The notes beneath the pieces were generated by a model. That model searched no databases, had not been told where the DNA came from, and was given only the letters and a program-made list of their open reading frames with translations. Source: Bryobacterales bacterium (GTDB taxonomy: Bacteria; Acidobacteriota; Terriglobia; Bryobacterales; Bryobacteraceae). From it: a DNA stretch of 64,000 nt. Where the stretch lies: the NCBI GenBank assembly GCA_019261985.1, contig JAFAQY010000007.1:1-64000 (forward strand). The letters run 5' to 3'. The position numbers and the translations under genes are program-made. This document shows positions 1-64,000 of the stretch, one piece after another (position 1 is the first letter of the stretch; each line of letters starts with the position of its first letter).

Positions 1-352
1 ACGAAACGGCCAAACAAAACAACAACCTATAGGAGGAGAGCAGAACTAGTCGGATCTCAACAGCTTTCCCCGACTACAGATCGGATATCAGAACCGCGCA
101 GGAGGAATGGTCTGCGCGCATAATTTAGGTGCCAACCCGCCTGCCGAGCCTTCAACCAACCCGGACAGCGCGGTGGCAGCCGCGACCGAAGACCATCCGG
201 TCCAGGCACTTTCATACTCCCGTGGTGCCGCCATCCAGCGATGTGGTGAAACTCTGGGGCAGGTTGGCCGCCTGCCGAGCCTTCAGCAAGCCCCGAACCG
301 CGCGGTTCGCAACCGCGCACGATGGCATCCGACGATGCTGCTATCGTGAGGT
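1..352. other. Left-edge region without a convincing gene
   Basis: No open frame here looks like a real protein: the short frames on both strands are Arg/Pro/Ser-rich and carry no motif. The stretch holds two degenerate blocks of the hairpin repeat family found across the window, one around 130-187 (core GCGGTGGCAGCCGC) and a clearer one at 258-318. The upstream part of whatever lies left of base 1 is not visible. Confidence 0.5.
258..318. repeat. Twin-hairpin intergenic repeat, copy 1
   Basis: Stem GGCAGG/CCTGCC (258-263 with 271-276) is followed by an 8-bp perfect stem GCGCGGTT/AACCGCGC with loop CGC (300-318). It belongs to the same family as the elements at 2752, 10101, 48383 and 62800: GC-rich stems closed by a three-base loop. 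Confidence 0.7.
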
Positions 353-1531
353 TTGGCGACCCAGCCCACGCCTTCCCGCGCCGCCGCCATTCAGTTCATC
401 GTCTGCCTGGGGATCGTCAGCCTCTTCGCGGATATTACCTACGAAGGCGCGCGCAGCATTACCGGCCCGTTCCTTCGATCGCTCGGCTCGAGCGCGGCGG
501 CCGTCGGCATCGTGGTCGGCCTCGGCGAGTTCTTAGGCTTTACCCTCCGCCTCGGCTCCGGCATCCTTGCCGACCGCACGCGCGCGTATTGGACCATCAC
601 CGTCCTCGGCTATCTGGTGAATCTGGCAGCGGTTCCAATGCTTGCCTATGCTCGGAGCTGGCAAATGGCCGCGGCGCTGATCGTGGCTGAGCGAATCGGA
701 AAGGCGCTGCGCAATCCCGCCCGCGACGTGCTGCTTTCGGCAGCGGCGATCGAGGTCGGACGCGGTTGGGGATTCGGCCTGCATGCCGCGATGGATCAGA
801 TCGGCGCGGTTATCGGGCCGCTGTTTATGTTTTGGGCGCTAGGCAGGACGCGCACCTACGCACCGGCGTTCCTGTTCCTCGCAATCCCGGCCGCGGCCGC
901 CCTCGCCGCCCTGTTTATGGCCCGCAGCTATGACATTACAGGCCAGTCGGGCGGTCGGGCTGAGTCGCACGAAGCAGGACGGCTCCCGCGCATTTTCTGG
1001 CTCTATATCGCCGCCGCCGGTCTCCTGGCTCTCGGCTTCGTGGATTTTCCGATCATCGCGTTTCACTTCGGCAAGATCGGCTTATTTTCCCGCACGGGAA
1101 TTCCGCTGCTCTATGCCGTCGCGATGGCCATGAACGGAATCACCGCTTTGATCTTCGGCCGCCTTTACGACCGCTTCGGGCTTGCTATCCTCTCGGCCGG
1201 AATCGTCGTTTCTCTCGCAGCCCTGCCGCTTTGTTTCCTGGGCGGAACGAACGCCGCCATCGCGGGCGTCGCTTGCTGGGGAACGGGCATGGGAGCGATG
1301 GACGCCACTCTGCGCGCTGGGATCTCGCAAATCGTCGGTCCGAGCAAGCGCGGCCGGGCGTTCGGGTTGTACAACGCGGCATTCGGCGCGGCCTGGTTCG
1401 CGGGCAGTTCCGCAATGGGCCTTTTGTACGACCGTTCGGTGCTTGGCTTAGTGCTGCTTGGCGTCGCCGCCCAGGCGATTTCAGCCGTGATGTTCTTCCT
1501 CTTGCGCAACAAATTAACACCCGCAACATGA
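353..1531 (+). CDS. MFS transporter
   Basis: A 392-residue inner-membrane protein of the major facilitator superfamily. About twelve hydrophobic segments are visible, with a short charged stretch near residues 195-205 (GQSGGRAESHEAGR) that matches the usual central cytoplasmic loop between two six-helix halves. The loop after helix 2 has the sequence GSGILADRTR, a variant of the family's G-x-L-a-D-r signature, and the second half repeats it as FGRLYDRFG. The start is a TTG at 353; no ATG precedes the first helix in frame. It lies 22 bp before the thioredoxin-like gene on the same strand and may be cotranscribed. The substrate cannot be predicted; efflux of a small molecule is a guess. Confidence 0.85.
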   Translation: MATQPTPSRAAAIQFIVCLGIVSLFADITYEGARSITGPFLRSLGSSAAAVGIVVGLGEFLGFTLRLGSGILADRTRAYWTITVLGYLVNLAAVPMLAYARSWQMAAALIVAERIGKALRNPARDVLLSAAAIEVGRGWGFGLHAAMDQIGAVIGPLFMFWALGRTRTYAPAFLFLAIPAAAALAALFMARSYDITGQSGGRAESHEAGRLPRIFWLYIAAAGLLALGFVDFPIIAFHFGKIGLFSRTGIPLLYAVAMAMNGITALIFGRLYDRFGLAILSAGIVVSLAALPLCFLGGTNAAIAGVACWGTGMGAMDATLRAGISQIVGPSKRGRAFGLYNAAFGAAWFAGSSAMGLLYDRSVLGLVLLGVAAQAISAVMFFLLRNKLTPAT

Positions 1532-1553
1532 TACGATTCGGCAGGAGGTCCCG

Positions 1554-2750
1554 ATGCGCGCTGGTTTCTTGTTGGCTTTCTCCATGGCCGTTCCATCCCT
1601 GTGGGCTCAATCCCTCGCGGGCGAGTGGGATGCCACTGTCCATGCCGGCGGAGTCGATGTTCCGTGCAGGTTCGTAATTTCCGGAGAAGGCTCGAATGTT
1701 CAAGGAACCTTCTTCAACGATCAAGAGCTGTACCGGTCCACAACGGGAAAATTCGAAAACGGCTCGCTCACGCTGAATTTCGACTACACCACGTCGAAGC
1801 TGGAAGCGGTGTACAAAGACAGCGCGCTGGAGGGCGTCTATCACAGCACGCGCGGGACTTACGGATTCCGCGCCGTTCCGCATGTGCAGCCACCGCCGCC
1901 TTCGCCGAACCCGCCGCCGATCGATGGATCGTGGGAGATTGCGCTGAAGAGCGGCAAGGGCGAGGACGCATGGCAATTTCTGGTTCGTCAAAATGGCCCC
2001 GAAATAAAGGCATCGATCCTCCGCGTGGACGGCGACACAGGCACGCTCGCGGGTGTCTGGCGCGATGGCAAATTCACGCTGAGCCATTTCTCGGGCGCCC
2101 GCCCCGCGCTGCTCATCGCCACGCCCCAGCCGGATGGCAGTCTGCATCTGCTGATGAACGGGAACACCGAGTACACCGCCCTGCGGCCTGAGGCCGCCCG
2201 GGCGAAGGGCCTCCCGCCGCCAACCGACCCGACCCTCCATACCGGAGTCAAGGACCCCGATCAGCCCTTCCAGTTCTCCTTCCGCGATTTGAACGGAAAG
2301 CCCATATCGAATACCGACGCTCGCTTCAAGAACAAGGTCGTCATAGTAAATATTCTCGGAAGCTGGTGCCCCAACTGCCACGACGAAGCTCCGTTCCTTG
2401 AAGAAATGTACAAGAAGTACCGGGCCAAAGGAGTGGAAATCGTTGCACTCGATTTCGAAGATGCGGAGCAGTTGCAAGACCCATCGCGCATGCGAGCGTT
2501 CCAGAAGCGCTACGGCATCGACTACACGATCCTGGTCGCGGGCGGAACACAGGAGATAAATCAAAAACTGCCGCAACTGCGCAACTTCAACGCCTGGCCG
2601 ACCACTTTCTTCTTAGGGCGCGACGGCAAAGTAGCGCACGTCCACGCCGGATTCCCAAGCTCCGCCAGCGGCCAAAAGTACGCCGATGCAAAGCAGGAAT
2701 TCGAAGAAACGTCGGAGCGCCTGTTAGGCGTCAGCTCAGCGATTAAGTAG
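1554..2750 (+). CDS. Secreted TlpA-like thioredoxin-fold protein
   Basis: A 398-residue exported protein. Residues 1-20 form a signal peptide ending in a typical AQS site. Two repeated beta-rich segments follow (about 22-105 and 122-210, each opening with the pattern GxWD/E), joined by a Pro-rich linker (PPPPSPNPPP). The C-terminal 160 residues are a TlpA/ResA-type thioredoxin domain with the motif GSWCPNCHDE (C272, C275) and the cis-Pro segment WPTTFF. The family reduces disulphides or apocytochrome thiols outside the cytoplasm. A strong AGGAGG ribosome site lies 7 bases before the ATG. The next gene on the strand, 48 bp on, is a second thiol-redox protein of the ArsC/Spx fold. Confidence 0.9.
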   Translation: MRAGFLLAFSMAVPSLWAQSLAGEWDATVHAGGVDVPCRFVISGEGSNVQGTFFNDQELYRSTTGKFENGSLTLNFDYTTSKLEAVYKDSALEGVYHSTRGTYGFRAVPHVQPPPPSPNPPPIDGSWEIALKSGKGEDAWQFLVRQNGPEIKASILRVDGDTGTLAGVWRDGKFTLSHFSGARPALLIATPQPDGSLHLLMNGNTEYTALRPEAARAKGLPPPTDPTLHTGVKDPDQPFQFSFRDLNGKPISNTDARFKNKVVIVNILGSWCPNCHDEAPFLEEMYKKYRAKGVEIVALDFEDAEQLQDPSRMRAFQKRYGIDYTILVAGGTQEINQKLPQLRNFNAWPTTFFLGRDGKVAHVHAGFPSSASGQKYADAKQEFEETSERLLGVSSAIK

Positions 2751-2751
2751 G

Positions 2752-2787
2752 GCAGGCTGCCAGCCTGCGCGCGGTTGCCAACCGCGC
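2752..2787. repeat. Twin-hairpin intergenic repeat, copy 2
   Basis: Two perfect hairpins abut: GCAGGCT-gcc-AGCCTGC (2752-2768, 7 bp) and GCGCGGTT-gcc-AACCGCGC (2769-2787, 8 bp). Both have a GCC triloop. The element fills the gap between the thioredoxin stop codon and the selenoprotein start at 2799. No T tract follows, so it is not a standard terminator. Confidence 0.85.
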
Positions 2788-2798
2788 AACTTAAAAAA

Positions 2799-3131
2799 AT
2801 GAAACTCTACCTTAAACCCACCTGAAGTTCCTGCCGCAACGCGAAGAGTTTCCTTCGCGACAAGGGCGCGAAATTCGAGGAAATAGACCTCAACCAAGGC
2901 CTGCCCGAAGCCGAGCTAAACGCGCTAATCGGCGATCGCGATTACAAGCTGTTCCTGAATCCGCGTAATGAGGTTTATCGCGAAAAAAAGATGAAGGATT
3001 CGCCGCCTTCACGCGCGGAGGCGATCCGCCTGATGTCGCAGCACCCGAACCTGATCCGCCGCCCGATTCTGGTAAAAGGCAAAGAAATCGTGCTGGGTTG
3101 GGATCGCGAAGCCATGCACAAGATGCTATAG
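2799..3131 (+). CDS. ArsC/Spx-family thiol-redox protein, probable selenoprotein (in-frame TGA at codon 9)
   Basis: Reading through one TGA gives a complete 110-residue protein of the ArsC/Spx/YffB fold. It starts MKLYLKPT-U-SSCRNAKSFL, where the family usually reads MKLYxKPTCxxCRKAK; the TGA (2823-2825) therefore replaces the first Cys of the CxxC site, giving U9-S-S-C12. The rest is intact and typical: LNPRNEVYRE near residues 50-60 and the conserved NLIRRPILVKG segment near 85-95, with a TAG stop at 3129. A SECIS-like hairpin begins 14 bases after the TGA. Seen: the frame, the single TGA and the hairpin. Inferred: selenocysteine insertion and a reductase role. The alternative is a TGC/TGT-to-TGA mutation or sequencing error. 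No selA/B/C/D is visible in the window. Confidence 0.75.
2840..2859 (+). promoter_or_regulatory. Candidate bacterial SECIS stem-loop
   Basis: Inside the coding sequence just after the UGA, a perfect 7-bp stem CGCGAAG/CTTCGCG (2840-2846 with 2853-2859) closes a six-base loop AGTTTC. A G sits at the second loop position (2848), 22 bases after the UGA, followed by U. As I recall the bacterial SECIS model, a G within the first two apical-loop bases about 16-37 nt from the UGA is expected, and this fits. SelB recognition itself is inferred. Confidence 0.65.
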
Positions 3132-3240
3132 CGTACAGGCTTTACCCTGCGGCAGCTCCATCCCGCCCGAGCGGTGAAGCTCCAACCAAACCCCAGCCGT
3201 CCCGTTGTCCGCGCCTTCCATCACAGTGGTATGCTGACGC

Positions 3241-3966
3241 ATGCCTCATCTAGCCGCGTGGCAATGGATCCTCGGATCGCTCTGCGCCTATCTGATCGGC
3301 ATCGCGAAAACAGGCGCTCCCGGCGTTGGCTCGCTCATGGTTCCGCTGATGGTCCTTACGGTGGGCGATGCGCGCCAGGCGGCCGGCTGGACGCTTCCCA
3401 TTCTCTCGACCGCCGACGTTTTCGCCGTCATCTACTGGCGCCGGCACGCGGACGCAAAGAAGCTGTTTTCGATGATCCCGTGGACCCTCGCCGGAATGGC
3501 CGGAGGGGCGCTCGCGCTCAGCCTCAGCGAACCCGTGATCCGGCGCGTGATCGCGGCGATTCTCCTGCTGATGCTCGGGATCCAGGTGCGGCGCCGGTTT
3601 GGCCGAGCGCCGGAGACCGCGGGCAGAGCGGGCTTCTATGGCATCCTTGCCGGTTTTGCGACCACGGTCGCCAATGCCGCCGGCCCTGTAATGAATCTGT
3701 TCCTTCTAACTCAGAAGCTGCCCAAAGAGCAGTTCGTCGCAACCGGAGCCTGGTTTTTCTTCGTGGTGAACTTGACGAAAGTGCCGATCTATGCGTGGTA
3801 TCACCTCTTCAGCCGCCCGTCGCTGACGTTCAATGCAATGATGGTACCGCTAGTTGTCGCGGGAGCGATCACCGGAAGTTGGCTCGTCCGCCGCGTCTCG
3901 CAAGCCCTCTTCGAGCTTTCAGTGCTGGTGCTTACCGGAGTGTGCTCGTTATTGCTGTTTTTTTAG
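3241..3966 (+). CDS. TauE/SafE-family membrane exporter
   Basis: A 241-residue inner-membrane protein with about seven or eight hydrophobic helices and the family's typical opening, a small-residue-rich first helix followed by GIAKTGAPGVGSL. The second half repeats the pattern (GFATTVANAAGPVMNLFLL), as expected for the internal duplication of TauE/SafE proteins. Members export sulfite, sulfoacetate or related organosulfur anions; the substrate here is not determined. It starts at ATG 3241, 109 bp after the ArsC/Spx gene on the same strand, so a link with thiol or sulfur chemistry is possible but unproven. It ends 2 bp before the end of the convergent RLPDGH-type gene. Confidence 0.88.
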   Translation: MPHLAAWQWILGSLCAYLIGIAKTGAPGVGSLMVPLMVLTVGDARQAAGWTLPILSTADVFAVIYWRRHADAKKLFSMIPWTLAGMAGGALALSLSEPVIRRVIAAILLLMLGIQVRRRFGRAPETAGRAGFYGILAGFATTVANAAGPVMNLFLLTQKLPKEQFVATGAWFFFVVNLTKVPIYAWYHLFSRPSLTFNAMMVPLVVAGAITGSWLVRRVSQALFELSVLVLTGVCSLLLFF

Positions 3967-3968
3967 CC

Positions 3969-4676
3969 TTACTTCACGTGCCCGTCGCTCACGTCCTTGT
4001 TGTTCTCTTCGCAGACGTATTCCATCAAATCCCAGTCGGGGCGAAGCGTAAACGTGCGCGCGTTCTTGAACGGCTCGGTATACATAACCGGATCTTCCAC
4101 CGTAATTTCAAAGCCGATATGCGTGGGATCCTTGCGGGTGAAGCGCTGCACCACGTGCAATTGATCGCTGTGCGCGTGGCCGATGGTATCGAGCCGCGTT
4201 TTGTCGTTGAACCCGGTGGTGTCGATCACCAGCGTGTCGCCCTCCCAATGCCCCACCGAGTTCCCGAACCAGGTCGGCTCCAGCTTCGCGGGATGCGGCC
4301 GTCCGTCCGTGTGTACCGTAATAAAGCTGCTGAATCCTTCAAAAAGGATTACGATTCGGTCCTTCGTCTGGGTAATCTCGATGGGATCGGGAGTGTTGAT
4401 CGCGCGCGTCAAGCCCGGCGGCAGGCAGTGCGCGGTGTAGTCGAACTTAGAGGGATCGTAATTCTTGAAAGCGGCTTCACCGCGGGCCGTGTAAGGCAGC
4501 TTTCCGCCGAGCGGCCGCGACATGTCCGGCGTATAGGGAATCTGCCAAACTCCGTTGAGATCGGGATGGCCATCGGGAAGCCGCGGGACTCCTCCGGCCT
4601 CTCCGACTCCCGATTGCGCCAAAGCGGGCAACACCGATACCCCGAGCACGATAAGCACAGAAACACAAGTAGTCAT
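3969..4676 (-). CDS. Secreted RLPDGHxDLNGVW-family protein
   Basis: A 235-residue exported protein of unknown function. The signal peptide ends ALAQS. The mature part opens with PRLPDGHPDLNGVWQIPY, then carries HCLPPGL near the middle and the block SVGHWEGDTLVIDTTGFND, and ends with LMEYVCEENNKD. The same four blocks occur in the gene at 27198-28034, so the two are paralogues. The family is common in Acidobacteria in my experience but has no assigned reaction. I chose ATG 4676 because TAGGTGAT lies at good ribosome-site spacing; ATG 4682 and GTG 4685 are alternatives. The conserved Trp, Asp and His residues would suit a carbohydrate- or lipid-binding beta fold, but that is a guess. Confidence 0.75.
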   Translation of the reverse strand: MTTCVSVLIVLGVSVLPALAQSGVGEAGGVPRLPDGHPDLNGVWQIPYTPDMSRPLGGKLPYTARGEAAFKNYDPSKFDYTAHCLPPGLTRAINTPDPIEITQTKDRIVILFEGFSSFITVHTDGRPHPAKLEPTWFGNSVGHWEGDTLVIDTTGFNDKTRLDTIGHAHSDQLHVVQRFTRKDPTHIGFEITVEDPVMYTEPFKNARTFTLRPDWDLMEYVCEENNKDVSDGHVK

Positions 4677-4689
4677 TCGCATCACCTAA

Positions 4690-4752
4690 ACCTGTCAGCG
4701 ATCAGCTTTCAGCAATGAGCATTTGGAGCTGAAAGCTGACAGCTGATAGCCT
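4690..4752. repeat. CAGCTTTCAGC inverted repeat element
   Basis: CAGCTTTCAGC (4703-4713) and its exact reverse complement GCTGAAAGCTG (4728-4738) flank a 14-base spacer, with further CTGTCAGC/GCTGACAGCTGAT pieces outside. A related unpaired block lies at 30589-30641. It occupies the intergenic gap between the divergent genes at 4676 and 4787. Confidence 0.7.
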
Positions 4753-4786
4753 TTTTAGCATACTGCGATTTTGAGAGAATAAGCAT

Positions 4787-6121
4787 ATGCGGATTGCCGC
4801 CGCGGTGCTTCTCGCGTGTGCGCCCGCGTGGGCTTGCTCGTGCGTCGGCAAAGGCACGCCGTGCTCTGCCGCTGGCATTTCCGATGCGGTGTTCACTGGA
4901 ATCGTTTTAGATATTCTCGACCCGCCGCCTCCTCAACCGGTTCCCACAGCGGGTCCGCAGACCGGCAGACGCACGGCCAGTCAGCCGCCCTTGCCATTTC
5001 CTCAGCGGACTATACGGATTCGAGTCGGCGAGGTTCTCAGCGGAATCGGGATGGGCCAGCAAGAAGTCGAAGTGCTCACCGGCAAAGGCGGAGGCGATTG
5101 CGGATTTCCATTCCAGCCGGGCGTCGATTACATCGTCTACGCAAACAAGAACGCCGACGGAAAGTTAACAACCGGCATCTGCACCCGGACGCGCACTCTC
5201 GCCGACGCGGCGGAGGATCTTGCGTATCTGCACAGCATGGCCGGAGCGCCGCCAAGTGGAAATATCCGAGTGCGCGTCGGAACACCCCCTAACCCGGCGA
5301 AGGCGGATGAGACGTTGATCGCTGAAAACAGCGGCACGCGATATGCAGCCCTTACGAACGGGGCAGGCGATGCCGTTTTCAACGGTGTTCCGCCGGGCGA
5401 GTATACGATCCACTCACAAACCGACGGCGACCTCCCGGACGACCCCAAAACGCAGCTTCACGCGAAGGGCTGCGTTGAAGTTTTCTTCCAGCGAACTCTC
5501 CGAATCAGCGGCCGTGTGACAACCGCCGGCCGGCAACCGGTTCCGCGAATCGAGGTTCAATACCGCTCGACGCAGAACCAGCCGGGAGACACAGCCATAG
5601 TCGACGCGGACGGCTATTATAAGCTGCGAATCACGAAGCCCGGACAGTATTACTTGGGAATCAATCTTAACAACGGGCCCAGCCGCTTCGTGCCCTACCC
5701 GCGCTGGTACTACCCGGGTACCCAGGCTCCGGAGCAAGCAACAGTAATCGATTTTTCGGGCAAGCCGGAATTCCGCGCCTACGATCTGACATTGCCTGAT
5801 CCCCAGCCCGAGCGCATTATCACCGGCATTGCCATCGCAGGTGACGGCCGCCCAATGGCGAGAGTAACGGTCAGCGCCCTCGATTTCGCGAACAAATTCG
5901 CGGGGCAAGCGTTTTCGGACCAGAACGGACGGTTTACGCTGAATCTCTACACCGGAACCTCATACCGTATTCACGCCGTGATGCCCGGTCCCGGCCAAGC
6001 AGTTTCCGCGGTTCCTCAGGATGTACCGGCCGGCAGCCAGCCGCTCGATCTAACATTCAAGCTCGATCAACCCGGAAACTCCGTATTGGAAGCGATACAA
6101 GGCCGGCTCGGCGTCCGCTGA
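4787..6121 (+). CDS. Secreted protein: CSC (TIMP/netrin-like) domain plus carboxypeptidase-regulatory-like repeats
   Basis: A 444-residue exported protein. Signal peptide cleavage after APAWA would leave the mature N-terminus at CSCVGKGTPC; a CxC pair at the very N-terminus followed by a beta barrel with spaced Cys (GKGGGDCGFPFQPG, TTGICTRTRTL) is the layout of TIMP/netrin-like domains (about 17-145). After this come three beta-sandwich segments (about 155-235, 238-335, 345-435) with the pattern ISGRVTT-GRQPVPRIEVQ...DADGYYKLR typical of carboxypeptidase-regulatory or Cna-B-like domains. Such repeats usually act as surface or binding modules. No catalytic domain is visible. Function unknown; the domain calls are by pattern only. 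Confidence 0.75.
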   Translation: MRIAAAVLLACAPAWACSCVGKGTPCSAAGISDAVFTGIVLDILDPPPPQPVPTAGPQTGRRTASQPPLPFPQRTIRIRVGEVLSGIGMGQQEVEVLTGKGGGDCGFPFQPGVDYIVYANKNADGKLTTGICTRTRTLADAAEDLAYLHSMAGAPPSGNIRVRVGTPPNPAKADETLIAENSGTRYAALTNGAGDAVFNGVPPGEYTIHSQTDGDLPDDPKTQLHAKGCVEVFFQRTLRISGRVTTAGRQPVPRIEVQYRSTQNQPGDTAIVDADGYYKLRITKPGQYYLGINLNNGPSRFVPYPRWYYPGTQAPEQATVIDFSGKPEFRAYDLTLPDPQPERIITGIAIAGDGRPMARVTVSALDFANKFAGQAFSDQNGRFTLNLYTGTSYRIHAVMPGPGQAVSAVPQDVPAGSQPLDLTFKLDQPGNSVLEAIQGRLGVR

Positions 6122-6132
6122 ACGCCAACCAC

Positions 6133-6164
6133 GGCTGCCAGCCTGCGGCGGGCTTCAGCCCGCC
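6133..6164. repeat. Twin-hairpin intergenic repeat, copy 3
   Basis: A short GGCT-gcc-AGCC hairpin (6133-6143) is followed by GGCGGGC-TTCA-GCCCGCC (6147-6164), then CAAGCGGTGAAG. The TTCA-loop form is a second subtype of the family, also seen at 8587, 17097, 28047 and 47695. Confidence 0.75.
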
Positions 6165-6280
6165 CAAGCGGTGAAGTCCAGCACGAATGCCAGGGCAGCT
6201 TCCCCCTCCCTCCCGCCCGCGACATTCAAAAGCGCTCCACTAAATCTGATATCGTAACCTGTTGGACTAAAGGAGGCCCT

Positions 6281-7378
6281 ATGAAACCTACCCTGTTTCT
6301 TGCCCTGGCATGCCTCGGCGCCGCCGAGTACGCCGCCGACTTGGGCGGACCCGTTCCCGAGATCAAGGTCGATTCCGTGCCCGATTTCTTGAAGCTCCCG
6401 CCCGACCTGCACCTGGGCGAGGCCTCCGGCGTGGCGGTCAATTCCAAGAAGCACGTCTTCGTTTTCAATCGCGGCAATAGCACTGGCCCGGCCTATGGCG
6501 CCACCGCCGCGCAGATCCTCGAATTCGATCAGAACGGCAAGTACGTCCGCGAGATCGGGCACAATCTTTACGCCTGGTCCTTCGCCCACACCGTTCGGGT
6601 CGATAAAGACGACAACATCTGGGCCGTCGATAAAGGCTCGGACATGGTCATCAAATTCAATCCGGACGGCCGCGTGGTGATGGTATTCGGTCGCAAAAAG
6701 GAAGCCTCCGACGAAGGCGGCCCGTGGACGCGAGTGAATCCGCCGCGCCCGGCTGTCGACGGCCAGTTCCGCCAGCCTACCGACGTGACCTGGGACCCCG
6801 AAGGCAATATCTTCATCAGCGACGGCTACATTAATTCGCGCGTGGCGAAGTATGACAAGAACGGCGACTGGATCAAGCAATGGGGCGGCCCGGTTCCCGA
6901 GGCCGATCGCGCCAACCCGAAGCCGAACCAGCTCAACACGCCGCACAGCATCGCCGCCGATGCCAAGGGCAACATCTACGTCGCCGACCGCGGCAATCGC
7001 CGCATCCAGGTGTTCGATCACGACGGCAATTTCCTGAAGATCATCACCATCGATGTGCCGGTCCCTCCGGACGCCCACCCGTGGTTCGGCGCGCAGCCCA
7101 CGCCGCAGCAAGCGGTGGCGCAGAGCGGAGCTCCTTGGGCCATCTGCATCACCCCGGGCCCGGGCACGCAGTACTTGTATAGTTCGGATGCATTCCCTGG
7201 CCGCGTGTACAAACTGACGCTCGACGGACAAGTTGTAGGAATGCTCGGAAAATCCGGGCGTCAGCTGAAGCAGTTCGGCTGGATCCACGAAATCGCCTGT
7301 CCATCGGAGAACGAAATCTACACCGCGGAGATCCTGAACTGGCGTGTCCAGAAACTTCTGCTGCATCCGGGCAAATAG
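6281..7378 (+). CDS. Secreted NHL-repeat beta-propeller protein
   Basis: A 365-residue protein with a short signal peptide and six blades of the NHL type. Typical blade cores are visible: GVAVNSKKHVFVFNRGN, TVRVDKDDNIWAVDKGSDMVIKF, DVTWDPEGNIFISDGYINSRVAKY, SIAADAKGNIYVADRGNRRIQVF and IACPSENEIYTAEILNWRVQKL. The overall pattern resembles peptidylglycine alpha-amidating lyase-type propellers, but bacterial members are seldom characterised and the lyase metal ligands cannot be verified by eye. An AAGGAGG site lies 6 bases before the ATG. It stands between a surface-protein gene and the aldolase gene, on the same strand as both. Confidence 0.82.
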   Translation: MKPTLFLALACLGAAEYAADLGGPVPEIKVDSVPDFLKLPPDLHLGEASGVAVNSKKHVFVFNRGNSTGPAYGATAAQILEFDQNGKYVREIGHNLYAWSFAHTVRVDKDDNIWAVDKGSDMVIKFNPDGRVVMVFGRKKEASDEGGPWTRVNPPRPAVDGQFRQPTDVTWDPEGNIFISDGYINSRVAKYDKNGDWIKQWGGPVPEADRANPKPNQLNTPHSIAADAKGNIYVADRGNRRIQVFDHDGNFLKIITIDVPVPPDAHPWFGAQPTPQQAVAQSGAPWAICITPGPGTQYLYSSDAFPGRVYKLTLDGQVVGMLGKSGRQLKQFGWIHEIACPSENEIYTAEILNWRVQKLLLHPGK

Positions 7379-7403
7379 CTGACCCGCGGCCTGTTTGCGA
7401 TGA

Positions 7404-8558
7404 ATGGTTGAGCCGTCAACCCGCCAGCCCGTCCACGTTGTTTACGGCGGTGCGCACTTATTCAAGTCCGGAACGTGCCGCAAGCTAGTCGGCTTGGCGC
7501 AGCGCGCGCTAGCCGAGCACGCCCCTGACCTTGCCTCTTTCGCAGCCGCTTTCGATATGCCGCGGAACGTAGCTGCGCAGGTGTATACGCGCGTTTCTGA
7601 GAAGCTCCACCGCGAGCCCGTCGAAGATCTCCGCATCGACTTCGAAGACGGCTTTGGGTTCCGCTCGGATTCCGAAGAAGATGCGGCGGCGGATGCGGCC
7701 GCGCGCGAGACCGTAACGGCGCTTGCCGAAGCATCGCTTCCGCCCTTTTTTGGAATTCGCATTAAGCCGCTGAATCCCGAATGGAAGGGTCGGGCAATGC
7801 GCACGCTGCACCGTTTCCTCGATGGCCTCGGCGGGCGCGTGCCGGACAATTTCGTTATCGCGTTGCCGAAGATCACGGTCCCGGAGCAAGTCGCGGAGCT
7901 CGTCAGAGCCATCGAACCCGTTGCGAACCTTCGAATGGAGATGATGATCGAGACGCCACAAGCGCTCACGCGAATCCCGGAATTGATCTCCGCCGCGCAA
8001 GGCCGATGCATCGCGGCCCACTTCGGCCCTTACGACTACACTGCCAGCCTCGGGATCACGGCCTCACGGCAAAGTCTCTTGCATCCCGCATGCGATACGG
8101 CTCGGTCTCTGATGCAAATTCACTTTGCCGGGTCGGGAATCAGGTTATCCGATGGGCCAACCAATATCCTGCCCATCCCGCCGCATCCGGTGCATGCGGC
8201 CTGGAAGCTGCATTACGATGGGGTCTCGCACGCGCTCGATAACGGCTTCTATCAAGGCTGGGATCTGCATCCGGCGCAGTTGCCTGCGCGCTTCGCCGCG
8301 GTTTATGCATTCTTCCTCGACGGCCTTGAAGCCGCGTCCGAGCGTCTGAAAAATTTCATCGCGCAAGCCGCGCAAGCCACGCGAGTCGGCGGTGTCTTCG
8401 ACGACGCAGCCACCGGCCAAGGACTGTTGAACTATTTCCGCCGCGCGGTGGATTGCGGAGCAATTTCAGAAGAAGACGCGGCGAAGCACACCGGTTTAAC
8501 GCCCGACCAGATGAGACGCGCCTCTTTCTCGAACATAATCCCCACGGCTAGTATTTAA
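7404..8558 (+). CDS. HpcH/HpaI aldolase/citrate-lyase-like protein (DUF6986 type)
   Basis: A 384-residue protein with the TIM-barrel fold of CitE/HpcH enzymes. Recognisable points are DLRIDFEDGFG (acidic metal-site loop near residue 75), FFGIRIKPL (substrate-binding Arg), RMEMMIETPQAL (Glu of the metal site, near 180) and a HFGPYDYTASLG segment near 210 that corresponds to the conserved F-G-x-x-D-x loop of the family. The family cleaves or forms C-C bonds in acyl-CoA or 2-keto acid substrates; this subgroup, sometimes named aldolase or 'phosphoenolpyruvate kinase', has no firm substrate. The start ATG at 7404 lies 25 bp after the propeller gene. Confidence 0.75.
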   Translation: MVEPSTRQPVHVVYGGAHLFKSGTCRKLVGLAQRALAEHAPDLASFAAAFDMPRNVAAQVYTRVSEKLHREPVEDLRIDFEDGFGFRSDSEEDAAADAAARETVTALAEASLPPFFGIRIKPLNPEWKGRAMRTLHRFLDGLGGRVPDNFVIALPKITVPEQVAELVRAIEPVANLRMEMMIETPQALTRIPELISAAQGRCIAAHFGPYDYTASLGITASRQSLLHPACDTARSLMQIHFAGSGIRLSDGPTNILPIPPHPVHAAWKLHYDGVSHALDNGFYQGWDLHPAQLPARFAAVYAFFLDGLEAASERLKNFIAQAAQATRVGGVFDDAATGQGLLNYFRRAVDCGAISEEDAAKHTGLTPDQMRRASFSNIIPTASI

Positions 8559-8586
8559 TCGCAGGACTTGGCATAAAACCAGCTGT

Positions 8587-8612
8587 GGCGCAGGCTTCAG
8601 CCCGCCCCAGCG
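8587..8612. repeat. Hairpin repeat (TTCA subtype), single copy
   Basis: GGCGCAGGCTTCAGCCCGCC is an imperfect palindrome followed by CCAGCG, matching the tail seen after other family members (CTGCCCCAnnGCG). It lies in the 71-bp gap between the convergent aldolase and DNA polymerase IV genes. Confidence 0.6.
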
Positions 8613-8629
8613 TTACGGAAGTTCCGCAA

Positions 8630-9871
8630 TCAGCCGCGCCGCTTCTCCGGCTCTTTCCCCGGCAAATTTTCCGGATTTTCATGCACCCGAGCGCGGAACG
8701 CGGCATCCAGCCCAGCCGCTAAGGATACGACGCCGTCGCCATATTTATCGCGCAGCTTGTCCACCGCGCTAAGCGTCTTGCGCCAAGCTTCGTTCTTCTC
8801 ATGATTGAGGAGGCTCGCTTGCCCCTGCGCCGCTTCAAGCTGCTGCGCGTACACGCCGAGAAGACGAATCGCTTTCGTGTTCCAAGCCTTGTGGAACAAA
8901 TCGCGAGCGGCGGCCGAAAGCTCGGTATCCATCTGAGTGGCGTGTTCCAGAGTGCGTGCCCGAGTGAAGGTGGAAAAGTCGGAGTAGCGCAGCTTAATCT
9001 GAACCGTGCGCGCCCACAGCCGGTGATCCCGCAAGCGCCGCGCCACCATTTCCGATAGCCGGACCAGCATGGCATCGAGCGCGACCGCTTCCGCCGTGTC
9101 TACCGAGAACGTATGTTCGTGGCTGATGGATTTGGGATCGCCGCTTTCTCCGACTTCCGTATCGAACCAGCCGCCGGCATCGCGCCCACGCGCCTTGCCC
9201 GCCAGCGCCAGCCCCCATTTCCCGAAACGCTTTTCCAAAAAAGAATCCTCCAGCGCCGTTAGGTCGCCGACCTTGCGAACGCCGCAGGTGTGCAAATTGC
9301 GCTCGGTGACTTTGCCCACGCCGGGAATTTTTCTGACGTCTAATGGCGCAAGAAACGCAGCTTCCTGGCCCGGCAGAATCCACAAGACGCCGTTCGGCTT
9401 CGCCTGATCGGAGGCCACCTTCGCCACTAGGCGCGATCCCGCCGCTCCAATGGAACAGTTCAAATCGGTTACGCGCTTCACAGCCTCATGCAGTTTGTGC
9501 GCGGCCGCAAGCGGAGGCCCGTGCAGCCGCTCGGTCCCGGCCAGATTGAGGTACGCCTCATCGATCGAAGCCATCTCCACGCGCGGCGAAAACTGCTGGA
9601 GCACCTCATATACCTTGCCCGAATATTCGCGGTACCGCTCGCGATGCCCCTCGACGAAAATCGCCTGTGGGCACAATTTGTACGCAGTGCGGAGCGGCAT
9701 CGCGGAATGAACTCCGAACTTCCGCGCGGCGTAAGATGCCGCCGAAACCACGCCCCGCTCATTCGACCGTCCGCCCACCACAACCGGCTTGCCCTTCAGC
9801 GATGGATCGAACAACTCTTCAACTGAAACGAAGAAGGCATCCATGTCGACATGGAAATACAGTGAGGACAT
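8630..9871 (-). CDS. dinB: DNA polymerase IV (Y family)
   Basis: A 413-residue translesion polymerase. The N-terminal catalytic core has HVDMDAFFVSVE (D9, metal ligand), the GGRSNERGVVSAASYAARKFG nucleotide-binding region (Y47, R50), and ASIDEAYLNL (D104, E105). Helix-hairpin-helix DNA-binding sequence follows (KIPGVGKVTERNL), then the little-finger domain with SISHEHTF and VQIKLRYSDFSTFTR. The length is somewhat above the usual 350-ish residues because of a C-terminal tail (LRDKYGDGVVSLAAGLDAAFR...). It copies over lesions or stalled forks with low fidelity. It stands alone, without imuB or dnaE2, and I saw no LexA box that I could support in the upstream gap. Confidence 0.96.
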   Translation of the reverse strand: MSSLYFHVDMDAFFVSVEELFDPSLKGKPVVVGGRSNERGVVSAASYAARKFGVHSAMPLRTAYKLCPQAIFVEGHRERYREYSGKVYEVLQQFSPRVEMASIDEAYLNLAGTERLHGPPLAAAHKLHEAVKRVTDLNCSIGAAGSRLVAKVASDQAKPNGVLWILPGQEAAFLAPLDVRKIPGVGKVTERNLHTCGVRKVGDLTALEDSFLEKRFGKWGLALAGKARGRDAGGWFDTEVGESGDPKSISHEHTFSVDTAEAVALDAMLVRLSEMVARRLRDHRLWARTVQIKLRYSDFSTFTRARTLEHATQMDTELSAAARDLFHKAWNTKAIRLLGVYAQQLEAAQGQASLLNHEKNEAWRKTLSAVDKLRDKYGDGVVSLAAGLDAAFRARVHENPENLPGKEPEKRRG

Positions 9872-10140
9872 CGGCGGAGCGTGCTTCGCCTACAAGATTA
9901 CCGAATCACTGTACGTCCCGCTCAGCCTGACGCATAACATGTTCCGGCCCAGCCCGCTCCGTCGTCATCGTGTAGTCATCACGATCCCGAGCTCCTTTCA
10001 TACGGCCAGATCGGCCTGTGCGCGTTTGTTGCAGTTTGAGGTCCTGCTGCCGGAGGCTGTGACGCTGCTCGCGTACGAGCATATCGACTAGCGCATTGGC
10101 CCGATTGGCAATCGGCCGCAGATTCCGGCAGTCTGCCCCG
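9872..10140. other. Intergenic gap with a hairpin repeat, no gene seen
   Basis: The 269 bases between dinB and the permease gene hold no frame with protein-like composition on either strand. Its right end (10101-10140) carries a twin-hairpin repeat: CCGATT-ggc-AATCGG (10101-10115) and an imperfect GCAGATTCCGGCAGTCTGC followed by CCCGC. Confidence 0.55.
10101..10140. repeat. Twin-hairpin intergenic repeat, copy 4
   Basis: First stem CCGATT/AATCGG with GGC loop; second stem GCAGA/TCTGC with an imperfect interior. It ends right at the stop codon of the permease gene, so it could shape the 3' end of that operon's mRNA. Confidence 0.7.
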
Positions 10141-12594
10141 CTATTCCATTCGCAATACCTTCATCGGATCGATCGACGCGGCGCGACGGGCTGGCGCCAG
10201 ACTTGCTAGAACGGCAATCGTGACGACCACTCCGCCAACCACAACGAAGGTTAGAGGGTCCGCCCAGTGCGTCTGATAAAGGAATGGTTCGATCGAACCG
10301 CCTAACATTGCGGCTCCGATGACACCGGCGGCTAAGCCTGCTCCGGCCCACTGCGTGGTTTGTTTCAGGACCATCCCGATGACAGTAGAGCGCCGCGCGC
10401 CCAGCGCCATTCGGATGCCGATTTCGGGAGCGCTCCGCGCCACTGTGTAAGAAAGAACCCCGTATAAGCCAACTGCCGCAAGCGCCAAGGCCAGTAACGC
10501 AAAAACTGCGATCAGCGTTACTTGCGTGTTCCGGCCACTCACTTCGGTCTCGATCATCTGATTTATAGTTTGGATTTTGGAGACCGGCTGATCGGGATCG
10601 ACAGCGGAAACGATCTGGCGTACCTCGGACGCGAGCCGGGTTGGATCGGCGAGCGTGCGAATGATTAGGTGGCGCGGGAAAAGGAACTGCGGACCCATAG
10701 CGCCTTGCGTCATCGGTAAATATACCGCCGCCTCTGGCGCTTGGTCCAAATTGAGTTGGCGTGAGTCCGCGACAACGCCGACAATCGTGAACGACTTCGG
10801 GCCGCCAATGCGGATTCGCTGTCCGACTGGATCCCGATCGGGCCAAAATGTCCGAGCCATGGCTTGGCTGATGACTACCACCGGCGGACTAGAATCCGTG
10901 TCCCGCCGGTCAAAGGATCGGCCGCTTAGCACAGGGATCCCCATGACGTTAAAGAAGCCGGAACTGACCGCCCGGTCCACAGCCATTTGCGGAGGTCCTT
11001 CGCCGGGACGAGGATCCGGACGCCCTTCGATCGTGAACCCCGCTCGACCGCCTTTGAACGTCAACGGCGCAAAACTGGTGTAGGCGGCGGACACGACTCC
11101 GGGGAGCGCGGCGGCGCGGTCGAGGACATCATCCAGAAACCGCATGCGCGCGGGGAGAGAGGAGTACTTCGACGGCGGCAGCACGGTTTCAACGATTAAC
11201 AACTTGGAGGTCGCAAACCCTGGATTTACCGAGCGAAGATTGGCCAAACTCCGGAGCAGAAGGCCCGCGGCGATCAGCAGGACCACGGTGAGGGCAACTT
11301 CGCTGGCCGTGAAGAAGCCGCGCAGACGGCTGGTTGCGCTGCCCGCGGTTCCGCGCCGCAATAAGGCGCTGGTATCGGACCTGGCAGCCGTAAGGGCCGG
11401 CGCGACGCCAAAGACTGCCGTAGTGATCCCCGTCACAATCACGGCGAATGCGGCCACTCGGAGATCGATGGAAATCCCGGTCCCGGTGGAAAGCGTATTC
11501 GGGATCAGGCGAACAAGAAACCAGAACGTGGATATGGCGACCCCCGCGCCAACCAGCGCCGCGAGCCCAGCCAGGACCGCGCTTTCCGTCAGCAATTGAC
11601 GGATGATCCGGCTGCGGTGTGCTCCGAGCGCGGCTCGGAGGGCGATTTCCCGATGGCGGCCGGCGCCCCGAGCCATGAGTAATTGAGCGACGTTGGCGCA
11701 AGCAATCAACAGGACTACGGCGACGGTGGCCAGCAGCAGCATCAGCGTGGGGCGAATCTTCGTTGTCAGTACATCGTGCAAAGGCAAAACCTTCGTGCCG
11801 ATTTTTTCGCTGCGGGGAAATCTCTCAATCAACGCTTTTGCGAATCCTGCAACGGCGGCGTCCGCTTGCTCCAGCCGGATTCCATGCCTTAGCCGTCCAA
11901 CAACGGTCAGAATGAACGCAAAACGCTCCTGATCCGAGCCGGGCGCGAAAGCGATGGGGACCCAAACTTGAGCGCCGGGCGTGGGAAACTGCAGCGTTCC
12001 CGGGATTATCCCAACGACCTCGTACTTCGCGCCGTTCAGACTGATTGTTCTGCCGACCAGCGTTGGATCTGCCCCGAATCGCCGCCGCCACAGCCCATCG
12101 CTAATGACGACAACTTTCGGCGCGCCGGGTTTATCATCATCGGGTAGCAGGGTCCGGCCCATGACAGGTTTCACTCCAATGAGCGGTAGTAAATTGCCGG
12201 TCACGGCAATGCCTGCCAGTCTCTCCGGCTCGCCTTGCCCCGTGAGGTTGTAGCTATCGAAGCCGTTCATCGCCGCCATATCTTCGAAGGCCGAATTCTG
12301 TTGCCTCTGGTTCATCGCGCGCCACGCGAGGAAGGAAGCCGGCGAGGGTTCGACCGTAGCGGGCCCACCTAATTGCCGGAAATCTTCGTAGATTTCGACC
12401 AGCCTGTCCGGATCGCGAAACGGCAGGTCTTGGAGCAGCACCGTATTCACCAGGCTGAAAATCGCAATGTTCGCGCCGACGCCAAGAGCTAGCGTCAGGA
12501 CGGATGTGGCAGCGAATCCGGGGCTTTTCCGCAGAGCGTTTTTCGCGTAATGCAGGTCGCGGAAGAGGGAATCCAGGAATACGGGGGTATTCAT
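10141..12594 (-). CDS. ADOP-type ABC transporter permease (MacB/FtsX fold)
   Basis: An 817-residue inner-membrane protein. Layout: cytoplasmic N-terminus with the acidobacterial signature FRDLHYAKNALRKSPGFAATSVLTLALGVGANIAIFSLV (first helix about 22-45), a large periplasmic MacB-like domain (about 50-265), three helices forming an FtsX domain with IACANVAQLLMARGAGRHREIALRAALGA (about 290-330), a fourth helix, a second periplasmic domain (about 450-680), and a second FtsX domain ending ARRAASIDPMKVLRME. The frame is open upstream to 13206, but ATG 12594 overlaps the stop of the cytochrome gene as ATGA and begins the family's usual N-terminus. No ATPase gene adjoins, as is usual for these orphans. 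Likely role: export or envelope stress; not proven. Confidence 0.9.
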   Translation of the reverse strand: MNTPVFLDSLFRDLHYAKNALRKSPGFAATSVLTLALGVGANIAIFSLVNTVLLQDLPFRDPDRLVEIYEDFRQLGGPATVEPSPASFLAWRAMNQRQQNSAFEDMAAMNGFDSYNLTGQGEPERLAGIAVTGNLLPLIGVKPVMGRTLLPDDDKPGAPKVVVISDGLWRRRFGADPTLVGRTISLNGAKYEVVGIIPGTLQFPTPGAQVWVPIAFAPGSDQERFAFILTVVGRLRHGIRLEQADAAVAGFAKALIERFPRSEKIGTKVLPLHDVLTTKIRPTLMLLLATVAVVLLIACANVAQLLMARGAGRHREIALRAALGAHRSRIIRQLLTESAVLAGLAALVGAGVAISTFWFLVRLIPNTLSTGTGISIDLRVAAFAVIVTGITTAVFGVAPALTAARSDTSALLRRGTAGSATSRLRGFFTASEVALTVVLLIAAGLLLRSLANLRSVNPGFATSKLLIVETVLPPSKYSSLPARMRFLDDVLDRAAALPGVVSAAYTSFAPLTFKGGRAGFTIEGRPDPRPGEGPPQMAVDRAVSSGFFNVMGIPVLSGRSFDRRDTDSSPPVVVISQAMARTFWPDRDPVGQRIRIGGPKSFTIVGVVADSRQLNLDQAPEAAVYLPMTQGAMGPQFLFPRHLIIRTLADPTRLASEVRQIVSAVDPDQPVSKIQTINQMIETEVSGRNTQVTLIAVFALLALALAAVGLYGVLSYTVARSAPEIGIRMALGARRSTVIGMVLKQTTQWAGAGLAAGVIGAAMLGGSIEPFLYQTHWADPLTFVVVGGVVVTIAVLASLAPARRAASIDPMKVLRME

Positions 12595-13154
12595 TTGAAG
12601 TGAATACTGAGGAAGGAGGGAGAGGTTACGCTGCCCCTCGGGCGCAGGGGACGGTCCTGCCGGCGCTCGGCTCCTGAGTGCGATGGCGCGGACTTCAGGC
12701 GCTTGCGCTCGGCTCGCGTCCACTGGTAAATCTGCTCCCGTTCCTGGTCGGACAAACGCGCCTCGGGGTGCAGCAGAAGGTATCGCTGAACGGGCATGTC
12801 GCCGTTTTTGACGGCGCTTCCGATCTCGCTGAGCAGCATGATCCGGTCCTCGGCCAGGTTTTCCTGCCAGAGTGAAAGATTCATGTGAAGCCGCGCTTGC
12901 CGGACGTCGCGTGCGATCAGCCAGGACATGGGGGCGATGCGGCCGTACAACGGCAGCTCGGTGTTGAAGGAATGGCAATTTTGGCAGGCACGCTGGAACA
13001 ATCCAAGCGTTTCGGCATCGATGCCTGCCCCCCTCAGGATCGGTCCTTTCACTGCGCGCGAATCGATGTTTCCGAACGGATGAATCAGCGAACCCGCCGC
13101 AAGTATCGCCGCGGCGGTAAACGTTGGAACGAGGTTTCGTATCATGCCCGTCAT
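12591..13154 (-). CDS. Heme-binding c-type cytochrome domain protein
   Basis: A 187-residue protein with an N-terminal membrane anchor or signal (PTFTAAAILAAGSLI) and one heme c site, ACQNCHSFN, near residue 57. The sequence around it (CQNCHSFNTELPLYGRIAPMSWLIARDVRQARLHMNLSLW) matches the 'haem-binding domain' proteins found with Bacteroidetes and Acidobacteria cytochromes, where the downstream Met or His supplies the other ligand. The C-terminal 40 residues are Arg/Ser/Pro-rich and probably unstructured. It starts in an ATGA overlap with the preceding cytochrome (13154/13151); ATG 13145 is an alternative. Its own stop overlaps the permease start in the same way, so the three genes are translationally coupled. 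Confidence 0.85.
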   Translation of the reverse strand: MTGMIRNLVPTFTAAAILAAGSLIHPFGNIDSRAVKGPILRGAGIDAETLGLFQRACQNCHSFNTELPLYGRIAPMSWLIARDVRQARLHMNLSLWQENLAEDRIMLLSEIGSAVKNGDMPVQRYLLLHPEARLSDQEREQIYQWTRAERKRLKSAPSHSGAERRQDRPLRPRGSVTSPSFLSIHFK

Positions 13155-13516
13155 TTCCCCGAAAGCGCCTTAAGATAAGCAATGATGTCGGCGCGCTTAC
13201 TCGCATCGTCTAAACGGAAGGCCATGTCGTTGCCAGGAATAACGCTCTCGGTATCGGCCAGCCACCGGTCCAATGTCGCGTCATCCCAGGTTACGGATGC
13301 GCCCTTCATCGCGTCCGAATAGCCGAACTGACTGTCCTTGCCGGCCGGCTGGCCGTAAATATGACGAAGCCGCGGACCGACCTTCGCGCGATCAAGCGCA
13401 TGGCATCCCGTACAGGTCTGCTCGAAGGCACCGCGGCCGCGCCGCGCATCGCCCGTGCTGGAAGCGATCGCCAAAAGCACGCCGAAAACGACCAGACATA
13501 CGGCCACTGTTTTCAT
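13151..13516 (-). CDS. Class I cytochrome c
   Basis: A 121-residue exported cytochrome. A signal peptide covers residues 1-20; heme c is attached at C35-T-G-C38-H39, and the distal Met lies in IPGNDMAF near residue 98. The segment KVGPRLRHIYGQPAGK and the C-terminal helix RADIIAYLKALSGK are typical of mitochondrial-type cytochrome c. A ribosome site (AAGGAAG) precedes the ATG. It is the second gene of the operon 14478-10141, after a Tat-exported metallophosphoesterase, and probably passes electrons in the periplasm to an oxidase not seen here. Confidence 0.92.
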   Translation of the reverse strand: MKTVAVCLVVFGVLLAIASSTGDARRGRGAFEQTCTGCHALDRAKVGPRLRHIYGQPAGKDSQFGYSDAMKGASVTWDDATLDRWLADTESVIPGNDMAFRLDDASKRADIIAYLKALSGK

Positions 13517-13539
13517 GTTGAACTTCCTTAAGGCGGCGA

Positions 13540-14478
13540 TTAACTCAGATTGGATTGGGTGACGGCCAAGCGATGCGAGCCGGCGACAAAATTCACATTC
13601 CGAATGCCCAACACTTGCCGAAGCTGTTCGTCCGGCACCTTCATCGGTCCGGGCGCGGACGCGCTTCCCGGCGCCGGCTGAGGAAACGCCGTTGACATGG
13701 CCGAATAGAAGGTCACGTTCCCCTCGACCTTCTGCATCGTCTGATGGATATGTCCGTTCAACACCGTGACAGACCCGAACCGCTTGAGCAGATCGAGGGC
13801 CTGCGCGCTATCTTTCGTCGCCCAACCCCATTCCGGATACACTGCCCATAACGGGATATGAGCAAAAACCACGATCGGCGTGCTTGCCTTAAGCCCGCTG
13901 ACGTCCTTCTTCAGCCATACGAGCTGCTCCTCCCCGATGGCCCCGAGGCCATCCAGCTGAGCCGAGTTATTGAGGCCGATGAAATGAACGCCTTTGTGAT
14001 CGAAGCTCTGCCACCCTCGTCCCATGCTCGCCTTGCCGAACCGCTGCAGGTATTGTTTGCCGTCATCTCCGAGCAAATCGTGTTCGCCCGGCACGAAGAA
14101 GATCTGCTTTTGCCGTAATCCCCGAAGAAGCTGGTCCAGCGTGTCGAATTCCTGCGCCTTGGCAAGATGCGTGAGATCGCCGGTGTGCAGGACAAACTCC
14201 GGTTGACGGGTCAGCCCGTTTATCTTCTCCACGGCGGTTTGAAAGGTTCCGGCTACATCGGGATTCGCGGCCTTATCGAATCCGATATGGCTATCGCTGA
14301 TCTGAACGAAAGCAAAGTCCTCTTGTTTTTGGGCCGGCGCGCCCAGCAGCCGCGACGCCGGGACGCCGCCCGCGAAGCTCCAGACCAGACCCGCGCCTGC
14401 CCACTGCATGCACTTCAGAAAACCGCGTCTATCGATCTCCGCCGGCGCGCCCGCCGGCTTCTGTGCCTGTTTGTTCAT
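13540..14478 (-). CDS. Tat-exported calcineurin-like metallophosphoesterase
   Basis: A 312-residue protein. The N-terminus has a twin-arginine type signal (DRRGFLKCMQWAGAGLVWSF). The dinuclear-metal motifs are in order: FVQISDSHIGFD (about 57-68), LHTGDLTH (about 95), PGEHDLLGD (GNHD-like, about 130), and NGHIHQTM (GH-x-H, about 242). This is a complete set for a cyclic-nucleotide or phospho-ester hydrolase acting outside the cytoplasm; the substrate is unknown. It is the first gene of the minus-strand operon leading to two cytochromes and the ADOP permease. The 198-bp gap to the divergent ECF sigma gene carries GGGAAT repeats. Confidence 0.9.
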   Translation of the reverse strand: MNKQAQKPAGAPAEIDRRGFLKCMQWAGAGLVWSFAGGVPASRLLGAPAQKQEDFAFVQISDSHIGFDKAANPDVAGTFQTAVEKINGLTRQPEFVLHTGDLTHLAKAQEFDTLDQLLRGLRQKQIFFVPGEHDLLGDDGKQYLQRFGKASMGRGWQSFDHKGVHFIGLNNSAQLDGLGAIGEEQLVWLKKDVSGLKASTPIVVFAHIPLWAVYPEWGWATKDSAQALDLLKRFGSVTVLNGHIHQTMQKVEGNVTFYSAMSTAFPQPAPGSASAPGPMKVPDEQLRQVLGIRNVNFVAGSHRLAVTQSNLS

Positions 14479-14555
14479 TTAATTGAGCCCTTTCTTGAGG
14501 CGGCCCTTTCGGCGCGCCAGGTTTCGATCAAGTGGACACTCCGGTCCGAACGAAT

Positions 14556-14650
14556 ATTCCCGTGTCGAAATCTCGGGAATAAATCAGGCGGGAATGGCGC
14601 CTATACAATCAGGAAGGAGTTTTGAAGGAACTGTCCCGCCACACGGGAAT
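14556..14650. promoter_or_regulatory. GGGAAT-box control region between divergent operons
   Basis: Four GGGAAT boxes occur in 95 bases: ATTCCCGTGT (14556-14565, inverted), GGGAAT at 14575 and 14590, and ACACGGGAAT (14641-14650). The first and last form a perfect 10-bp inverted repeat. ECF sigma factors commonly use GGAA-type -35 elements, so this may hold promoters for both the sigma gene and the divergent phosphoesterase operon. No matching -10 could be fixed by eye. Confidence 0.4.
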
Positions 14651-14676
14651 AACGGAGTCAGGTTCTAAAGACATTC

Positions 14677-15198
14677 GTGGACCCGAGGACCAGATATTTC
14701 GAACTCACCGTATGGCCGCACATGCGCTCCGCGTATAACCTCGCCCGCTGGCTGGTACGCAATGGCGACGACGCGGAAGACATCGTCCAAGAGGCATTCC
14801 TGAAGGCTTTCAAGGCCATCGATAGCTTCCGTGGCGGCGATGCCAGGGTCTGGATGCTCTCGATCGTCCGCAACACGGCCATGAATTTCCTGCGTAAGCG
14901 TAAACCTGATGTGACCATGGACCTAGATCAACTCGAGCCCTCCGACCGGTCGCCGAATCCCGAGCAAGCGCTGCTCGAACAATCCCGGCGCGAACAGGTT
15001 CGCCGGGCGATTGCCCGGCTGGAGCCGGAGTTCAGGGAGGCGCTGGTGCTGCGTGAAATCGAAGGCCTCTCGTACAAGGAGATCGCGGCCGTTCTCGAAA
15101 TTCCAGCGGGTACCGTGATGTCGCGACTATCGCGCGCGCGGCAACGGCTGCTGAATGAACTGGCTCCCGCAGAGGAGGTTCGTCATGAATTGCCGTGA
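14677..15198 (+). CDS. ECF RNA polymerase sigma factor
   Basis: A 173-residue sigma-70 family protein with region 2 (AYNLARWLVRNGDDAEDIVQEAFLKAFKAID, including the -10 recognising stretch VWMLSIVRNTAMNFLRKRK) and region 4 (EREALVLREIEGLSYKEIAAVLEIPAGTVMSRLSRARQRL, a helix-turn-helix for the -35). A Pro/Asp-rich linker joins them. The start is GTG at 14677. The anti-sigma gene begins 14 bp before its stop, so the two are coupled. By family habit it should drive its own operon and target genes; the divergent phosphoesterase/cytochrome operon is the obvious candidate target. Confidence 0.93.
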   Translation: MDPRTRYFELTVWPHMRSAYNLARWLVRNGDDAEDIVQEAFLKAFKAIDSFRGGDARVWMLSIVRNTAMNFLRKRKPDVTMDLDQLEPSDRSPNPEQALLEQSRREQVRRAIARLEPEFREALVLREIEGLSYKEIAAVLEIPAGTVMSRLSRARQRLLNELAPAEEVRHELP

Positions 15199-15952
15199 CG
15201 CCGAACCGCTTCTGCACGCCCGGCTGGACAATGAGCTTGATGTTGCGAGCGCCATTACCGTCGATCGCCACCTTTCGGAGTGCAGGGCCTGCGCGGCTCA
15301 ATATACCGCGCTTGTAAATCTACAGAAAGAGATCGCGGCCCGACAGCCAGGGTATACGCTTCCGCCTAAGCTGGAAGGGAAGCTCGCGTCGCGGTTCACA
15401 GAGAAAGCGACGTTACTCGCGTGGCTTTGGAGCAGGCCGTGGCAAAGCGCCCCCACTGTGGTTGGTGTTGCGGCGTCGATCGTACTCCTTATGATCTTTC
15501 TGCCGAGGATGCGGACGGCCGGCTCAACCAATATCATCGCCGCCGAGATTCTGGACAACCACCTGCGCGCCCTGCAGCCAGGCCATTTATTCGACGTGGA
15601 GAGCTCGGATCAGCACACGGTGAAGCCGTGGTTTCAGGGTAAGACGGATTTTTCGCCACCGGTTCCCGATCTGACAAATGACGGATTCATTCTTGTAGGG
15701 GGTCGCCTGGAAGTCATTCACCAACAGCCCGCGGCCGCTATCGTGTATAAGCGCAGACAACATGTGATCAGCCTTTATGCGTCGTCTTCGCCCGGTGCGG
15801 AGGGCAAATTCGTGCTGCAGGAACTAGGCGGCTATCATCTGCTCCACTGGAGTCATGGCGAAATGAGCTATTGGGCTGTTTCGGACGTCGCCGCAGCCGA
15901 CCTCCGCGATTTTGCAAGCCTTATCGACGGTGCGGCGGGAAACGGCCGGTAG
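15185..15952 (+). CDS. Anti-sigma factor with zinc-finger N-terminus
   Basis: A 255-residue membrane protein. The first 45 residues carry the zinc anti-sigma motif (MNCRDAEPLLHARLDNELD...VDRHLSECRACAAQY; H-x3-C-x2-C). One transmembrane helix follows at about 96-112 (VVGVAASIVLLMIFLP), and the C-terminal ~140 residues are periplasmic and beta-rich (FILVGGRLEVIHQQPAAAIVYKR...WAVSDVAAADL), as in RsiW/ChrR-type sensors of Acidobacteria. ATG 15185 is preceded by GAGGAGG and overlaps the sigma gene; a longer in-frame start exists upstream but lacks such a site. It should hold the sigma factor at the membrane until an envelope signal leads to its release. Confidence 0.88.
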   Translation: MNCRDAEPLLHARLDNELDVASAITVDRHLSECRACAAQYTALVNLQKEIAARQPGYTLPPKLEGKLASRFTEKATLLAWLWSRPWQSAPTVVGVAASIVLLMIFLPRMRTAGSTNIIAAEILDNHLRALQPGHLFDVESSDQHTVKPWFQGKTDFSPPVPDLTNDGFILVGGRLEVIHQQPAAAIVYKRRQHVISLYASSSPGAEGKFVLQELGGYHLLHWSHGEMSYWAVSDVAAADLRDFASLIDGAAGNGR

Positions 15953-16050
15953 GTCAATATGCGCGGTGGACATGATTGCCTCCGACACAAAGGAGGTCAT
16001 CAAAATCGTACGGCATTTTGCTTGCAGTCTAGGCGCGCGCTGAACTTAGC

Positions 16051-17010
16051 CTATTTCGCGCCGCCTTTGCCATACTCCGTTATCCATTTTGGCGGATCGG
16101 GTTCCAGTCGGCCATTGACTTTGACATTGCGCTGATTGGCCCACCGGTAACCCCACATGGGATCGAATTTTGTGATGTACGTTTCGGAAGCGTGGTAGGC
16201 AGAGTCAGACTGAGCGGCGTCCAGAGATACAAACCGGTACTTCTTCTGCTCGAAAAGGCGAACCACCTCATCGATGGTATCCGGCATTCAGCCGATTATC
16301 GTGCAAGAGCATTACTTCTGGAGGTTCGTAGCCTAATACCTGCTTGTTCAACGCGGCGTAGTAGTCGATTTCCGCACTTGTGTAGGCAACATATTCGTCG
16401 CGCAATTTTTGAGCAGCTACTCGGTCGTTGGCTGCGAGTATCCTCAAGTACGCGTCGTTGAAGATATAGTCGGAAGTATCGATGGTGCAAGTTGCCACGC
16501 TGTATCCACGCCCCGCAAGGAAAGCCGCGATGGTGTCGTATTTCGACTTCGTATCGCCCGTGTGATTGAACGGGAAACGAAGGAAAGCGAGCGTTTTCCC
16601 CGCGCGTTCCATTAGTGGCCTGATCGTGGACTCGCCTGCGACGATCTCCTGCTCGAACTCTTCTGCCGAGACGGAATTTATATCGGGATGGGAGTACGTG
16701 TGGTTTCCGAGATCGAGTCCGTGCGTTAGCCAAGCCGTGAGAATGTCCGGTCCGACTGTCGGACCGAGGAGCTCAAACTTTTCTGGATCACAAAACCGGT
16801 TACGGGAGTCTGGTGCGCCTGAAATGCGGCCAATAGTTTTTGATTAGTGCTCTGGGCTAATGATGCGACTTCGGAATCATTCGTTCGCATGCTCCCGCGA
16901 ACATAAGGCAGGTCATCAACGGTGATGGCGACGTTGCGCTCCTGCGCGGACACACACCAGGAGAGAAACGATAAACCCACGAGAACGGAACGCGATGCCG
17001 GACGCCGCAT
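16051..17010 (-). pseudogene. Polysaccharide deacetylase, broken by two frameshifts
   Basis: Three pieces in different frames add up to one exported NodB-type deacetylase. Piece 1 (17010 down to about 16780) has a signal peptide and VAITVDDLPY, the catalytic D-D. Piece 2 (about 16790-16300) has LGNHTYSHPD (metal-binding His pair) and LRFPFNHTGD, and ends at LLHDNRLNA. Piece 3 (about 16285-16051) continues DTIDEVVRLFEQKKYRFVSLDAA. Shift 1 lies near 16785 (after GFVIQ), shift 2 near 16278, where one extra G turns GCCGATACC into GCCGGATACC. The rest of the fold is well kept, so this is either recent decay or sequencing error. Function if repaired: peptidoglycan or chitin-like N-deacetylation. 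Confidence 0.8.
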
Positions 17011-17096
17011 GTTCCTAAGATTAGAAGAAAGGCGATCCGGCGATCGGGGATTTGATTCGCACGGCGCAGAATGGCAGAACTCACGTTACGGCTTAG

Positions 17097-17145
17097 GGCG
17101 GGCTCAAGCCCGCCGCAGGCTGAAGCCCCGTCGGCTGAAGCCTGC
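17097..17145. repeat. Twin-hairpin intergenic repeat (TCAA/TTCA subtype), copy 5
   Basis: GGCGGGC-TCAA-GCCCGCC (17097-17114) abuts a longer, partly repeated hairpin GCAGGCTGAAGCC...GGCTGAAGCCTGC (17115-17145), followed by CCCAAAGCGG. It sits just after the CcmE-like gene, whose stop is at 17168. Confidence 0.75.
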
Positions 17146-17167
17146 CCCAAAGCGGGCGGTACGGCAA

Positions 17168-17617
17168 CTAGATCGATCCCGTGGGTTTCGCGATGGCTGG
17201 ATCGGGAACCGACGGCTTGGCTTCGTATTTGGAGGCGCACTTGGCTTGGATGTGCGTGGCGTGGAAGACGCCGCTTGCGTCGAGCTTGCCATCGGCGAGA
17301 GCCTGGGCGTGATCCTTGAATGTGTCGGGCAGCGGGTCGACTCCGGTGTACACGACATTCAGGTGCGCGCCGGAGTTCTCGAGCCCTTCGTTTTCGACGA
17401 TGGTGAAGTTGACGTCGCCGTTGTGATGCGCGATGGAGCCCGGCATAACGTAACCACTCACACGGAGGCGCTTGGCTGTGGCTTGATCGCCCATCTGGTG
17501 CAGTTCGGGGATGGTTTTGAAGTAGGTCTGGCCGTCCTTAATTCCGCCCCAGGCGAGCCAGCCGAGGGTGCCGACGATGGCGGCGCTCAGAAGGCCATAT
17601 TTCGTGTAACGGTTCAT
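17168..17617 (-). CDS. ccmE: CcmE-like heme chaperone, CxxxY variant
   Basis: A 149-residue membrane-anchored protein: one N-terminal helix (YGLLSAAIVGTLGWLAW) and an OB-fold with KRLRVSGYVMPGSI, NFTIVENEG, LNVVYTGVDPLPDTFKDHAQALADGKLD. The heme-attachment site, which in Escherichia coli is HDENY, here reads KCASKYE, i.e. the C-x-x-x-Y form described for Desulfovibrio and archaeal CcmE. The family holds heme covalently outside the membrane and hands it to the cytochrome c ligase. No other ccm gene is nearby, so the rest of the pathway must be elsewhere. The fold and the CxxxY site make the call firm; the chemistry is known only from homologues. Confidence 0.88.
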   Translation of the reverse strand: MNRYTKYGLLSAAIVGTLGWLAWGGIKDGQTYFKTIPELHQMGDQATAKRLRVSGYVMPGSIAHHNGDVNFTIVENEGLENSGAHLNVVYTGVDPLPDTFKDHAQALADGKLDASGVFHATHIQAKCASKYEAKPSVPDPAIAKPTGSI

Positions 17618-18017
17618 TGCCCGATGCTCCTAAGCCACAGTATATATCTCTATGCGCCCTGATGCATCCATGTGGAAAGCGATGCGGCTCCGATGGCGAT
17701 TGTTGAAAGGCTCTTGTGACGAATCCCCCGCGTGACGTCGCCGCCGAAGAGTGGTAAGTAGCTACGATGAAACGAGGGGTAACCACATGGCAATTATCGC
17801 GGCGGCGGCGGACGCAGCCACGCCGGGCAGCTATTCCGAGGTCGAAATTCCCCTTCAAGTGAAAAGTGCGCCGAGCCAGTCGCAAAAACCGTCAATGACC
17901 TCGCTGCTCGGAAAGCGGGCGTCGTCCAACGACACGCGATTATTCACGGCCGAGGTGAGTACGATTCAGAGAAGATGCATTTCAGAATAGGGCGCGGATC
18001 CTGCTAGGGTAATTTTG
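17618..18017. other. 400-bp gap between divergent genes, one doubtful short frame
   Basis: No clear gene. A 67-codon plus-strand frame at 17787-17990 starts with ATG behind GAGGGG (MAIIAAAADAATPGSY...) but has no recognisable motif and low-complexity start; I would not rely on it. The region must hold promoters for ccmE (minus) and the DNA ligase (plus), but no -10/-35 pair stands out. Confidence 0.45.
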
Positions 18018-19559
18018 ATGCTGCTTCATTCCGTCGTAAGAGCGTCGAAGGATGTCACGTCTACACCGCGGCGTAGCGCGAAAATCGAGCTTATTTCGAA
18101 GCTTCTGAAACAGGCGAATGCCGATGAAGTGGAGATCGTGACCGCCTACCTCTCCGGCGCGACGCGGCAGGGCAGGATCGGGATTGGCTACGCGACCTTG
18201 CGCGGCGCCGCCGCGCCTGCTGTGAGTTCGCCAGGCATTACTCTTGCGGAGGTCGACCGGGCGCTGGATCAGCTTGCGGAAGTTCAGGGCCGCGGGTCCG
18301 AGCAGCGCAAGCGGGAGCTTCTGCAATCGGTGTTCGCGCGGACCACCGATGAAGAGCAGGAGTTCCTGGTGCGGCTCCTGATCGGCGAGCTGCGGCAGGG
18401 AGCGCTCGAGGGGATCATGCTCGAAGCCATCGCAAAGGCGGCGGGAGTGGGAATCGGAAGGATCCGCCGCGCAGCCATGATGGCCGGAGATGTGGCCGCC
18501 GTGGCGAAGGCGGCGCTTGGCGGGCAGGATGGCCTCGATCAATTCGACATACAGCTTTTCCGGCCCGTAAAACCGATGCTTGCGCAAACATCGGAAGACG
18601 CGGCGGCTGCGCTGGAAGAGTTTGGAGAAGCGGCGCTCGAGTACAAATTCGATGGCGCGCGAGTGCAAGCGCACCGCTCGGGAGATGAAGTGCGGATCTA
18701 TACACGCGCGCTTAACGATGTCACCGCCGCAGCGCCGGAGGTAGTAGAAGCTGTCCTTGCGCTGCCGGCGCGCGACGTCATTCTGGATGGCGAAGTGATG
18801 AGCTTTACACGGGAGGGACGCCCGCAGCCGTTTCAGGTAATGATGCGCAGATTTGGACGGAAGCTGGATGTGAATCGCATGCGACCGGAACTGCCGCTTA
18901 CTGCGATCTGGTTCGATGCGCTGTACCTGAACGGCGCTTCTTTGATTGACGAGCCGCAGGCGCGGCGTTTCGCCGCGCTTGCCGAATTGTCTCCTGAGGA
19001 AAATCTGATTCCACATCTCGTGACCGCGGACGCGGAACGCGCCGAAGAGTTCCTGCGTAGTTCTCTGGACCGTGGTCATGAGGGGATGATGGCGAAGGCG
19101 CGAAATTCGCTCTACGATGCCGGCGCTCGCGGCCAGGGCTGGAGAAAGATCAAGAAGGTCCACACCCTGGACCTGGCGATTCTCGCGGCGGAGTGGGGCC
19201 ACGGAAGGCGCCATGGCTGGCTTAGCAATCTGCACCTGGGCGCGCGGGATGTGGAGCACGGAGGGTTCGCCATGCTGGGCAAGACGTTCAAAGGAATGAC
19301 GGATGAGATGCTGGCGTGGCAGACCGCGGAACTGCTTAAACTGGAGGTCTCGCGCGATGCTTATACCGTCTATGTTCAGCCCAAACTGGTGGCTGAAATC
19401 GCATTCGGCGACATCCAAATCAGCCCTCGATACCCCAGCGGACTGGCGCTTCGCTTCGCGCGCGTGAAGCGGTACCGGACGGATAAAACAGCCGTGCAGG
19501 CGGATACTTTGGAGGCTGTACAAAAGCTCGCGGCCATAACTCCACTCCAAAACGAGTGA
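18018..19559 (+). CDS. ATP-dependent DNA ligase (archaeal-type LigB)
   Basis: A 513-residue ligase. The N-terminal ~180 residues are the alpha-helical DNA-binding domain (ISKLLKQANADEVEIVTAYLSG, LRQGALEGIMLEAIAKAAG). The nucleotidyltransferase domain follows with motif I EYKFDGARVQAH (K210, AMP-accepting Lys), motif III-like IWFDALYLNG, motif IV HEGMMAKARNSLYD and motif V GWRKIKKV. The OB domain ends with LRFARVKRYRTDK. ATG 18018 was preferred to the TTG just before it. Enzymes of this type seal nicks using ATP and are accessory to the NAD-dependent LigA; no Ku or LigD polymerase domain is present, so a classical end-joining role is not supported. Confidence 0.94.
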   Translation: MLLHSVVRASKDVTSTPRRSAKIELISKLLKQANADEVEIVTAYLSGATRQGRIGIGYATLRGAAAPAVSSPGITLAEVDRALDQLAEVQGRGSEQRKRELLQSVFARTTDEEQEFLVRLLIGELRQGALEGIMLEAIAKAAGVGIGRIRRAAMMAGDVAAVAKAALGGQDGLDQFDIQLFRPVKPMLAQTSEDAAAALEEFGEAALEYKFDGARVQAHRSGDEVRIYTRALNDVTAAAPEVVEAVLALPARDVILDGEVMSFTREGRPQPFQVMMRRFGRKLDVNRMRPELPLTAIWFDALYLNGASLIDEPQARRFAALAELSPEENLIPHLVTADAERAEEFLRSSLDRGHEGMMAKARNSLYDAGARGQGWRKIKKVHTLDLAILAAEWGHGRRHGWLSNLHLGARDVEHGGFAMLGKTFKGMTDEMLAWQTAELLKLEVSRDAYTVYVQPKLVAEIAFGDIQISPRYPSGLALRFARVKRYRTDKTAVQADTLEAVQKLAAITPLQNE

Positions 19560-19614
19560 TGTATAATCACTGAGGCCAACAGGCACAAAGCACCAAAAAT
19601 CACAAGGAGACAAG

Positions 19615-20016
19615 ATGGCTGGAGTGAACTTGGCGGACGCACGCAGAGTGATTGCGGCAGCGGAAAAGAAAGCCGCGGAAATCGGTCAACCGATGAACAT
19701 AGCGATAGCGGATGAAGGTGGAAACATTGTGGCTCATGTCCGGATGGATGGGGCCTGGATCGGAAGCATCGACATTTCGCAAAAGAAGGCCTTTACCTCG
19801 CGAGCTTTCGATATCGCAACGAAGGACTTGGCGACCCACTCCCAGTCGGGCGGCCAGTTCTTCGGCATTCACGCCTCCAACCATGGCAAGATCATGATCT
19901 TTGCCGGAGGCATTCCGCTGAAGCGCGATGGCAAGGTGGTGGGTGCAATTGGCGTAAGCGGCGGGTCCGGAGACCAAGATCATGCCGTGGCCGAAGCGGG
20001 CGCAACAGCTTTTTAA
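19615..20016 (+). CDS. HbpS/GlcG-like heme-binding family protein (DUF336)
   Basis: A 133-residue protein of the GlcG/HbpS/PduO C-terminal family: LADARRVIAAAEKKAAEIGQPMNIAIADEGGN in the first half, HVRMDGAWIGSIDISQKKAFTS, then the glycine-rich FAGGIPLKRDGKVVGAIGVSGG typical of the fold. Members bind heme or corrinoids or are found beside oxidoreductases; the exact role here is unknown. It has a good ribosome site (AAGGAGA) and lies 44 bp before the formaldehyde dehydrogenase gene, so the two probably form an operon. The segment GSGDQDHAVAEAGATAF at the end is also standard. Confidence 0.9.
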   Translation: MAGVNLADARRVIAAAEKKAAEIGQPMNIAIADEGGNIVAHVRMDGAWIGSIDISQKKAFTSRAFDIATKDLATHSQSGGQFFGIHASNHGKIMIFAGGIPLKRDGKVVGAIGVSGGSGDQDHAVAEAGATAF

Positions 20017-20060
20017 TTCCCAAGGAGACCGATCGAGAAATCTTTTGAAGGAGACCGAAT

Positions 20061-21275
20061 ATGCCTACTAATCGTGGTGTTGCATACATCGAACCGGGAA
20101 AGGTTGAAATCCAATCCATTCCCTATCCAAAGTTGAAAATGCCCAAGAGCGAGTCTGACCCATTCGGGGGGAAAGACGCTCCGCACGGCGTGATTCTGAA
20201 GATCGTGACAACCAATATCTGCGGATCCGATCAGCACATGGTGCGCGGCCGCACGACCGCGCCGAAGGGCTTGATTCTGGGCCATGAGATCACCGGACAG
20301 GTGGTGGAAAAGGGCAACGACGTGGAGATGCTGGAAGTCGGCGATATCGTCACGGTGCCGTTCAACATCGCCTGCGGGCGCTGCCGCAACTGCCGCGAAG
20401 GCAAGACCGGTATCTGCCTTACCGTGAATCCGGCGCGTCCGGGTGCGGCGTATGGCTACGTAGACATGGGCGGATGGGTTGGCGGACAGGCGGAATACGT
20501 GATGGTTCCGTACGCCGATTTCAACCTGATCAAGTTCCCGAATAAAGAGAAGGCGATGGAGAAGATCAAGGACCTGACGCTGTTGTCCGATATCTTCCCC
20601 ACCGGCTTTCACGGCGCGGTGACGGCGGGGGTTGGCCCCGGCATGACCGTCTACGTTGCGGGCGCGGGCCCGGTCGGTTTGGCGTGCGCGGAAGGCTGCC
20701 GCTTGCTCGGCGCGGCTGTGGTCATCGTCGGCGACATGATTCCGGAGCGCCTGGCTCAGGCGAAGAGCTTCGGCTGCGAAACGATCGACCTCCGCAAGGA
20801 CGCGACGCTCGCGCAGCAGATCGAACAGATCCTGGGCGAGCCCACGGTGGATTGCGCGGTGGATTGCGTAGGCTTCGAAGCGCGCGGCCACGGGAAGGAT
20901 GCATCCGTCGAGCGGCCCGCGACCGTGTTGAACTCTCTGCAAGAGATCGTTCGCGCCGGCGGCGCCATCGGTATCCCCGGCCTGTACGTTACCGGAGATC
21001 CGGGCGGCGTGGATGAAGCGGCGAAGGTCGGGGCTCTCAGCATCCGCATCGGCTTGGGATGGGCAAAGTCATGCTCGTTCCACACCGGCCAGTGCCCGGT
21101 GCTGCGGTACAACCGGCAGCTTATGATGGCGATCCTGCACGACAAGACGCATCCGGCGAAGGCCGTCAATGTGACAATGATCAATCTGGATCAGGCGCCG
21201 CAGGGATACAAGGACTTCGACAAGGGCGCGGCGAAGAAGTTCGTCATCGATCCGCATGCGTCGGTGAAGGCGTAA
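20061..21275 (+). CDS. fdhA: Glutathione-independent formaldehyde dehydrogenase
   Basis: A 404-residue zinc medium-chain dehydrogenase. It has the catalytic zinc site TTNICGSDQHMVRGR (Cys near 46) with GHEITG (His near 74), the structural zinc loop CGRCRNCREGKTGIC, and the NAD-binding Rossmann region VAGAGPVGLACAEGCRLLGA. The long insert PARPGAAYGYVDMGGWVGGQAEYVMVPYADFNLIKFP and the tail GAAKKFVIDPHASV are typical of Pseudomonas-type FdhA, which oxidises formaldehyde to formate with NAD held tightly, without glutathione. A ribosome site GAAGGAG precedes the ATG. A strong terminator follows 37 bp downstream. Confidence 0.94.
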   Translation: MPTNRGVAYIEPGKVEIQSIPYPKLKMPKSESDPFGGKDAPHGVILKIVTTNICGSDQHMVRGRTTAPKGLILGHEITGQVVEKGNDVEMLEVGDIVTVPFNIACGRCRNCREGKTGICLTVNPARPGAAYGYVDMGGWVGGQAEYVMVPYADFNLIKFPNKEKAMEKIKDLTLLSDIFPTGFHGAVTAGVGPGMTVYVAGAGPVGLACAEGCRLLGAAVVIVGDMIPERLAQAKSFGCETIDLRKDATLAQQIEQILGEPTVDCAVDCVGFEARGHGKDASVERPATVLNSLQEIVRAGGAIGIPGLYVTGDPGGVDEAAKVGALSIRIGLGWAKSCSFHTGQCPVLRYNRQLMMAILHDKTHPAKAVNVTMINLDQAPQGYKDFDKGAAKKFVIDPHASVKA

Positions 21276-21312
21276 GGCGGCGTTAGTCTACTTTCGTTGT
21301 CTCCGTTTCAAT

Positions 21313-21348
21313 GCGGCTTGCGGCCGAAGGTCCGCAAGCCGCGTTTTT
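21313..21348 (+). terminator. Rho-independent terminator after fdhA
   Basis: An 11-bp perfect stem GCGGCTTGCGG/CCGCAAGCCGC (21313-21323 with 21332-21342) with an eight-base loop is followed by GTTTTT. It ends the HbpS-fdhA transcript and also lies just beyond the 3' end of the convergent DUF433 gene. Confidence 0.92.
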
Positions 21349-21354
21349 AGAGTT

Positions 21355-21633
21355 TCAGGACGAGTACCGCTCGATCCGACTGGAGAAATTCGGCGGCCGA
21401 CTTTCTTGCGCATTCGAGATAAAAGGATAAGCGATTTCGGCGGCTTCCGCGGCAAAGGCGTAGATGGCCGGAAAATCTTCCTTTTGAAGGCCGGGGTGCT
21501 CGTCGAGAATCTGGTCTTCCGTCATACCATGGGCCAGCCAGCCAAGCACGTCATTCACGGTGATGCGCATGCCTCGGATACACGGTTTGCCGTCGCGTTT
21601 GTCTCGCTCGATGGTGATGCGTGGATGGGACAT
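21355..21633 (-). CDS. DUF433 family protein (antitoxin-like)
   Basis: A 92-residue protein. The first 75 residues show the DUF433 pattern: ITIERDKRDGKPCIRGMRITVNDVLGWLAHGMTEDQILDEHPGL followed by EDFPAIYAFAAE, a small helix-turn-helix-like domain. Such proteins often act as antitoxins next to a DUF5615 or PIN toxin. Here the next minus-strand gene is far away and no toxin adjoins, so it is an orphan; the tail after residue 75 (NAQESRPPNFSSRIERYSS) may have replaced the usual junction with the toxin. Role beyond that is unknown. Confidence 0.85.
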   Translation of the reverse strand: MSHPRITIERDKRDGKPCIRGMRITVNDVLGWLAHGMTEDQILDEHPGLQKEDFPAIYAFAAEAAEIAYPFISNAQESRPPNFSSRIERYSS

Positions 21634-21674
21634 AGCTCTTACTACATTATGGCCGCCAGAGCTATCGTAAGGGT

Positions 21675-22142
21675 ATGGCGATTACGCTTAAGGTCAACGG
21701 CCGCGCCCACGCGTTTGATCTGGACCCGGCCACACCGCTTCTTTACGCGCTTAGCGACGATCTGGAGCTTCGCGGGCCGAAGTTCGGCTGCGGGCTGGGG
21801 CAGTGCGGGGCTTGCACCGTCATTGTTAAGGGGCAGGCAATCCGGTCATGCGTGACAACCTTGAAGACCGTGGAGGGGCAGGAGGTCACCACGCTCGAAG
21901 GCATCGGATCGGCTGACAAGCTGCATCCGATCCAGCAGGCTTTTGTCGAGGAAGGCGCGATGCAGTGCGGGTTCTGCGTGAACGGCGTCATCATGACTGC
22001 AAAGGCTTTTCTTGACAAAAATCCGAAGGCTACGGAAGCGGAGATTCAGCAGGCGATGTCGGGCGTGCTGTGCCGCTGCTTTTCGAACGTGCGGATGCTA
22101 AGGGCGATCCAGCGAGCGGGAGAAAGGATGGCCGCACGATGA
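21675..22142 (+). CDS. Molybdenum hydroxylase small subunit, [2Fe-2S] (IorA/CoxS-like)
   Basis: A 155-residue protein with two [2Fe-2S] domains. The N-terminal plant-ferredoxin fold has KFGCGLGQCGACTVIVKG plus the later Cys in IRSCVTT; the C-terminal helical domain has MQCGFCVNG and GVLCRCFSN. This is the electron-transfer subunit of the isoquinoline 1-oxidoreductase/aldehyde oxidase type. Its stop overlaps the large-subunit start (ATGA at 22139), so the pair is coupled. Electrons would go from the molybdenum site through both clusters to a cytochrome or other acceptor; no FAD subunit is present, as in IorAB. Confidence 0.94.
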   Translation: MAITLKVNGRAHAFDLDPATPLLYALSDDLELRGPKFGCGLGQCGACTVIVKGQAIRSCVTTLKTVEGQEVTTLEGIGSADKLHPIQQAFVEEGAMQCGFCVNGVIMTAKAFLDKNPKATEAEIQQAMSGVLCRCFSNVRMLRAIQRAGERMAAR

Positions 22143-24427
22143 AACGGCGAGACTTTCTGAAGGGCTCCGGCGCGCTGATCGTGAGCTTTACCATCGGCGG
22201 GGAGCAAGCCGCGCGAGCGCAGTTCGGAAATGCGCCGGCGCCGGGCGCTCCGGCGACGAATCAGCTCGATTCCTGGATCGCCGTCGGAGCGGACGGCAGC
22301 GTGACCGCCTACAGCGGCAAGGAAGAATTGGGGCAGGGGATTTCGACCGCGCAGGCGCAGTTAGTGGCGGAAGAACTGTGCGTGCCGTTTGATCGCGTGA
22401 AATTGATCTATTGCGACACCGCGCTGACTCCGGATCAGGCCTATACTTCCGGCAGCCAGTCGCATCCGGCTAATTTCAATCACGCGAATTTGGCGCTTGC
22501 GGCGGCAACGGCTCGCGAGGCGCTGGTGAAGCTCGCGTCGCAGCGGTTGGGCGTCGATGCGGATCAGCTTGCGGTGAAAGACGGAGTAATCGCGAGCAAA
22601 AACGATGCCGCTAAAAAGGCCGGCTACGGCGAATTGATCGGAAGCAAGCGGTTCAATCTGACGCTCGATCGGAATGCCAAGCGGAAACCGGCGCCCGAAT
22701 GGACCGTGCTAGGGAAACCAGTGCCGCGGCCGGATTTGACCGCGATTGTCACGGCGCAATTCGAGTATGCCCATAACGTCAGGCTGCCGGGAATGCTGCA
22801 TGGACGCGTCGTTCGCCCGCCTGCTGTAGGCGCCACCGTGGCCTCGGTCGAGGAGGACTCGGTTAAGGGAATGCCGGGCGTGGTGAAAGTGGTCGTCAGG
22901 AAGAATTTCGTGGGCGTGGTCGCGGAGAAACCATGGCAGGCTTTGCAGGCGGCTTCGAAGTTGAAGGTGAACTGGAGTGCCGGATCCGGCCTGCCCGCTA
23001 ACGCGGATTTCTTCGACTACATGCGGAACGATAAGCAGACGCGCGACAACCTGATGGTCAACTCCAAAGACGTCGACCAGACATTAGCGCGGGCTGCGAA
23101 GGTACTGAAGGCGACGTATAGGCATCCTTATCAGATGCACGCTTCGGTGGGGAGCTCCTGCGCCGTTGCCGACGTTCAGGGCGATCGGGCTACGATTTAT
23201 TCGCCCACGCAGGGCGTGTGGTATCAGCGGAGCACCTGCGCAATGCTGCTTGGGCTGAAGCCGGAAAACGTACACGTGATTTTTCGGCGAGGATCGGGGT
23301 GCTACGGGCTGAATGGCGCGGATACCGTCACGTACGATGCGGCGCTGCTTTCGCAGGCGGTGGGAAAACCGGTGCGCGTGCAACTTACGCGCAAAGAAGA
23401 GATGGCATGGGAGAATTACGGCAACGCATTTTTAATCGATCAGCGCGCGGGCGTTGACGCACGGGGCAATATCGTGGCTTGGGATCACGAATCGTGGTCG
23501 CCCGGTCTAGGGAATCGTCCAGGACTGGGTACGCCCGGCAACGTGATTACGGGATATTTGGCCGGATTCCAACCGGACGCCTTTAGCCCAAGAGCCGCGG
23601 TAGACCCGGCGGGATTCAACAACAACAGCAACGGCGTGCCCTCGTATCTGGCGGCGCGATTCAATGGCGCGATTCGAGGCACGGGCAAAGTTGAGAGTGG
23701 GCGTGTGCTGACGCACAGCCTGAAGTCCCCGTTCTGGACCGGGCCGCTCAGGTCGCCGGCGCGGCTGCAAAATACTTTCGCGCACGAGAGCTTCATGGAT
23801 GAGATTGCGGCTGTTGTAAAGGCCGATCCGGTCGAATACCGGTTGCGCCATCTGAGTCATCCGCGGTTGAGCGATGTGGTGAGCGCGGCGGCGAAGGCGG
23901 CGAATTGGGAGGCTCGGCCATCGCCTCGAACCGGCTTGCGCCGGAGCGGTCTTTCGACCGGCCGCGGAATTGCGTGCGTTGCGTATGAAGGCGACAACGG
24001 CTATTCGGCGATGGTGGCCGAGGTCGAAGTGAATCAGGATACCGGCAGGATTGTGGTGAAGCGGATCGTGGTCGCGGGGGATTGCGGGCCGATTTCGAAT
24101 CCGGATGGCTTGCGCAACCAGATGGAAGGCGGCGCGCTGCAGGGCATGAGCCGAGCGCTTGGGGAAGAGGTCACATGGGATGCGGAGAAGGTAACATCCG
24201 TGGATTGGCGAACATATCATTCGCTGCCGCTGGGCTTCGACGTCCCGAAGATCGAGTGCGTGCTGCTGAACCGGCCTCACGAAGAAGCTAACGGCGCGGG
24301 CGAGCTTTCGATCACAGTCGTGGCCGCGGCGATCGGGAACGCGGTTTTCGATGCGACCGGCGCGCGGCTGCGGCAGATTCCATTTACGGCGGAGAGGGTG
24401 AAGGAAGCGCTGGCGGCGAGAAGCTGA
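22139..24427 (+). CDS. Molybdenum hydroxylase large subunit (IorB/aldehyde dehydrogenase type)
   Basis: A 762-residue molybdopterin enzyme. It starts MKRRDFLKGSGALIV, a twin-arginine signal, so it is exported folded, probably together with the small subunit. Two cofactor-binding halves are visible; landmarks are GKEELGQGISTAQAQLVAEEL, the family pattern ACVAYEGDNGYSAMVAEVEVN and, near the C-terminus, ANGAGELSITVVAAAIGNAVFDATG, where the Glu of GxGE is the catalytic base. The start used here overlaps the small subunit; an open frame reaches further upstream but lies inside that gene. Substrate unknown: aldehydes or N-heterocycles are typical for the family. Confidence 0.93.
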   Translation: MKRRDFLKGSGALIVSFTIGGEQAARAQFGNAPAPGAPATNQLDSWIAVGADGSVTAYSGKEELGQGISTAQAQLVAEELCVPFDRVKLIYCDTALTPDQAYTSGSQSHPANFNHANLALAAATAREALVKLASQRLGVDADQLAVKDGVIASKNDAAKKAGYGELIGSKRFNLTLDRNAKRKPAPEWTVLGKPVPRPDLTAIVTAQFEYAHNVRLPGMLHGRVVRPPAVGATVASVEEDSVKGMPGVVKVVVRKNFVGVVAEKPWQALQAASKLKVNWSAGSGLPANADFFDYMRNDKQTRDNLMVNSKDVDQTLARAAKVLKATYRHPYQMHASVGSSCAVADVQGDRATIYSPTQGVWYQRSTCAMLLGLKPENVHVIFRRGSGCYGLNGADTVTYDAALLSQAVGKPVRVQLTRKEEMAWENYGNAFLIDQRAGVDARGNIVAWDHESWSPGLGNRPGLGTPGNVITGYLAGFQPDAFSPRAAVDPAGFNNNSNGVPSYLAARFNGAIRGTGKVESGRVLTHSLKSPFWTGPLRSPARLQNTFAHESFMDEIAAVVKADPVEYRLRHLSHPRLSDVVSAAAKAANWEARPSPRTGLRRSGLSTGRGIACVAYEGDNGYSAMVAEVEVNQDTGRIVVKRIVVAGDCGPISNPDGLRNQMEGGALQGMSRALGEEVTWDAEKVTSVDWRTYHSLPLGFDVPKIECVLLNRPHEEANGAGELSITVVAAAIGNAVFDATGARLRQIPFTAERVKEALAARS

Positions 24428-24588
24428 ATTACGTACGCGGGTATTGGGCGGAGGTCCAGCGTTGCCCGGATGCTACTCCCACGGCGAGTCCATTCGAGGA
24501 ATTGAGGACTAACATTCGTGAAGCTAGTGCGGGGTCGCCGTATCGGATTACCCGTTTGCACCTTCGATCGCCACTTCACAATTTATAA
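24427..24588 (+). pseudogene. HicB-like antitoxin remnant
   Basis: An open stretch with no start codon reads YVRGYWAEVQRCPDATPT followed by SPFEELRTNIREAS. This matches the middle of HicB-type antitoxins (YWAEVPxCPGxxTQGxTxEELxxNIREAI) with a few substitutions, then runs into unrelated sequence and a TAA. It fills the gap between the molybdenum enzyme and the PQQ gene. The match is short and made by eye. Confidence 0.4.
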
Positions 24589-24602
24589 AAGCAAAACTGT
24601 GG

Positions 24603-26612
24603 TCAGGGTAATGCGAAAACTACCAACCCCTGATTCAGCACTGGCGGTGCCGCTCCGCCCGCTCTAGCGCCGCGGCCTCCGCCGCCCGCTGCGGCTACTA
24701 TGGCTACATATTGCTTGCCGTTTTTGCCTTGATAGGTCATTGGGATCGCAGTGGCGGTGTAGTCGAGTTTGGCGACCCACAGTTCTTTTCCGGTTTTCGA
24801 ATCAAAGGCGCGGAAGCGATTGTCGGCCGTGGAACCGATGAAGACCAGGCCGCCGGCTGTCGCGATTGCGCCGGCAGTGTTGGTGGCGCCCGTGTGTTGC
24901 TTGCTTTCGGGCAACGCCTCGCTGATGCCGAGCGGGACCTGCCATGCGATGTCGCCCGTAGTGGCGTTGACGGCGATCATGCGGCCCCAGGGTGGCTTGA
25001 AGCAGGGGAGATTGGCGGCGACCGAGCCATCCGGGTTACGGATGATGGCGCTGAATCCGCCCAGGCCGCTTGGGCCGCTCCGGATGTAAGGTTCAATGCC
25101 TTCCGGATTGCCGGGCGTGTACTTGGGGTTCTTCTCCATCCACCCGATGCCCGGCGCGTCTTTCGTATTTACGAAGATGTAGCCAAGCCTCGGATCGTAC
25201 GCGGCGCCACCCCAGTTGGCGCCGCCGGTGAATCCCGGGAAGACGATGCCGATACGCGATTTGCCGCCCTCCTCGTGATACGGGAATGGAGTGAAGGGTC
25301 CGGCATTCCACAGGCCGCCATAGGCGTTGAATTTTTCGTACTGCTCCTGGCAGGCTTTGGCGTGCTCGGGGGTGGTGTCGTCAGCGGTGACGATGTCGTC
25401 CTTTGTAAAGTTGACTCGAGATAATGGCGGAGGCTTCAGCGGAAAAGGCTGCGTGGGCGAGTACCACTCACCCGGGACATCGCCCTGAGCGACGGGCCGG
25501 TCTTCTACGCCGAAGACCGGTTTGCCGGTGACGCGATCGAGGATGAACATGTAACCGGACTTCCCCACCTGAGCGAGCGCAGGAATTTTTTTGCCGTTTA
25601 CCGTGATGTCGAACAGAACCGGCGCGGGCGGCAGATTGTAATCCCACAGCTCATGCCGGACGTTCTGGAAATACCACTTGAGCTTGCCGGTGTTCGCATC
25701 GACGGCGACGGTGGTGTTGCCGAACAGGTTCACGCCGGGCCGGTCGCCGCCATAGAAATTCGCGCCGGGCCCGCTGACCGGCAAATAAAGGATGCCGCGC
25801 TCTTCATCGACGGTTAGCGCGAACGCCCACACGTTATTGCCGGTACGATTTTTCCAGCTCTCCTTGCCGCCCCAGGTGTCGTTTCCAACCTCGCCGGCGC
25901 GGGGAATGGTATGAAAGTCCCACAACGTTTTCCCTGTGCGCACGTCGTAGCCATGCACGTCGCCAAGCTGGCCGCCGGCCTGATCCAACGCGGGATTGAT
26001 GTGGCGATCGCCTGGCCCGTAGAAGTTGGTGCCCAGCAGCAAAAGATTTTTGTAAATCACCGGAGCGCCATCATAAGCGACTTCCAGCGGGACCTCGCCT
26101 TCTTTGCCGAAACCGGGGTCGATTTTGCCGGTGCGCGCGTTCAGTCCGACCATCTTGTGCCCGCTGGTGAAAATGATGCGAGGCGGATTCTGCTTGTCGC
26201 CGGCCCAGTAAGAAACCCCGCGGAAGGAAGCCAGGCCGCTGGGGAGCTCGTATACCCAAATCTCTTTGCCGGTCTCCGGCTCAAGCGCGACCACGCGATC
26301 GCCCGATGGCATGTACATTACTCCGTTCACCACAATCGGCGTGATTTCCTGATATAGCTCCGACGGGCTGTCGCCGTGGATGGGCTTGCCAGGGCGGTTT
26401 AATTTGTAGGTCCAGGCCGTTTGGAGCTGTGCGACGTTAGCGGTGTTGATCTGGGTCAGCGGAGAATAGCGTGTTCCGGCCGGATCGCGGTTGAACATCG
26501 GCCAGTCGGATGGGGCGATCTGCGTTTTCCCGGATTGTGCGTACAGAGAGGGAATGCAAAGAGCGGCAGCGCAAAGAGTCGCTATGAAATTGACCGTGGG
26601 CGCGGAGCGCAT
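24603..26612 (-). CDS. Soluble PQQ-dependent dehydrogenase (quinoprotein, glucose-dehydrogenase type)
   Basis: A 669-residue exported eight-bladed propeller. Signal peptide 1-25 (ends LYAQS); then DWPMFNRDPAGTRYSPLTQIN, the usual start of PQQ dehydrogenases. Repeated tryptophan-docking motifs occur, such as ALEPETGKEIWVYELP, DVRTGKTLWDFHT, VDANTGKLKWYFQN, VNATTGDIAWQVPLG and DSKTGKELWVAKL. It lacks the five-helix membrane anchor of E. coli Gcd and has no fused cytochrome. The C-terminus is Gly/Ala-rich (AAAGGGGRGARAGGAAPP). The family oxidises sugars or alcohols in the periplasm. It stands alone on the minus strand, divergent from the DUF6152 gene. Confidence 0.9.
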   Translation of the reverse strand: MRSAPTVNFIATLCAAALCIPSLYAQSGKTQIAPSDWPMFNRDPAGTRYSPLTQINTANVAQLQTAWTYKLNRPGKPIHGDSPSELYQEITPIVVNGVMYMPSGDRVVALEPETGKEIWVYELPSGLASFRGVSYWAGDKQNPPRIIFTSGHKMVGLNARTGKIDPGFGKEGEVPLEVAYDGAPVIYKNLLLLGTNFYGPGDRHINPALDQAGGQLGDVHGYDVRTGKTLWDFHTIPRAGEVGNDTWGGKESWKNRTGNNVWAFALTVDEERGILYLPVSGPGANFYGGDRPGVNLFGNTTVAVDANTGKLKWYFQNVRHELWDYNLPPAPVLFDITVNGKKIPALAQVGKSGYMFILDRVTGKPVFGVEDRPVAQGDVPGEWYSPTQPFPLKPPPLSRVNFTKDDIVTADDTTPEHAKACQEQYEKFNAYGGLWNAGPFTPFPYHEEGGKSRIGIVFPGFTGGANWGGAAYDPRLGYIFVNTKDAPGIGWMEKNPKYTPGNPEGIEPYIRSGPSGLGGFSAIIRNPDGSVAANLPCFKPPWGRMIAVNATTGDIAWQVPLGISEALPESKQHTGATNTAGAIATAGGLVFIGSTADNRFRAFDSKTGKELWVAKLDYTATAIPMTYQGKNGKQYVAIVAAAGGGGRGARAGGAAPPVLNQGLVVFALP

Positions 26613-26780
26613 CCCTTGACCTCCAGGAGTTAAGTTTACGATATGCCGCCTACATCGGCGCCTGAAGCGGCAACCGGAGTTGTGCAGCGAAACCCGGTAC
26701 GATGTTTCACCTCAAATGTGCTATATTACTCAGCCAAGGGCGTTTGCCCTGTCTCGCTCTCAACTAATGTGGAGGTTTCA

Positions 26781-27179
26781 ATGAAAGTATCGGTGGCTTC
26801 TCTGGCTGCTGGGATTGGCCTGCTCCTTTCGGCGGTTCCGGTTCTCGCTCATCACTCATTTGCCGCAGAGTACGACGCAAATAAACCGGTCACCCTGAAG
26901 GGAACGGTTTCCAAAGTCGAATGGACTAATCCGCACGCGCGGTTCTATGTCGATGTAAAAGACGATAGCGGCAAGGTGACCACCTGGAACCTTGAACTCG
27001 CGAGCCCAAACGTGCTGGTTCGCAATGGCTGGAGCCGAAACACGCTGAAGGTCGGCGACCCCATTACGGTAAGCGGCTCGATGGCTAAGGACGGCGCAAA
27101 TCTGGCCAATGCCCGCACGGTGACTTTGGCCGATGGACGCAAAGTTTTTGCCGGTTCGGCAAATGAGGACGGCAAGTAG
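26781..27179 (+). CDS. Secreted DUF6152-family protein
   Basis: A 132-residue exported protein. After the signal peptide (VPVLA) it starts HHSFAAEYDANKPVTLKGTVSKVEWTNPHARFYVDVKD, the DUF6152 signature, and goes on as a small OB-like beta barrel (LKVGDPITVSGSMAKDG, RTVTLADGRKVFAG). ATG 26781 has a GGAGG site; a longer frame upstream is not needed. The function of the family is unknown; it is regularly found beside secreted proteins of the RLPDGH type, as here, where that gene follows 18 bp downstream. A TATATT (26722-26727) may be the -10 of the operon promoter. Confidence 0.88.
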   Translation: MKVSVASLAAGIGLLLSAVPVLAHHSFAAEYDANKPVTLKGTVSKVEWTNPHARFYVDVKDDSGKVTTWNLELASPNVLVRNGWSRNTLKVGDPITVSGSMAKDGANLANARTVTLADGRKVFAGSANEDGK

Positions 27180-27197
27180 CCGGGACAGGAGAAGGAA

Positions 27198-28034
27198 GTG
27201 AAAAAGATTGTGGGTGGAGTAATCGCGGTCCTGTCCGCCGCGGTGGCTTTCCAACTTTTAGGACAAGCTCAACAGCCGGCGGCTCCGAAAGGACCTGTTC
27301 TAACCACGAATGAAGCGACAGCCCCCGCGGGCGGCAGCGCGAATCCGGATACGAAGAAGGGCAAGGGCAAAGGCAAGGCACGGCCCACGGGTCCGACCCC
27401 GCGTCTGCCCGATGGGCACGTTGACCTATCCGGCGTCTGGAACGGCGGCGGCCCGATCGGCGACATTATGCAGGGCCTCGTTAAGGGCGATACGGTTGAG
27501 ATGACGGCCGAGGGAAAGAAAATTTTCGATTCGCGGCAATCCAAGGACGATCCCGAAGCGAATTGTTTGCCGACGGGAATTCCGCGCATTGCCCCTTATC
27601 CGTGGCGCATCGTGCAGCAAGGCAACACGCATGTGTTCTTCCTGTTTGAGGGCAATATTCATAGCTTCCGGCAGATCTTCCTAAATCAGGCCAAGCACCC
27701 GGACGATCCGGATCCGACGTGGTACGGCCACTCGATCGGGCATTGGGAAGGCGACACGCTGGTTGTGGATACGACCGGCTTCAACGACAAATTCTGGTTC
27801 GATTTTCGCGGCCATCCGCATACCGAGCAGCTACATACGATTGAGCGGTATACGCGAACGGACTATGGCACGCTTGAGGTGGAGACCACGGTTATCGATC
27901 CCGGCGCGTATGTGAAGCCGTTCCGGCTGCACTTCACGGCTACGCTTCGTCCGAATGAGGAACTGATGGAGTACATCTGCCAGGAGAATCAGCAGGACGC
28001 GCAGCATTTGCAGGGTAAGGCCGGGTTGCCTTAG
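27198..28034 (+). CDS. Secreted RLPDGHxDLSGVW-family protein
   Basis: A 278-residue exported protein, paralogue of the one at 3969-4676. After the signal peptide there is a Lys/Gly-rich linker (KKGKGKGKARPTGPTPRLP), then DGHVDLSGVWNGGG, the block ANCLPTGIPRIAPYPWRIV, YGHSIGHWEGDTLVVDTTGFNDKFWF and the end block LMEYICQENQQDAQHL. The two paralogues keep the same order and spacing of blocks, with the Cys-Leu-Pro and W-E-G-D-T segments best conserved, so these may line a binding or active site. Start GTG 27198 with a GGAGAAGGAA ribosome site. No reaction is known. Confidence 0.78.
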   Translation: MKKIVGGVIAVLSAAVAFQLLGQAQQPAAPKGPVLTTNEATAPAGGSANPDTKKGKGKGKARPTGPTPRLPDGHVDLSGVWNGGGPIGDIMQGLVKGDTVEMTAEGKKIFDSRQSKDDPEANCLPTGIPRIAPYPWRIVQQGNTHVFFLFEGNIHSFRQIFLNQAKHPDDPDPTWYGHSIGHWEGDTLVVDTTGFNDKFWFDFRGHPHTEQLHTIERYTRTDYGTLEVETTVIDPGAYVKPFRLHFTATLRPNEELMEYICQENQQDAQHLQGKAGLP

Positions 28035-28046
28035 CGCGGCAGAAGA

Positions 28047-28064
28047 GGCGGGCTGAAGCCTGCC
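28047..28064. repeat. Hairpin repeat (TGAA loop), single copy
   Basis: GGCGGGC-TGAA-GCCTGCC (28047-28064) with one G-T pair, followed by CCACTGCG, the family tail. It lies between the RLPDGH gene and the YncE/phosphoesterase gene. Confidence 0.65.
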
Positions 28065-28116
28065 CCACTGCGAGTGAAATTTCTGTGTAATGTGCAGCCG
28101 CTAAAATGGTTGTACT

Positions 28117-30588
28117 ATGAAGCACTGGCGCGCGGCGATCGCCATTCTATTTGTGTCCGTCCTCTGTTCTCAGCCTTCTGGCCGCGAGCAAGTGGGTAAG
28201 CTCCCAGATGGCAGTTTCTTGCTGTCGACCGGGTGGCGCATCAAACCGGCTGGAAGGCAGATTCCGCTGGACACACTACCGATGTCGACGGCATTATCGA
28301 AAGACGGGAAATTCCTTTTGATTTTGAATGGCGGTTTTCGTCCGCCTTCGATCACGGTGTTCGCAGTGGACGGCATGAAGGAAATGGATCGAGTGCCTGT
28401 CGCGGACGGCTGGCTGGGATTAACGTTTTCGCCCGATGGCTCGAAGGTTTACGTGGGCGGGGGATCGAAGAACAGCGTTTACGAATTTACTTTTTCGGCC
28501 GCAGGCGAATTAAGGCCGGCGCGGCAGTTTGAGATCGCGCCCGGAGCTAAGCCCGGCGCCCTCGATTTCATCGGGGACGTCGCGGTTTCCCCGGAGGGAC
28601 AGTTGTTGTATGCAGCCGAGCTTTATCACGATTCGGTCGCGATTATCGATGCGCAAAACGGTCGCGTGGCTGGGCATTACAAAACAGGGCGGCGCCCGTA
28701 TCGGATTCTGCCCGATCCGGACGGGAAATCGTTCCTGGTTTCGAGTTGGGCCGACGCTTCCGTGTACCGCTATGAAACCAGAACCGGCTCGGAGATGTCG
28801 CGCATCCGGTTGGGTCCGCACACAACGGACATGGTGCTGAGCACCGCCAAGGTGGGCGACGACGCGAATTGGAAATATCGGCTCTTTGTCGCGGCTTCGA
28901 ATACCAATCAAGTGTTCTCGGTGAGTGTAGACAAATCCGACAATATGAAAATTGCCGAAACGCTGAATATCGGCATGACCGCGCGGCAGCCCGCCGGGAT
29001 GACGCCTAGCGGACTGGCGCTCAGCCCGGACCAGAAGCACATGTTTATCGCGTGCTCGGACGCGAATGTCGCCGCGGTGGTGGATATCTCCGATGAGCGC
29101 AGCCGCGTGGAAGGGTTCATTCCCGCCGGCTGGTATCCCACCGCCTTGCGCATGCTCGCGGACGGGCGTTTGCTGATTGTGAACGGGCGCGGAGGGGGCA
29201 GTTATTCGAATCCGCATTATCCCGGGCCTACGAGCGCGGATATCGTCGACAGGCAGGGCACCGCGCGACGCGAATATGTCGGGAGCATGCAAACGGGAAC
29301 CATGTCTGTAATCGACCCGTTGACGGATGAGAGCCTGAACGCATACACGGCCGAGGCGATGAGCCTTTCGCCGTATCGAGATTCGCAGCTCGACAATTCC
29401 AGCTTGCCTGGCGATAGCGTGATCTACTCGCGACCGGGGCGGCCGTCGCCCGTCGAACACGTCATTTACATCATTAAGGAAAACCGGACCTACGATCAGG
29501 TTTTCGGCAAAATCGGGAAGGGCAATGGCGACCCATCGCTTACGCTATTCGATGAATCCGCGGGTCCGAACCATTACAAGCTCGCGCGTGAGTTTGTTCT
29601 ATTTGATAACTATTATTCCAATGCCGATGTCAGCGCCGACGGCCATAACTGGGCGACGGCGGGCATCGCGCCCGACTTCACGCAAAAGACCTGGCCTAAC
29701 GAGTATGCGCACCGTTCGCCGTATTACGGCTATGAAGGCACAGAACCGGCCAATACGCCGCCCGCGGGCTATCTCTGGTCGAATGCGCTTTCCGCCGGAC
29801 TGACCGTGCGCGATTACGGAGAGTTCGTCGAGGCCAAGACCAAGCCCGGCTCCGACGGCATTCAGGTGGGGCGGATCAACGACCCCGCTCTTCAGGAACA
29901 CGTCAACATGCGCTATCGCGGATGGGATCTGGATTATCCCGATGTCGAGCGCGCGAAGGTGTTCCTGGAAGATCTGAAGCAGTTCGAGGCCGGCGGAGAC
30001 ATGCCGCGCCTGATGATCGTGCGCATAGGCAACGATCATACCAACGGGACGACACCGGACAAGCTGACGCCGTTGTCCTTATTCGCGGATAACGACCAGG
30101 CGCTGGGGATGATCGTAGAAGCCGTATCGAAGAGCCGGTTTTGGCCAAAGACCGCAATCTTTTCGATCGAAGACGACGCGCAGGACGGGCCGGACCACGT
30201 GGATTCCCACCGCTCGGTAATGCTCGCGATTTCACCGTATACCAGGCGTGGAATCGTCGATAGCACGATGTACAATCAGTCGTCCGTGATGCGGACCATC
30301 GAGCTGATCCTGGGTCTGAGGCCGATGACGCAGTTCGATGCAGCAGCCAGGCCGCTGACCGCGGCTTTCGGCTCGACTCCGAATACGGCCGCGTATATCG
30401 CCGAACGGCCTCGCATTTCATTGACGGATCGCAACCCGGCTCGCAGCCAGACGGCGGCGCGATCTTTGCGAATGAACTTCCGCGAAGCGGACGATATCGA
30501 CGATGACGAGCTGAACGACATTCTTTATCTGGCGATCAAGGGCGCGCCCGCGCCTGCGCCGGTGAGGAGTTACTTCACACGGTACTAG
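28117..30588 (+). CDS. YncE-type propeller fused to phosphoesterase (alkaline phosphatase-like) domain
   Basis: An 823-residue exported protein in two parts. Residues ~25-400 form a seven-bladed propeller with YVTN-like repeats (ALSKDGKFLLILNGG, LTFSPDGSKVYVGGG, VAVSPEGQLLYAAEL, LALSPDQKHMFIACS). Residues ~440-750 are a phosphoesterase domain: HVIYIIKENRTYDQVFG (metal and nucleophile region), FVLFDNYYSNADVSADGHNWATAG, and DAQDGPDHVDSHRSVMLAISPY near 690. This layout is the 'bifunctional YncE/alkaline phosphatase' family common in Acidobacteria. The likely reaction is hydrolysis of phosphate esters in the periplasm. No obvious ribosome site was found before ATG 28117. Confidence 0.88.
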   Translation: MKHWRAAIAILFVSVLCSQPSGREQVGKLPDGSFLLSTGWRIKPAGRQIPLDTLPMSTALSKDGKFLLILNGGFRPPSITVFAVDGMKEMDRVPVADGWLGLTFSPDGSKVYVGGGSKNSVYEFTFSAAGELRPARQFEIAPGAKPGALDFIGDVAVSPEGQLLYAAELYHDSVAIIDAQNGRVAGHYKTGRRPYRILPDPDGKSFLVSSWADASVYRYETRTGSEMSRIRLGPHTTDMVLSTAKVGDDANWKYRLFVAASNTNQVFSVSVDKSDNMKIAETLNIGMTARQPAGMTPSGLALSPDQKHMFIACSDANVAAVVDISDERSRVEGFIPAGWYPTALRMLADGRLLIVNGRGGGSYSNPHYPGPTSADIVDRQGTARREYVGSMQTGTMSVIDPLTDESLNAYTAEAMSLSPYRDSQLDNSSLPGDSVIYSRPGRPSPVEHVIYIIKENRTYDQVFGKIGKGNGDPSLTLFDESAGPNHYKLAREFVLFDNYYSNADVSADGHNWATAGIAPDFTQKTWPNEYAHRSPYYGYEGTEPANTPPAGYLWSNALSAGLTVRDYGEFVEAKTKPGSDGIQVGRINDPALQEHVNMRYRGWDLDYPDVERAKVFLEDLKQFEAGGDMPRLMIVRIGNDHTNGTTPDKLTPLSLFADNDQALGMIVEAVSKSRFWPKTAIFSIEDDAQDGPDHVDSHRSVMLAISPYTRRGIVDSTMYNQSSVMRTIELILGLRPMTQFDAAARPLTAAFGSTPNTAAYIAERPRISLTDRNPARSQTAARSLRMNFREADDIDDDELNDILYLAIKGAPAPAPVRSYFTRY

Positions 30589-30641
30589 CTTTCAGCTTTC
30601 AGCCATCAGCGTTCAGCTTCAGGCAGGCTGATAGCTGACTG
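30589..30641. repeat. CTTTCAGC/CTGATAGC repeat block
   Basis: CTTTCAGCTTTCAGCCATCAGCGTTCAGC is followed by AGGCAGGCTGATAGCTGACTGCAG. The units match those of the inverted repeat at 4690-4752 (CAGCTTTCAGC, GCTGATAGC). It starts right at the stop codon of the phosphoesterase gene. Confidence 0.6.
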
Positions 30642-30672
30642 CAGAAGCTTTCTATCAGGCTAGACTTGTCCT

Positions 30673-31968
30673 TTGGCAAGCCGAAAATCGCAAATCGGTC
30701 CGATCATTCGTGTGGCGACAGGGAATGCGCTCGAGATGTACGATTTCCAGATCTTCGGCTACTACGCCGCCTCGATCGGCGCGACGTTCTTTCCAAGCAC
30801 GAGCGAATTTGCTTCGCTGATGGCGGCGTTTGCGACTTTCGGAGCGGGATTTCTGATGCGGCCGCTTGGGGCTGTGGTTCTTGGCGCTTTTATCGATCAT
30901 CGCGGCCGCCGCGCGGGCCTGCTACTGACGTTATCGTTGATGGCCGCGGGCACTCTATCGATCGCATTGCTGCCCGGTTATCGCACTCTGGGCTTGCTTG
31001 CGCCCCTGTTGGTGTTGCTCGGCCGCCTGATACAGGGTTTTTCGGCAGGCGTTGAGTTAGGAGGGGTTTCCGTCTACTTGTCTGAGATCGCGACGCCCGG
31101 ACGGAAGGGATTTTATGTGAGCTGGCAATCGGGCAGCCAGCAAGTGGCGGTGATGTTCGCGGCGGTGCTGGGCATTGCGCTGACGTCTGTTCTTTCGCCC
31201 GCCCAAATGACGCAGTGGGGCTGGAGGCTTCCCCTGCTGATCGGCTCGCTGCTGGTTCCATTCCTGTTTCTTCTGCGGCGGTCTTTGGAGGAAAGCCGGG
31301 ACTTTCTCGATCGCCCGCGGAAGCCAAGAATGGCCGAAATCGTCCGCATGCTCGCTTCGAACTGGCGCCTGGTCGCGCTCGGAATGATGATGGCCACTAT
31401 GACTACGGTGTGCTTTTACCTGGTGACGACATACACTCCGACATTTGGAAGCTCGGTTCTGCACTTGGCGCCGCGCGATACGCTGATCGTCACGTTATGC
31501 GTAGGAGCTTGCAACCTGATTGTTTTGCCGCTCTCCGGCGCTCTCTCGGACCGCATTGGCAGGCGTCCGATCTTAATCGGCTGCACGCTGACCGCACTCG
31601 CGACGGCGTACCCGGCGCTTTTGTGGCTGGTCAGCGCGCCATCCTTCGCGCGGCTGCTGGGAGTGGAGCTTTGGCTTGCGTTCTTTTATGCGAGCTACAA
31701 CGGCGCGATGGCTGTGTTTCTCACCGAAATCATGCCCGCGGAAATGCGTATCTCCGGCTTCTCGCTGGCGTACAGCACGGCGACTGCGCTCTTCGGCGGC
31801 TTTACTCCCGCGATCTGCACTTATCTGATTCGGATCACGGGCAACCGCGCTGTGCCAGGGTTGTGGCTTTCGTTCGCGGCCATTTGTGGTCTGGCGGCAG
31901 CGCTGATTCTCTCGGAACCCGCGCGGGCAAAAATTCTCCGGCATTCCGAAGCGGCGGCGGTAAGCTAG
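30673..31968 (+). CDS. MFS transporter, metabolite:H+ symporter (citrate/proline/shikimate-like)
   Basis: A 431-residue membrane protein with twelve helices. It opens like the MHS subfamily (VATGNALEMYDFQIFGYYAASIGATFF), and has the loop 2-3 signature GAFIDHRGRRAGLL, the helix-5 motif GFSAGVELGGVSVYLSEIA and the second-half repeat LSDRIGRRPILIG. MHS proteins take up organic acids or osmolytes with protons, and CitA-type citrate carriers are the closest by pattern. The start is TTG 30673; no good ribosome site is visible, so the start is uncertain. The tannase-family gene follows 22 bp on, suggesting uptake of an aromatic or hydroxy acid released by that esterase. Confidence 0.9.
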   Translation: MASRKSQIGPIIRVATGNALEMYDFQIFGYYAASIGATFFPSTSEFASLMAAFATFGAGFLMRPLGAVVLGAFIDHRGRRAGLLLTLSLMAAGTLSIALLPGYRTLGLLAPLLVLLGRLIQGFSAGVELGGVSVYLSEIATPGRKGFYVSWQSGSQQVAVMFAAVLGIALTSVLSPAQMTQWGWRLPLLIGSLLVPFLFLLRRSLEESRDFLDRPRKPRMAEIVRMLASNWRLVALGMMMATMTTVCFYLVTTYTPTFGSSVLHLAPRDTLIVTLCVGACNLIVLPLSGALSDRIGRRPILIGCTLTALATAYPALLWLVSAPSFARLLGVELWLAFFYASYNGAMAVFLTEIMPAEMRISGFSLAYSTATALFGGFTPAICTYLIRITGNRAVPGLWLSFAAICGLAAALILSEPARAKILRHSEAAAVS

Positions 31969-31990
31969 AGTATTCAAAAAGGAGGAGCAG

Positions 31991-33577
31991 ATGCCAAGCC
32001 GCACCCAAACAGCACTGGAAATCTTCGTTTTGATCGCCGCGCCAACTGTCCCAATGTATGCGCAAGCCTTCGCCGATCTTAAATCCGCGATGGTGGACTA
32101 CTCCAAGGCGGATCTCGAGCCGCGAAAACCTTGCGAGGCAATGGCGAAGTTTAAATCGAAAGACATCGTGCAAATCACGGCAAACCAGATCGCCGCCGCT
32201 CCGGCCCATTGCCGCGTAACGGGGATGTTATCTCCTGAAATCGCATTCGAGGTGAGCCTGCCGGCGAAATGGAATGGCCGCTTCTACATGATCGGCAATG
32301 GCGGCCATGCGGGTGAAGCGCTGGATGACCCCGGCCGCGCCACTCAGCGCAATCAGGCGCTACAGCTCGGGTTCGCCTTCGCACAGACGAATACCGGCCA
32401 CGATGCCCGCAAGGAGCCCGGCGGCTCCTTCGTGATGAGCAATCCGCAAAAAGCGATCGACTATGCGTGGCGCGCGGTTCATTTGACAGCAGTCACGACC
32501 AAGGCAATCACGAAGGACTACTATGGCAAGCCGATTTCGCGCGCCTATTGGAACTCCTGCTCGAATGGAGGCCGGCAAGGATTAATCGAAGCGCAGCGCT
32601 TCCCTGGCGACTTTGACGGCGTCGTCGCGAATGCGCCGTGGGTAGACCAGACAGGGTTCACCATCGGCGCGATGTGGAACCAGAAAGCGCTCAGCGAAGC
32701 CGGGCTCACGCCGGCGAAGCTGGCTTTGGTAGCCGACAAAGTAATGGGGAAGTGCGATGCGATCGACGGTCTGAAGGATGGATTGATCGACGATCCGCGC
32801 AAGTGCGATTTCGACCCTGCGCGCGATGTCGCGCAATGCAGCGCGGGCGCGGACGCGCCGGACTGCCTCACGCCAGCGCAGGCGGAGGCGGTCGCGAGGG
32901 TGTATAGCGGTCCGATGAGCAATGGCAAGCCGTTCTTCCCGGGGTACATGCTTGGTAGCGAAGCCGTTGTTACGGGCCTGTTCGGCGGCGGTAGCGGAAG
33001 CGGATGGCTGAATGTGATTGTCGCCACTCAGCCGGACTCCAAGCCGGCGGATTTCAATCTTGCCGAGAACACGATGCGCTATTTGGTGCATAAACCGCCT
33101 CAGCCCGACTATGACTATAAAAGCTTCGATTTCGACCGCGACATACACACGTTGGACGAATGGAGCAAGGAAGCGGACGCCAAAGATCCGGATTTATCGA
33201 AATTCAACAAGCGCGGCGGAAAGCTGCTGATGACCTACGGGTGGGCGGACTCGATTCTGCAGCCGATGGCGGGCGTGAACTATTACGAACACGCGGTGGC
33301 AAAGAACGGTCCGGCTACGCCTGATTTTTTCCGCCTGTTCATGGTGCCAGGAATGGCGCACTGCGGCGGGGGCACGGGCCCGGATCGCCACGATCCGATG
33401 ACGGCGATGATCAACTGGGTGGAAAGAGGCAAGGCGCCGGATTCGATGATCGCGAGCCGCGTGGTGGATAACCAAGTGGCGCGCACGCGTCCGCTGTGCC
33501 CGTATCCGCAAGTGGCGCGCTATTCGGGGCAGGGAAGTATCGATGATGCGGCGAACTTCCGGTGTGTGATGCCGTAA
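31991..33577 (+). CDS. Tannase/feruloyl esterase family hydrolase
   Basis: A 528-residue exported alpha/beta hydrolase. The nucleophile region reads YWNSCSNGGRQGLIEAQRFPGDFDGVVANAPW, the standard tannase block with Cys-Ser at the elbow. The catalytic His lies in MVPGMAHCGGGTGPDRHDP near residue 455, whose Cys pairs with the Cys before the Ser. The Asp is in LLMTYGWADSILQP. The calcium-binding lid is the stretch KCDAIDGLKDGLIDDPRKCDFDPA. AAGGAGG precedes the ATG. The enzyme should cleave galloyl or feruloyl esters from plant material outside the cell; the MHS transporter just upstream would import the product. Its last 126 bp are duplicated at 34609. Confidence 0.92.
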   Translation: MPSRTQTALEIFVLIAAPTVPMYAQAFADLKSAMVDYSKADLEPRKPCEAMAKFKSKDIVQITANQIAAAPAHCRVTGMLSPEIAFEVSLPAKWNGRFYMIGNGGHAGEALDDPGRATQRNQALQLGFAFAQTNTGHDARKEPGGSFVMSNPQKAIDYAWRAVHLTAVTTKAITKDYYGKPISRAYWNSCSNGGRQGLIEAQRFPGDFDGVVANAPWVDQTGFTIGAMWNQKALSEAGLTPAKLALVADKVMGKCDAIDGLKDGLIDDPRKCDFDPARDVAQCSAGADAPDCLTPAQAEAVARVYSGPMSNGKPFFPGYMLGSEAVVTGLFGGGSGSGWLNVIVATQPDSKPADFNLAENTMRYLVHKPPQPDYDYKSFDFDRDIHTLDEWSKEADAKDPDLSKFNKRGGKLLMTYGWADSILQPMAGVNYYEHAVAKNGPATPDFFRLFMVPGMAHCGGGTGPDRHDPMTAMINWVERGKAPDSMIASRVVDNQVARTRPLCPYPQVARYSGQGSIDDAANFRCVMP

Positions 33578-33657
33578 CTATCGTGGTTGCGCCGATACTG
33601 ATGGCATCCGGCACAGGATGCGTTCAAGGCGCGGGGACCGGCACTCGAAGGAGTCAC

Positions 33658-34275
33658 ATGAAGATTCGTCCTGTGGCAGTTATGCTTTCGGTCGCGTCGG
33701 TTGGATTATGCCAGACACCGGAATCAGATGCTCTGCAATCTCTGTTGGCAGAGGTACATCAGCTTCGCCAGGATATAGAGGCAATCACGCTGGCGAGTGA
33801 CCAAACTCAACCGCCCGCTACAAAGCTGGAGCAAATCGTGCCGGCAGCGGGAGCGGTGGCAATCCTCGGCTTTGAGGATCTCGGCGGCATAGCTGGTGTT
33901 GCGGTAAATATTCGCGAGCTTCGCGGTGGCCGTGCGGGTTCCGCGAGGGGATTAGTTGTCGAAGTCACTGAGGGTCCTTATGGCCAACAACGCTCCTTCA
34001 TAGATGCAGACGAGATCCCCGGACTTCTGAACGGTTTGGATGCGCTGTTGAATATCGTCACGAATCCAACGCAGTTCAAGAACTTCGAGGCTCGCTACAC
34101 CACGCGTGGCAACTTCCAAGTGACTGCAGTGAATTCAGCGACGGGAGCGATTCAGTATGGGGTCCGCGCCGGGCGCTTTACCAGCGCAGTCAAAGCCGGC
34201 CTTTCCGCGGATAATCTGCGGCAGCTTCGGGCGATTTTTGCCGCTGCGAGCGAGAGACTGAGCTCTCTTCCTTGA
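33658..34275 (+). CDS. Hypothetical secreted protein
   Basis: A 205-residue protein with a signal peptide (MLSVASVGLCQT) and a ribosome site CGAAGGAGTCAC. Residues 25-50 are likely helical (ALQSLLAEVHQLRQDIEAI). The rest alternates short strands and Gly (AGAVAILGFEDLGGIAGVAVNIREL, GLVVEVTEGPYGQQRSFIDADEIPGLLNGLDALLNIV) and ends in a helix LRQLRAIFAAASERL. I do not recognise a family. The mature part looks globular and coding, so the gene is probably real. It lies between the tannase gene and a truncated trpD copy, i.e. inside a duplicated segment, and has no counterpart in the second copy. Confidence 0.65.
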   Translation: MKIRPVAVMLSVASVGLCQTPESDALQSLLAEVHQLRQDIEAITLASDQTQPPATKLEQIVPAAGAVAILGFEDLGGIAGVAVNIRELRGGRAGSARGLVVEVTEGPYGQQRSFIDADEIPGLLNGLDALLNIVTNPTQFKNFEARYTTRGNFQVTAVNSATGAIQYGVRAGRFTSAVKAGLSADNLRQLRAIFAAASERLSSLP

Positions 34276-34282
34276 CGTTGCG

Positions 34283-34608
34283 TGCGCGATGATTTAGATA
34301 AGCATGTGACTTTTGCCTATCTTCACCGCGTGTCCGGCGGCTTGGATCTGAGCTCGGTCGAAACCCATGAAGCCATGCCCGCGCTGCTCGAAGGGTATGT
34401 CAAGTCAAGCCGTGATCTCGGGGTACTTAGTCGCCTGAAGATAAAGGGCGAGACTGCGGCGGAGCTGGCCGGCTTTGCGCACGCGATGCGGGAGCGCATC
34501 GTCGTGGTGCATGCAGGCGCGGACGCTGTGGACACATGCGGAAGCGGCGGTAACGGCTCGGGACGCTTAATATCTCCACCGTGACGGCGCTGGTGGTGGC
34601 TGGGGCGG
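34283..34608 (+). pseudogene. Truncated trpD copy (5' part only)
   Basis: About 326 bp match the start region of the intact trpD (35211-35540), including 21 bp of upstream sequence. The encoded remnant YLHRVSGGLDLSSVETHEAM, KGETAAELAGFAHAMRERI and DTCGSGGNGSG mirrors the intact protein. It is dead: the second codon TCA has become TGA, the GTGGDGSGT phosphoribosyl-pyrophosphate loop has changes, one G is lost near 34560 causing a frameshift, and the copy stops at the junction with tannase sequence. Confidence 0.85.
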
Positions 34609-34734
34609 GCGAGCCGCGTGGTGGATAACCAAGTGGCGCGCACGCGTCCGCTATGCCCGTATCCGCAGGTAGCGCGCTATTCGGGCCGGGGAAGTATCGA
34701 TGATGCGGCGAATTTCCGGTGTGTGATGGCGTAA
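34609..34734 (+). pseudogene. Truncated tannase copy (3' end only)
   Basis: This 126-bp block matches the last 126 bp of the tannase-family gene (33452-33577) with about seven substitutions, i.e. roughly 94 percent identity by hand count, and keeps the stop codon position. It is joined directly to the trpD fragment at a GCGAG shared by both parents (34609-34613), which points to recombination at short homology. Confidence 0.88.
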
Positions 34735-34835
34735 GAAGCGTTGCGACGATAACGATGCGGGCCCGATGTAGGGCGGATTCCGCACCGAGGATCAGGACCC
34801 CAGATCGCTGCGCGGTGGTCTAGCCGCGGATGCCG

Positions 34836-35069
34836 TTATTTGGCGCCCGGAAGAATCCACGGCGCGCCGGTAGTCTTATGCCGCGCGAAGTGAAGCACCA
34901 GCGCAATTCCGCCGCCTAGAAGGAGCGCTGCCGGGAACATATATCGCACCAGCGGAATGCCCATGAGAAATAGCAACATACTAACTGCGGCAAAAAACGC
35001 GCCTGCGATACCTCCGCCGACCGCTATCTTCGAGATGTTGATTTGGGGATTGTGGATTTCTTCTGCCAT
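34836..35069 (-). CDS. Small two-helix membrane protein
   Basis: A 77-residue protein: charged N-terminus (MAEEIHNPQINISK), two hydrophobic helices (about 17-38 and 44-60, VGGGIAGAFFAAVSMLLFLMG and YMFPAALLLGGGIALVLHF) and a short tail ARHKTTGAPWILPGAK. A GGAGG ribosome site precedes the ATG. It lies inside the duplicated region, between the tannase fragment and the intact trpD, and is on the opposite strand to both. No family recognised; possibly an accessory membrane peptide. Confidence 0.65.
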   Translation of the reverse strand: MAEEIHNPQINISKIAVGGGIAGAFFAAVSMLLFLMGIPLVRYMFPAALLLGGGIALVLHFARHKTTGAPWILPGAK

Positions 35070-35231
35070 ACAACCCTCCTTTCAGCCTATTTGATTGTAC
35101 GCCGGAGTAGAAGATTCTGCTTTTGTGATTCTTTCAGCCAGCCGCCGGCGCCGAGCGCTTGCGCCTTTACAGCCGTGTTTGGCCGCCGCGCGTATGTCGC
35201 AGTAATTCCATGCGCGATGATGTAGAAAAGC

Positions 35232-36248
35232 ATGTCACTTTTGCCGTACCTTCACCGCGTGTCCGGCGGCTTTGACCTGAGCTCGGTCGAAGCCCATGAT
35301 GCCATGACCGCGCTGCTCGAAGGTACGTCCAGCGAAGCCGTGATCTCCGGGTTCGTGGTCGCTCTGAAGATGAAGGGCGAGACCGCGGCGGAGCTGGCCG
35401 GCTTTGCGCGGGCGATGCGGGAGCGCATGGTCGTGGTAGATGCAGGCGCGGACGTTGTGGACACATGCGGAACCGGCGGCGACGGGTCGGGGACGTTTAA
35501 TATCTCCACGGTGGCGGCGCTGGTGATGGCCGGGGCCGGCGCGAGAGTGGCCAAACACGGTAACCGGTCGTTGTCGAGCCAGACCGGAAGCGCGGATGTT
35601 TTCGAAGCGCTCGGCGTGCGGATCGTTATGAGCCCCGAAGAAGCAGCGCGGTCGATTGGGAAAATCGGCATCGGATTCCTTTTCGCCCCGAACCTGCACC
35701 CGGCCATGAAGCATGCACAGCCGGTCCGCCGCGAGTTGAAGCTGCGCACGGTCTTCAATCTGCTCGGGCCCCTCGTGAATCCGGCGCGGGCGCGCCGTCA
35801 ATTGATTGGCGCTCCGTCGCCCGATGCGGCGCGGCTGATCGCGGAGGCGCTGGCGGAACTGGGGGCGGAACGGGTGTTTGTGGTGCACGGCCGCGATGGC
35901 TTGGATGAGATTTCGACCACGAGCGCCACTGACGTCTGGCAGATTTTGGAAGGCCGGGTGGAGCATCTTGTGTGGACGCCGTCCTGTTTTGGCGTGCGAG
36001 AGTCCTCGCTCGAAATGCTGGCGGGAGGCGATGCCGCGCGCAACGCCGTAATCGCGATGCAAATCCTCGCTGGCGAGCCTGGCTCGAAACGCGACATCGT
36101 CCTTGTGAACGCTGCGGCGGGATTAGTCGCGGCGGGCGTTGCCGCCGATTTGCGCAAAGGCATGCAACTTGCCGGGGGATCAATCGATTCCGGCGCAGCC
36201 CTGGGGAAACTTGCCGCGCTGAAACAGGCATTCCCCTTTGGGGATTAA
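35232..36248 (+). CDS. trpD: Anthranilate phosphoribosyltransferase
   Basis: A 338-residue enzyme of tryptophan synthesis, joining anthranilate to PRPP. It has the helical N-terminal domain with DAMTALLEGTSSEAVISGFVVAL, KGETAAELAGFARAMRERM, the PRPP loop DTCGTGGDGSGTFNIST (about 77-93), KHGNRSLSSQTGSADVFEALGV (anthranilate and PRPP sites), and FAPNLHPAMKHAQPVRRELKLRTVFNLLGPLVNPA, all intact. The length is standard. No other trp gene adjoins, so it is detached from a trp operon. The next gene overlaps its 3' end or starts 4 bp after it. Confidence 0.96.
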   Translation: MSLLPYLHRVSGGFDLSSVEAHDAMTALLEGTSSEAVISGFVVALKMKGETAAELAGFARAMRERMVVVDAGADVVDTCGTGGDGSGTFNISTVAALVMAGAGARVAKHGNRSLSSQTGSADVFEALGVRIVMSPEEAARSIGKIGIGFLFAPNLHPAMKHAQPVRRELKLRTVFNLLGPLVNPARARRQLIGAPSPDAARLIAEALAELGAERVFVVHGRDGLDEISTTSATDVWQILEGRVEHLVWTPSCFGVRESSLEMLAGGDAARNAVIAMQILAGEPGSKRDIVLVNAAAGLVAAGVAADLRKGMQLAGGSIDSGAALGKLAALKQAFPFGD

Positions 36249-37029
36249 GACCATGACGCGGGTCCGGGTGTTCCACTGGAAAGCTCAGGAAGCTGAGGCG
36301 CTCATTTCAGAGATCAAAGCCGCCGGGTATCGGGTGGATTATGAGGAAGACTTCGGCTCCTACTGGCGCGAGCGGAAATCGCAGCCGGACATCTTCGTGA
36401 TCGATCTGACAAGGCGGCCGTCCCACGGAAGGGAAGTGGCGATCGCGCTGCGCGGATACAAACTCTCGCGCGGTGTGCCTATCGTGTTTGTGGATGGCGA
36501 TCCCGAGAAGGTCGAAGGGATACGCAAGATATTATCCGATGCAGTCTACACTTCGCGGGGGAAGCTGGCAGCGAGCCTCCGGCGCGCGAAGCCGGTTTCA
36601 AATCCGATTGTGCCGGCACAAATGATGGAGCGCTATGCCGGGCGGACCGCCGCGCAGAAGCTGGGGATCGGATATGAGGCGCGCGTCGGAATTATGGATC
36701 CGCCGGCCGATTACGACAGAGTAATCGGCGTATTGCCCGAGGGTGCGTCCTTCGAGGAAGGCGGCGCGGAGGGATGCAAGATCACTCTGTGGTTCGTGCA
36801 AGACTACGCCGCGTTCGAAGCTGCGTTGCCGAAGATGAGATTCATGGCCGCCCGCAGCAGGCTCTGGATCCTGTGGCGCAAAGGCAAGCGCGACGGCCTT
36901 GACGGAAATATGATCCGCCGCGCCGCCGCCGAATTCGGACTGGTGGATTACAAGATCTGTTCGCCGAACGAGACCTGGACCGGGATGGCATTTGCAGTGA
37001 AAAAAGCAAAGGGAGCACGCGGGATCTAA
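36238..37029 (+). CDS. Receiver-like domain plus DUF3052-type domain protein
   Basis: A 263-residue protein. Residues 1-115 look like a response-regulator fold (RVFHWKAQEAEALISEIKAAGYRVDYEE, PDIFVIDLTRRPSHGREVAIALR, VPIVFVDGDPEKVEGIR), with an Asp at the place of the phospho-acceptor. Residues 130-260 resemble DUF3052: KLGIGYEARVGIMDPPADYDRVIGVLPEG, LWILWRKGKRDGLDGNMIRRAAAEFGLVDYKICSPNETWTGMAFAVKK. The start at 36238 overlaps trpD; ATG 36253 is a good alternative. The gene downstream starts in a TAATG overlap at 37029. Role unknown; whether the receiver is phosphorylated cannot be told. Confidence 0.75.
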   Translation: MGIKTMTRVRVFHWKAQEAEALISEIKAAGYRVDYEEDFGSYWRERKSQPDIFVIDLTRRPSHGREVAIALRGYKLSRGVPIVFVDGDPEKVEGIRKILSDAVYTSRGKLAASLRRAKPVSNPIVPAQMMERYAGRTAAQKLGIGYEARVGIMDPPADYDRVIGVLPEGASFEEGGAEGCKITLWFVQDYAAFEAALPKMRFMAARSRLWILWRKGKRDGLDGNMIRRAAAEFGLVDYKICSPNETWTGMAFAVKKAKGARGI

Positions 37030-37535
37030 TGGAATCCGAAATAGCCTTGCTTCTCGAGGGCCTGGATGAGGCTTTCGATAAGCAATCCTGGCACGGGCCC
37101 AATCTGCGCGGCTCCATTCGCGGCGTCACGGCGGAACAAGCCGCGTGGAGGCCGGGGCCGGACCGGCATAACATCTGGGAATTAGCGCTGCACTGCGCTT
37201 ATTGGAAATACGTTGTGCGGCGGAAACTGACAGCTGAAAAGCGAGGCTCTTTCGTACTGCCTGGATCGAATTTCTTCAAGCGTCCGGAGGAATTGAGCGA
37301 GGCGGCATGGAAAAAAGATATCGACATTCTGGAAGAGGAGCATCGAAAGCTGCGGGGCGTGATCGCCGGGCTGACGCTATTGGGACCCAAAAGGAATGCG
37401 ACTTTACAGCTGATTCGCGGCGCGGCCGCGCACGATCTGTATCACGCCGGACAAATCAGGCTGCTACGCCGGCTTATTCCTGCAATGCTGCCGCGCGGTC
37501 TGAAAGCAGCTTCCGCTCGCGATCGTTCCGCGTGA
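37029..37535 (+). CDS. DinB/YfiT-like metal-binding protein
   Basis: A 168-residue four-helix-bundle protein. It shows the DinB-like pattern: GPNLRGSIRGVTAEQAAWRPGPDRHNIWELALHCAYWKYVVRRKL (first metal His in ALHCAYW), then a middle helix, and AAAHDLYHAGQIRLLRRLI (His-x3-His near residue 138). Members bind a divalent metal and act as bacillithiol- or mycothiol-linked transferases or as damage-induced proteins of unknown reaction. It is coupled to the DUF3052 gene by TAATG. The 3' end overlaps the converging sigma gene by 62 bp. Confidence 0.85.
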   Translation: MESEIALLLEGLDEAFDKQSWHGPNLRGSIRGVTAEQAAWRPGPDRHNIWELALHCAYWKYVVRRKLTAEKRGSFVLPGSNFFKRPEELSEAAWKKDIDILEEEHRKLRGVIAGLTLLGPKRNATLQLIRGAAAHDLYHAGQIRLLRRLIPAMLPRGLKAASARDRSA

Positions 37536-38733
37536 GCCCGGCCGCGCGCTGAAATTCCGCGCAGGCTTCTTGATTGCGGCCGAGCTTGGCCAACAAATCG
37601 CCGCGAACGCTCGGCAGTAGATGGAATGTTTTCAGAGACGGCTCTCCGGTGATGCCATCGATGACATCGAGCCCAGCCTGCGCGCCGAAAGCCATTCCAA
37701 TTGCGACGGCGCGATTTACTTCCAGCACGGGCGAAGGCTGGAGGGCCGCCAGTTCGGAATAAAGCTCCGCGATGCGTTTCCAGTCCGTGGCTTCGGCGCT
37801 GACTGCCCGCGCGTGGCAGGCCGCAATTGCCGCTTGCAGCGTGTATGGTCCGCGATGTTGGCTTAGCCTTTCGGCGCGCTCCAAACCCGCGAGGCCGCGC
37901 CGGATGAGAAGCTGGTCCCACAGAGGGCGGTTTTGATCGAGCAGCAGGATCGGCTCTCCCGAGGGCGAGGTCCGTGCCCTGACTCGCGATGCCTGAATCT
38001 CCATCAGCGCGACCAGCCCATGCACCTCGGGTTGCTGCGGCGCAAGCTCAGCCAGAATGCGGCCGAGCCGCAGAGCATCTTCGCCGAGCGCGGGGCGCAT
38101 CCAATCGGCGCCCGCGGTCGCGGAGTAACCTTCGTTGAAGATCAAATAGATCACTTCCAAAACCGACGCGAGCCGCTGATTGAGTTCAGTGCCGCGAGGG
38201 ACCTCGAACGGGATTTGCCTGGCGGCCAACGTGCGTTTGGCCCTCACGATCCGTTGCGCTATTGTGGCCTCTGGAACGAGGAACGCGCGCGCGATCTCCT
38301 CAGTTGTTAGCCCTCCCAATAAACGCAGGGTGAGCGCAACTCGGGCTTCGCGAGGGAGCACCGGGTGACATGCGGTAAAGATCAGCCGCAAAAGATCGTC
38401 GCCGAAATCGTCAACATTCGCTTCCATTTCCGCGGCAGCCGTCTCCTGTTTTGCCTGCAGGTCGCGAGCAAGTTCTTCGTGCTTGCGGTCGAGGAGCTTA
38501 TTACGGCGCAGCAGATCCAGAGCGCGATGTTTGGCCGTGGCCATAAGCCAAGCGCCGGGATTGCGCGGAACGCCTTCCTCCGGCCACTGTTCAAGCGCCG
38601 CAACGAGCGCATCCTGGGCGAGCTCCTCCGCAATTCCAACATCGCGGACCATTCGCGCGAGGCCTGCGATCACCCGCGGCGACTCGATTCTCCAAACTGC
38701 ATCGATGGCGCGGTGTGTATCGGTAGCCGTCAC
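37474..38733 (-). CDS. ECF-like sigma factor with C-terminal DUF6596/TPR-like region
   Basis: A 419-residue protein. Region 2 (VIAGLARMVRDVGIAEELAQDALVAALEQWPEEGVPRNPGAWLMATAKHRALDLLRR) and region 4 (VALTLRLLGGLTTEEIARAFLVPEATIAQRIVRAKRTL) lie in the first ~190 residues. The remaining ~220 residues are alpha-helical repeats (LNEGYSATAGADWMRPALGEDALRLGRILAELAP, IAELYSELAALQPSPVLEVNRAVAIGMAFG), the DUF6596 domain, which probably replaces an anti-sigma partner. Start GTG 38733. It forms a group with two YCII/DGPF proteins and a DoxX-like protein on the same strand (40071-38755), the usual partners of this sigma type. Confidence 0.92.
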   Translation of the reverse strand: MTATDTHRAIDAVWRIESPRVIAGLARMVRDVGIAEELAQDALVAALEQWPEEGVPRNPGAWLMATAKHRALDLLRRNKLLDRKHEELARDLQAKQETAAAEMEANVDDFGDDLLRLIFTACHPVLPREARVALTLRLLGGLTTEEIARAFLVPEATIAQRIVRAKRTLAARQIPFEVPRGTELNQRLASVLEVIYLIFNEGYSATAGADWMRPALGEDALRLGRILAELAPQQPEVHGLVALMEIQASRVRARTSPSGEPILLLDQNRPLWDQLLIRRGLAGLERAERLSQHRGPYTLQAAIAACHARAVSAEATDWKRIAELYSELAALQPSPVLEVNRAVAIGMAFGAQAGLDVIDGITGEPSLKTFHLLPSVRGDLLAKLGRNQEACAEFQRAAGLTRNDRERKLLSDRAAALQE

Positions 38734-38754
38734 TCACCGATACGTTAACACCGG

Positions 38755-39174
38755 TCAGGTTTTCCGCCCGCTTTGCTGCATCTCCTGAAAACCCTGAGCT
38801 GCCTTCTGCACATCCGCGGGGAAGTCGCCGAACTCCTGCACCTGCCGGAGCTCGATGACCTCGTTGCCGGAAGCGGGGCAGCGGCAAGCCCATTCGATGG
38901 CTTCTTCTTTCGACTTCACCTGGATCATCCAATAGCCGCCGATAACTTCCTTGGCCTCGGCGAAGGGGCCGTCAGTGACTTTGGGCGTGCCGCCGGAGAA
39001 CGAAATGCGCGCGCCCATCGACGGTGGATGCAGCCCGTCCAACGCGAGCAGTACGCCGGCTTTCTGTAAGGACTCGTTGTACTTCATCATCGCCGCTACG
39101 GCCTCGGCGGATGGCGCCGTGCCGGGCTCGGCTTTCTCATACCCTTTCGGGATCATCAGCATCATGAATCGCAT
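38755..39174 (-). CDS. YCII/DGPF-domain protein, copy A
   Basis: A 139-residue protein: MRFMMLMIPKGYEK, then the domain signature KVTDGPFAEAKEVIGGYWMIQVKSKEEAIEWACRCPA. ATG 39174 follows GAGGAAGGAATAAT; upstream in-frame codons are not needed. Its fold resembles dimeric ferredoxin-like barrels such as YciI. Proteins of this kind almost always lie next to the large ECF-like sigma factor found here and may provide a sensor or be its target. The C-terminal ~25 residues (ADVQKAAQGFQEMQQSGRKT) are an added tail. Confidence 0.9.
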   Translation of the reverse strand: MRFMMLMIPKGYEKAEPGTAPSAEAVAAMMKYNESLQKAGVLLALDGLHPPSMGARISFSGGTPKVTDGPFAEAKEVIGGYWMIQVKSKEEAIEWACRCPASGNEVIELRQVQEFGDFPADVQKAAQGFQEMQQSGRKT

Positions 39175-39233
39175 GATTATTCCTTCCTCTTTCTGTAATC
39201 CAGCGCACAAGGCAGCCGCGGACGCGGCCCGCG

Positions 39234-39683
39234 CTAGAGCCGCCCTGGGAGCTCCCGCTGCCGCGCCGGGCGCGGTGCGCTGAAATCGACAATTTTTTCC
39301 AGTAGCTCGTTATTACGCAGAACCAGCCCCGCCCACGCAAGCGTCGCGATAATGGCCGGGAATATGATGTTGAACAGCGGATCGCCGACGCGTACATGGC
39401 TCGCGGTGGCGCCGCCCAGATAACCGGTGAGAAGGATCGCTCCGAGGACCGAAGTACGCCGGAATACGTACAATGCGATGACGATCAACACCGTAATGGC
39501 CAAGGGCAGTGCAACAGACACGGGATACCCCAGATGCGCGAATGCATCCACCACGGCAGCCGGCCGCATCGCATGAATCGTGGCATCGAAGAGCATAAAG
39601 AGCACCGTGATGCCGCTCAGAATGCGCCCAGTCCATCGCCGTGCTGTGGAAACGCTCGATGGCGTTTGAGAGATGGTTTGCAT
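39234..39683 (-). CDS. DoxX-like membrane protein
   Basis: A 149-residue protein with four hydrophobic helices (GRILSGITVLFMLFDATIH, VSVALPLAITVLIVIALYVF, VLGAILLTGYLGGATASHV, LFNIIFPAIIATLAWAGLVL). The pattern HLGYPVSVALPLAI...GYLGGATASHVRVGD is that of the DoxX-like subgroup common in this gene neighbourhood. It lies between the two YCII/DGPF genes, 11 bp from one of them, so the four genes are probably cotranscribed. Role: membrane redox or quinone-related by family association only. Confidence 0.88.
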   Translation of the reverse strand: MQTISQTPSSVSTARRWTGRILSGITVLFMLFDATIHAMRPAAVVDAFAHLGYPVSVALPLAITVLIVIALYVFRRTSVLGAILLTGYLGGATASHVRVGDPLFNIIFPAIIATLAWAGLVLRNNELLEKIVDFSAPRPARQRELPGRL

Positions 39684-39693
39684 TTCCCCCCGC

Positions 39694-40071
39694 TTAGCAT
39701 CCCGGGATCTGGCCGGGCTCGTACATCTCGCGAATTTCGGACAGCATTTCGCAGGATGGTCCTAAGATATCGGCATGAAGCTGCAGGAAACGCTTGCCTA
39801 ACTCAATGGCTTCCTGCTTGGACTTGAACTCCACGATCGCATAGCCGCCAATGACTTCCTTTGCCTCGGTGAACGGTCCGTCGGTGACGGTGACCTTTCC
39901 GCCCGAAAGCTTGAGCTGCGCCCCCCGGGCAGTGGGCTGGAGTCCCCCCGTTTCAATCAGCGCGCCGGTTTGCGCGAGATCTTGGGTGAATTTACCCATA
40001 GCCGCCATTAATGCGGGCGTTGGGGTCAAGGAGCCTTCCTTTTCAAATTTTGCTATCATCATGAATCGCAT
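39694..40071 (-). CDS. YCII/DGPF-domain protein, copy B
   Basis: A 125-residue protein: MRFMMIAKFEKEG, GALIETGGLQPTARGAQLKLSGGKVTVTDGPFTEAKEVIGGYAIVEFKSKQEAIELGKRFL. It is a paralogue of copy A (38755-39174) with the same DGPF and EAKEVIGGY blocks. It is the first gene of the minus-strand group; ATG 40071 follows AAAAGGAAGACAAC. Its position suggests it is made with the DoxX and sigma genes. Confidence 0.9.
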   Translation of the reverse strand: MRFMMIAKFEKEGSLTPTPALMAAMGKFTQDLAQTGALIETGGLQPTARGAQLKLSGGKVTVTDGPFTEAKEVIGGYAIVEFKSKQEAIELGKRFLQLHADILGPSCEMLSEIREMYEPGQIPGC

Positions 40072-40238
40072 GTTGTCTTCCTTTTGATTTTAGATTCAGA
40101 GCCGAGACCGAAGCCCGCCTCTATTTACACGTCGAACGAGACCGCAGCTGGATCGACAGTATCGGAAAATTTTTTTAGATCCCTTCGGCCGCCAAAAATT
40201 CCTGTTGGACCGTTTCTCGGGCGGCGCGCTCCGCTCGG

Positions 40239-40517
40239 GTGAGCACATGTCCCCTGACCCCCCTAGAGGTGCTTGCCAACCAGGACATTCCATTCTCGGT
40301 CAAGGGAAGGACCACGTATGAGCAACTGCGTCCATTCGAGGTCCTGCTCCCTCCGCAGTTCAATGATGGTCGGGAGGTTCCGGGCGAGGTGCTGGCTGAA
40401 GCGAGCTCGAAGGAGTGGACGGTTCGGCGCCGCAAGCTACGCGACCCAGAAGCGGGAAGACACTGGCGCCATGGCGGCGTCCTATACAGGGACAATCTTG
40501 TAAAGCTCGGAAATTGA
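40239..40517 (+). CDS. Hypothetical short protein in a 500-bp gap
   Basis: In the gap 40072-40573 the only frame with protein-like composition is this 92-codon one from GTG 40239: NQDIPFSVKGRTTYEQLRPFEVLLPPQFNDG, EVLAEASSKEWTVRRRKLRDPE and WRHGGVLYRDNLVKLGN. It has balanced charges and regular spacing of hydrophobic residues but no ribosome site and no family I recognise. It could be a real small gene or a remnant. The remainder of the gap shows nothing. Confidence 0.35.
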   Translation: MSTCPLTPLEVLANQDIPFSVKGRTTYEQLRPFEVLLPPQFNDGREVPGEVLAEASSKEWTVRRRKLRDPEAGRHWRHGGVLYRDNLVKLGN

Positions 40518-40573
40518 CGTAGCGGATTCGCCTGCCAACCGTCGATGTGGAATAGGCGTGATACCGGTTCGCC

Positions 40574-42190
40574 CTATTGCCGCAGCGCAAACGCGAACAG
40601 CGAGCTTCCCGCGTTCACCGAAATGTACTGCCTCCCGTTCACCGAATACGTGATCGCCCCGGACTGAACCGGACCGCCGAGCGTCGCTTTCCACAGCAGT
40701 TCGCCGTTGCGGGCATCGAGGGCATAGAAGAAGCCTTCGCGGCCGCCGCTGAAGAGCAGGTTCGAGTCCGTGGTGAGGATGCCGGCATCCGTTACATCGG
40801 ACATCTTAAATTCCCACTTGCGCTCGCCGGTAGCGGGGTCCATTGCGCGGATCGCGCCGAACCCTTCGCCGTCTTTCCGAACGTTCAAAGGGGCACGCGC
40901 AAGATTGACAGTCCCCCGAGGCCGGCCGCCGCCGTAGTTCCTACCCTCTTCGAATTCAACATCGTTTTTCGTGTAGATCGACGAGTAGTCGCCCCAGGTC
41001 GGGATATAAAACAGACCTGTGCGGGGGCTGTATGACGGCGAGTACCAGTTCGTTCCGCCTTGATTGCCCGGGAAGATCAAGGTGCCGTCTCGCGTGGGCA
41101 CCTTACCCGAAACGCGCATGGGCCGGCCTTTTTCGTCGAAGCCGTTCATCCAGTTCACTTCGACGAAAGGCTTGCCCTGAAGAAATTCGCCCGTAGTGCG
41201 GTCGAGCACGTACATCAGGCCATTACGATTGGCCCACAGCATTACTTTGCGCGCTCGACCCTTCCACTGCATATCGGCGAGCACCGGAACTTGCACCGAG
41301 TCGTAATCGAACTCGTCATGCGGCGAGAACTGGTAGTACCACTTCAGCTTTCCGCTGTCGGCGTCTAGCGCGACCACGGAGTCCGTATACAGGTTGTCGC
41401 CGGGACGCGGATCGCCGTTCCAGTCCGGCCCGGGATTGCCGATGCCCCAGAATGTCTGGTTGGTTTCAGGGTCATAGGAGCCGGTGACCCACACCGAGCC
41501 TCCACCATGCATCCATCCGTCGTTCTTCCATGTTTCGTGCCCCGGCTCGCCCGGCTCGGGAATGTTGTGGAAGCGCCAGACCTCATTTCCGGTCTTTGCA
41601 TCATAGGCCGCGATGAATCCGCGAATTCCGAATTCGCCGCCCGCCGTCCCGACAATGACCTTATCTTTCACGACCAGGGGAGCATGGGTCAACGCATATC
41701 CCGATGCTGCCTTCGCCACTTCCCGATTCCAGATGGGGCGTCCGCTCTTGGCATCTATCGCGATCAAATGTGCGTCGATGGTCCCCATGAAAAGAATGTC
41801 GCCCAGAATCGCGAGCCCGCGATTCACCCGGCCGCAGCACGGCCGCGCATCGGACGACGGGGTATAGGAATAAATCCAAAATACGCGGCCGGTGGACGCA
41901 TCCAGCGCCATGACATCGTTCGGAGGCTGGACAGTGTACATCACGCCATCCACCACCAGCGGCGTGGCCTCGAACTTTTCAAGCGAGCGCACCTGGTACT
42001 GCCACTGCAATTCCAGGTTCTTGACATTCGCCGGCGTGATCTGCGAAAGCGAGCTATGGCGCTGGCTCCCGAACGCTCCCGAATATGTGAGCCAGTTCTG
42101 CGGTTCCTTTGCCGCGTTCACGATGCGATCGAAAGTCACCTGCGCGGATAGAGAACCCACGCCCAAAAGCAGCAGCAACGCGCGTTTCAT
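40574..42190 (-). CDS. PQQ-dependent alcohol dehydrogenase-like quinoprotein
   Basis: A 538-residue exported eight-bladed propeller. After the signal peptide (SLSAQV) it reads NAAKEPQNWLTYSGAFGSQRHSSLSQITPANV, the usual opening of type I quinoprotein alcohol dehydrogenases. The adjacent-Cys disulphide expected near the cofactor is present as RPCCGRVNRGLA, a hallmark of PQQ alcohol dehydrogenases. Tryptophan-docking motifs recur (DASTGRVFWIYSY, DAKTGNEVWRFHN, DADSGKLKWYYQF, DARNGELLWKATLG). Its start overlaps the stop of the dicytochrome gene as TAATG, so electrons from substrate oxidation probably go straight to that cytochrome. The alcohol substrate is unknown. Confidence 0.93.
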   Translation of the reverse strand: MKRALLLLLGVGSLSAQVTFDRIVNAAKEPQNWLTYSGAFGSQRHSSLSQITPANVKNLELQWQYQVRSLEKFEATPLVVDGVMYTVQPPNDVMALDASTGRVFWIYSYTPSSDARPCCGRVNRGLAILGDILFMGTIDAHLIAIDAKSGRPIWNREVAKAASGYALTHAPLVVKDKVIVGTAGGEFGIRGFIAAYDAKTGNEVWRFHNIPEPGEPGHETWKNDGWMHGGGSVWVTGSYDPETNQTFWGIGNPGPDWNGDPRPGDNLYTDSVVALDADSGKLKWYYQFSPHDEFDYDSVQVPVLADMQWKGRARKVMLWANRNGLMYVLDRTTGEFLQGKPFVEVNWMNGFDEKGRPMRVSGKVPTRDGTLIFPGNQGGTNWYSPSYSPRTGLFYIPTWGDYSSIYTKNDVEFEEGRNYGGGRPRGTVNLARAPLNVRKDGEGFGAIRAMDPATGERKWEFKMSDVTDAGILTTDSNLLFSGGREGFFYALDARNGELLWKATLGGPVQSGAITYSVNGRQYISVNAGSSLFAFALRQ

Positions 42191-42945
42191 TACTTCACCT
42201 CCACGCTCTTTAATCCGCTCAAATAAGCGACTACATCCGCCACTTCCTGGGCGCTCAATTTGTCTTTGTAGGAAGGCATCGGCGATTTGTCCACAAACGT
42301 GAACTCGCGCAGATTCGCCCTCGGAAACGCAACCAGGCGATCCTTCGAATCGAGAATCATCACGTTAAATGTGTCTTCGTTCAACAGGCGTCCGGTGGTG
42401 GCCGTTCCATCCTTCGCGACTACGCGCACGGTGCGATTCTGCGGCAGAATCTCCGCATCCGGATCCACGATCGATTTTTCGATTTCGGGCGCGCGGCGGT
42501 ATGCGCCGATATCGCTGAGATCGGGACCCGAACGCGAGCCTTGCCCGCGAATGCGATGGCAACTGGTGCAGCCGCCCTTGCCCTCGAAAATCGCCTTCCC
42601 GCGCGCGGCATCGCCCGCCGAGGCCGCACCCCCGGCCGTGTTGCCGATGGAGTGCAAATAGGCCACGATGGTGCCTGCCTGAAATTCCGTGACGTTGCTC
42701 GGCGGCATCGCGGTGCCCGGAACGCCATTGCGGATGATGGCGATCATCTGGTCGTCGTTGGAGGCGCGGCGAAGCTTCATGTGCGGCAGATCGATGCCGG
42801 GCACCAGATTGCCGTCCGGCCCGTGGCAGCCGACGCAAGTACCGCGGTAGAGCAGCGCTCCGTCTTCGATGTCGCCAGAGGTGTAGGTGTGCTGGGCGGC
42901 TAATCCCGCCGCGAAAATGAACGAAAAGGCTGTGAATACGCGCAT
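42190..42945 (-). CDS. Dihaem cytochrome c (partner of PQQ dehydrogenase)
   Basis: A 251-residue exported protein with two heme c sites, GTCVGCHGPDG (about residue 38) and GGCTSCHRIRG (about residue 126), in two class I domains. The segment IIRNGVPGTAMPPSN supplies the Met ligand of the first heme, and a further Met lies near KSPMPSYKDKLS before the C-terminal helix AQEVADVVAYLSGL. Between them sits a small beta domain (VRVVAKDGTATTGRLLNEDTFNVMI). ATG 42945 was chosen as the start of a good signal peptide. It is the first gene of the operon with the PQQ dehydrogenase. Confidence 0.93.
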   Translation of the reverse strand: MRVFTAFSFIFAAGLAAQHTYTSGDIEDGALLYRGTCVGCHGPDGNLVPGIDLPHMKLRRASNDDQMIAIIRNGVPGTAMPPSNVTEFQAGTIVAYLHSIGNTAGGAASAGDAARGKAIFEGKGGCTSCHRIRGQGSRSGPDLSDIGAYRRAPEIEKSIVDPDAEILPQNRTVRVVAKDGTATTGRLLNEDTFNVMILDSKDRLVAFPRANLREFTFVDKSPMPSYKDKLSAQEVADVVAYLSGLKSVEVK

Positions 42946-43050
42946 AAAGAGAACCTTCCGATAGATCATATCTCACGCATCGGAGGTGTGGGGTCGCGTT
43001 CGGACTACAGTGTATAGCCGTGTGGATTACGCGCGGCGCTTTACCGGCTT

Positions 43051-43301
43051 CTAATAGGCTTCGCCACGATTCTCGACCGCAAGTATCAACATTGCGCCGT
43101 CCCGTCCACGGCGGAAACGAACCACCAAGGGCCGACTCGCAAACGATACGTCCCAAAAAATCTTCCCTCCAATGCTTTCACATCCCCTTCACCCGTTTCC
43201 GCGTAGCGTGTTAGGGCTAGTAAGATCCGGATCGCCGTTTCCCGATCAACACGACGAAGTTCGGCGCGGGCACTAGCGGCCCAGATGAACTTGAGCTTCA
43301 C
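43051..43301 (-). pseudogene. RelE/HigB-like toxin with a frameshift
   Basis: The first part is a normal RelE-type toxin: MKLKFIWAASARAELRRVDRE, ALTRYAETGEGDVKALEG and GTYRLRVGPWW. The frame from the start ends early at 43086 (VSAVDGTAQC). In a neighbouring frame the expected C-terminus continues: VRFRRGRDGAMLILAVENRGEAY with stop at 43051-43053. A one- or two-base shift near 43140 therefore broke the gene, or it is a sequencing error. The antitoxin gene overlaps its start by 4 bp. Intact relatives cut mRNA on the ribosome. Confidence 0.8.
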
Positions 43302-43555
43302 AGCCCAAATTCGTGCAGAATTTCCTCGTGTGAAATGCCACCTTCGTGTGCGATCGACTTTTCGGCAGCGGCGTCTCGATCGCGCTGCGCGCAGGTGTAG
43401 GGTTCGTCATCGATAGGCGCCATCACGAGTGAAAGGAGAACAGGGTCAGTGCAAAGATATTTCAGAAAATGCAGAGCCGCCGAAAATCGATCAACTGGGA
43501 GTTGGTCGACTAGATCGTGCAGTTGCTGCTTCTCGGAATGGAGATCGCTGTTCAA
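43298..43555 (-). CDS. RelB-like antitoxin
   Basis: An 85-residue protein. The N-terminal half (SEKQQLHDLVDQLPVDRFSAALHFLKYLC) is a helical segment of the type seen in DUF2281-like and other addiction-module antitoxins; the C-terminal half is acidic (DDEPYTCAQRDRDAAAEKSIAHEGGISHEEILHEFGL), as expected for the part that wraps the toxin. The stop overlaps the toxin start (ATGA). With the toxin frameshifted, selection for this gene may be relaxed, but its frame is intact. Confidence 0.78.
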   Translation of the reverse strand: MNSDLHSEKQQLHDLVDQLPVDRFSAALHFLKYLCTDPVLLSLVMAPIDDEPYTCAQRDRDAAAEKSIAHEGGISHEEILHEFGL

Positions 43556-43711
43556 ATCACAGTCCCGTCGCGCCTCTGATTATAGTGCAGGGCCCAGCAC
43601 GGAATTCTGCAAGCGGTGATAGTGTTTCAAACCTGAAATCATCAGACGCATGCACCGCCGGCTTCTAGGACCGTAAGTGGCGCCGCACGCTACAATAAGA
43701 CCGTGGCCTCC

Positions 43712-45400
43712 ATGAGATATTTGGCCGCGCTTAGTGTCGCTGCCGCCCTGCACGCCGCCCCGGCGATCTTTCCGTTAAAAGACATCCGCCCAGGACAAAA
43801 AGGCATTGGGCGAACGGTATTCTCCGGTTCTAAGGTCGAGGATTTTCAAGTCGAGGTTCTCGGTGTGCTCGAAAATATCGGGCCGCGCCAATCGGTCATT
43901 CTCGCCCGGCTTTCCGGCGGGCCGCTCGCGGAAACCGGCGTCATGCAGGGCATGAGCGGATCTCCGGTTTATATCGACGGAAAGCTGGTTGGAGCAGTCG
44001 CGCTCGGATTTCCACAGGCGAAGGAAGCCATTGCCGGCATTCGTCCGATTGAAGACATGCTGCGCATCGAGCCGGATACTAAAAACATCCGGCTCGCGGC
44101 GACGCCGCGGCAGAAGTACCTGACCGGCGATCTTCGATTGGAGGAAATCGCAACGCCTGTCTCGTTCTCCGGCTTTTCGGCGTCCACACTGGAACATTTC
44201 GCGTCGCAATTGCGCGATCTCGGAATGGACCCGCGCCAGGGCGTTTCCGGCGGCGGCAATCCGCCGGACCGGCTCGGCGACCCCAAAAAACTCGAGCCCG
44301 GATCGATGATCAGCGTGCAGCTTCTTTCGGGCGATATGAGCGTCAGCGCGGACGGCACAATTACCGCGATTGACGGTGATCGCGTGTACGCCTTCGGCCA
44401 CCGCTTCCTGTCCTCGGGTTTTACCGAGATGCCGTTTGCCCGCGCGGAAGTTCTCGCGCTGCTGCCGAACCTGGCTTCGTCCTTCAAGATTTCGCAAGCC
44501 AAAGAATGGATGGGCGCGATTACGCAGGACCGCGACACGGCGATATCCGGGCTCACGGGCCGGCGCGCGGCCATGTCGCCGATGGAGATCCGGGTGGGCA
44601 ATAACACCTACCACATGAGCGTGGTTCAGGACCGCGTGATGACGCCGTTAGTGGCGCAGATGGCTGTATTTTCCGCGATCGACTCGACTGAGCGCGCGGT
44701 GGGCGCGGCGACTTACGCTATTCGAGGCCGAGCGGATTTCGATGGTGGATCGGTGAAGCTCGACAACATCTATAGCGGAGACGTGAACGTGGCGGCACTT
44801 GCATCTATCGGCACAGCCGCGCCGCTCTCTTACGCTTTGGGGAGCGGGTTCGACGCGTTCCGGCTTAAGGATATTTCCCTCGAAGTGGTTCCGTTGTCAA
44901 CGCGTAATCAGTTGCAAATCGCCGATCTCGCGGGGCCTCGCCACGCGAGTCCGGGCGATGATGTGGATCTCACGCTGGTGCTCTCCGGAGAGAACGGCTC
45001 GGAGAGCGTCAAGAAGACTCACTACAAAATCCCGGTTGGCGCGCCCACGGGCCCGCTGTACGTGACTGTTTCGGACGCCACGGCGGCCAATCTTGTAGAC
45101 GTGCAGAACGCGATGGCATCGCCGGCGCGTTCGCCGGCACAGGTACTGGGATTATTGAACGGCCTGCGTTCCAATACAAACGCGTACGTACGCGTGTGGC
45201 GAGCTGAGCCGAATTACGCTATCGACGGGCGGGAACTGCCCGGCCTGCCCGCCTCCATGGCGATCGTTCTCGGCAAGACTCAAACCGGGGCGCAGAATCT
45301 GCTCGCCGCCCGCGGAGCGAAGGTCGCGGAGATCGAGATTCCGGCGGGAGAGAACGTCGTTTCCGGATCGAAGACGATTCAAATTGAGGTTAAGGAATGA
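43712..45400 (+). CDS. SpoIVB-type serine peptidase (family S55) domain protein
   Basis: A 562-residue exported protein. A signal peptide (LSVAAALHAAPA) is followed by the S55 domain: PLKDIRPGQKGIGRTVFSGSKVEDFQVEVLG, ARLSGGPLAETGVMQGMSGSPVYIDGKLVGAVALGF. The Ser of GMSGSP (S84) is in the position of the SpoIVB nucleophile, and a conserved GHRFLSSG near residue 230 probably matches the C-terminal domain part. The second half (about 370-560) is beta-rich (DVDLTLVLSGENGSESVKKTHYKI) and may be a protein-binding domain. Start: ATG 43712, or GTG 43703. Its stop overlaps the next gene (ATGA). In sporulating Firmicutes the family cuts SpoIVFA; here, outside sporulation, the target is unknown. Confidence 0.85.
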   Translation: MRYLAALSVAAALHAAPAIFPLKDIRPGQKGIGRTVFSGSKVEDFQVEVLGVLENIGPRQSVILARLSGGPLAETGVMQGMSGSPVYIDGKLVGAVALGFPQAKEAIAGIRPIEDMLRIEPDTKNIRLAATPRQKYLTGDLRLEEIATPVSFSGFSASTLEHFASQLRDLGMDPRQGVSGGGNPPDRLGDPKKLEPGSMISVQLLSGDMSVSADGTITAIDGDRVYAFGHRFLSSGFTEMPFARAEVLALLPNLASSFKISQAKEWMGAITQDRDTAISGLTGRRAAMSPMEIRVGNNTYHMSVVQDRVMTPLVAQMAVFSAIDSTERAVGAATYAIRGRADFDGGSVKLDNIYSGDVNVAALASIGTAAPLSYALGSGFDAFRLKDISLEVVPLSTRNQLQIADLAGPRHASPGDDVDLTLVLSGENGSESVKKTHYKIPVGAPTGPLYVTVSDATAANLVDVQNAMASPARSPAQVLGLLNGLRSNTNAYVRVWRAEPNYAIDGRELPGLPASMAIVLGKTQTGAQNLLAARGAKVAEIEIPAGENVVSGSKTIQIEVKE

Positions 45401-47694
45401 GATTTTTGCTCCCGCGCTTCACTGGGCCAGCGCACAACGCCGCCCGGTGCGGCGGGGTACCGGTCGGACGCCGGAGGGTTTGGTCCCGCGCCGGGTGCTG
45501 TGCGCTGTTTGCCGCCGCGCTCTGTTCCGCCGCGACGACGCAAACCTGGGAGATGAGCGGTTATAACGATTTTTCTCGCGGCAAGCTGAATGGGTTGTCT
45601 GTAACGCGGGAAGGCCGGCTGGTTCCCGGGCCCCAAATCCACATGATTTTCGATTCCGGCCAAGCCGATATTTGGAGCGTCGCCGCGGCGCCGGACGGGT
45701 CGTATTATTTAGGCACCGGAAATCGCGGGCGATTGTATCGTGTTTTCCCGGATGGCAAAAGCGCGCTGGTTTGGACTTCCGATCAGCCCGAAATCTTCGC
45801 GGTCGCGGTAGATGCGAAAGGCGTTGTTTACGCGGGCACATCGCCGGATGGAAAAATCTATCGCATTGAAAACGGCAAAGCCGCCGAGTACTTCTCGCCC
45901 GAAGCGCGCTACATTTGGGCGCTGGCGTTCGCGCCGGACGGATCGCTGTACGCCGGGACGGGCGACGAAGGAAAAATCTTTCGCGTGAACGCGCCGGGGC
46001 AGGGAAGCATCTTCTATGAAACGGGGCAGTCGCATGTGACCGCGCTCGCTTTCGATCCGCAAGGCCGGCTTTTGGCTGGAAGCGAGCCTAATGGGCTGCT
46101 GTACCGGATCACATCGCAAGGCAAAGCGTTCGTGCTTTACGATTCCAGCCTGCCGGAGATTCGCGCCATCGTGCCGGCTCCGGATGGAACGATCTACGCA
46201 GCCGCGCTCGGAGGAAGCATCGCAAAGCGAGTAGGAGCGGCTTCGGCAGGAGGCGCGGCCGCCGCGCTTTCCGCGGTTCCAACAATCACGACGACCGTCA
46301 CGGTTACGGATCAGCAGAGTGGGATAAATATTGCGCCCAAGCCGGAAGCGCCGAAGGCTTCCGCCTCTTCATCCGCGGCCCAGAGCACAGTAACAACTTC
46401 CTCCGCCACGACTGAAGCGACGGGCGTGGAACGCTCCGCGCTTTACAAGATCGCTCCTGATAACGCGGTGGAGACGATTTGGACCTCCAAAGACGAGAAC
46501 ATTTACGATCTGGCACTGCAGGGCTCGTCGTTGGTATTTGTCACCGACGCCCAGGGCCGCGTTTACAGAATGGATAATTCGGCGAACGGCGCGCCGACGC
46601 TGGTGGCGCAAGCGAATGAGGGGGACGCGACGCGGTTGCTGGCTTCTTCCAAAGGATTGCTGGCTGCCACCGGCAGCATGGGGAAACTGCTGCGCTTTGA
46701 AGATGGCCGGGCGGGAAACGGGTGGTTCGAATCGCCAGTCCATGACGCCGGAACAGTAGCCCGTTGGGGGCGCCTGAGCTGGCGTGGAAACAACGCTGGA
46801 GTAACGTTCCGCACACGCACCGGCAATTCCGCACGGCCCGATTCCACTTGGAGCGACTGGTCCGAGGCGATTTCGAACCCCGCGCAATCGGGCGTCTCGA
46901 GCCCGAACGCGCGTTACATTCAATGGCGGGCGGAATTCTCCGGCGCTTCCGGCGCTCTGGACGACGTCAGCGTCGCGTATTTGCCTCAGAATACGCCGCC
47001 GGTAGTTCGCAGCATCAACGTGATTGCGGTTCCAAGCCCCGCGAAAGCCCCGGCGTCCACTTCGTCGTCGGCCAGTTACTCGGTTACGGTCACCGATACT
47101 CCGGACGGTTCATCGTCCGCATCGACCGGCGCGCAGCCGATCTCGCGCGGCGCGGGGCAGCAAATCCAGGTCTCCTGGCAAGCGGACGACCCGGATGGAG
47201 ATCGCCTGATTTATAGCCTCTATTTTCGCGGCGAAGAAGAAACACAGTGGAAACTTCTCCGCGCCAACATGACGGAATCGACCTACACGCTCGACGGCGA
47301 CGTCTTGGCCGACGGCCGGTATTTCTTCCGCGTCACGGCTTCGGACCGTCCGTCGAATCCGGTTAATCTCGCGCGTGAAGCCGAGCTTGTAAGCGCCCCC
47401 GTCGCGATCGACAACACTCCTCCGGTAGTCACGCCCGGCACTGTACGCAAGAACGGCGGCGTGCTCGAGTTGGATGTCACCGCTGAAGACCGAGCCTCCG
47501 CCTTGCGCCGCTGCGAATACTCTGTCGATGCCGGACCATGGACGCCCGTTGAGGCCGCGGACGGCGTGACGGATTCACCTCGCGAGAGCTTCCCGATCCG
47601 GCTCGAAGGATTTCCCACAGGCGAGCACTTGCTCTCGATCCGCGTCTATGATGCGGCGGGGAATGCGGGATTGGCGAAGGTCGTCGTCAGGTAG
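45397..47694 (+). CDS. Secreted beta-propeller protein with Ser/Thr-rich linkers and Ig-like C-terminus
   Basis: A 765-residue exported protein. After a long N-terminus (hydrophobic part near 34-46, CCALFAAALCSAAT), a propeller covers about 75-300 with repeats such as AAPDGSYYLGTGNRGRLYRVFPDG, DAKGVVYAGTSPDGKIYRIENG and APDGSLYAGTGDEGKIFRVNAPG. A Ser/Thr/Ala-rich linker follows (about 300-350), then another propeller part, then two Ig/fibronectin-like domains (about 500-765; QVSWQADDPDGDRLIYSLYFRG, GEHLLSIRVYDAAGNAGLAKV). The start overlaps the S55 peptidase gene (ATGA), so both are made together; it may be that enzyme's substrate or scaffold. Function unknown. Confidence 0.8.
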   Translation: MRFLLPRFTGPAHNAARCGGVPVGRRRVWSRAGCCALFAAALCSAATTQTWEMSGYNDFSRGKLNGLSVTREGRLVPGPQIHMIFDSGQADIWSVAAAPDGSYYLGTGNRGRLYRVFPDGKSALVWTSDQPEIFAVAVDAKGVVYAGTSPDGKIYRIENGKAAEYFSPEARYIWALAFAPDGSLYAGTGDEGKIFRVNAPGQGSIFYETGQSHVTALAFDPQGRLLAGSEPNGLLYRITSQGKAFVLYDSSLPEIRAIVPAPDGTIYAAALGGSIAKRVGAASAGGAAAALSAVPTITTTVTVTDQQSGINIAPKPEAPKASASSSAAQSTVTTSSATTEATGVERSALYKIAPDNAVETIWTSKDENIYDLALQGSSLVFVTDAQGRVYRMDNSANGAPTLVAQANEGDATRLLASSKGLLAATGSMGKLLRFEDGRAGNGWFESPVHDAGTVARWGRLSWRGNNAGVTFRTRTGNSARPDSTWSDWSEAISNPAQSGVSSPNARYIQWRAEFSGASGALDDVSVAYLPQNTPPVVRSINVIAVPSPAKAPASTSSSASYSVTVTDTPDGSSSASTGAQPISRGAGQQIQVSWQADDPDGDRLIYSLYFRGEEETQWKLLRANMTESTYTLDGDVLADGRYFFRVTASDRPSNPVNLAREAELVSAPVAIDNTPPVVTPGTVRKNGGVLELDVTAEDRASALRRCEYSVDAGPWTPVEAADGVTDSPRESFPIRLEGFPTGEHLLSIRVYDAAGNAGLAKVVVR

Positions 47695-47751
47695 GACAAG
47701 CTTCAGCTTGTCCCGGACACGCTTCAGCCTGTCGTACAAGCTCCAGCTTGT
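47695..47751. repeat. Triple-hairpin repeat (GACAAGC-TTCA-GCTTGTC), copy 6
   Basis: Three hairpins in a row right after the stop codon: GACAAGC-TTCA-GCTTGTC (47695-47712, perfect 7 bp), GGACACGCTTCAGCCTGTC (47715-47733, imperfect) and ACAAGCT-CC-AGCTTGT (47736-47751, perfect 7 bp). The TTCA-loop form matches other copies, with AT-richer stems. Confidence 0.8.
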
Positions 47752-47794
47752 TCTACGGTGTGATAGCATGCTCTAAAGTTCAAGGAGGTTCAGC

Positions 47795-48292
47795 ATGCGT
47801 GTTTACGTGATCGGCATGGCAGCGGTCCTCACAGCCGCTCTGACCATGGGACAGCAACAAGGCAAGGGAGGCACACCCGCGATGAAGCTTTTCGCCTCGT
47901 CGGCGGATGTTCAGGCGCTGATCGCCAAGGCCAAGGCCGAGAGGAAAGAAAATCAGCCGACCGTTTCGTTGCCGATCCTCCAACTGGCTCCGTATAACGC
48001 TAATCTCGAATACCGCGCTTCGGTCGGCCCGGCCGCGGTGCACGAAAAAGAAGCGGAAATGTTTTACGTGATCGACGGCTCCGCCACGCTGACGACCGGC
48101 GGTAAGCTCACCAGCGAAACGCGTAATGGCGATAATCTGACGGGAACGGGAATTGAGGGCGGCCAGTCTCGCACGGTTTCGAAAGGCGATTTCGTTATCG
48201 TTCCCGAGAATACGCCTCACTGGTTCGGCAAAATCGACAATGTGATCGTTTTGATGTCGATTCACGTGCCGCGCACTTCCGCGGGACACTAA
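47795..48292 (+). CDS. Secreted cupin-domain protein
   Basis: A 165-residue exported protein with a signal peptide (AALTMGQQ). The cupin barrel shows VGPAAVHEKEAEMFYVIDGSATLTTGG (motif 1, one His and one Glu in reach) and TVSKGDFVIVPENTPHWFGKIDNVIVLMSIHVP (motif 2, His). A metal site is likely but one His of the first motif is spaced unlike the usual HxH. The upstream AAGGAGG gives a strong start. A hairpin repeat separates it from the propeller gene. Substrate unknown. Confidence 0.88.
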   Translation: MRVYVIGMAAVLTAALTMGQQQGKGGTPAMKLFASSADVQALIAKAKAERKENQPTVSLPILQLAPYNANLEYRASVGPAAVHEKEAEMFYVIDGSATLTTGGKLTSETRNGDNLTGTGIEGGQSRTVSKGDFVIVPENTPHWFGKIDNVIVLMSIHVPRTSAGH

Positions 48293-48335
48293 AGATGCGC
48301 CTGCGACGATTGTCGGGCCGGATGGTTTCCGGCGT

Positions 48336-48417
48336 GCGGTGGCCAACCGCGCTGGGCGAGGGTCTTTAGAAAAGGTCGGCAAGCGGGTTGGCAACCCGCT
48401 GCAGGTTGGCAACCTGC
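48336..48417. repeat. Hairpin repeat cluster with tandem twin, copy 7
   Basis: An imperfect GCGGT-ggcc-AACCGC (48336-48350) precedes the clearest twin of the window: GCGGGTT-ggc-AACCCGC (48383-48399) and GCAGGTT-ggc-AACCTGC (48401-48417), each 7 bp with GGC triloop, one base apart, followed by CCCAC. Confidence 0.9.
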
Positions 48418-48447
48418 CCCACAAGAAAGCTTTCAATTTAAGTAAAA

Positions 48448-49956
48448 GTGTATTCGGGAAACGTGTATTGGATGGGTGTGGATGTCGGCACAGGCGGCAC
48501 CCGCGCGGTTCTTCTCGATTCAGGAGGCAAGCTTGCGGCTAGCGTAACTGCCGCGCATGAGGATATGCGCATGGAGCGCCCGCTGTGGGCCGAGCAGCGC
48601 CCGGAGGACTGGTCGCAGGCGGCGATCCAAGCTATTCGCGGAGCGCTAAACCAAGCGGGCGCGCGCGGAGCAGACATCCGCGGGATCGGATTATCCGGCC
48701 AAATGCATGGCTTGGTGATGCTCGATGCGCATGACCACGTCATCCGCCCCGCGCTGATCTGGTGCGACCAGCGGAGCCAGCCGCAGGTCGACTGGATCAA
48801 CCAAACCATTGGCCGGGAGAATGTTCTTAAATTCATCGCGAATCCGATGCTGACCGGGTTCACGCTTCCCAAGTTGCTGTGGGTGCGCGATAACGAGTCT
48901 GCAAATTTCGAGCGAGTTCGAAAGATTCTGCTGCCCAAAGACTACGCGCGGTTTTGCCTTACGGGGGATTACGCGACCGAAGTTTCAGACGCATCGGGAA
49001 CGGGAATGTTCGATGTGATGCAGCGGCGCTGGTCTTTCGAGATGATGAACGATCTCAAACTGGACCGGAGCATCCTTCCGCGCGCGCACGAATCTGCCGA
49101 AATCACTGGTAGGGTTAGCCGCCAAGCCGCGGAATCGACCGGCCTCGCCGTGGGTACTCCCGTCGTTGGCGGAGGCGGCGATCAGGCGGCGAGCGCGGTG
49201 GGTAACGGCATCGTGGAGCCGGGGATCGTTTCTTGCACGCTCGGCACATCGGGCGTGGTGTTCGCGGATATGGAAACGCCCGCCTACGATTCGCTCGGGC
49301 GAGTACATACGTTTTGCCATGCGGTGCCGGGCAAATGGCACGTGATGGGGGTGACACAGGGAGCGGGCTTGAGTCTGCAGTGGTTTCGCAACCGCCTTGC
49401 CGTGGGCGCAAGCTATGACGAGCTGATGGACGAAGCGGCAACCGCGGGACCCGGCTGCACCGGCCTTTATTGGCTGCCGTACCTGATGGGCGAGCGCTCG
49501 CCGCATCTCGATTCCACGGCGCGCGGCGGCTGGATCGGTCTTACGGCGCACCACACGCGCGCGGATTTGATTCGCTCGGTGGTCGAAGGCGTGTCCTATA
49601 GCCAGAAAGATTGTCTCGACATCATCGCCGCCCTCGGCGGCGAGACATCGACTGTGCGCCTTTCCGGTGGAGGTTCGCGCAGCTTGTTCTGGCGCCAGGT
49701 TCTAGCCGATATTTTCGGCAAACGCGTCGCGCGGATGGAAACGCAGGAGGGGTCCGCTTACGGCGCAGCCCTGTTGGCGATGGTCGGCACCGGAGAATAC
49801 TCGAGCGTTCCTGAAGTTTGTAAAGCGGTTTTGCGCGAAGTCGATGGTTTGGCGCCGCGGGCCGCGGAAGCGAAGATCTACGCCCAAGGGCATCGCGTTT
49901 TTCAATCGCTGTATCCAGCGCTGCGGCCGTTTTTCGCCGCCACTACTTCTTCATAA
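48448..49956 (+). CDS. xylB: Xylulokinase (FGGY family)
   Basis: A 502-residue sugar kinase. The N-terminal ATP/sugar domain starts MGVDVGTGGTRAVLLDSGGK; GLSGQMHGLVMLDAHDHVIRPALIWCDQRSQPQ is the xylulokinase-type sugar site (M-H-G of the FGGY motif 1), and the C-terminal domain has WLPYLMGERSPHLDSTARGGWIGL and VRLSGGGSRSLFWRQVLADIFGKRV. It phosphorylates D-xylulose to enter the pentose phosphate pathway. Start GTG 48448 or ATG 48472; no ribosome site decides between them. No xylose isomerase adjoins. It ends 14 bp inside the convergent enoyl-CoA hydratase gene. Confidence 0.92.
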   Translation: MYSGNVYWMGVDVGTGGTRAVLLDSGGKLAASVTAAHEDMRMERPLWAEQRPEDWSQAAIQAIRGALNQAGARGADIRGIGLSGQMHGLVMLDAHDHVIRPALIWCDQRSQPQVDWINQTIGRENVLKFIANPMLTGFTLPKLLWVRDNESANFERVRKILLPKDYARFCLTGDYATEVSDASGTGMFDVMQRRWSFEMMNDLKLDRSILPRAHESAEITGRVSRQAAESTGLAVGTPVVGGGGDQAASAVGNGIVEPGIVSCTLGTSGVVFADMETPAYDSLGRVHTFCHAVPGKWHVMGVTQGAGLSLQWFRNRLAVGASYDELMDEAATAGPGCTGLYWLPYLMGERSPHLDSTARGGWIGLTAHHTRADLIRSVVEGVSYSQKDCLDIIAALGGETSTVRLSGGGSRSLFWRQVLADIFGKRVARMETQEGSAYGAALLAMVGTGEYSSVPEVCKAVLREVDGLAPRAAEAKIYAQGHRVFQSLYPALRPFFAATTSS

Positions 49957-50692
49957 AACGCTCGAACCCGCGCCGCGCGTCTTCTGTCATACGCGCAATT
50001 GCGTTTATCTCGATGCCCGCGTCAAGCGCGGCATCGAAGGGCATGGAATCGATGTGGTGCAGAAGCTTCTTTGTGAGCGTAATGGCGGAGGCAGACCGTT
50101 CGGCTAACGCGCCCACGTACTGCTCGACTTTGGCATCAAATTCCTCATCGTGATACATGCGCGTGATCATGCCGATATCCCGCGCCGCGCGGGCGCCGAT
50201 GGGATCGCCGACGGCGAGCAAGTCGAACGCGCGTTTTTCGCCGACCGAGCGTCGCAGCAGGCTCATCACCATGGCGGGCACAAAGCCGACCTTCACCTCC
50301 GGGTAGCCGAACTGCGCCGATTCCGCGGCAAGCACAACATCACAAGCGGTCGCGATCCCGCATCCGCCGCCAAACGCGCGGCCACGCACGGCCGCGATGA
50401 CCGGCTGCGGATGCGCGCGCAGTGCTCGAAATAAGCCTGCGAGAGATCGCGCCGACTCCCGATGTTTCAGCACATCCGCGCCGGAAGATTCTCGCAGCGC
50501 GGCGATGTCCATGCCCGCGCAGAAATCTTCCCCCGCTGCGCCAATCACCACAACGCGCACCGCTTTATTCAATGCCGTGAGGCTTAGCGAATGCGCAAGT
50601 TCCTCAATCATCCGCTCGTTAATCGCGTTTCGCTTCTCAGGCCGGTTCAGCGTAATGCGTGCGACGGCGCCCGTGAGCCGGTACTCAATCAA
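49943..50692 (-). CDS. Enoyl-CoA hydratase/isomerase family protein
   Basis: A 249-residue crotonase. It shows RITLNRPEKRNAINERMIEEL, the oxyanion-hole segment GEDFCAGMDIAALRESS, VIAAVRGRAFGGGCGIATACDVVLAAESAQFGYPEVKVGFVPA and the C-terminal helix RRGFERFMKK. A longer frame reaches 50773, but TTG 50692 lies at the stop of the AtuA-associated gene and starts directly before the conserved [14 protein letters not shown]. Gly and one catalytic Glu region (GYPEVKVG) are present. It is the last gene of the acyl-CoA operon read from 58195 down, and may act as a methylglutaconyl- or enoyl-CoA hydratase in that pathway. Confidence 0.9.
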   Translation of the reverse strand: MIEYRLTGAVARITLNRPEKRNAINERMIEELAHSLSLTALNKAVRVVVIGAAGEDFCAGMDIAALRESSGADVLKHRESARSLAGLFRALRAHPQPVIAAVRGRAFGGGCGIATACDVVLAAESAQFGYPEVKVGFVPAMVMSLLRRSVGEKRAFDLLAVGDPIGARAARDIGMITRMYHDEEFDAKVEQYVGALAERSASAITLTKKLLHHIDSMPFDAALDAGIEINAIARMTEDARRGFERFMKK

Positions 50693-51002
50693 CGTCGATC
50701 TCCATGCGCAGCAGCGCGCTCGAATAAGTTTTCCCTTGCGGGTCGGCCTTAAGCGCGAGTGTTCCTCCGCCATCCAGGCTTTGATGCAGTAGGAAATTCA
50801 ACGCGCCGAGGTTGGGTAGCTCGAAACGCTCCACCTCGCCGAGGCAGACGCCCATGAAATGTTGCTTCACCCGTTCCGCGGTAACCTCTCGAACCAGGAG
50901 CGGATAATATTCAGGTTTGCGCGCGATCAGTCCGATGTTGGCCGTATCGCCCTTATCGCCCGAGCGCGCGTGCGCCAGCTCGATCAGCTTTCGCTTGGCC
51001 AC
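50685..51002 (-). CDS. AtuA-associated C-terminal protein
   Basis: A 105-residue protein: [97 protein letters not shown]. This is the small C-terminal domain often fused to AtuA (DUF1446) proteins; here it is a separate gene that overlaps atuA by 19 bp. The G-D-K-G-D-T-A-N block is fully conserved. In terpene and leucine-type catabolism clusters this domain accompanies acyl-CoA carboxylases, but no carboxylase is visible here. Confidence 0.9.
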
Positions 51003-52354
51003 AAAGTTACCTCCGGTTTCACTTCGTGTTTGGAGATCAGTGCAGGCCAGTATGCCACAATGTCTTCCACGTGCGGCCGGCCGAGGCCCAATCCCGAGAC
51101 TACGGGCGGGCCGTTCAGCGCGAGCGGCGGAATTTCGCGCGTGAAGCGCTCGACGGCGGCGCGATCCTGTCCTCGAACGCCGAACCGCAGGACCACTTCG
51201 GCAAGCTCCGGAGCAACGTCGGGAGACGGCTCCGCCGCCGGAATTCCGTGGCAGGCATTCGCGCCCAAAAACTCCGCGCGGATTTCCTCAAATTGAAGAC
51301 CCAAATGGTCGAGCCGCTTGCGGAGAATCTGCTCGGCCGCACGAGCTTTCTTGTAGGCGTCCGGCCAGGCGTATACCATCGACCCGAGTGCCTTGAACCC
51401 AGCGATGTAACTGATCGAAACCTTGTAGAAAGCCGTCGGCGGCCGTCCCTTTATTCCGCGAAAGCGCACGCGGTCCGGACCGCATTGGTCGAGCTGAATC
51501 GTCGTGAAGTCCGCGATGCAGTCGGCGGTGATGTACTCGCGCGGGTCTCCCATTTCATAAAGCAACTGCTCCTTCACTGATGCGACCGTCACCCGCCCGC
51601 CGGTTCCTGCGTGTTTGGTGATGACGAAGGTCCCATCGGGCTCAGCTTCCACGATCGGATAGCCGACACCGGCAAGGTCCGGGATGGTTTCCCAATCATA
51701 CTGGCAATTTCCGCCCGTACATTGCGCGCCGCACTCGATGGTGTGCCCGGCAATGGTACCGGCGGCGAGTTTATCCCAATCGTCCTCTCCCCATCCGAAC
51801 TCGTGAATCGTCGGTGCCAGCCCGAGCGCCGTGTCCGTAACGCGCCCTGTAATGACAATATCCGCGCCGCCACGCAGCGCTTGAACGATCGGAAATGCCC
51901 CGAAGTAAACATTGGCGCTTTGCACCTGCGAGCGGATGACGGAGAGCGGCGCGCCGGTCTCCATATTCTTCAAGTCGATTCCGCGATTGAGTAGCTCGTC
52001 GAGCTGCGGAAGAAGGTCGTCTCCGGCCACAACCGCGATCTTAATTGGAATACCGAGCCGTTCTGCCACCGCGTCCACGGCATCGGCGCAGCCCTTCGGA
52101 TTTATGCCGCCGGCGTTCGCAATCACGCGCACGCGTCGCCGCGTCAGATCGGGCAGAACGCGCCCGATCATCTCCACGAAGTCGCGCGCATACCCGGCTT
52201 TCGGATCGCGCGCGCGCTGCTTCTGGAGGATGGACATCGTGACTTCCGCCAGATAATCGAGGGTGAGATAGTCGATCGGCCCGCGGCGCACCTGGTCCAC
52301 CGGCGCTTCGAGCGAGTCGCCCCAGAAGCCTTGCCCGTTCGCGATGCGAATCAT
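50984..52354 (-). CDS. AtuA-family protein (DUF1446)
   Basis: A 456-residue protein of the acyclic terpene utilisation AtuA family. It starts [65 protein letters not shown] and carries [68 protein letters not shown] and [29 protein letters not shown], the family's conserved blocks. AtuA is essential for growth of Pseudomonas on citronellol, but its reaction is not known. It lies in an operon with acyl-CoA dehydrogenase, thiolase and FadB-like genes, so a branched-chain acyl-CoA pathway is likely. Confidence 0.93.
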
Positions 52355-52360
52355 AGACTG

Positions 52361-52813
52361 TTATTGAATATGTCGCCAGATTCGAGCGGTCGCAAACAGC
52401 GCCAAATGCCGAATATTCGTGGTTGCCATCACGGCTTGATCGCGTTCGTTATTAAAGGCGGCTGCTTGGGCGGCCAAGATCATGTCCGCGTCCACTGATG
52501 AGTCATCCGCGGATTGGCGACCGGCATTCCTAGCCGTGGCCCAGAACTCGGCGGCCTTCAGCATGACCGGCGTGGTGAGTGGCGCGTACTGAAGCATTTC
52601 TTTCAATGCGTCCAGCCTGGCGATTCCCGCCGTCTTACTGGCGCGGAGTAACTCACGGCGCACCTCGTAGTCGGCGATCTCCGGAATCACGATTTTGAAA
52701 CCAGAATACGCGAGCAGAGCCAGCCAGTTCTTGCATTCTTCATTCTCAGGGGAGCTTCTCGGATTCGTAACCATCCCAAGTGGGCTGGCGTCCAGCAGGA
52801 CTATTTTGCTCAC
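52361..52813 (-). CDS. PIN-domain toxin (VapC-like)
   Basis: A 150-residue protein. PIN landmarks: IVLLDASPLGMVTNP (D8), then VIPEIADYEVRRELLRAS (the conserved acid Glu), and DDSSVDADMILAAQA...QAVMATTNIRHLALFA with the metal-binding Asp at SVDADMILAA and the later TTN in place of TxD/xN. VapC-type enzymes are Mg-dependent RNases. Its start overlaps the antitoxin stop (ATGA) and it ends 6 bp before atuA. Target RNA unknown. Confidence 0.82.
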   Translation of the reverse strand: MSKIVLLDASPLGMVTNPRSSPENEECKNWLALLAYSGFKIVIPEIADYEVRRELLRASKTAGIARLDALKEMLQYAPLTTPVMLKAAEFWATARNAGRQSADDSSVDADMILAAQAAAFNNERDQAVMATTNIRHLALFATARIWRHIQ

Positions 52814-53013
52814 GAGAAAAGCTTGTACCCTACAGGACGATTCTCATCTAGTCCCCTCCGGAGAACTTCAAACGTCTCACGCTGCTCCATTTCGTCGCCC
52901 TGCGACCAGCTATCCAGGAGGCGTGAAAGCTCCATGGAGCCAGAGGCTCTATTGATTGTCTTGATGGGAGCGACTGCTTCGCGAGATGCATCGTTTCGGG
53001 TTGTCTGAGCCAT
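52810..53013 (-). CDS. Putative antitoxin of the PIN pair
   Basis: A 67-residue protein: MAQTTRNDASREAVAPIKTINRASGSMELSRLLDSWSQGDEMEQRETFEVLRRGLDENRPVGYKLFS. It has no classical DNA-binding domain that I can see; the N-terminus is polar, and the C-terminal half (LSRLLDSWSQGDEMEQRETFEVLRRGL) is an amphipathic helix suited to toxin binding. It sits 4 bp after the acyl-CoA dehydrogenase gene and overlaps the PIN gene, so its role as antitoxin is by position. Confidence 0.7.
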   Translation of the reverse strand: MAQTTRNDASREAVAPIKTINRASGSMELSRLLDSWSQGDEMEQRETFEVLRRGLDENRPVGYKLFS

Positions 53014-53017
53014 CTAG

Positions 53018-54745
53018 TTAAATATTACTAGGTTGGCTCTTTGACACGCCTGAGGAGAGCAGCCGCTGGGCGATTCTTCTCCGGAGACCGATGGTATTCA
53101 CTGGGTCGCGCTTCGTGAAGCGCCGCAGGACCGCGAGGTTCGTGCGCAGTGCATCCCCTTCCGAACAGGCCGCGAGCACGGTCCGGGCGCTGGTCTCGAT
53201 AAGATCCATCGAGTCCGAGGCAAATACCGCAGCGATCTCGGACGCGTGCTCGGCGCCAATTTTGCGGGCGCGCAGCGTTGCCGATTCCATGGCATATGTG
53301 TTCATTAACACGTCCGTGATCGCGGCGATTACTTCCTGTTGCTCCTCCAGCTTGTCCCCGAATCTCTCGTACGCGACGCCTAGCAGGAACATTCCCACCT
53401 TTTTCGCGTTTGCGATGGAGTCGGATTCCGCCACCGGGCCGCTTAAAATCTCCGACTGAAGCTTTTTGACCGCTTCGACCAGCGGTAGAGTGCCCCGCTG
53501 TGCGCGCTTCAAAAGCATGCCCGTGGCGAGAAGGCGATTGATCTCATTCGTCCCCTCAAAAATCCTGTTGATGCGCGAGTCGCGGTAGGCGCGCTCGACC
53601 GAATAGTCCTGATGGTAGCCGTAACCGCCGTGAATCTGGACGCCTTCATCCACCACGTAATCCAACATCTCGGAGGCGAACACTTTCACGAAGGAGCACT
53701 CCGCCGCGAATTCCTCCACTGCTTTCAGCACCCGCCGCGGCGCATCGGGAGCATCCCAGGAGAAGCCGGCCAATTGCGCCTGGATGTCCCCCACCACGCG
53801 ATACGACATGCTCTCGTTGGCGAAAATGCGAATCGCCATTCCCGCGAGCTTTTCCTGAATCAGCCCGAAGTCGGCGATTAATTTTCCGAACGCCTTCCGC
53901 TCCTTGGCATAGCGCAGCGAGACCGCCAGAACATCGCTTGCGCCGCCGTGCGCGAAAAGCCCCAGTTTCAGGCGCCCGATGTTCAGGATGTTGAACGCGA
54001 TGATGTGGCCGCGGCCGATCTCGCCCAATACGTTTTCAACAGGAACCTTGACGTTATCGAAATAAACGGCCGTGGTGGAGCTGCCCTTGAGCCCCATCTT
54101 TTTCTCTTCCGCCCCCGGCGCCACGCCAGGCCACTGCCGTTCCACCAAAAACGCGGTGAACTTTTCACCACCGATCTTCGCGAAGACTGTGTATAAGTCG
54201 GCGATGCCGCCGTTCGTGATCCACATCTTCTGGCCGTTCAAGATATAGTGCTTCCCGTCCGGCGAAAGGTCTGCGCGCGTGCGCGCCGCGAGCGCATCCG
54301 ATCCCGCGTGCGGCTCAGTCAAAGCGTATGCCGCGATCAATTCGGCCGCGGCAAGCCGCGGTAGGTATTTTTGCTTTTGTTCCTCGGTTCCGAACAGCAG
54401 AAGGGGAAGCGTTCCAATCCCTACTTGGCCGCCATGGCAGGCCGCATAAGAACCATCGCCGGCGACGCCCGCGGAAATGATCATCATCGTCGCGAGGTCC
54501 ATTTCCATGCCGCCGTATTTCTCAGGCAAAAATGCGGCAGTGAGGCCAAGCTCCGCCGATTTGCGGAGCACGCATTTGAGCACGTCGAAGTTCTGGTGCT
54601 GGATCTCGTCGAGATGCGGGGCGATCTCCCGATTCCAGAACTCCTCGGTGGTTTTTGCGATGGCGCGGTGCTCCGTAGTGAAATATTCGGGCGAGAAGAC
54701 GCTCTCGGGTGTCGCCTGTTCCAGAAGAAAATATCCGCCGCGCAC
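53018..54745 (-). CDS. Acyl-CoA dehydrogenase with C-terminal extension
   Basis: A 575-residue flavoenzyme. Domains: helical N-terminus (FTTEHRAIAKTTEEFWNREIAPHLDEI), beta middle domain (AYALTEPHAGSDALAARTRADLSPDGKHYILNGQKMWITNGGIADLYTVFA), helical C-terminal domain with GGYGYHQDYSVERAYRDSRINRIFEGTNEINRLLATGM; the Glu of FEGTNEI is in the usual catalytic or near-catalytic region. An additional ~170-residue alpha-helical tail (about 410-575) resembles VLCAD/ACAD9-type enzymes and may mediate dimer or membrane contact. It makes 2-enoyl-CoA from acyl-CoA using ETF. It lies 1 bp from the thiolase gene in the operon. Confidence 0.93.
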   Translation of the reverse strand: MRGGYFLLEQATPESVFSPEYFTTEHRAIAKTTEEFWNREIAPHLDEIQHQNFDVLKCVLRKSAELGLTAAFLPEKYGGMEMDLATMMIISAGVAGDGSYAACHGGQVGIGTLPLLLFGTEEQKQKYLPRLAAAELIAAYALTEPHAGSDALAARTRADLSPDGKHYILNGQKMWITNGGIADLYTVFAKIGGEKFTAFLVERQWPGVAPGAEEKKMGLKGSSTTAVYFDNVKVPVENVLGEIGRGHIIAFNILNIGRLKLGLFAHGGASDVLAVSLRYAKERKAFGKLIADFGLIQEKLAGMAIRIFANESMSYRVVGDIQAQLAGFSWDAPDAPRRVLKAVEEFAAECSFVKVFASEMLDYVVDEGVQIHGGYGYHQDYSVERAYRDSRINRIFEGTNEINRLLATGMLLKRAQRGTLPLVEAVKKLQSEILSGPVAESDSIANAKKVGMFLLGVAYERFGDKLEEQQEVIAAITDVLMNTYAMESATLRARKIGAEHASEIAAVFASDSMDLIETSARTVLAACSEGDALRTNLAVLRRFTKRDPVNTIGLRRRIAQRLLSSGVSKSQPSNI

Positions 54746-54746
54746 G

Positions 54747-55922
54747 CTAATTTAGCCTTTCGAAAATACCTGCAGCGCCCTGGCCGCCGCCGATACACAT
54801 GGTCACCATGCCGTAACGCGCCTGACGGCGAGTCATCTCGCGCAAAATCGTCGCCGTGAGCTTCGCGCCCGTGCAGCCTAATGGATGGCCGAGCGCAATG
54901 GCGCCTCCGTTTACGTTCAGCTTCTCAAGATCGAGCCCGGCTTCCCGAATCACCGCCAAAGCCTGCACCGCGAAGGCTTCGTTCAACTCGATCAGATCGA
55001 CATCCGCTAGCTTTAGCCCCGCCAAGTCCAGCGCCTTCGGAATGGCCTTCACCGGGCCGATGCCCATAATCTCGGGCGGCACTCCGGCGACTGAGAAGCT
55101 GACGAAGCGCGCCTTCGGCTTCAGCCCCAACTCCCGTGCACGGGGTTCCGACATTACCAGCGCCATGGCCGCGCCGTCGCTGGTTTGCGAAGAGTTTCCC
55201 GCGGTTACAGTTCCCTCGGCATGAAATACCGGCTTGAGTTTGGCGAGCGCTTCCATCGATGTATCCGCGCGCGGCCCTTCGTCTTTTTGAAAAACGGTCA
55301 ACCGCTCCGAAGCACGCCCATTGTCCAGCTCGACATTCACGACATCCACGGGAACAATTTCGTCCGCGAATTTTTTCTCTTGCTGCGCGCGGAGCGCATT
55401 TTGATGACTCCGCAACGCAAACCGGTCCTGCTCCTCCCGCGAGATGCCGTATTTCCGATACAGGCGTTCCGCGGTGAGGCCCATGCCGATATAGGTCTCA
55501 GGCAGATGATCCACCAGCCAAGGATTCGGCGAGAACTTGTTGCCCGTCATCGGCACCAGGCTCATCGATTCAGCGCCGCCCGCGAGTATAGTGTGGGCTC
55601 CTCCCGCGCGAATGCGGTCGGCGGCCATTGCGATGGACTGCAAGCCCGAGGAGCAGAACCGGTTAATGGTGACTCCAGGAACGGAATCGGGCAGGCCGGC
55701 GCGAAGGGCCGCCAGGCGGGCCATATTCAGGCCCGACTCTGCCTCCGGCATCGCGCAGCCCACAATCACATCGTCAATGGATGCCTTATCCACTTGAGGA
55801 TGGCGTTTCAGAACGCCTTCGATCACAACGGCGGCCAGGTCGTCGGGGCGACTATTCTTTAGCGCTCCCCGGCCGGCCTTGCCCACGGCCGTTCGGACGC
55901 AATCTACGATAACAGCTTCCAT
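54747..55922 (-). CDS. Acetyl-CoA acyltransferase (thiolase)
   Basis: A 391-residue thiolase. The start [23 protein letters not shown] overlaps the stop of the FadB-like gene (TAATG). The nucleophile is C90 in [24 protein letters not shown]. The C-terminal half has [38 protein letters not shown] (His of [12 protein letters not shown]) and the second active Cys in [18 protein letters not shown]. The family's G-x-G-x-x-x-G end is seen. It cleaves 3-ketoacyl-CoA with CoA. A longer upstream frame runs to 55991 but lies inside the FadB gene. Confidence 0.95.
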
Positions 55923-58195
55923 TAATTCCTTAGAGGCTTCCCTACTTTCAGCATATGCGCGATGCGCTCCTGGGTTTTTGCATTTCCGCATAAACTCAGG
56001 AAGGCCTCGCGTTCGAGATCGAGCAAGTACTGTTCGGACACGACTTGCTCGCCGGTAAGCCGGCCGCCGGACAGCACGTGTGCGAGCTTTTCCAGCACCA
56101 CGACATCGTGATCCGAGATGTAGCCGCCCTGACGATACGTCCAGACTCCGAGCTTTAGTGTGGCGAACGCGGCATCTCCGCCGACTTTAACGTGCGCTCG
56201 CGGGGGCGGCGTGTAGTCGAGAGAAAGTTCCAGCGCGAGCTCTTTTGCATCTCCGATCAAACGATCCGGATTCATGGTGACACGGTCCGCGGCGGTGAGA
56301 AAACCAAGCTGCCGCGCTTCTTCGGCGCTGCTTGAGACTCTGGCCTGACCGATCAATTCGCCTGCCTTGCGCGAGTCGCCTAACCGCAGAAGCATCTCCT
56401 TGCAGCCACCCGCGGCTGGGATAACGCCCACGCCGACCTCTACCAAACCCATATACGTTTCCACGGATGCCTGCATGCGAGCCGCGTGAAGACAAACCTC
56501 GCACCCCCCGCCGAGCGCGCGCGAGAACGGGGCGGCGACCACCGGTTTTTTCGAATATTTGATGGCCAGATTCATCTGCTGAAAGCGATGAATCATGTCA
56601 TTGATGTCGTCCCAATCGCCGTTTTGCGCCGCGAATAACACCAGTCCGATGTTCGCTCCGGCGCTAAACATTTCGCCCTGGTTGGCGATGATCATGGCGT
56701 TGAAGTTGCGCTCGGTTTCTTCGAGACCGGCATGGATCATGCGGAAATGATCCTCGCCGAGCGCATTGACCTTGCTGTGAAATTCGACGCACAGCACGCC
56801 GTCGCCCAAGTCGAGCAAGGAAGCACCCGGATTGGTCTTGATGCGCTGCTCGCGCTTTAGAATTATCCCCGGTTCCGAGAAAGGCCTGTACTGCGCGGCC
56901 GCAAAATCGAAATACTTGGTCCCATCGCACCGAGGCTCATAAAGCGATTTCGCCCCAGCGCTCCGCATCCGCAGCGTATTCTCCGGCAGCCGCCGGCCCT
57001 CGGCTTCCAGCTTCGCGCAGACTTCTTCGAACCCGATCGCATCCCACAGCTCGAATGGCCCCAGTTTATGAGCGTAGCCCCAGCGCATGGCGCGATCCAT
57101 TTCGACGATGCGGTCCGAAATTTCGGGCACGCTTTCGGCTGAATACACGAAGTAGTCACTCAACAATTTCCAAAGAAATGTTCCGGCACGGTCCGTGCCA
57201 TGGATCAATGTGCGTAAGCGCTCACCGATATCTTCGGTTCCGCGCACGGCGTCCACAGCGGGAAATTTCGGTTTCTGCGCGGGGTGATATTCGAGAGTCT
57301 TCAAATCCAGCGCGTAAATGGTTTTTTCTTTGCCTATGCGCTTGTAATAGCCTTGTCCCGATTTTTCTCCCAGCCAACCGTGCTCCTGCATTTTGCGATG
57401 GAACTCCGGCATCGGGAAGCGCTCGCGCCAGGGGTCCTTCGGGAGCGCGCGATACAAATTGTCGGAAACTAACGAAGCCACGTCGAGGCCGATGATATCC
57501 AGCAGGCGGAAGGTGGCGCTCTTAGGCAGGCCGATCAGAGGACCGGTAAGCGCGTCGACCTCCTCCACGGTGAACCCTTGCTCCACGGTGAGCTTCGCCA
57601 GCGTGCCGAGTAGAAATATGCCGATGCGGTTGCCGATGAAATTCGGCGTGTCCTTACAGCGAACGATGCCTTTGCCGAGGCGCCGCTCGGCGAAACCCGA
57701 AACGAATTCAAGTAGGGCATCATCGGTGGCGGGGCCCGGAATTAACTCCAACAGATGCAGATACCGCGGAGGGTTGAAAAAATGCGTTCCCAGGAAGTTG
57801 GCGCGCAACTCGGGAGAGAATCCGTCCGCGATTTGTCGTAGCGGAATGCCGCTCGTATTCGTAGACAGAATCGCATCCGCCCTACGCAGTGGCTCGATCT
57901 TTTTTAACAGGGCCCTTTTAGCATCGAGGTTCTCGACAATGGCCTCAAGGACCCAGTCGCATTGCGCGATCTCATGTAGGTCGTCGTCAAAGCTCCCAGG
58001 TGTTATCAGCGCGGCCGAGGACTCGACGAAAAACCCGCCCGGCCGCTGCTTCAAAGCGGCCTCGACGCCTTTGCGCGCGGCCTCGGAGGTAAGGTCCAGC
58101 AGCAAGGACGGAATGCCGGCATTCGCGAAATGGGCCGCAATCCGGGACCCCATTGTTCCCGCTCCGAGGACGGCGACGCGTGAGATGGTTCGCAT
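55922..58195 (-). CDS. 3-hydroxyacyl-CoA dehydrogenase / enoyl-CoA hydratase fusion (FadB/FadN-like)
   Basis: A 757-residue bifunctional beta-oxidation enzyme. Order: NAD-binding dehydrogenase first ([25 protein letters not shown]11-A-G-T-M-G16), followed by [33 protein letters not shown] and the C-terminal dehydrogenase domain [33 protein letters not shown], then a crotonase domain ([70 protein letters not shown]). This dehydrogenase-first order is that of FadN. ATG 58195 starts the conserved region; upstream frame reaches 58228. First gene of the operon ending at 49943. Confidence 0.93.
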
Positions 58196-58324
58196 CGGAA
58201 CCAGTGTAGCGTTGCCGGGCAGCGGCACTTGGTCATTACCCGTCGCTTGGCGGAACGAGTTACCGGAGGAAACTCGGACGATTTATTGCTGCGTTTCCAC
58301 AACACACCGGCACCGACCGACGCG

Positions 58325-58792
58325 CTAGTTGCTACTAGACGTTGTTTCCGGAGAGAAAAGCGTAATTCGCGGAAAATAAGTTAAATATCTAGCCGCGTCG
58401 CGCGTGAGCAAACCAAGCCGTTCTACCGCGGCATGCGCTCCGATATAGAAGTCCGGTAGCGGCGATCGCCGTTGGCCGCCACGCCGGCGATATTGTACGA
58501 AACATTGGCCCGCCAAAAATCCCGCTTCCCAGGGCAGCGCTTCCCGCCGGTAAATGGCGGCCGGAACTGCCGTGTCCAATTCCTCAATCGTCGGATACCC
58601 AACGGAAACTTCCGCATAGATCACGGGATTGATCATGAGGATGCTGCGCTCGGCCAATTCGGACAGAACTCGCGCAGACCATTCCCCCCAAACGGGATCT
58701 TGAGTGGCAACATCCAGTATGATGTTGCTGTCCACGAGCACGCCCCGGCAACCAGTCAAACGCGAGTTTAAATCCGGGAAAACCGATATCAT
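58325..58792 (-). CDS. PIN-domain toxin (VapC-like)
   Basis: A 155-residue protein. PIN motifs: GVLVDSNIILDVATQDPVWGEWSARVLSELAE (first Asp), MINPVIYAEVSVGYPTIEELD (Glu), PLPDFYIGAHAAVERLGLLTRDAARYLTYFPRITLF (Asp in PDFYIGAHA, then TRD). The full set of acidic residues is visible, so an Mg-dependent RNase is likely. ATG 58792 overlaps the AbrB antitoxin stop (ATGA). It sits between the beta-oxidation operon and the csm genes, on the same strand as both. Confidence 0.9.
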   Translation of the reverse strand: MISVFPDLNSRLTGCRGVLVDSNIILDVATQDPVWGEWSARVLSELAERSILMINPVIYAEVSVGYPTIEELDTAVPAAIYRREALPWEAGFLAGQCFVQYRRRGGQRRSPLPDFYIGAHAAVERLGLLTRDAARYLTYFPRITLFSPETTSSSN

Positions 58793-59049
58793 TTGCGCCG
58801 TTTCGTTTTTGGCGCCTCGCCGCGAGTCAACGCGAGTATCTCGTCAGTAGTCATGCGGGTTCTCGCGCTCCCACGCAGCAACTGCACCGCAATCTGCCCT
58901 CGGGTAAGACCGGCGGGCTGGCGCTTCGCCTTGCGAATCCGGGCGTGATCCTTGCCTAGCTCAAACTCAACTTCCGTATGAGGGAGGAAGCCCAGGCGAT
59001 TACGAATATCCTGGGGAATCGTCACTTGGCCCTTGGTAGTAATCTGCAC
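58789..59049 (-). CDS. AbrB/MazE-fold antitoxin
   Basis: An 86-residue protein. The N-terminal 45 residues are a swapped-hairpin AbrB domain: MQITTKGQVTIPQDIRNRLGFLPHTEVEFELGKDHARIRKA. The C-terminal part (GLTRGQIAVQLLRGSARTRMTTDEILALTRGEAP) should bind the PIN toxin. It precedes and overlaps the toxin gene and probably represses the pair's promoter. It lies 57 bp after the end of csm5, and no promoter or terminator could be found between them. Confidence 0.92.
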   Translation of the reverse strand: MQITTKGQVTIPQDIRNRLGFLPHTEVEFELGKDHARIRKAKRQPAGLTRGQIAVQLLRGSARTRMTTDEILALTRGEAPKTKRRK

Positions 59050-59106
59050 GGTAATACTCCTACTGTCGAGTGTAGCGCGCTTTGGGGGAACTTGAGTATG
59101 GCGCGA

Positions 59107-60192
59107 CTACGCCACTTCCAAGCCCACCCATCCCGGCAAACTCGACGGCTGGCCGCCCTCGAAGATTACCCGGCGGGTCTTCGGGAAGGGGAGGCCGGTT
59201 TGGATCGCCCGTTGATAGATGGGAGACTCGCGCAGGATGCCGCGGAAATCGGGGTTTTGGGTGTCAAGGAAGGAGATTTTAGAAAGCACTCCGCCGCCCC
59301 AGCCGAGCGAGAGCAGGCAGGCGTTCGGGTTGGACGAAATCTCCGCTAAACGCTGCTCCAGGGCTTCGGCCTTCGCACCCAATCCTGGCAGGCCGGCCCA
59401 CAACGCATACTGTTTGTGCTTCGCCAACTGACCCGAGGCGTACTTATTCGCGGCTTGGAAAAGGCGGGAACGATCCTGCGGAGAATCTTCGTTCCAGGCA
59501 CCTTCGAAAGCCGTCCCGGGAACCGCCATCTCAGCGAATAACGGCGTGCTCTCGTCGATGTGCCGCGGATCGGAAGATCCGCGCGCCGATTTCCACCCGA
59601 GCTCGAACTTTTCCGGCCCGCGAGGCACTAGGGTGGAAACGCGCAGAAGGTAAATCTTCATGGCCGAGTACGCGCCAACGCCCGAGTCGCTCGCGCCGAC
59701 GCGTTTGGCCCGAGGCACGTCTTCCAGCTTCGCAGCCGGGTTCCTGGGCGCGCGCTCGGCGCCCGACATGCGCTCGGCCAAATCGTGAATTGTTTTTTCG
59801 CTCCAGCGGTCGAAGACAGCGCCGGTACGCAGCGCGCCCTTGATGGCCGTGGCGGGCAAATAGGGCCCTGAGGTTGAGGCCGCGAACGTCGGTATGAATA
59901 AATGCTCGGCGCGCGCTTTCTCCCAGACCGGGATGGAACTCGTGTGCTCAAACGGAATGCGCCGGCCGGCGAAATTTTGCGCGAATCCTCCCCATGAACC
60001 GAAGTCGAGCTTCTCGGCTTTCTTCAACTGCGCCAGATAGCCATCCAGCCTGGGGCCCTTCGCGAGCAGCTTGAAAATACGGCGTTGATCCAAGACGTTC
60101 ACGTGATCGCGCCAGACCATATAGTCGATGGGCGCGAGCTTCTGCCCATCTCCGACCAAGGTCGGCGTGAGGCACGTGACACGGTATCTCAT
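59107..60192 (-). CDS. csm5: CRISPR type III-A effector subunit Csm5
   Basis: A 361-residue RAMP protein. It starts MRYRVTCLTPTLVGDGQKLAPIDYMVWRDHVNVLDQRRIFKLL, the typical Csm5 opening, and has FIPTFAASTSGPYLPATAIKGALRTGAVFDRW, the glycine-rich RAMP loop (P-x-T-x-I-K-G-A-L-R), and the end ISFLDTQNPDFRGILRESPIYQR...PFPKTRRVIFEGGQPSSLPGWVGLEVA. Csm5 caps the 3' end of the crRNA in the Csm complex and helps crRNA trimming. Start and stop are well defined; csm4 overlaps it by 4 bp. Confidence 0.93.
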   Translation of the reverse strand: MRYRVTCLTPTLVGDGQKLAPIDYMVWRDHVNVLDQRRIFKLLAKGPRLDGYLAQLKKAEKLDFGSWGGFAQNFAGRRIPFEHTSSIPVWEKARAEHLFIPTFAASTSGPYLPATAIKGALRTGAVFDRWSEKTIHDLAERMSGAERAPRNPAAKLEDVPRAKRVGASDSGVGAYSAMKIYLLRVSTLVPRGPEKFELGWKSARGSSDPRHIDESTPLFAEMAVPGTAFEGAWNEDSPQDRSRLFQAANKYASGQLAKHKQYALWAGLPGLGAKAEALEQRLAEISSNPNACLLSLGWGGGVLSKISFLDTQNPDFRGILRESPIYQRAIQTGLPFPKTRRVIFEGGQPSSLPGWVGLEVA

Positions 60193-61190
60193 GCCGCGGA
60201 CCTCACCGGTTCCACGTTGAGCGGAACCGGAATCCAGAAAGCAAAGCCCGACCGGTAGACGGGGTGTGGGAATCCTTCCGGCGCAACATCGGTGGCGGAT
60301 CCACGCGGCTCGCGCGCAGCCACCAGCACCGAGCCTTCGGCGATCATCCGCGTGTTGCGCTTAAGCTCTCCCCAACCAGCGTGGCTCTCCACGCGTCCGC
60401 CTCGCGCGATTACGGAATAGTTGCCGCGGGCCCAGTCGATCGAATCGTCCTGGCCGGGATGGAATAGCGAAAGCAGCCACCAGCCAGTCTCTCCCGGCGT
60501 GTCGGCGGAGGACAAAAGCCCGGATTCCCGCTCGATGATTTCGATCTCCGCACGGCCCCAGCCGCGCGATCGCTCGCCGCCGAAGCCGGAATCGCCCAAG
60601 AGGCGCAGCGCGCCCGTCACACGCGCTTTCCAAGCTTCGCGCGCGGCCTCGTTCGCGAACGCCACGGCGGTCCAGAATCCCGCGTTGGGCGCAAACTCCA
60701 GGCAGGCGGTTGAATGCGGAGCGACGCCCGCGCCGCCGCGATCCACGGCCGCGCTGGATCTCACGGAAACGCGAAACGGCCCTTGCGTGCCCATGGCAAT
60801 CAATGCCTCACTAGCGCCGTCAACGGCTAATCCCTCTTCGGAAATCGCCTTGCCGCTCACAAGCGACTCGATCGTGTGCAGCGGTACGAAGCGCGCTGCC
60901 TTCCAGCGCACCTTGGAAGATGCCGGCGGCGGCCATAGATTGCGCGGAGGCGGTACGTACATCGTCTCGCCATTAAAGGGAAAACAAGAACTGAAGCAAA
61001 CCGCTGGCTCCGGTGTTCTAGCCGTGGCTTCGAGCCACTCCTCGAGCATGCCGAGGCGAGCCATGGCCCCCGTCACGGCAGAATAAAGCGAATCGCTGTG
61101 ATACATACGATCGACGCGATCGCGATCGCCTGAATCGGAGCCGATGCGCCACGGACCGGTGGGCCTCAGTCTGATCACTAAGTAGGACAT
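60189..61190 (-). CDS. csm4: CRISPR type III-A effector subunit Csm4
   Basis: A 333-residue RAMP protein. The start MSYLVIRLRPTGPWRIGSDSGDRDRVDRMYHSDSLYSAVTGAMARLGMLEEWLEA is the Csm4/Cas5-like opening (S-D-S-L-Y-S-A), followed by CFSSCFPFNGETMYVPPPRNLWPPP, and the glycine-rich loop GALRLLGDSGFGGERSRGWGRAEIEI in the second half. Csm4 binds the 5' handle of the crRNA and contacts Cas10. The coding start lies within a degenerate hairpin repeat at 61186-61204. Confidence 0.94.
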   Translation of the reverse strand: MSYLVIRLRPTGPWRIGSDSGDRDRVDRMYHSDSLYSAVTGAMARLGMLEEWLEATARTPEPAVCFSSCFPFNGETMYVPPPRNLWPPPASSKVRWKAARFVPLHTIESLVSGKAISEEGLAVDGASEALIAMGTQGPFRVSVRSSAAVDRGGAGVAPHSTACLEFAPNAGFWTAVAFANEAAREAWKARVTGALRLLGDSGFGGERSRGWGRAEIEIIERESGLLSSADTPGETGWWLLSLFHPGQDDSIDWARGNYSVIARGGRVESHAGWGELKRNTRMIAEGSVLVAAREPRGSATDVAPEGFPHPVYRSGFAFWIPVPLNVEPVRSAA

Positions 61191-61204
61191 GCCTCAGCTT
61201 GTGC
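61186..61204. repeat. Degenerate hairpin repeat at the csm3-csm4 junction
   Basis: GGACATGCCTCAGCTTGTGC is a decayed relative of GACAAGC-TTCA-GCTTGTC seen at 47695. It contains the csm4 start codon and reaches the csm3 stop codon. Confidence 0.5.
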
Positions 61205-62037
61205 TACGCCAGTTTCTCCGCCAGCGCGCCGTTCTTAGTAGCCGCCTGCACCTGCCCGAGATCGGGCCCCGAAGCCAGCTCCACTTCTTCGCCGCCGGAG
61301 GAATAAAAGTCGCGGTTGCGCCACATCATTTTTACATTGGAAAAGCGCACGCGTCCGCTGCCGCGCGACCCCCCGCCGCCCAGAGCGTCATCCTCCAAAA
61401 GCCTCAGCCCTTCGAGCAGCCGTGGCGGCAACGCCTTGTCCTCATCGCAAAGGATATCGAGCACCATGCGGACGCGGAATCGCGCTCCGGCGGGCACGCG
61501 CTCCAATGTTCGCGGGTTGGCTTGTGAAGTGATGCGGTCGATGGCGTTCTCACTTTTCACTTCCGTGATTTCATCATCCAGGTTTTCGCGCATTTGCGCG
61601 GTGATGCTGTCCTGATCCAGCGGAGCGTCGTAGATCGTTAGCCGTGCCGGGCTGGCAACTTTGGATTCCAGCGCTTCGCCTTCCACGCGCTCCAGGCGGC
61701 CGGGATTGCGCCCGAACAGGAGGCAAATCTCATCGTCGGGGCGGTCGCTTTGATGAATCCGGACCTCCTGGCCGCGGCGTTTGGAAACATAGACGAGCTC
61801 GGCGGGCGAAGTAAGGCCCAGTGCGTTCTCGAGCAGCGAGCGGATCTTGCCGCGCAGCGAGCTGCCGGGAATGTAGGGCAGCCCGAAGGCGTCCTTCACC
61901 ACGGGATTATCCGCGCCGCCGATTTCGAGCGATCCTTTCCCCGCGCCGATGTGCAGCCCGGTTTCACAATGCAGGTCGCCGGTGAGAATCAATTTGCCCA
62001 CCAACTTCAGTTCGGTTTGAGCCGAGTGTGTGCTCAT
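61204..62037 (-). CDS. csm3: CRISPR type III-A effector subunit Csm3 (target RNase)
   Basis: A 277-residue RAMP protein. LVGKLILTGDLHCETGLHIGAGKGSLEIGGADNPVVKDAFGLPYIPGSSLRGKIRSLLE is the family opening; D43 in GGADNPV matches the catalytic Asp of Csm3 (D33 in Streptococcus thermophilus) that cuts target RNA every six bases. The last part has VRMVLDILCDEDKALPPRLLEGLRLLEDDALGGGGSRGSGRVRF, the G-rich loop. The protein polymerises along the crRNA to form the backbone. All key residues are present, so the RNase is predicted active. Confidence 0.95.
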   Translation of the reverse strand: MSTHSAQTELKLVGKLILTGDLHCETGLHIGAGKGSLEIGGADNPVVKDAFGLPYIPGSSLRGKIRSLLENALGLTSPAELVYVSKRRGQEVRIHQSDRPDDEICLLFGRNPGRLERVEGEALESKVASPARLTIYDAPLDQDSITAQMRENLDDEITEVKSENAIDRITSQANPRTLERVPAGARFRVRMVLDILCDEDKALPPRLLEGLRLLEDDALGGGGSRGSGRVRFSNVKMMWRNRDFYSSGGEEVELASGPDLGQVQAATKNGALAEKLA

Positions 62038-62045
62038 ATTTTTCG

Positions 62046-62699
62046 TTATTCGTTATACGCCACGATGGCTTCGAAAAGATCTTTGAACCGCTCGTATCCG
62101 CGCGGGTCGTTCTTGCGGGTCACCTGCAGCAGCAGGCGCTCAAGTGCGTCCAGGCTGCGGAGAGAATGACGCGCGATGGTATACGCCAGGCGGGCGCGCA
62201 GCATCACGAAGTGGTGCTGTCGCTCGCTCTCCGGAGCCCGCACGGCGCGGCGAACCGCGTTATAAAGGCGCCGAAGCTGGCTTTTGGTGCCGCTATCCAT
62301 GTCGCGCATGCGCGCCACCACCGCATGGGCTTGATTGTCGAGGTACAGGCTGTCGGAGATCAGTTTTTCGATCTCGATTTCAGGGGCGCCCTCGAACGGT
62401 CGTCCGCCGCCGGGCCGACCGCCTTCGCGGCGATCTCCGCGGCGATCGTCTCCTCGCCGGTCATCACCGCGGTTCTCGCGATTGCGATCCGGCGGGCGGT
62501 CGCCACGCTGATCACGGCGTTCGCCTCCGCCGCCCTGCGGACCACGCGGGGGTCGATCCTCGCGGCGCGGCCGCTCCTCTCTTTTCTCCTGAGGCTTGGG
62601 CTCTGGTTTGGGAGGTTCCGCCTTAGGTGGCTCCGCGACTGGCGCGGCAGCCTCTGCGGCTGCGGCCTGCGGCGCTTCAGTTTGTACTTCTTCGTCCAT
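62046..62699 (-). CDS. csm2: CRISPR type III-A small subunit Csm2 with disordered N-terminal extension
   Basis: A 217-residue protein. The C-terminal ~112 residues (about 106-217) are a normal all-helical Csm2: PEIEIEKLISDSLYLDNQAHAVVARMRDMDSGTKSQLRRLYNAVRRAVRAPESERQHHFVMLRARLAYTIARHSLRSLDALERLLLQVTRKNDPRGYERFKDLFEAIVAYNE. The first ~105 residues are low-complexity: Ala/Pro/Glu/Lys-rich to about 38, then Arg/Asp/Gly-rich (RGDDRRGDDRRGDRREGG) to about 100, with no hydrophobic core. Most Csm2 proteins are 110-150 residues without this part. The tail could bind RNA or sit in condensates; that is inference. Confidence 0.88.
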   Translation of the reverse strand: MDEEVQTEAPQAAAAEAAAPVAEPPKAEPPKPEPKPQEKREERPRREDRPPRGPQGGGGERRDQRGDRPPDRNRENRGDDRRGDDRRGDRREGGRPGGGRPFEGAPEIEIEKLISDSLYLDNQAHAVVARMRDMDSGTKSQLRRLYNAVRRAVRAPESERQHHFVMLRARLAYTIARHSLRSLDALERLLLQVTRKNDPRGYERFKDLFEAIVAYNE

Positions 62700-62799
62700 A
62701 AAGACTTACGGCTCCTATATGCCTCGTGCTCTGTGGCGCTTGTTGTCTACTGCGTCGAGGCGCCAAGTTCGCTGGCGGGTGTTTTGTACTCGCCCCCTA

Positions 62800-62835
62800 G
62801 CGCGATTGGCAATCGCGCGCAGGATCGCATCCTGC
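62800..62835. repeat. Twin-hairpin repeat inside the csm operon, copy 8
   Basis: GCGCGATT-ggc-AATCGCGC (62800-62818, perfect 8 bp) is followed without a gap by GCAGGAT-cgc-ATCCTGC (62819-62835, perfect 7 bp) and CCCAC. It fills most of the space between the cas10 stop (62849) and the csm2 start (62699), and would fold in the polycistronic mRNA. Confidence 0.9.
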
Positions 62836-62848
62836 CCCACAATCGACA

Positions 62849-64000
62849 TTAGCTGCTTGCCTCCGCCGACAATCTGGCCCATTCTAACGCCACGCGTCCG
62901 GCGGGGCGCAACTTTACTGTTACGGCGCTGCGGCCGATCAGGTCCGCGATCAAAGCAGTCCGCGCCTTTTGAAAATCGCCGCGCTGCGGACCCTCGTTGC
63001 GGGCCGACGCCAGGATTCGTCCGATCCGGCGGTGATAACGCCACGGCCGCTCGCCACCGGTTCTGCGCGCTTGTTTGCGCGACAGCCGCGACTGCGTTTC
63101 GCGATAAATTCCGCACAAATCGCGAAGATATTGCGGCGAGCAGCCAAATTCGGCGATCATCCGCATCAGCGAATCCTTCAGGCCGCCGGCTTCCGTAAAC
63201 TGCTTCCATTCGAGTGTACGGCCCAGCAGCCAAATGCAATCTTTGTCCGCGGACTTCGCGGCCTCCAGACGTCGGCCGGCTTCTTCGAACACCGCCCCGA
63301 GGGAGGCGTCTATGGAGGGCGCCAGAGCCACAGCCATGCTGATGGTCTTGCCTTCGGCGCCGGGAAAATCCTTCAAATTCTGTTCGGCGAAACGATGGAA
63401 CAGCCGCTCCATTTCGCTGGCCAGCCCGAGCAAAGCATCCCAGCTTCCATACACTGCAAAATCGTCGCCGCCGGCGTAAATGACCGTGACTTTGCGCCAA
63501 AACTCCGGCATCGAACAGATTACTTCCAGCTCGCCTGCAAAGAACTGCTTGTACATTACCGAGAGCTGGATGTGTTCCTCGATAGTCTGCGCGCGCCGGA
63601 TTCGGATGCCGACGTTGTCGACATCGCCGCGCAGGACGCCCCAGGTCTGAAGCCCCATCGCACGCTCGCCCAACGTAGTTGTCGAGGCGGGATGGTATCC
63701 ATCTTCGCTGAGGGCGGCGTGGCGCGCGAGCGGCAGCGCGTCCGGCGAGGCCGTGAGAGGAAATATGTGCTTGCCTTCGCCGATGGCAACCCGGCCGGGA
63801 TGTTCCGGCGACCATCCTGCCGATGTGGCATCGCGCAGCCGTGACGCCAAATCGATGAAATAGTTGTGCGCCGGAGTGGGATCGCTTTCCTGCGACTCAA
63901 GCGGAGCTTGCGCCAGCGGCGCGCCGCGGCGCTGATTCATAGCGTCCTGGAGCCTGCGCCGCACGTCGCTCCAATCGCCGAGATTTTCGGTGCAACTCCA
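62849..64000 (-). CDS. csm1: CRISPR type III-A Cas10/Csm1 (3' part; runs off the right edge)
   Basis: Only the C-terminal ~383 residues are visible; the frame stays open to base 64000. The visible part has a palm domain with WGVLRGDVDNVGIRIRRAQTIEEHIQLSVMYKQFF and the cyclase motif VIYAGGDDFAVYG (GGDD codons at 63461-63472), then GKTISMAVALAPSIDASLGAVFEEAGRRLEAAKSADK and the helical D4-like C-terminus KDSLMRMIAEFGCSPQYLRDLCGIYRETQSRL. The intact GGDD predicts cyclic oligoadenylate synthesis on target RNA binding. The HD nuclease domain, if present, lies beyond the edge. The open frame from 63964 has a possible start, but homology clearly runs further up. Confidence 0.93.
   Translation of the reverse strand, partial: WSCTENLGDWSDVRRRLQDAMNQRRGAPLAQAPLESQESDPTPAHNYFIDLASRLRDATSAGWSPEHPGRVAIGEGKHIFPLTASPDALPLARHAALSEDGYHPASTTTLGERAMGLQTWGVLRGDVDNVGIRIRRAQTIEEHIQLSVMYKQFFAGELEVICSMPEFWRKVTVIYAGGDDFAVYGSWDALLGLASEMERLFHRFAEQNLKDFPGAEGKTISMAVALAPSIDASLGAVFEEAGRRLEAAKSADKDCIWLLGRTLEWKQFTEAGGLKDSLMRMIAEFGCSPQYLRDLCGIYRETQSRLSRKQARRTGGERPWRYHRRIGRILASARNEGPQRGDFQKARTALIADLIGRSAVTVKLRPAGRVALEWARLSAEASS

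Follow-up and report, generated by a model that had tools for sequence, protein, structure and literature searches.

A gene of the ArsC/Spx family in a Bryobacterales genome that very probably uses TGA for selenocysteine at its active site

Judged by sequence comparison, a short gene of a Bryobacterales bacterium very probably uses an in-frame TGA for selenocysteine at its active site. It lies in the 64,000-nucleotide stretch of DNA analysed here, called the window. We are highly confident that the gene encodes a selenoprotein of the ArsC/Spx fold, with SelB-dependent selenocysteine at position 9, in which U9 and Cys12 would serve a thiol/disulfide-type oxidoreductase. The computed basis is the alternation of TGA and Cys codons among homologues, a covarying hairpin linked to the TGA, the predicted fold, and the selA, selB and selD genes of the same genome. 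From these we infer selenocysteine insertion, a catalytic cycle, a cell location and a type of substrate. A first-pass annotation of the bare sequence had already proposed an ArsC/Spx selenoprotein with UGA at the first Cys of a CxxC motif; the alternation, the hairpin and the three sel genes bear this out.

Table 1. Positions in the window of the selenoprotein gene, its elements and its neighbours
Feature	Position	Strand	Remarks
ArsC/Spx-family selenoprotein gene (probable)	2799..3131	+	110 codons and stop TAG 3129-3131; PF03960 60.6 bits; AlphaFold2 pLDDT 96.5
In-frame TGA, read as selenocysteine U9 of UxxC	2823..2825	+	codon 9; TGA/Cys alternation in homologues
TGC codon, Cys12, presumed resolving Cys of UxxC	2832..2834	+	position 12 at least 90% conserved in alignment A1 (61 sequences)
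SECIS-like hairpin	2840..2859	+	stem 2840-2846/2853-2859, loop 2847-2852 AGTTTC; -10.8 kcal/mol
Upstream neighbour, 398 aa, ResA/TlpA-like thioredoxin domain at the C-terminus	1554..2750	+	Redoxin 65.2 bits, AhpC-TSA 62 bits
Downstream neighbour, TauE/SafE-family permease	3241..3966	+	PF01925 95.1 bits, cut-off 32.6

The reading frame starts with ATG at 2799-2801, and the TGA is its sole in-frame stop ahead of the terminal TAG. With TGA taken as U the product has 110 residues. It begins MKLYLKPTUSSC, places U9 as the first residue of a U-x-x-C motif and continues for 101 residues after it. The codons behind the TGA are family-like because the match to the Pfam ArsC model PF03960 (60.6 bits, cut-off 24) spans residues 4-108. 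Thus, the initial claim that the TGA is the only in-frame stop in an otherwise intact, family-like gene holds. In standard annotation such genes would be cut off after eight codons. Our gene is absent from the list of standard-code open reading frames of at least 80 aa, as the first-pass annotation expected of stop-based gene finders: it would be overlooked because the TGA at the active site is taken for a stop.

What do relatives carry at this codon? One genome from each GTDB species was scanned, which gave 18 loci. Of these, 16 are clear relatives, all from records that carry the name of Acidobacteria or of a group in them; L059 and L060 were dropped as partial, distant or short matches. Among the 16, codon 9 is TGA in 11 and TGC or TGT in five. 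The larger set combines these loci with those from 60 related genomes and from a phylum sample of 396 genomes, 119 of which had a match; in the sample, codons were read in the 30 best loci and in ten further TGA-labelled rows. Some GTDB loci are identical to sequences in genomes of the same family or order. Removal of five such duplicates and of L120, which has a broken N-terminal frame, reduced 74 loci to 68 distinct genes, the window included. In these 68, the comparison of relatives proposed at first pass has a clear outcome: codon 9 is TGA in 46, TGC or TGT in 22, and nothing else. Further loci picked because they had one reported TGA have it at codon 9 in 16 of 16 cases. Of 61 related genomes 41 have a match; five with weak, distant matches were excluded from the tally, and the remaining 36 with a strong match comprise 23 TGA-form and 13 Cys-form genomes. 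The TGA form is therefore not, as initially supposed, unusual in this setting.

The second line of evidence is the hairpin behind the TGA. The first-pass annotation described a 7-bp stem that begins 14 bases past the TGA and closes a loop AGTTTC with G at its second position. It is confirmed: the strands CGCGAAG and CTTCGCG pair over 7 bp around a loop of 6 nt. Folded alone (2837-2862) the hairpin reaches -10.8 kcal/mol, a value equalled by one of 200 dinucleotide shuffles. Longer fragments are weaker, with two 51-nt fragments equalled by 14 and 35 of 200 shuffles and an 81-nt fragment by 4 of 200. As set out in a recent review, a bacterial SECIS element should have a loop of 3-9 nt, a stem of 4-16 bp, a G in the first two loop positions, a distance of 16-37 nt from the UGA and a minimum free energy of -7.5 kcal/mol or lower (PMC13188914). 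The window hairpin, with a 6-nt loop, a 7-bp stem, G as the second loop nucleotide, a distance of 21 nt and -10.8 kcal/mol, is inside all of these limits.

More telling is the distribution of the hairpin. A stem of at least 6 bp whose loop has G among its first two nucleotides occurs in 37 of 45 TGA forms and in one of 22 Cys forms, in a test over three neighbouring registers (47-49) that were picked after inspecting the sequences and with related rows that are not independent. L141 was left out of these counts because a stop follows soon after its TGA. Over 500 rounds of synonymous recoding, such a stem turns up on average in 0.7 of the 45 TGA forms and never in more than 4. Without a fixed register and with 5 bp demanded, the hairpin is found in 35 of 45 TGA forms against one of 22 Cys forms. 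The dinucleotide GT at +23/+24 after codon 9 occurs in 40 of 45 and 0 of 22, respectively. Sixteen later loci, preselected for a single TGA, pass the hairpin test in nine cases. The letters of the stem vary while pairing is kept, e.g., CGCGAAG/CTTCGCG, CCAGG/CCTGG and GCAAAA/TTTTGC. In register 48, positions 18 and 30 pair in all 20 rows, as CG, GC, GT, TG or TA. Pairing is less regular at the outer end of the stem, where 15-33 pairs in 7 of 20. Free folding of the 30-nt region gives mean energies of -9.71 kcal/mol for TGA forms and -6.95 kcal/mol for Cys forms (Mann-Whitney p 0.0001). Against their own synonymous recodings 16 of 45 TGA forms, among them the window (p 0.01), and one of 22 Cys forms pass at p 0.05. 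These free-folding statistics are weaker than the hairpin motif test. With the published parameters and a covarying hairpin almost confined to TGA forms, the early suggestion of a bacterial SECIS element has gained considerably.

Of the four genes that the first-pass annotation would expect in the genome, selA, selB and selD are there, and selC was not found in the assembly. Lack of selB/selC would, according to that annotation, speak against the reading; as far as the assembly goes, this applies to selC and fails for selB. All three score above their curated cut-offs, selA with 483.5 bits, selB with 361 bits over 578 of 581 positions and selD with 367.9 bits; selD has an in-frame TGA in VKAAGUASKL, and none of the three has any other stop. 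This selD (G000:C53:32863-33774; in locus L021 at 1501-2412) is a TGA-containing selenoprotein gene in its own right. The hairpin after its TGA, GTCCAAA-GGT-TTTGGAC, has 7 bp and -6.9 kcal/mol, and narrowly misses the -7.5 limit.

The assembly is a draft of 138 contigs with a completeness of 98.83%. Its matches to the tRNA-Sec model RF01852 are other tRNAs, the best a tRNA-Ser with 47.4 bits, and a selC of the same genus used as query found no match in it. A stricter selC pattern hit three places, none of which is a tRNA; a looser one hit 211 places, and no selC was identified among the matches listed. No tRNA lies around the selA, selB or selD of this genome. In some genomes of the genus selC is located near aroDE; the corresponding aroDE contig here carries no tRNA. 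In five loci of the same order (L085, L087, L088, L089 and L090) the TGA-form gene adjoins a cluster of tRNA-Thr, tRNA-Gly and tRNA-Thr, in three of them also tRNA-Gln; none is a tRNA-Sec, though RF01852 gives 45.4 bits.

When selC is counted from 60 bits upwards and selB above its cut-off, 36 of 61 genomes have both, four have only selB (our genome included) and three only selC. Thus, 4 of 40 selB-positive genomes lack a detectable selC, and 3 of 39 selC-positive genomes lack a selB over the cut-off. The other genomes with selB and without detectable selC are G021, G032 and G037; G021 has the Cys form. Both components follow the TGA form of the gene: selC is detected in 22 of 23 TGA-form genomes, ours being the exception, against 5 of 13 Cys-form genomes (Fisher p 0.0003), and for selB above the cut-off the figures are 22 of 23 against 6 of 13 (p 0.0013). 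Both are missing in seven of 13 Cys-form and in 0 of 23 TGA-form genomes.

The missing selC is the starting point for the rival which survives best, that the lineage has just lost selC and that the TGA, decoded in relatives, is a stop here in a former selenoprotein gene. The fact that six genomes of the same genus have a selC of 64.9-76.8 bits, and that none was found in our assembly, speaks for such a loss. We nevertheless consider it very unlikely. selA, selB and the TGA-containing selD are all retained without further stops, selB without selC and selC without selB fit what one would expect of draft assemblies, and the seven other genomes of the genus that have the gene and lack selC carry the Cys form throughout. 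Since four of 40 selB genomes, our own among them, are without a detectable selC, an assembly gap is likely, and from a draft the loss of selC from the organism itself does not follow.

Less probable still is a pseudogene in decay in which the TGA arose by a point mutation. TGA is one base away from TGC, selC is missing from the assembly, and two of the 46 TGA copies, L069 (G015) and L141 (G336), have an extra in-frame TAG, a sign of decay or an assembly error. Against it stands that the same TGA recurs in 46 of 68 distinct homologues, that the frame of 44 of these 46 copies runs without another stop at least to about residue 100, that the hairpin is conserved with covariation, and that the TGA form occurs where selB and selC occur. 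Finally, a reading of UGA as an ordinary amino acid, by codon reassignment or plain read-through, would leave the frame open, yet is hardly credible as the homologues alternate between TGA and Cys, not Trp, and the TGA goes together with the hairpin and with selB/selC.

The selenoprotein reading thus leaves the question which kind of protein carries the selenocysteine. Membership in the ArsC superfamily is given by the Pfam gathering score and by a predicted Spx/ArsC fold. The AlphaFold2 model, computed from a 61-row alignment, has a mean pLDDT of 96.5; a Foldseek comparison with the PDB ranks Spx structures first (3gfk_A, TMq 0.84), closely followed by YffB and arsenate reductases. Alignment A1 contains 61 of the 66 references, with the window standing for L061 and with L069 and L141 left out of tree and alignment. 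Invariant in it are K6, position 9, L85, R88, P89 and G100. Assignment to a subfamily is another matter: the protein matched 19 NCBIfam models and reaches the cut-off of none. The best, TIGR01617, is matched over the full length with 65.2 bits (cut-off 75.05), the arsenate reductase model TIGR00014 with 47.5 bits (cut-off 106.05).

Some other Acidobacteriota sequences with TGA at codon 9 come closer to true arsenate reductase and show Arg-Thr and GRP or ARP stretches at places where the window protein differs. Arginines at these places matter in arsenate reductase. For the window protein the role of a thiol/selenol oxidoreductase is therefore, as far as the sequence tells, more likely than that of an arsenate reductase. 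Further ArsC-type genes of Acidobacteriota with TGA at codon 9 are L151-L157. Three of these seven were scanned and come nearest to TIGR00014, with 106.8 bits (L151), 95.8 bits (L152) and 91.8 bits (L156) against the cut-off of 106.05. A hairpin in registers 47-49 is found in one of the seven; in L156 and L157, and also in L134, a stem GCAAGGC/GCCTTGC seems to lie nearer to the TGA.

The following mechanism would be in line with these data. The mRNA hairpin just past the UGA would recruit SelB with Sec-tRNA-Sec, and the ribosome would place selenocysteine at position 9 instead of terminating. U9 begins the first helix of the predicted fold and may act as the nucleophile with Cys12 as the resolving thiol. 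The protein would then run through a U9-C12 selenenylsulfide cycle as a cytoplasmic thiol/disulfide-type oxidoreductase. As its substrate, a disulfide or some other oxidised molecule would be more probable than arsenate.

The resemblance to Spx permits a bolder proposal, a selenium redox switch of the Spx kind in which a U9-C12 selenenylsulfide sets RNA polymerase binding, spread throughout Acidobacteriota with repeated Sec/Cys conversion. We regard this as improbable, if somewhat less remote than the loss of selC. If true, a transcription-regulating selenoprotein would be new. We know of no selenoprotein that acts as a transcription regulator. A literature search combining Spx and selenoprotein found no paper, and Spx is absent from the accessible parts of one review.

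How does the window protein relate to known systems? One close system is NF041106 (ArsC_rel_Se_1), an ArsC-like family with selenocysteine first in UxxC, as listed in PMC13188914. At E values up to 0.001 this model matches 57 of the 61 A1 members, the best at 3.9e-10; the window protein reaches 23.3 bits where 85 are required, and by that score is not a member. Six relatives scanned at E 1e-8 gave a single match of 38.7 bits. TIGR01617 (arsC_related, Spx/MgsR) is the best NCBIfam match and agrees with the best fold matches. The window protein differs in that it stays under the cut-off and carries selenocysteine; the likeness to Spx is one of score and fold. Of three relatives of its group scanned with TIGR01617, two pass (77.9 and 93 bits) and one fails (64.7 bits). 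YffB (PRK10853, 1rw1) is likewise a small ArsC-like protein of the same fold (TMq 0.84), from which the window protein is set apart by 35.4 bits versus 121.

The first-pass annotation pointed to selenocysteine forms of this fold in some selenoproteome surveys, and rightly so, as far as the accessible portions of the respective papers go. A Sargasso Sea survey reports arsenate reductase selenoproteins of COG1393 with UxxS (PMC1088965); they share selenocysteine at the redox motif, which in the window protein is UxxC. A UxxC arsenate reductase-like selenoprotein is listed in PMC9312934, and NF041106 in PMC13188914; PMC1794560 names an ArsC-like selenoprotein of Desulfotalea together with a distant one of Desulfuromonas. 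In PMC4807772 the term ArsC, in the part available, matches only an author's name. The deep-Sep study, in its available part, counts three known selenoprotein genes, unnamed, in one Acidobacteriota genome (PMC12013277), for which reason the Sec form of our family may have been met before. Our literature search, with most subscription papers outside its reach, found no paper describing the branch of the window protein. ArsC-family selenoproteins are thus already known, and this branch is a well-supported addition.

The gene neighbourhood was inspected for a conserved operon. This was rejected since the neighbours differ between genomes. The upstream neighbour in the window scores 73.7 bits with the ResA subfamily, below the cut-off of 170. 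In eight of the 16 GTDB relatives an open reading frame of one cluster ends 0-81 nt ahead of the gene (e.g., L044:1890-2669). Three proteins of this cluster were scanned and are ABC-transporter ATPases; the window lacks such an arrangement. Three of the larger proteins ahead of the ATPase were scanned and had no Pfam match.

Relatives of the window protein are common in Acidobacteriota, and selenocysteine and cysteine were probably exchanged more than once. A protein tree of 66 rows requires eight changes of the Sec/Cys label, and well-supported branches force at least five of these; the underlying alignment is short, many forks are unresolved and the tree was rooted at its midpoint. Seven Cys forms from the genus of the window make up a clade that is nested among Sec forms. 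The direction of the changes is unproven because of the midpoint root. According to a recent review, Sec is rarely replaced by Cys, with FdhA and SelD as the main documented cases (PMC13188914). With eight label changes, and with the joint absence of selB and selC confined, among the 36 genomes, to those with the Cys form, this family is a natural experiment on keeping or giving up selenocysteine.
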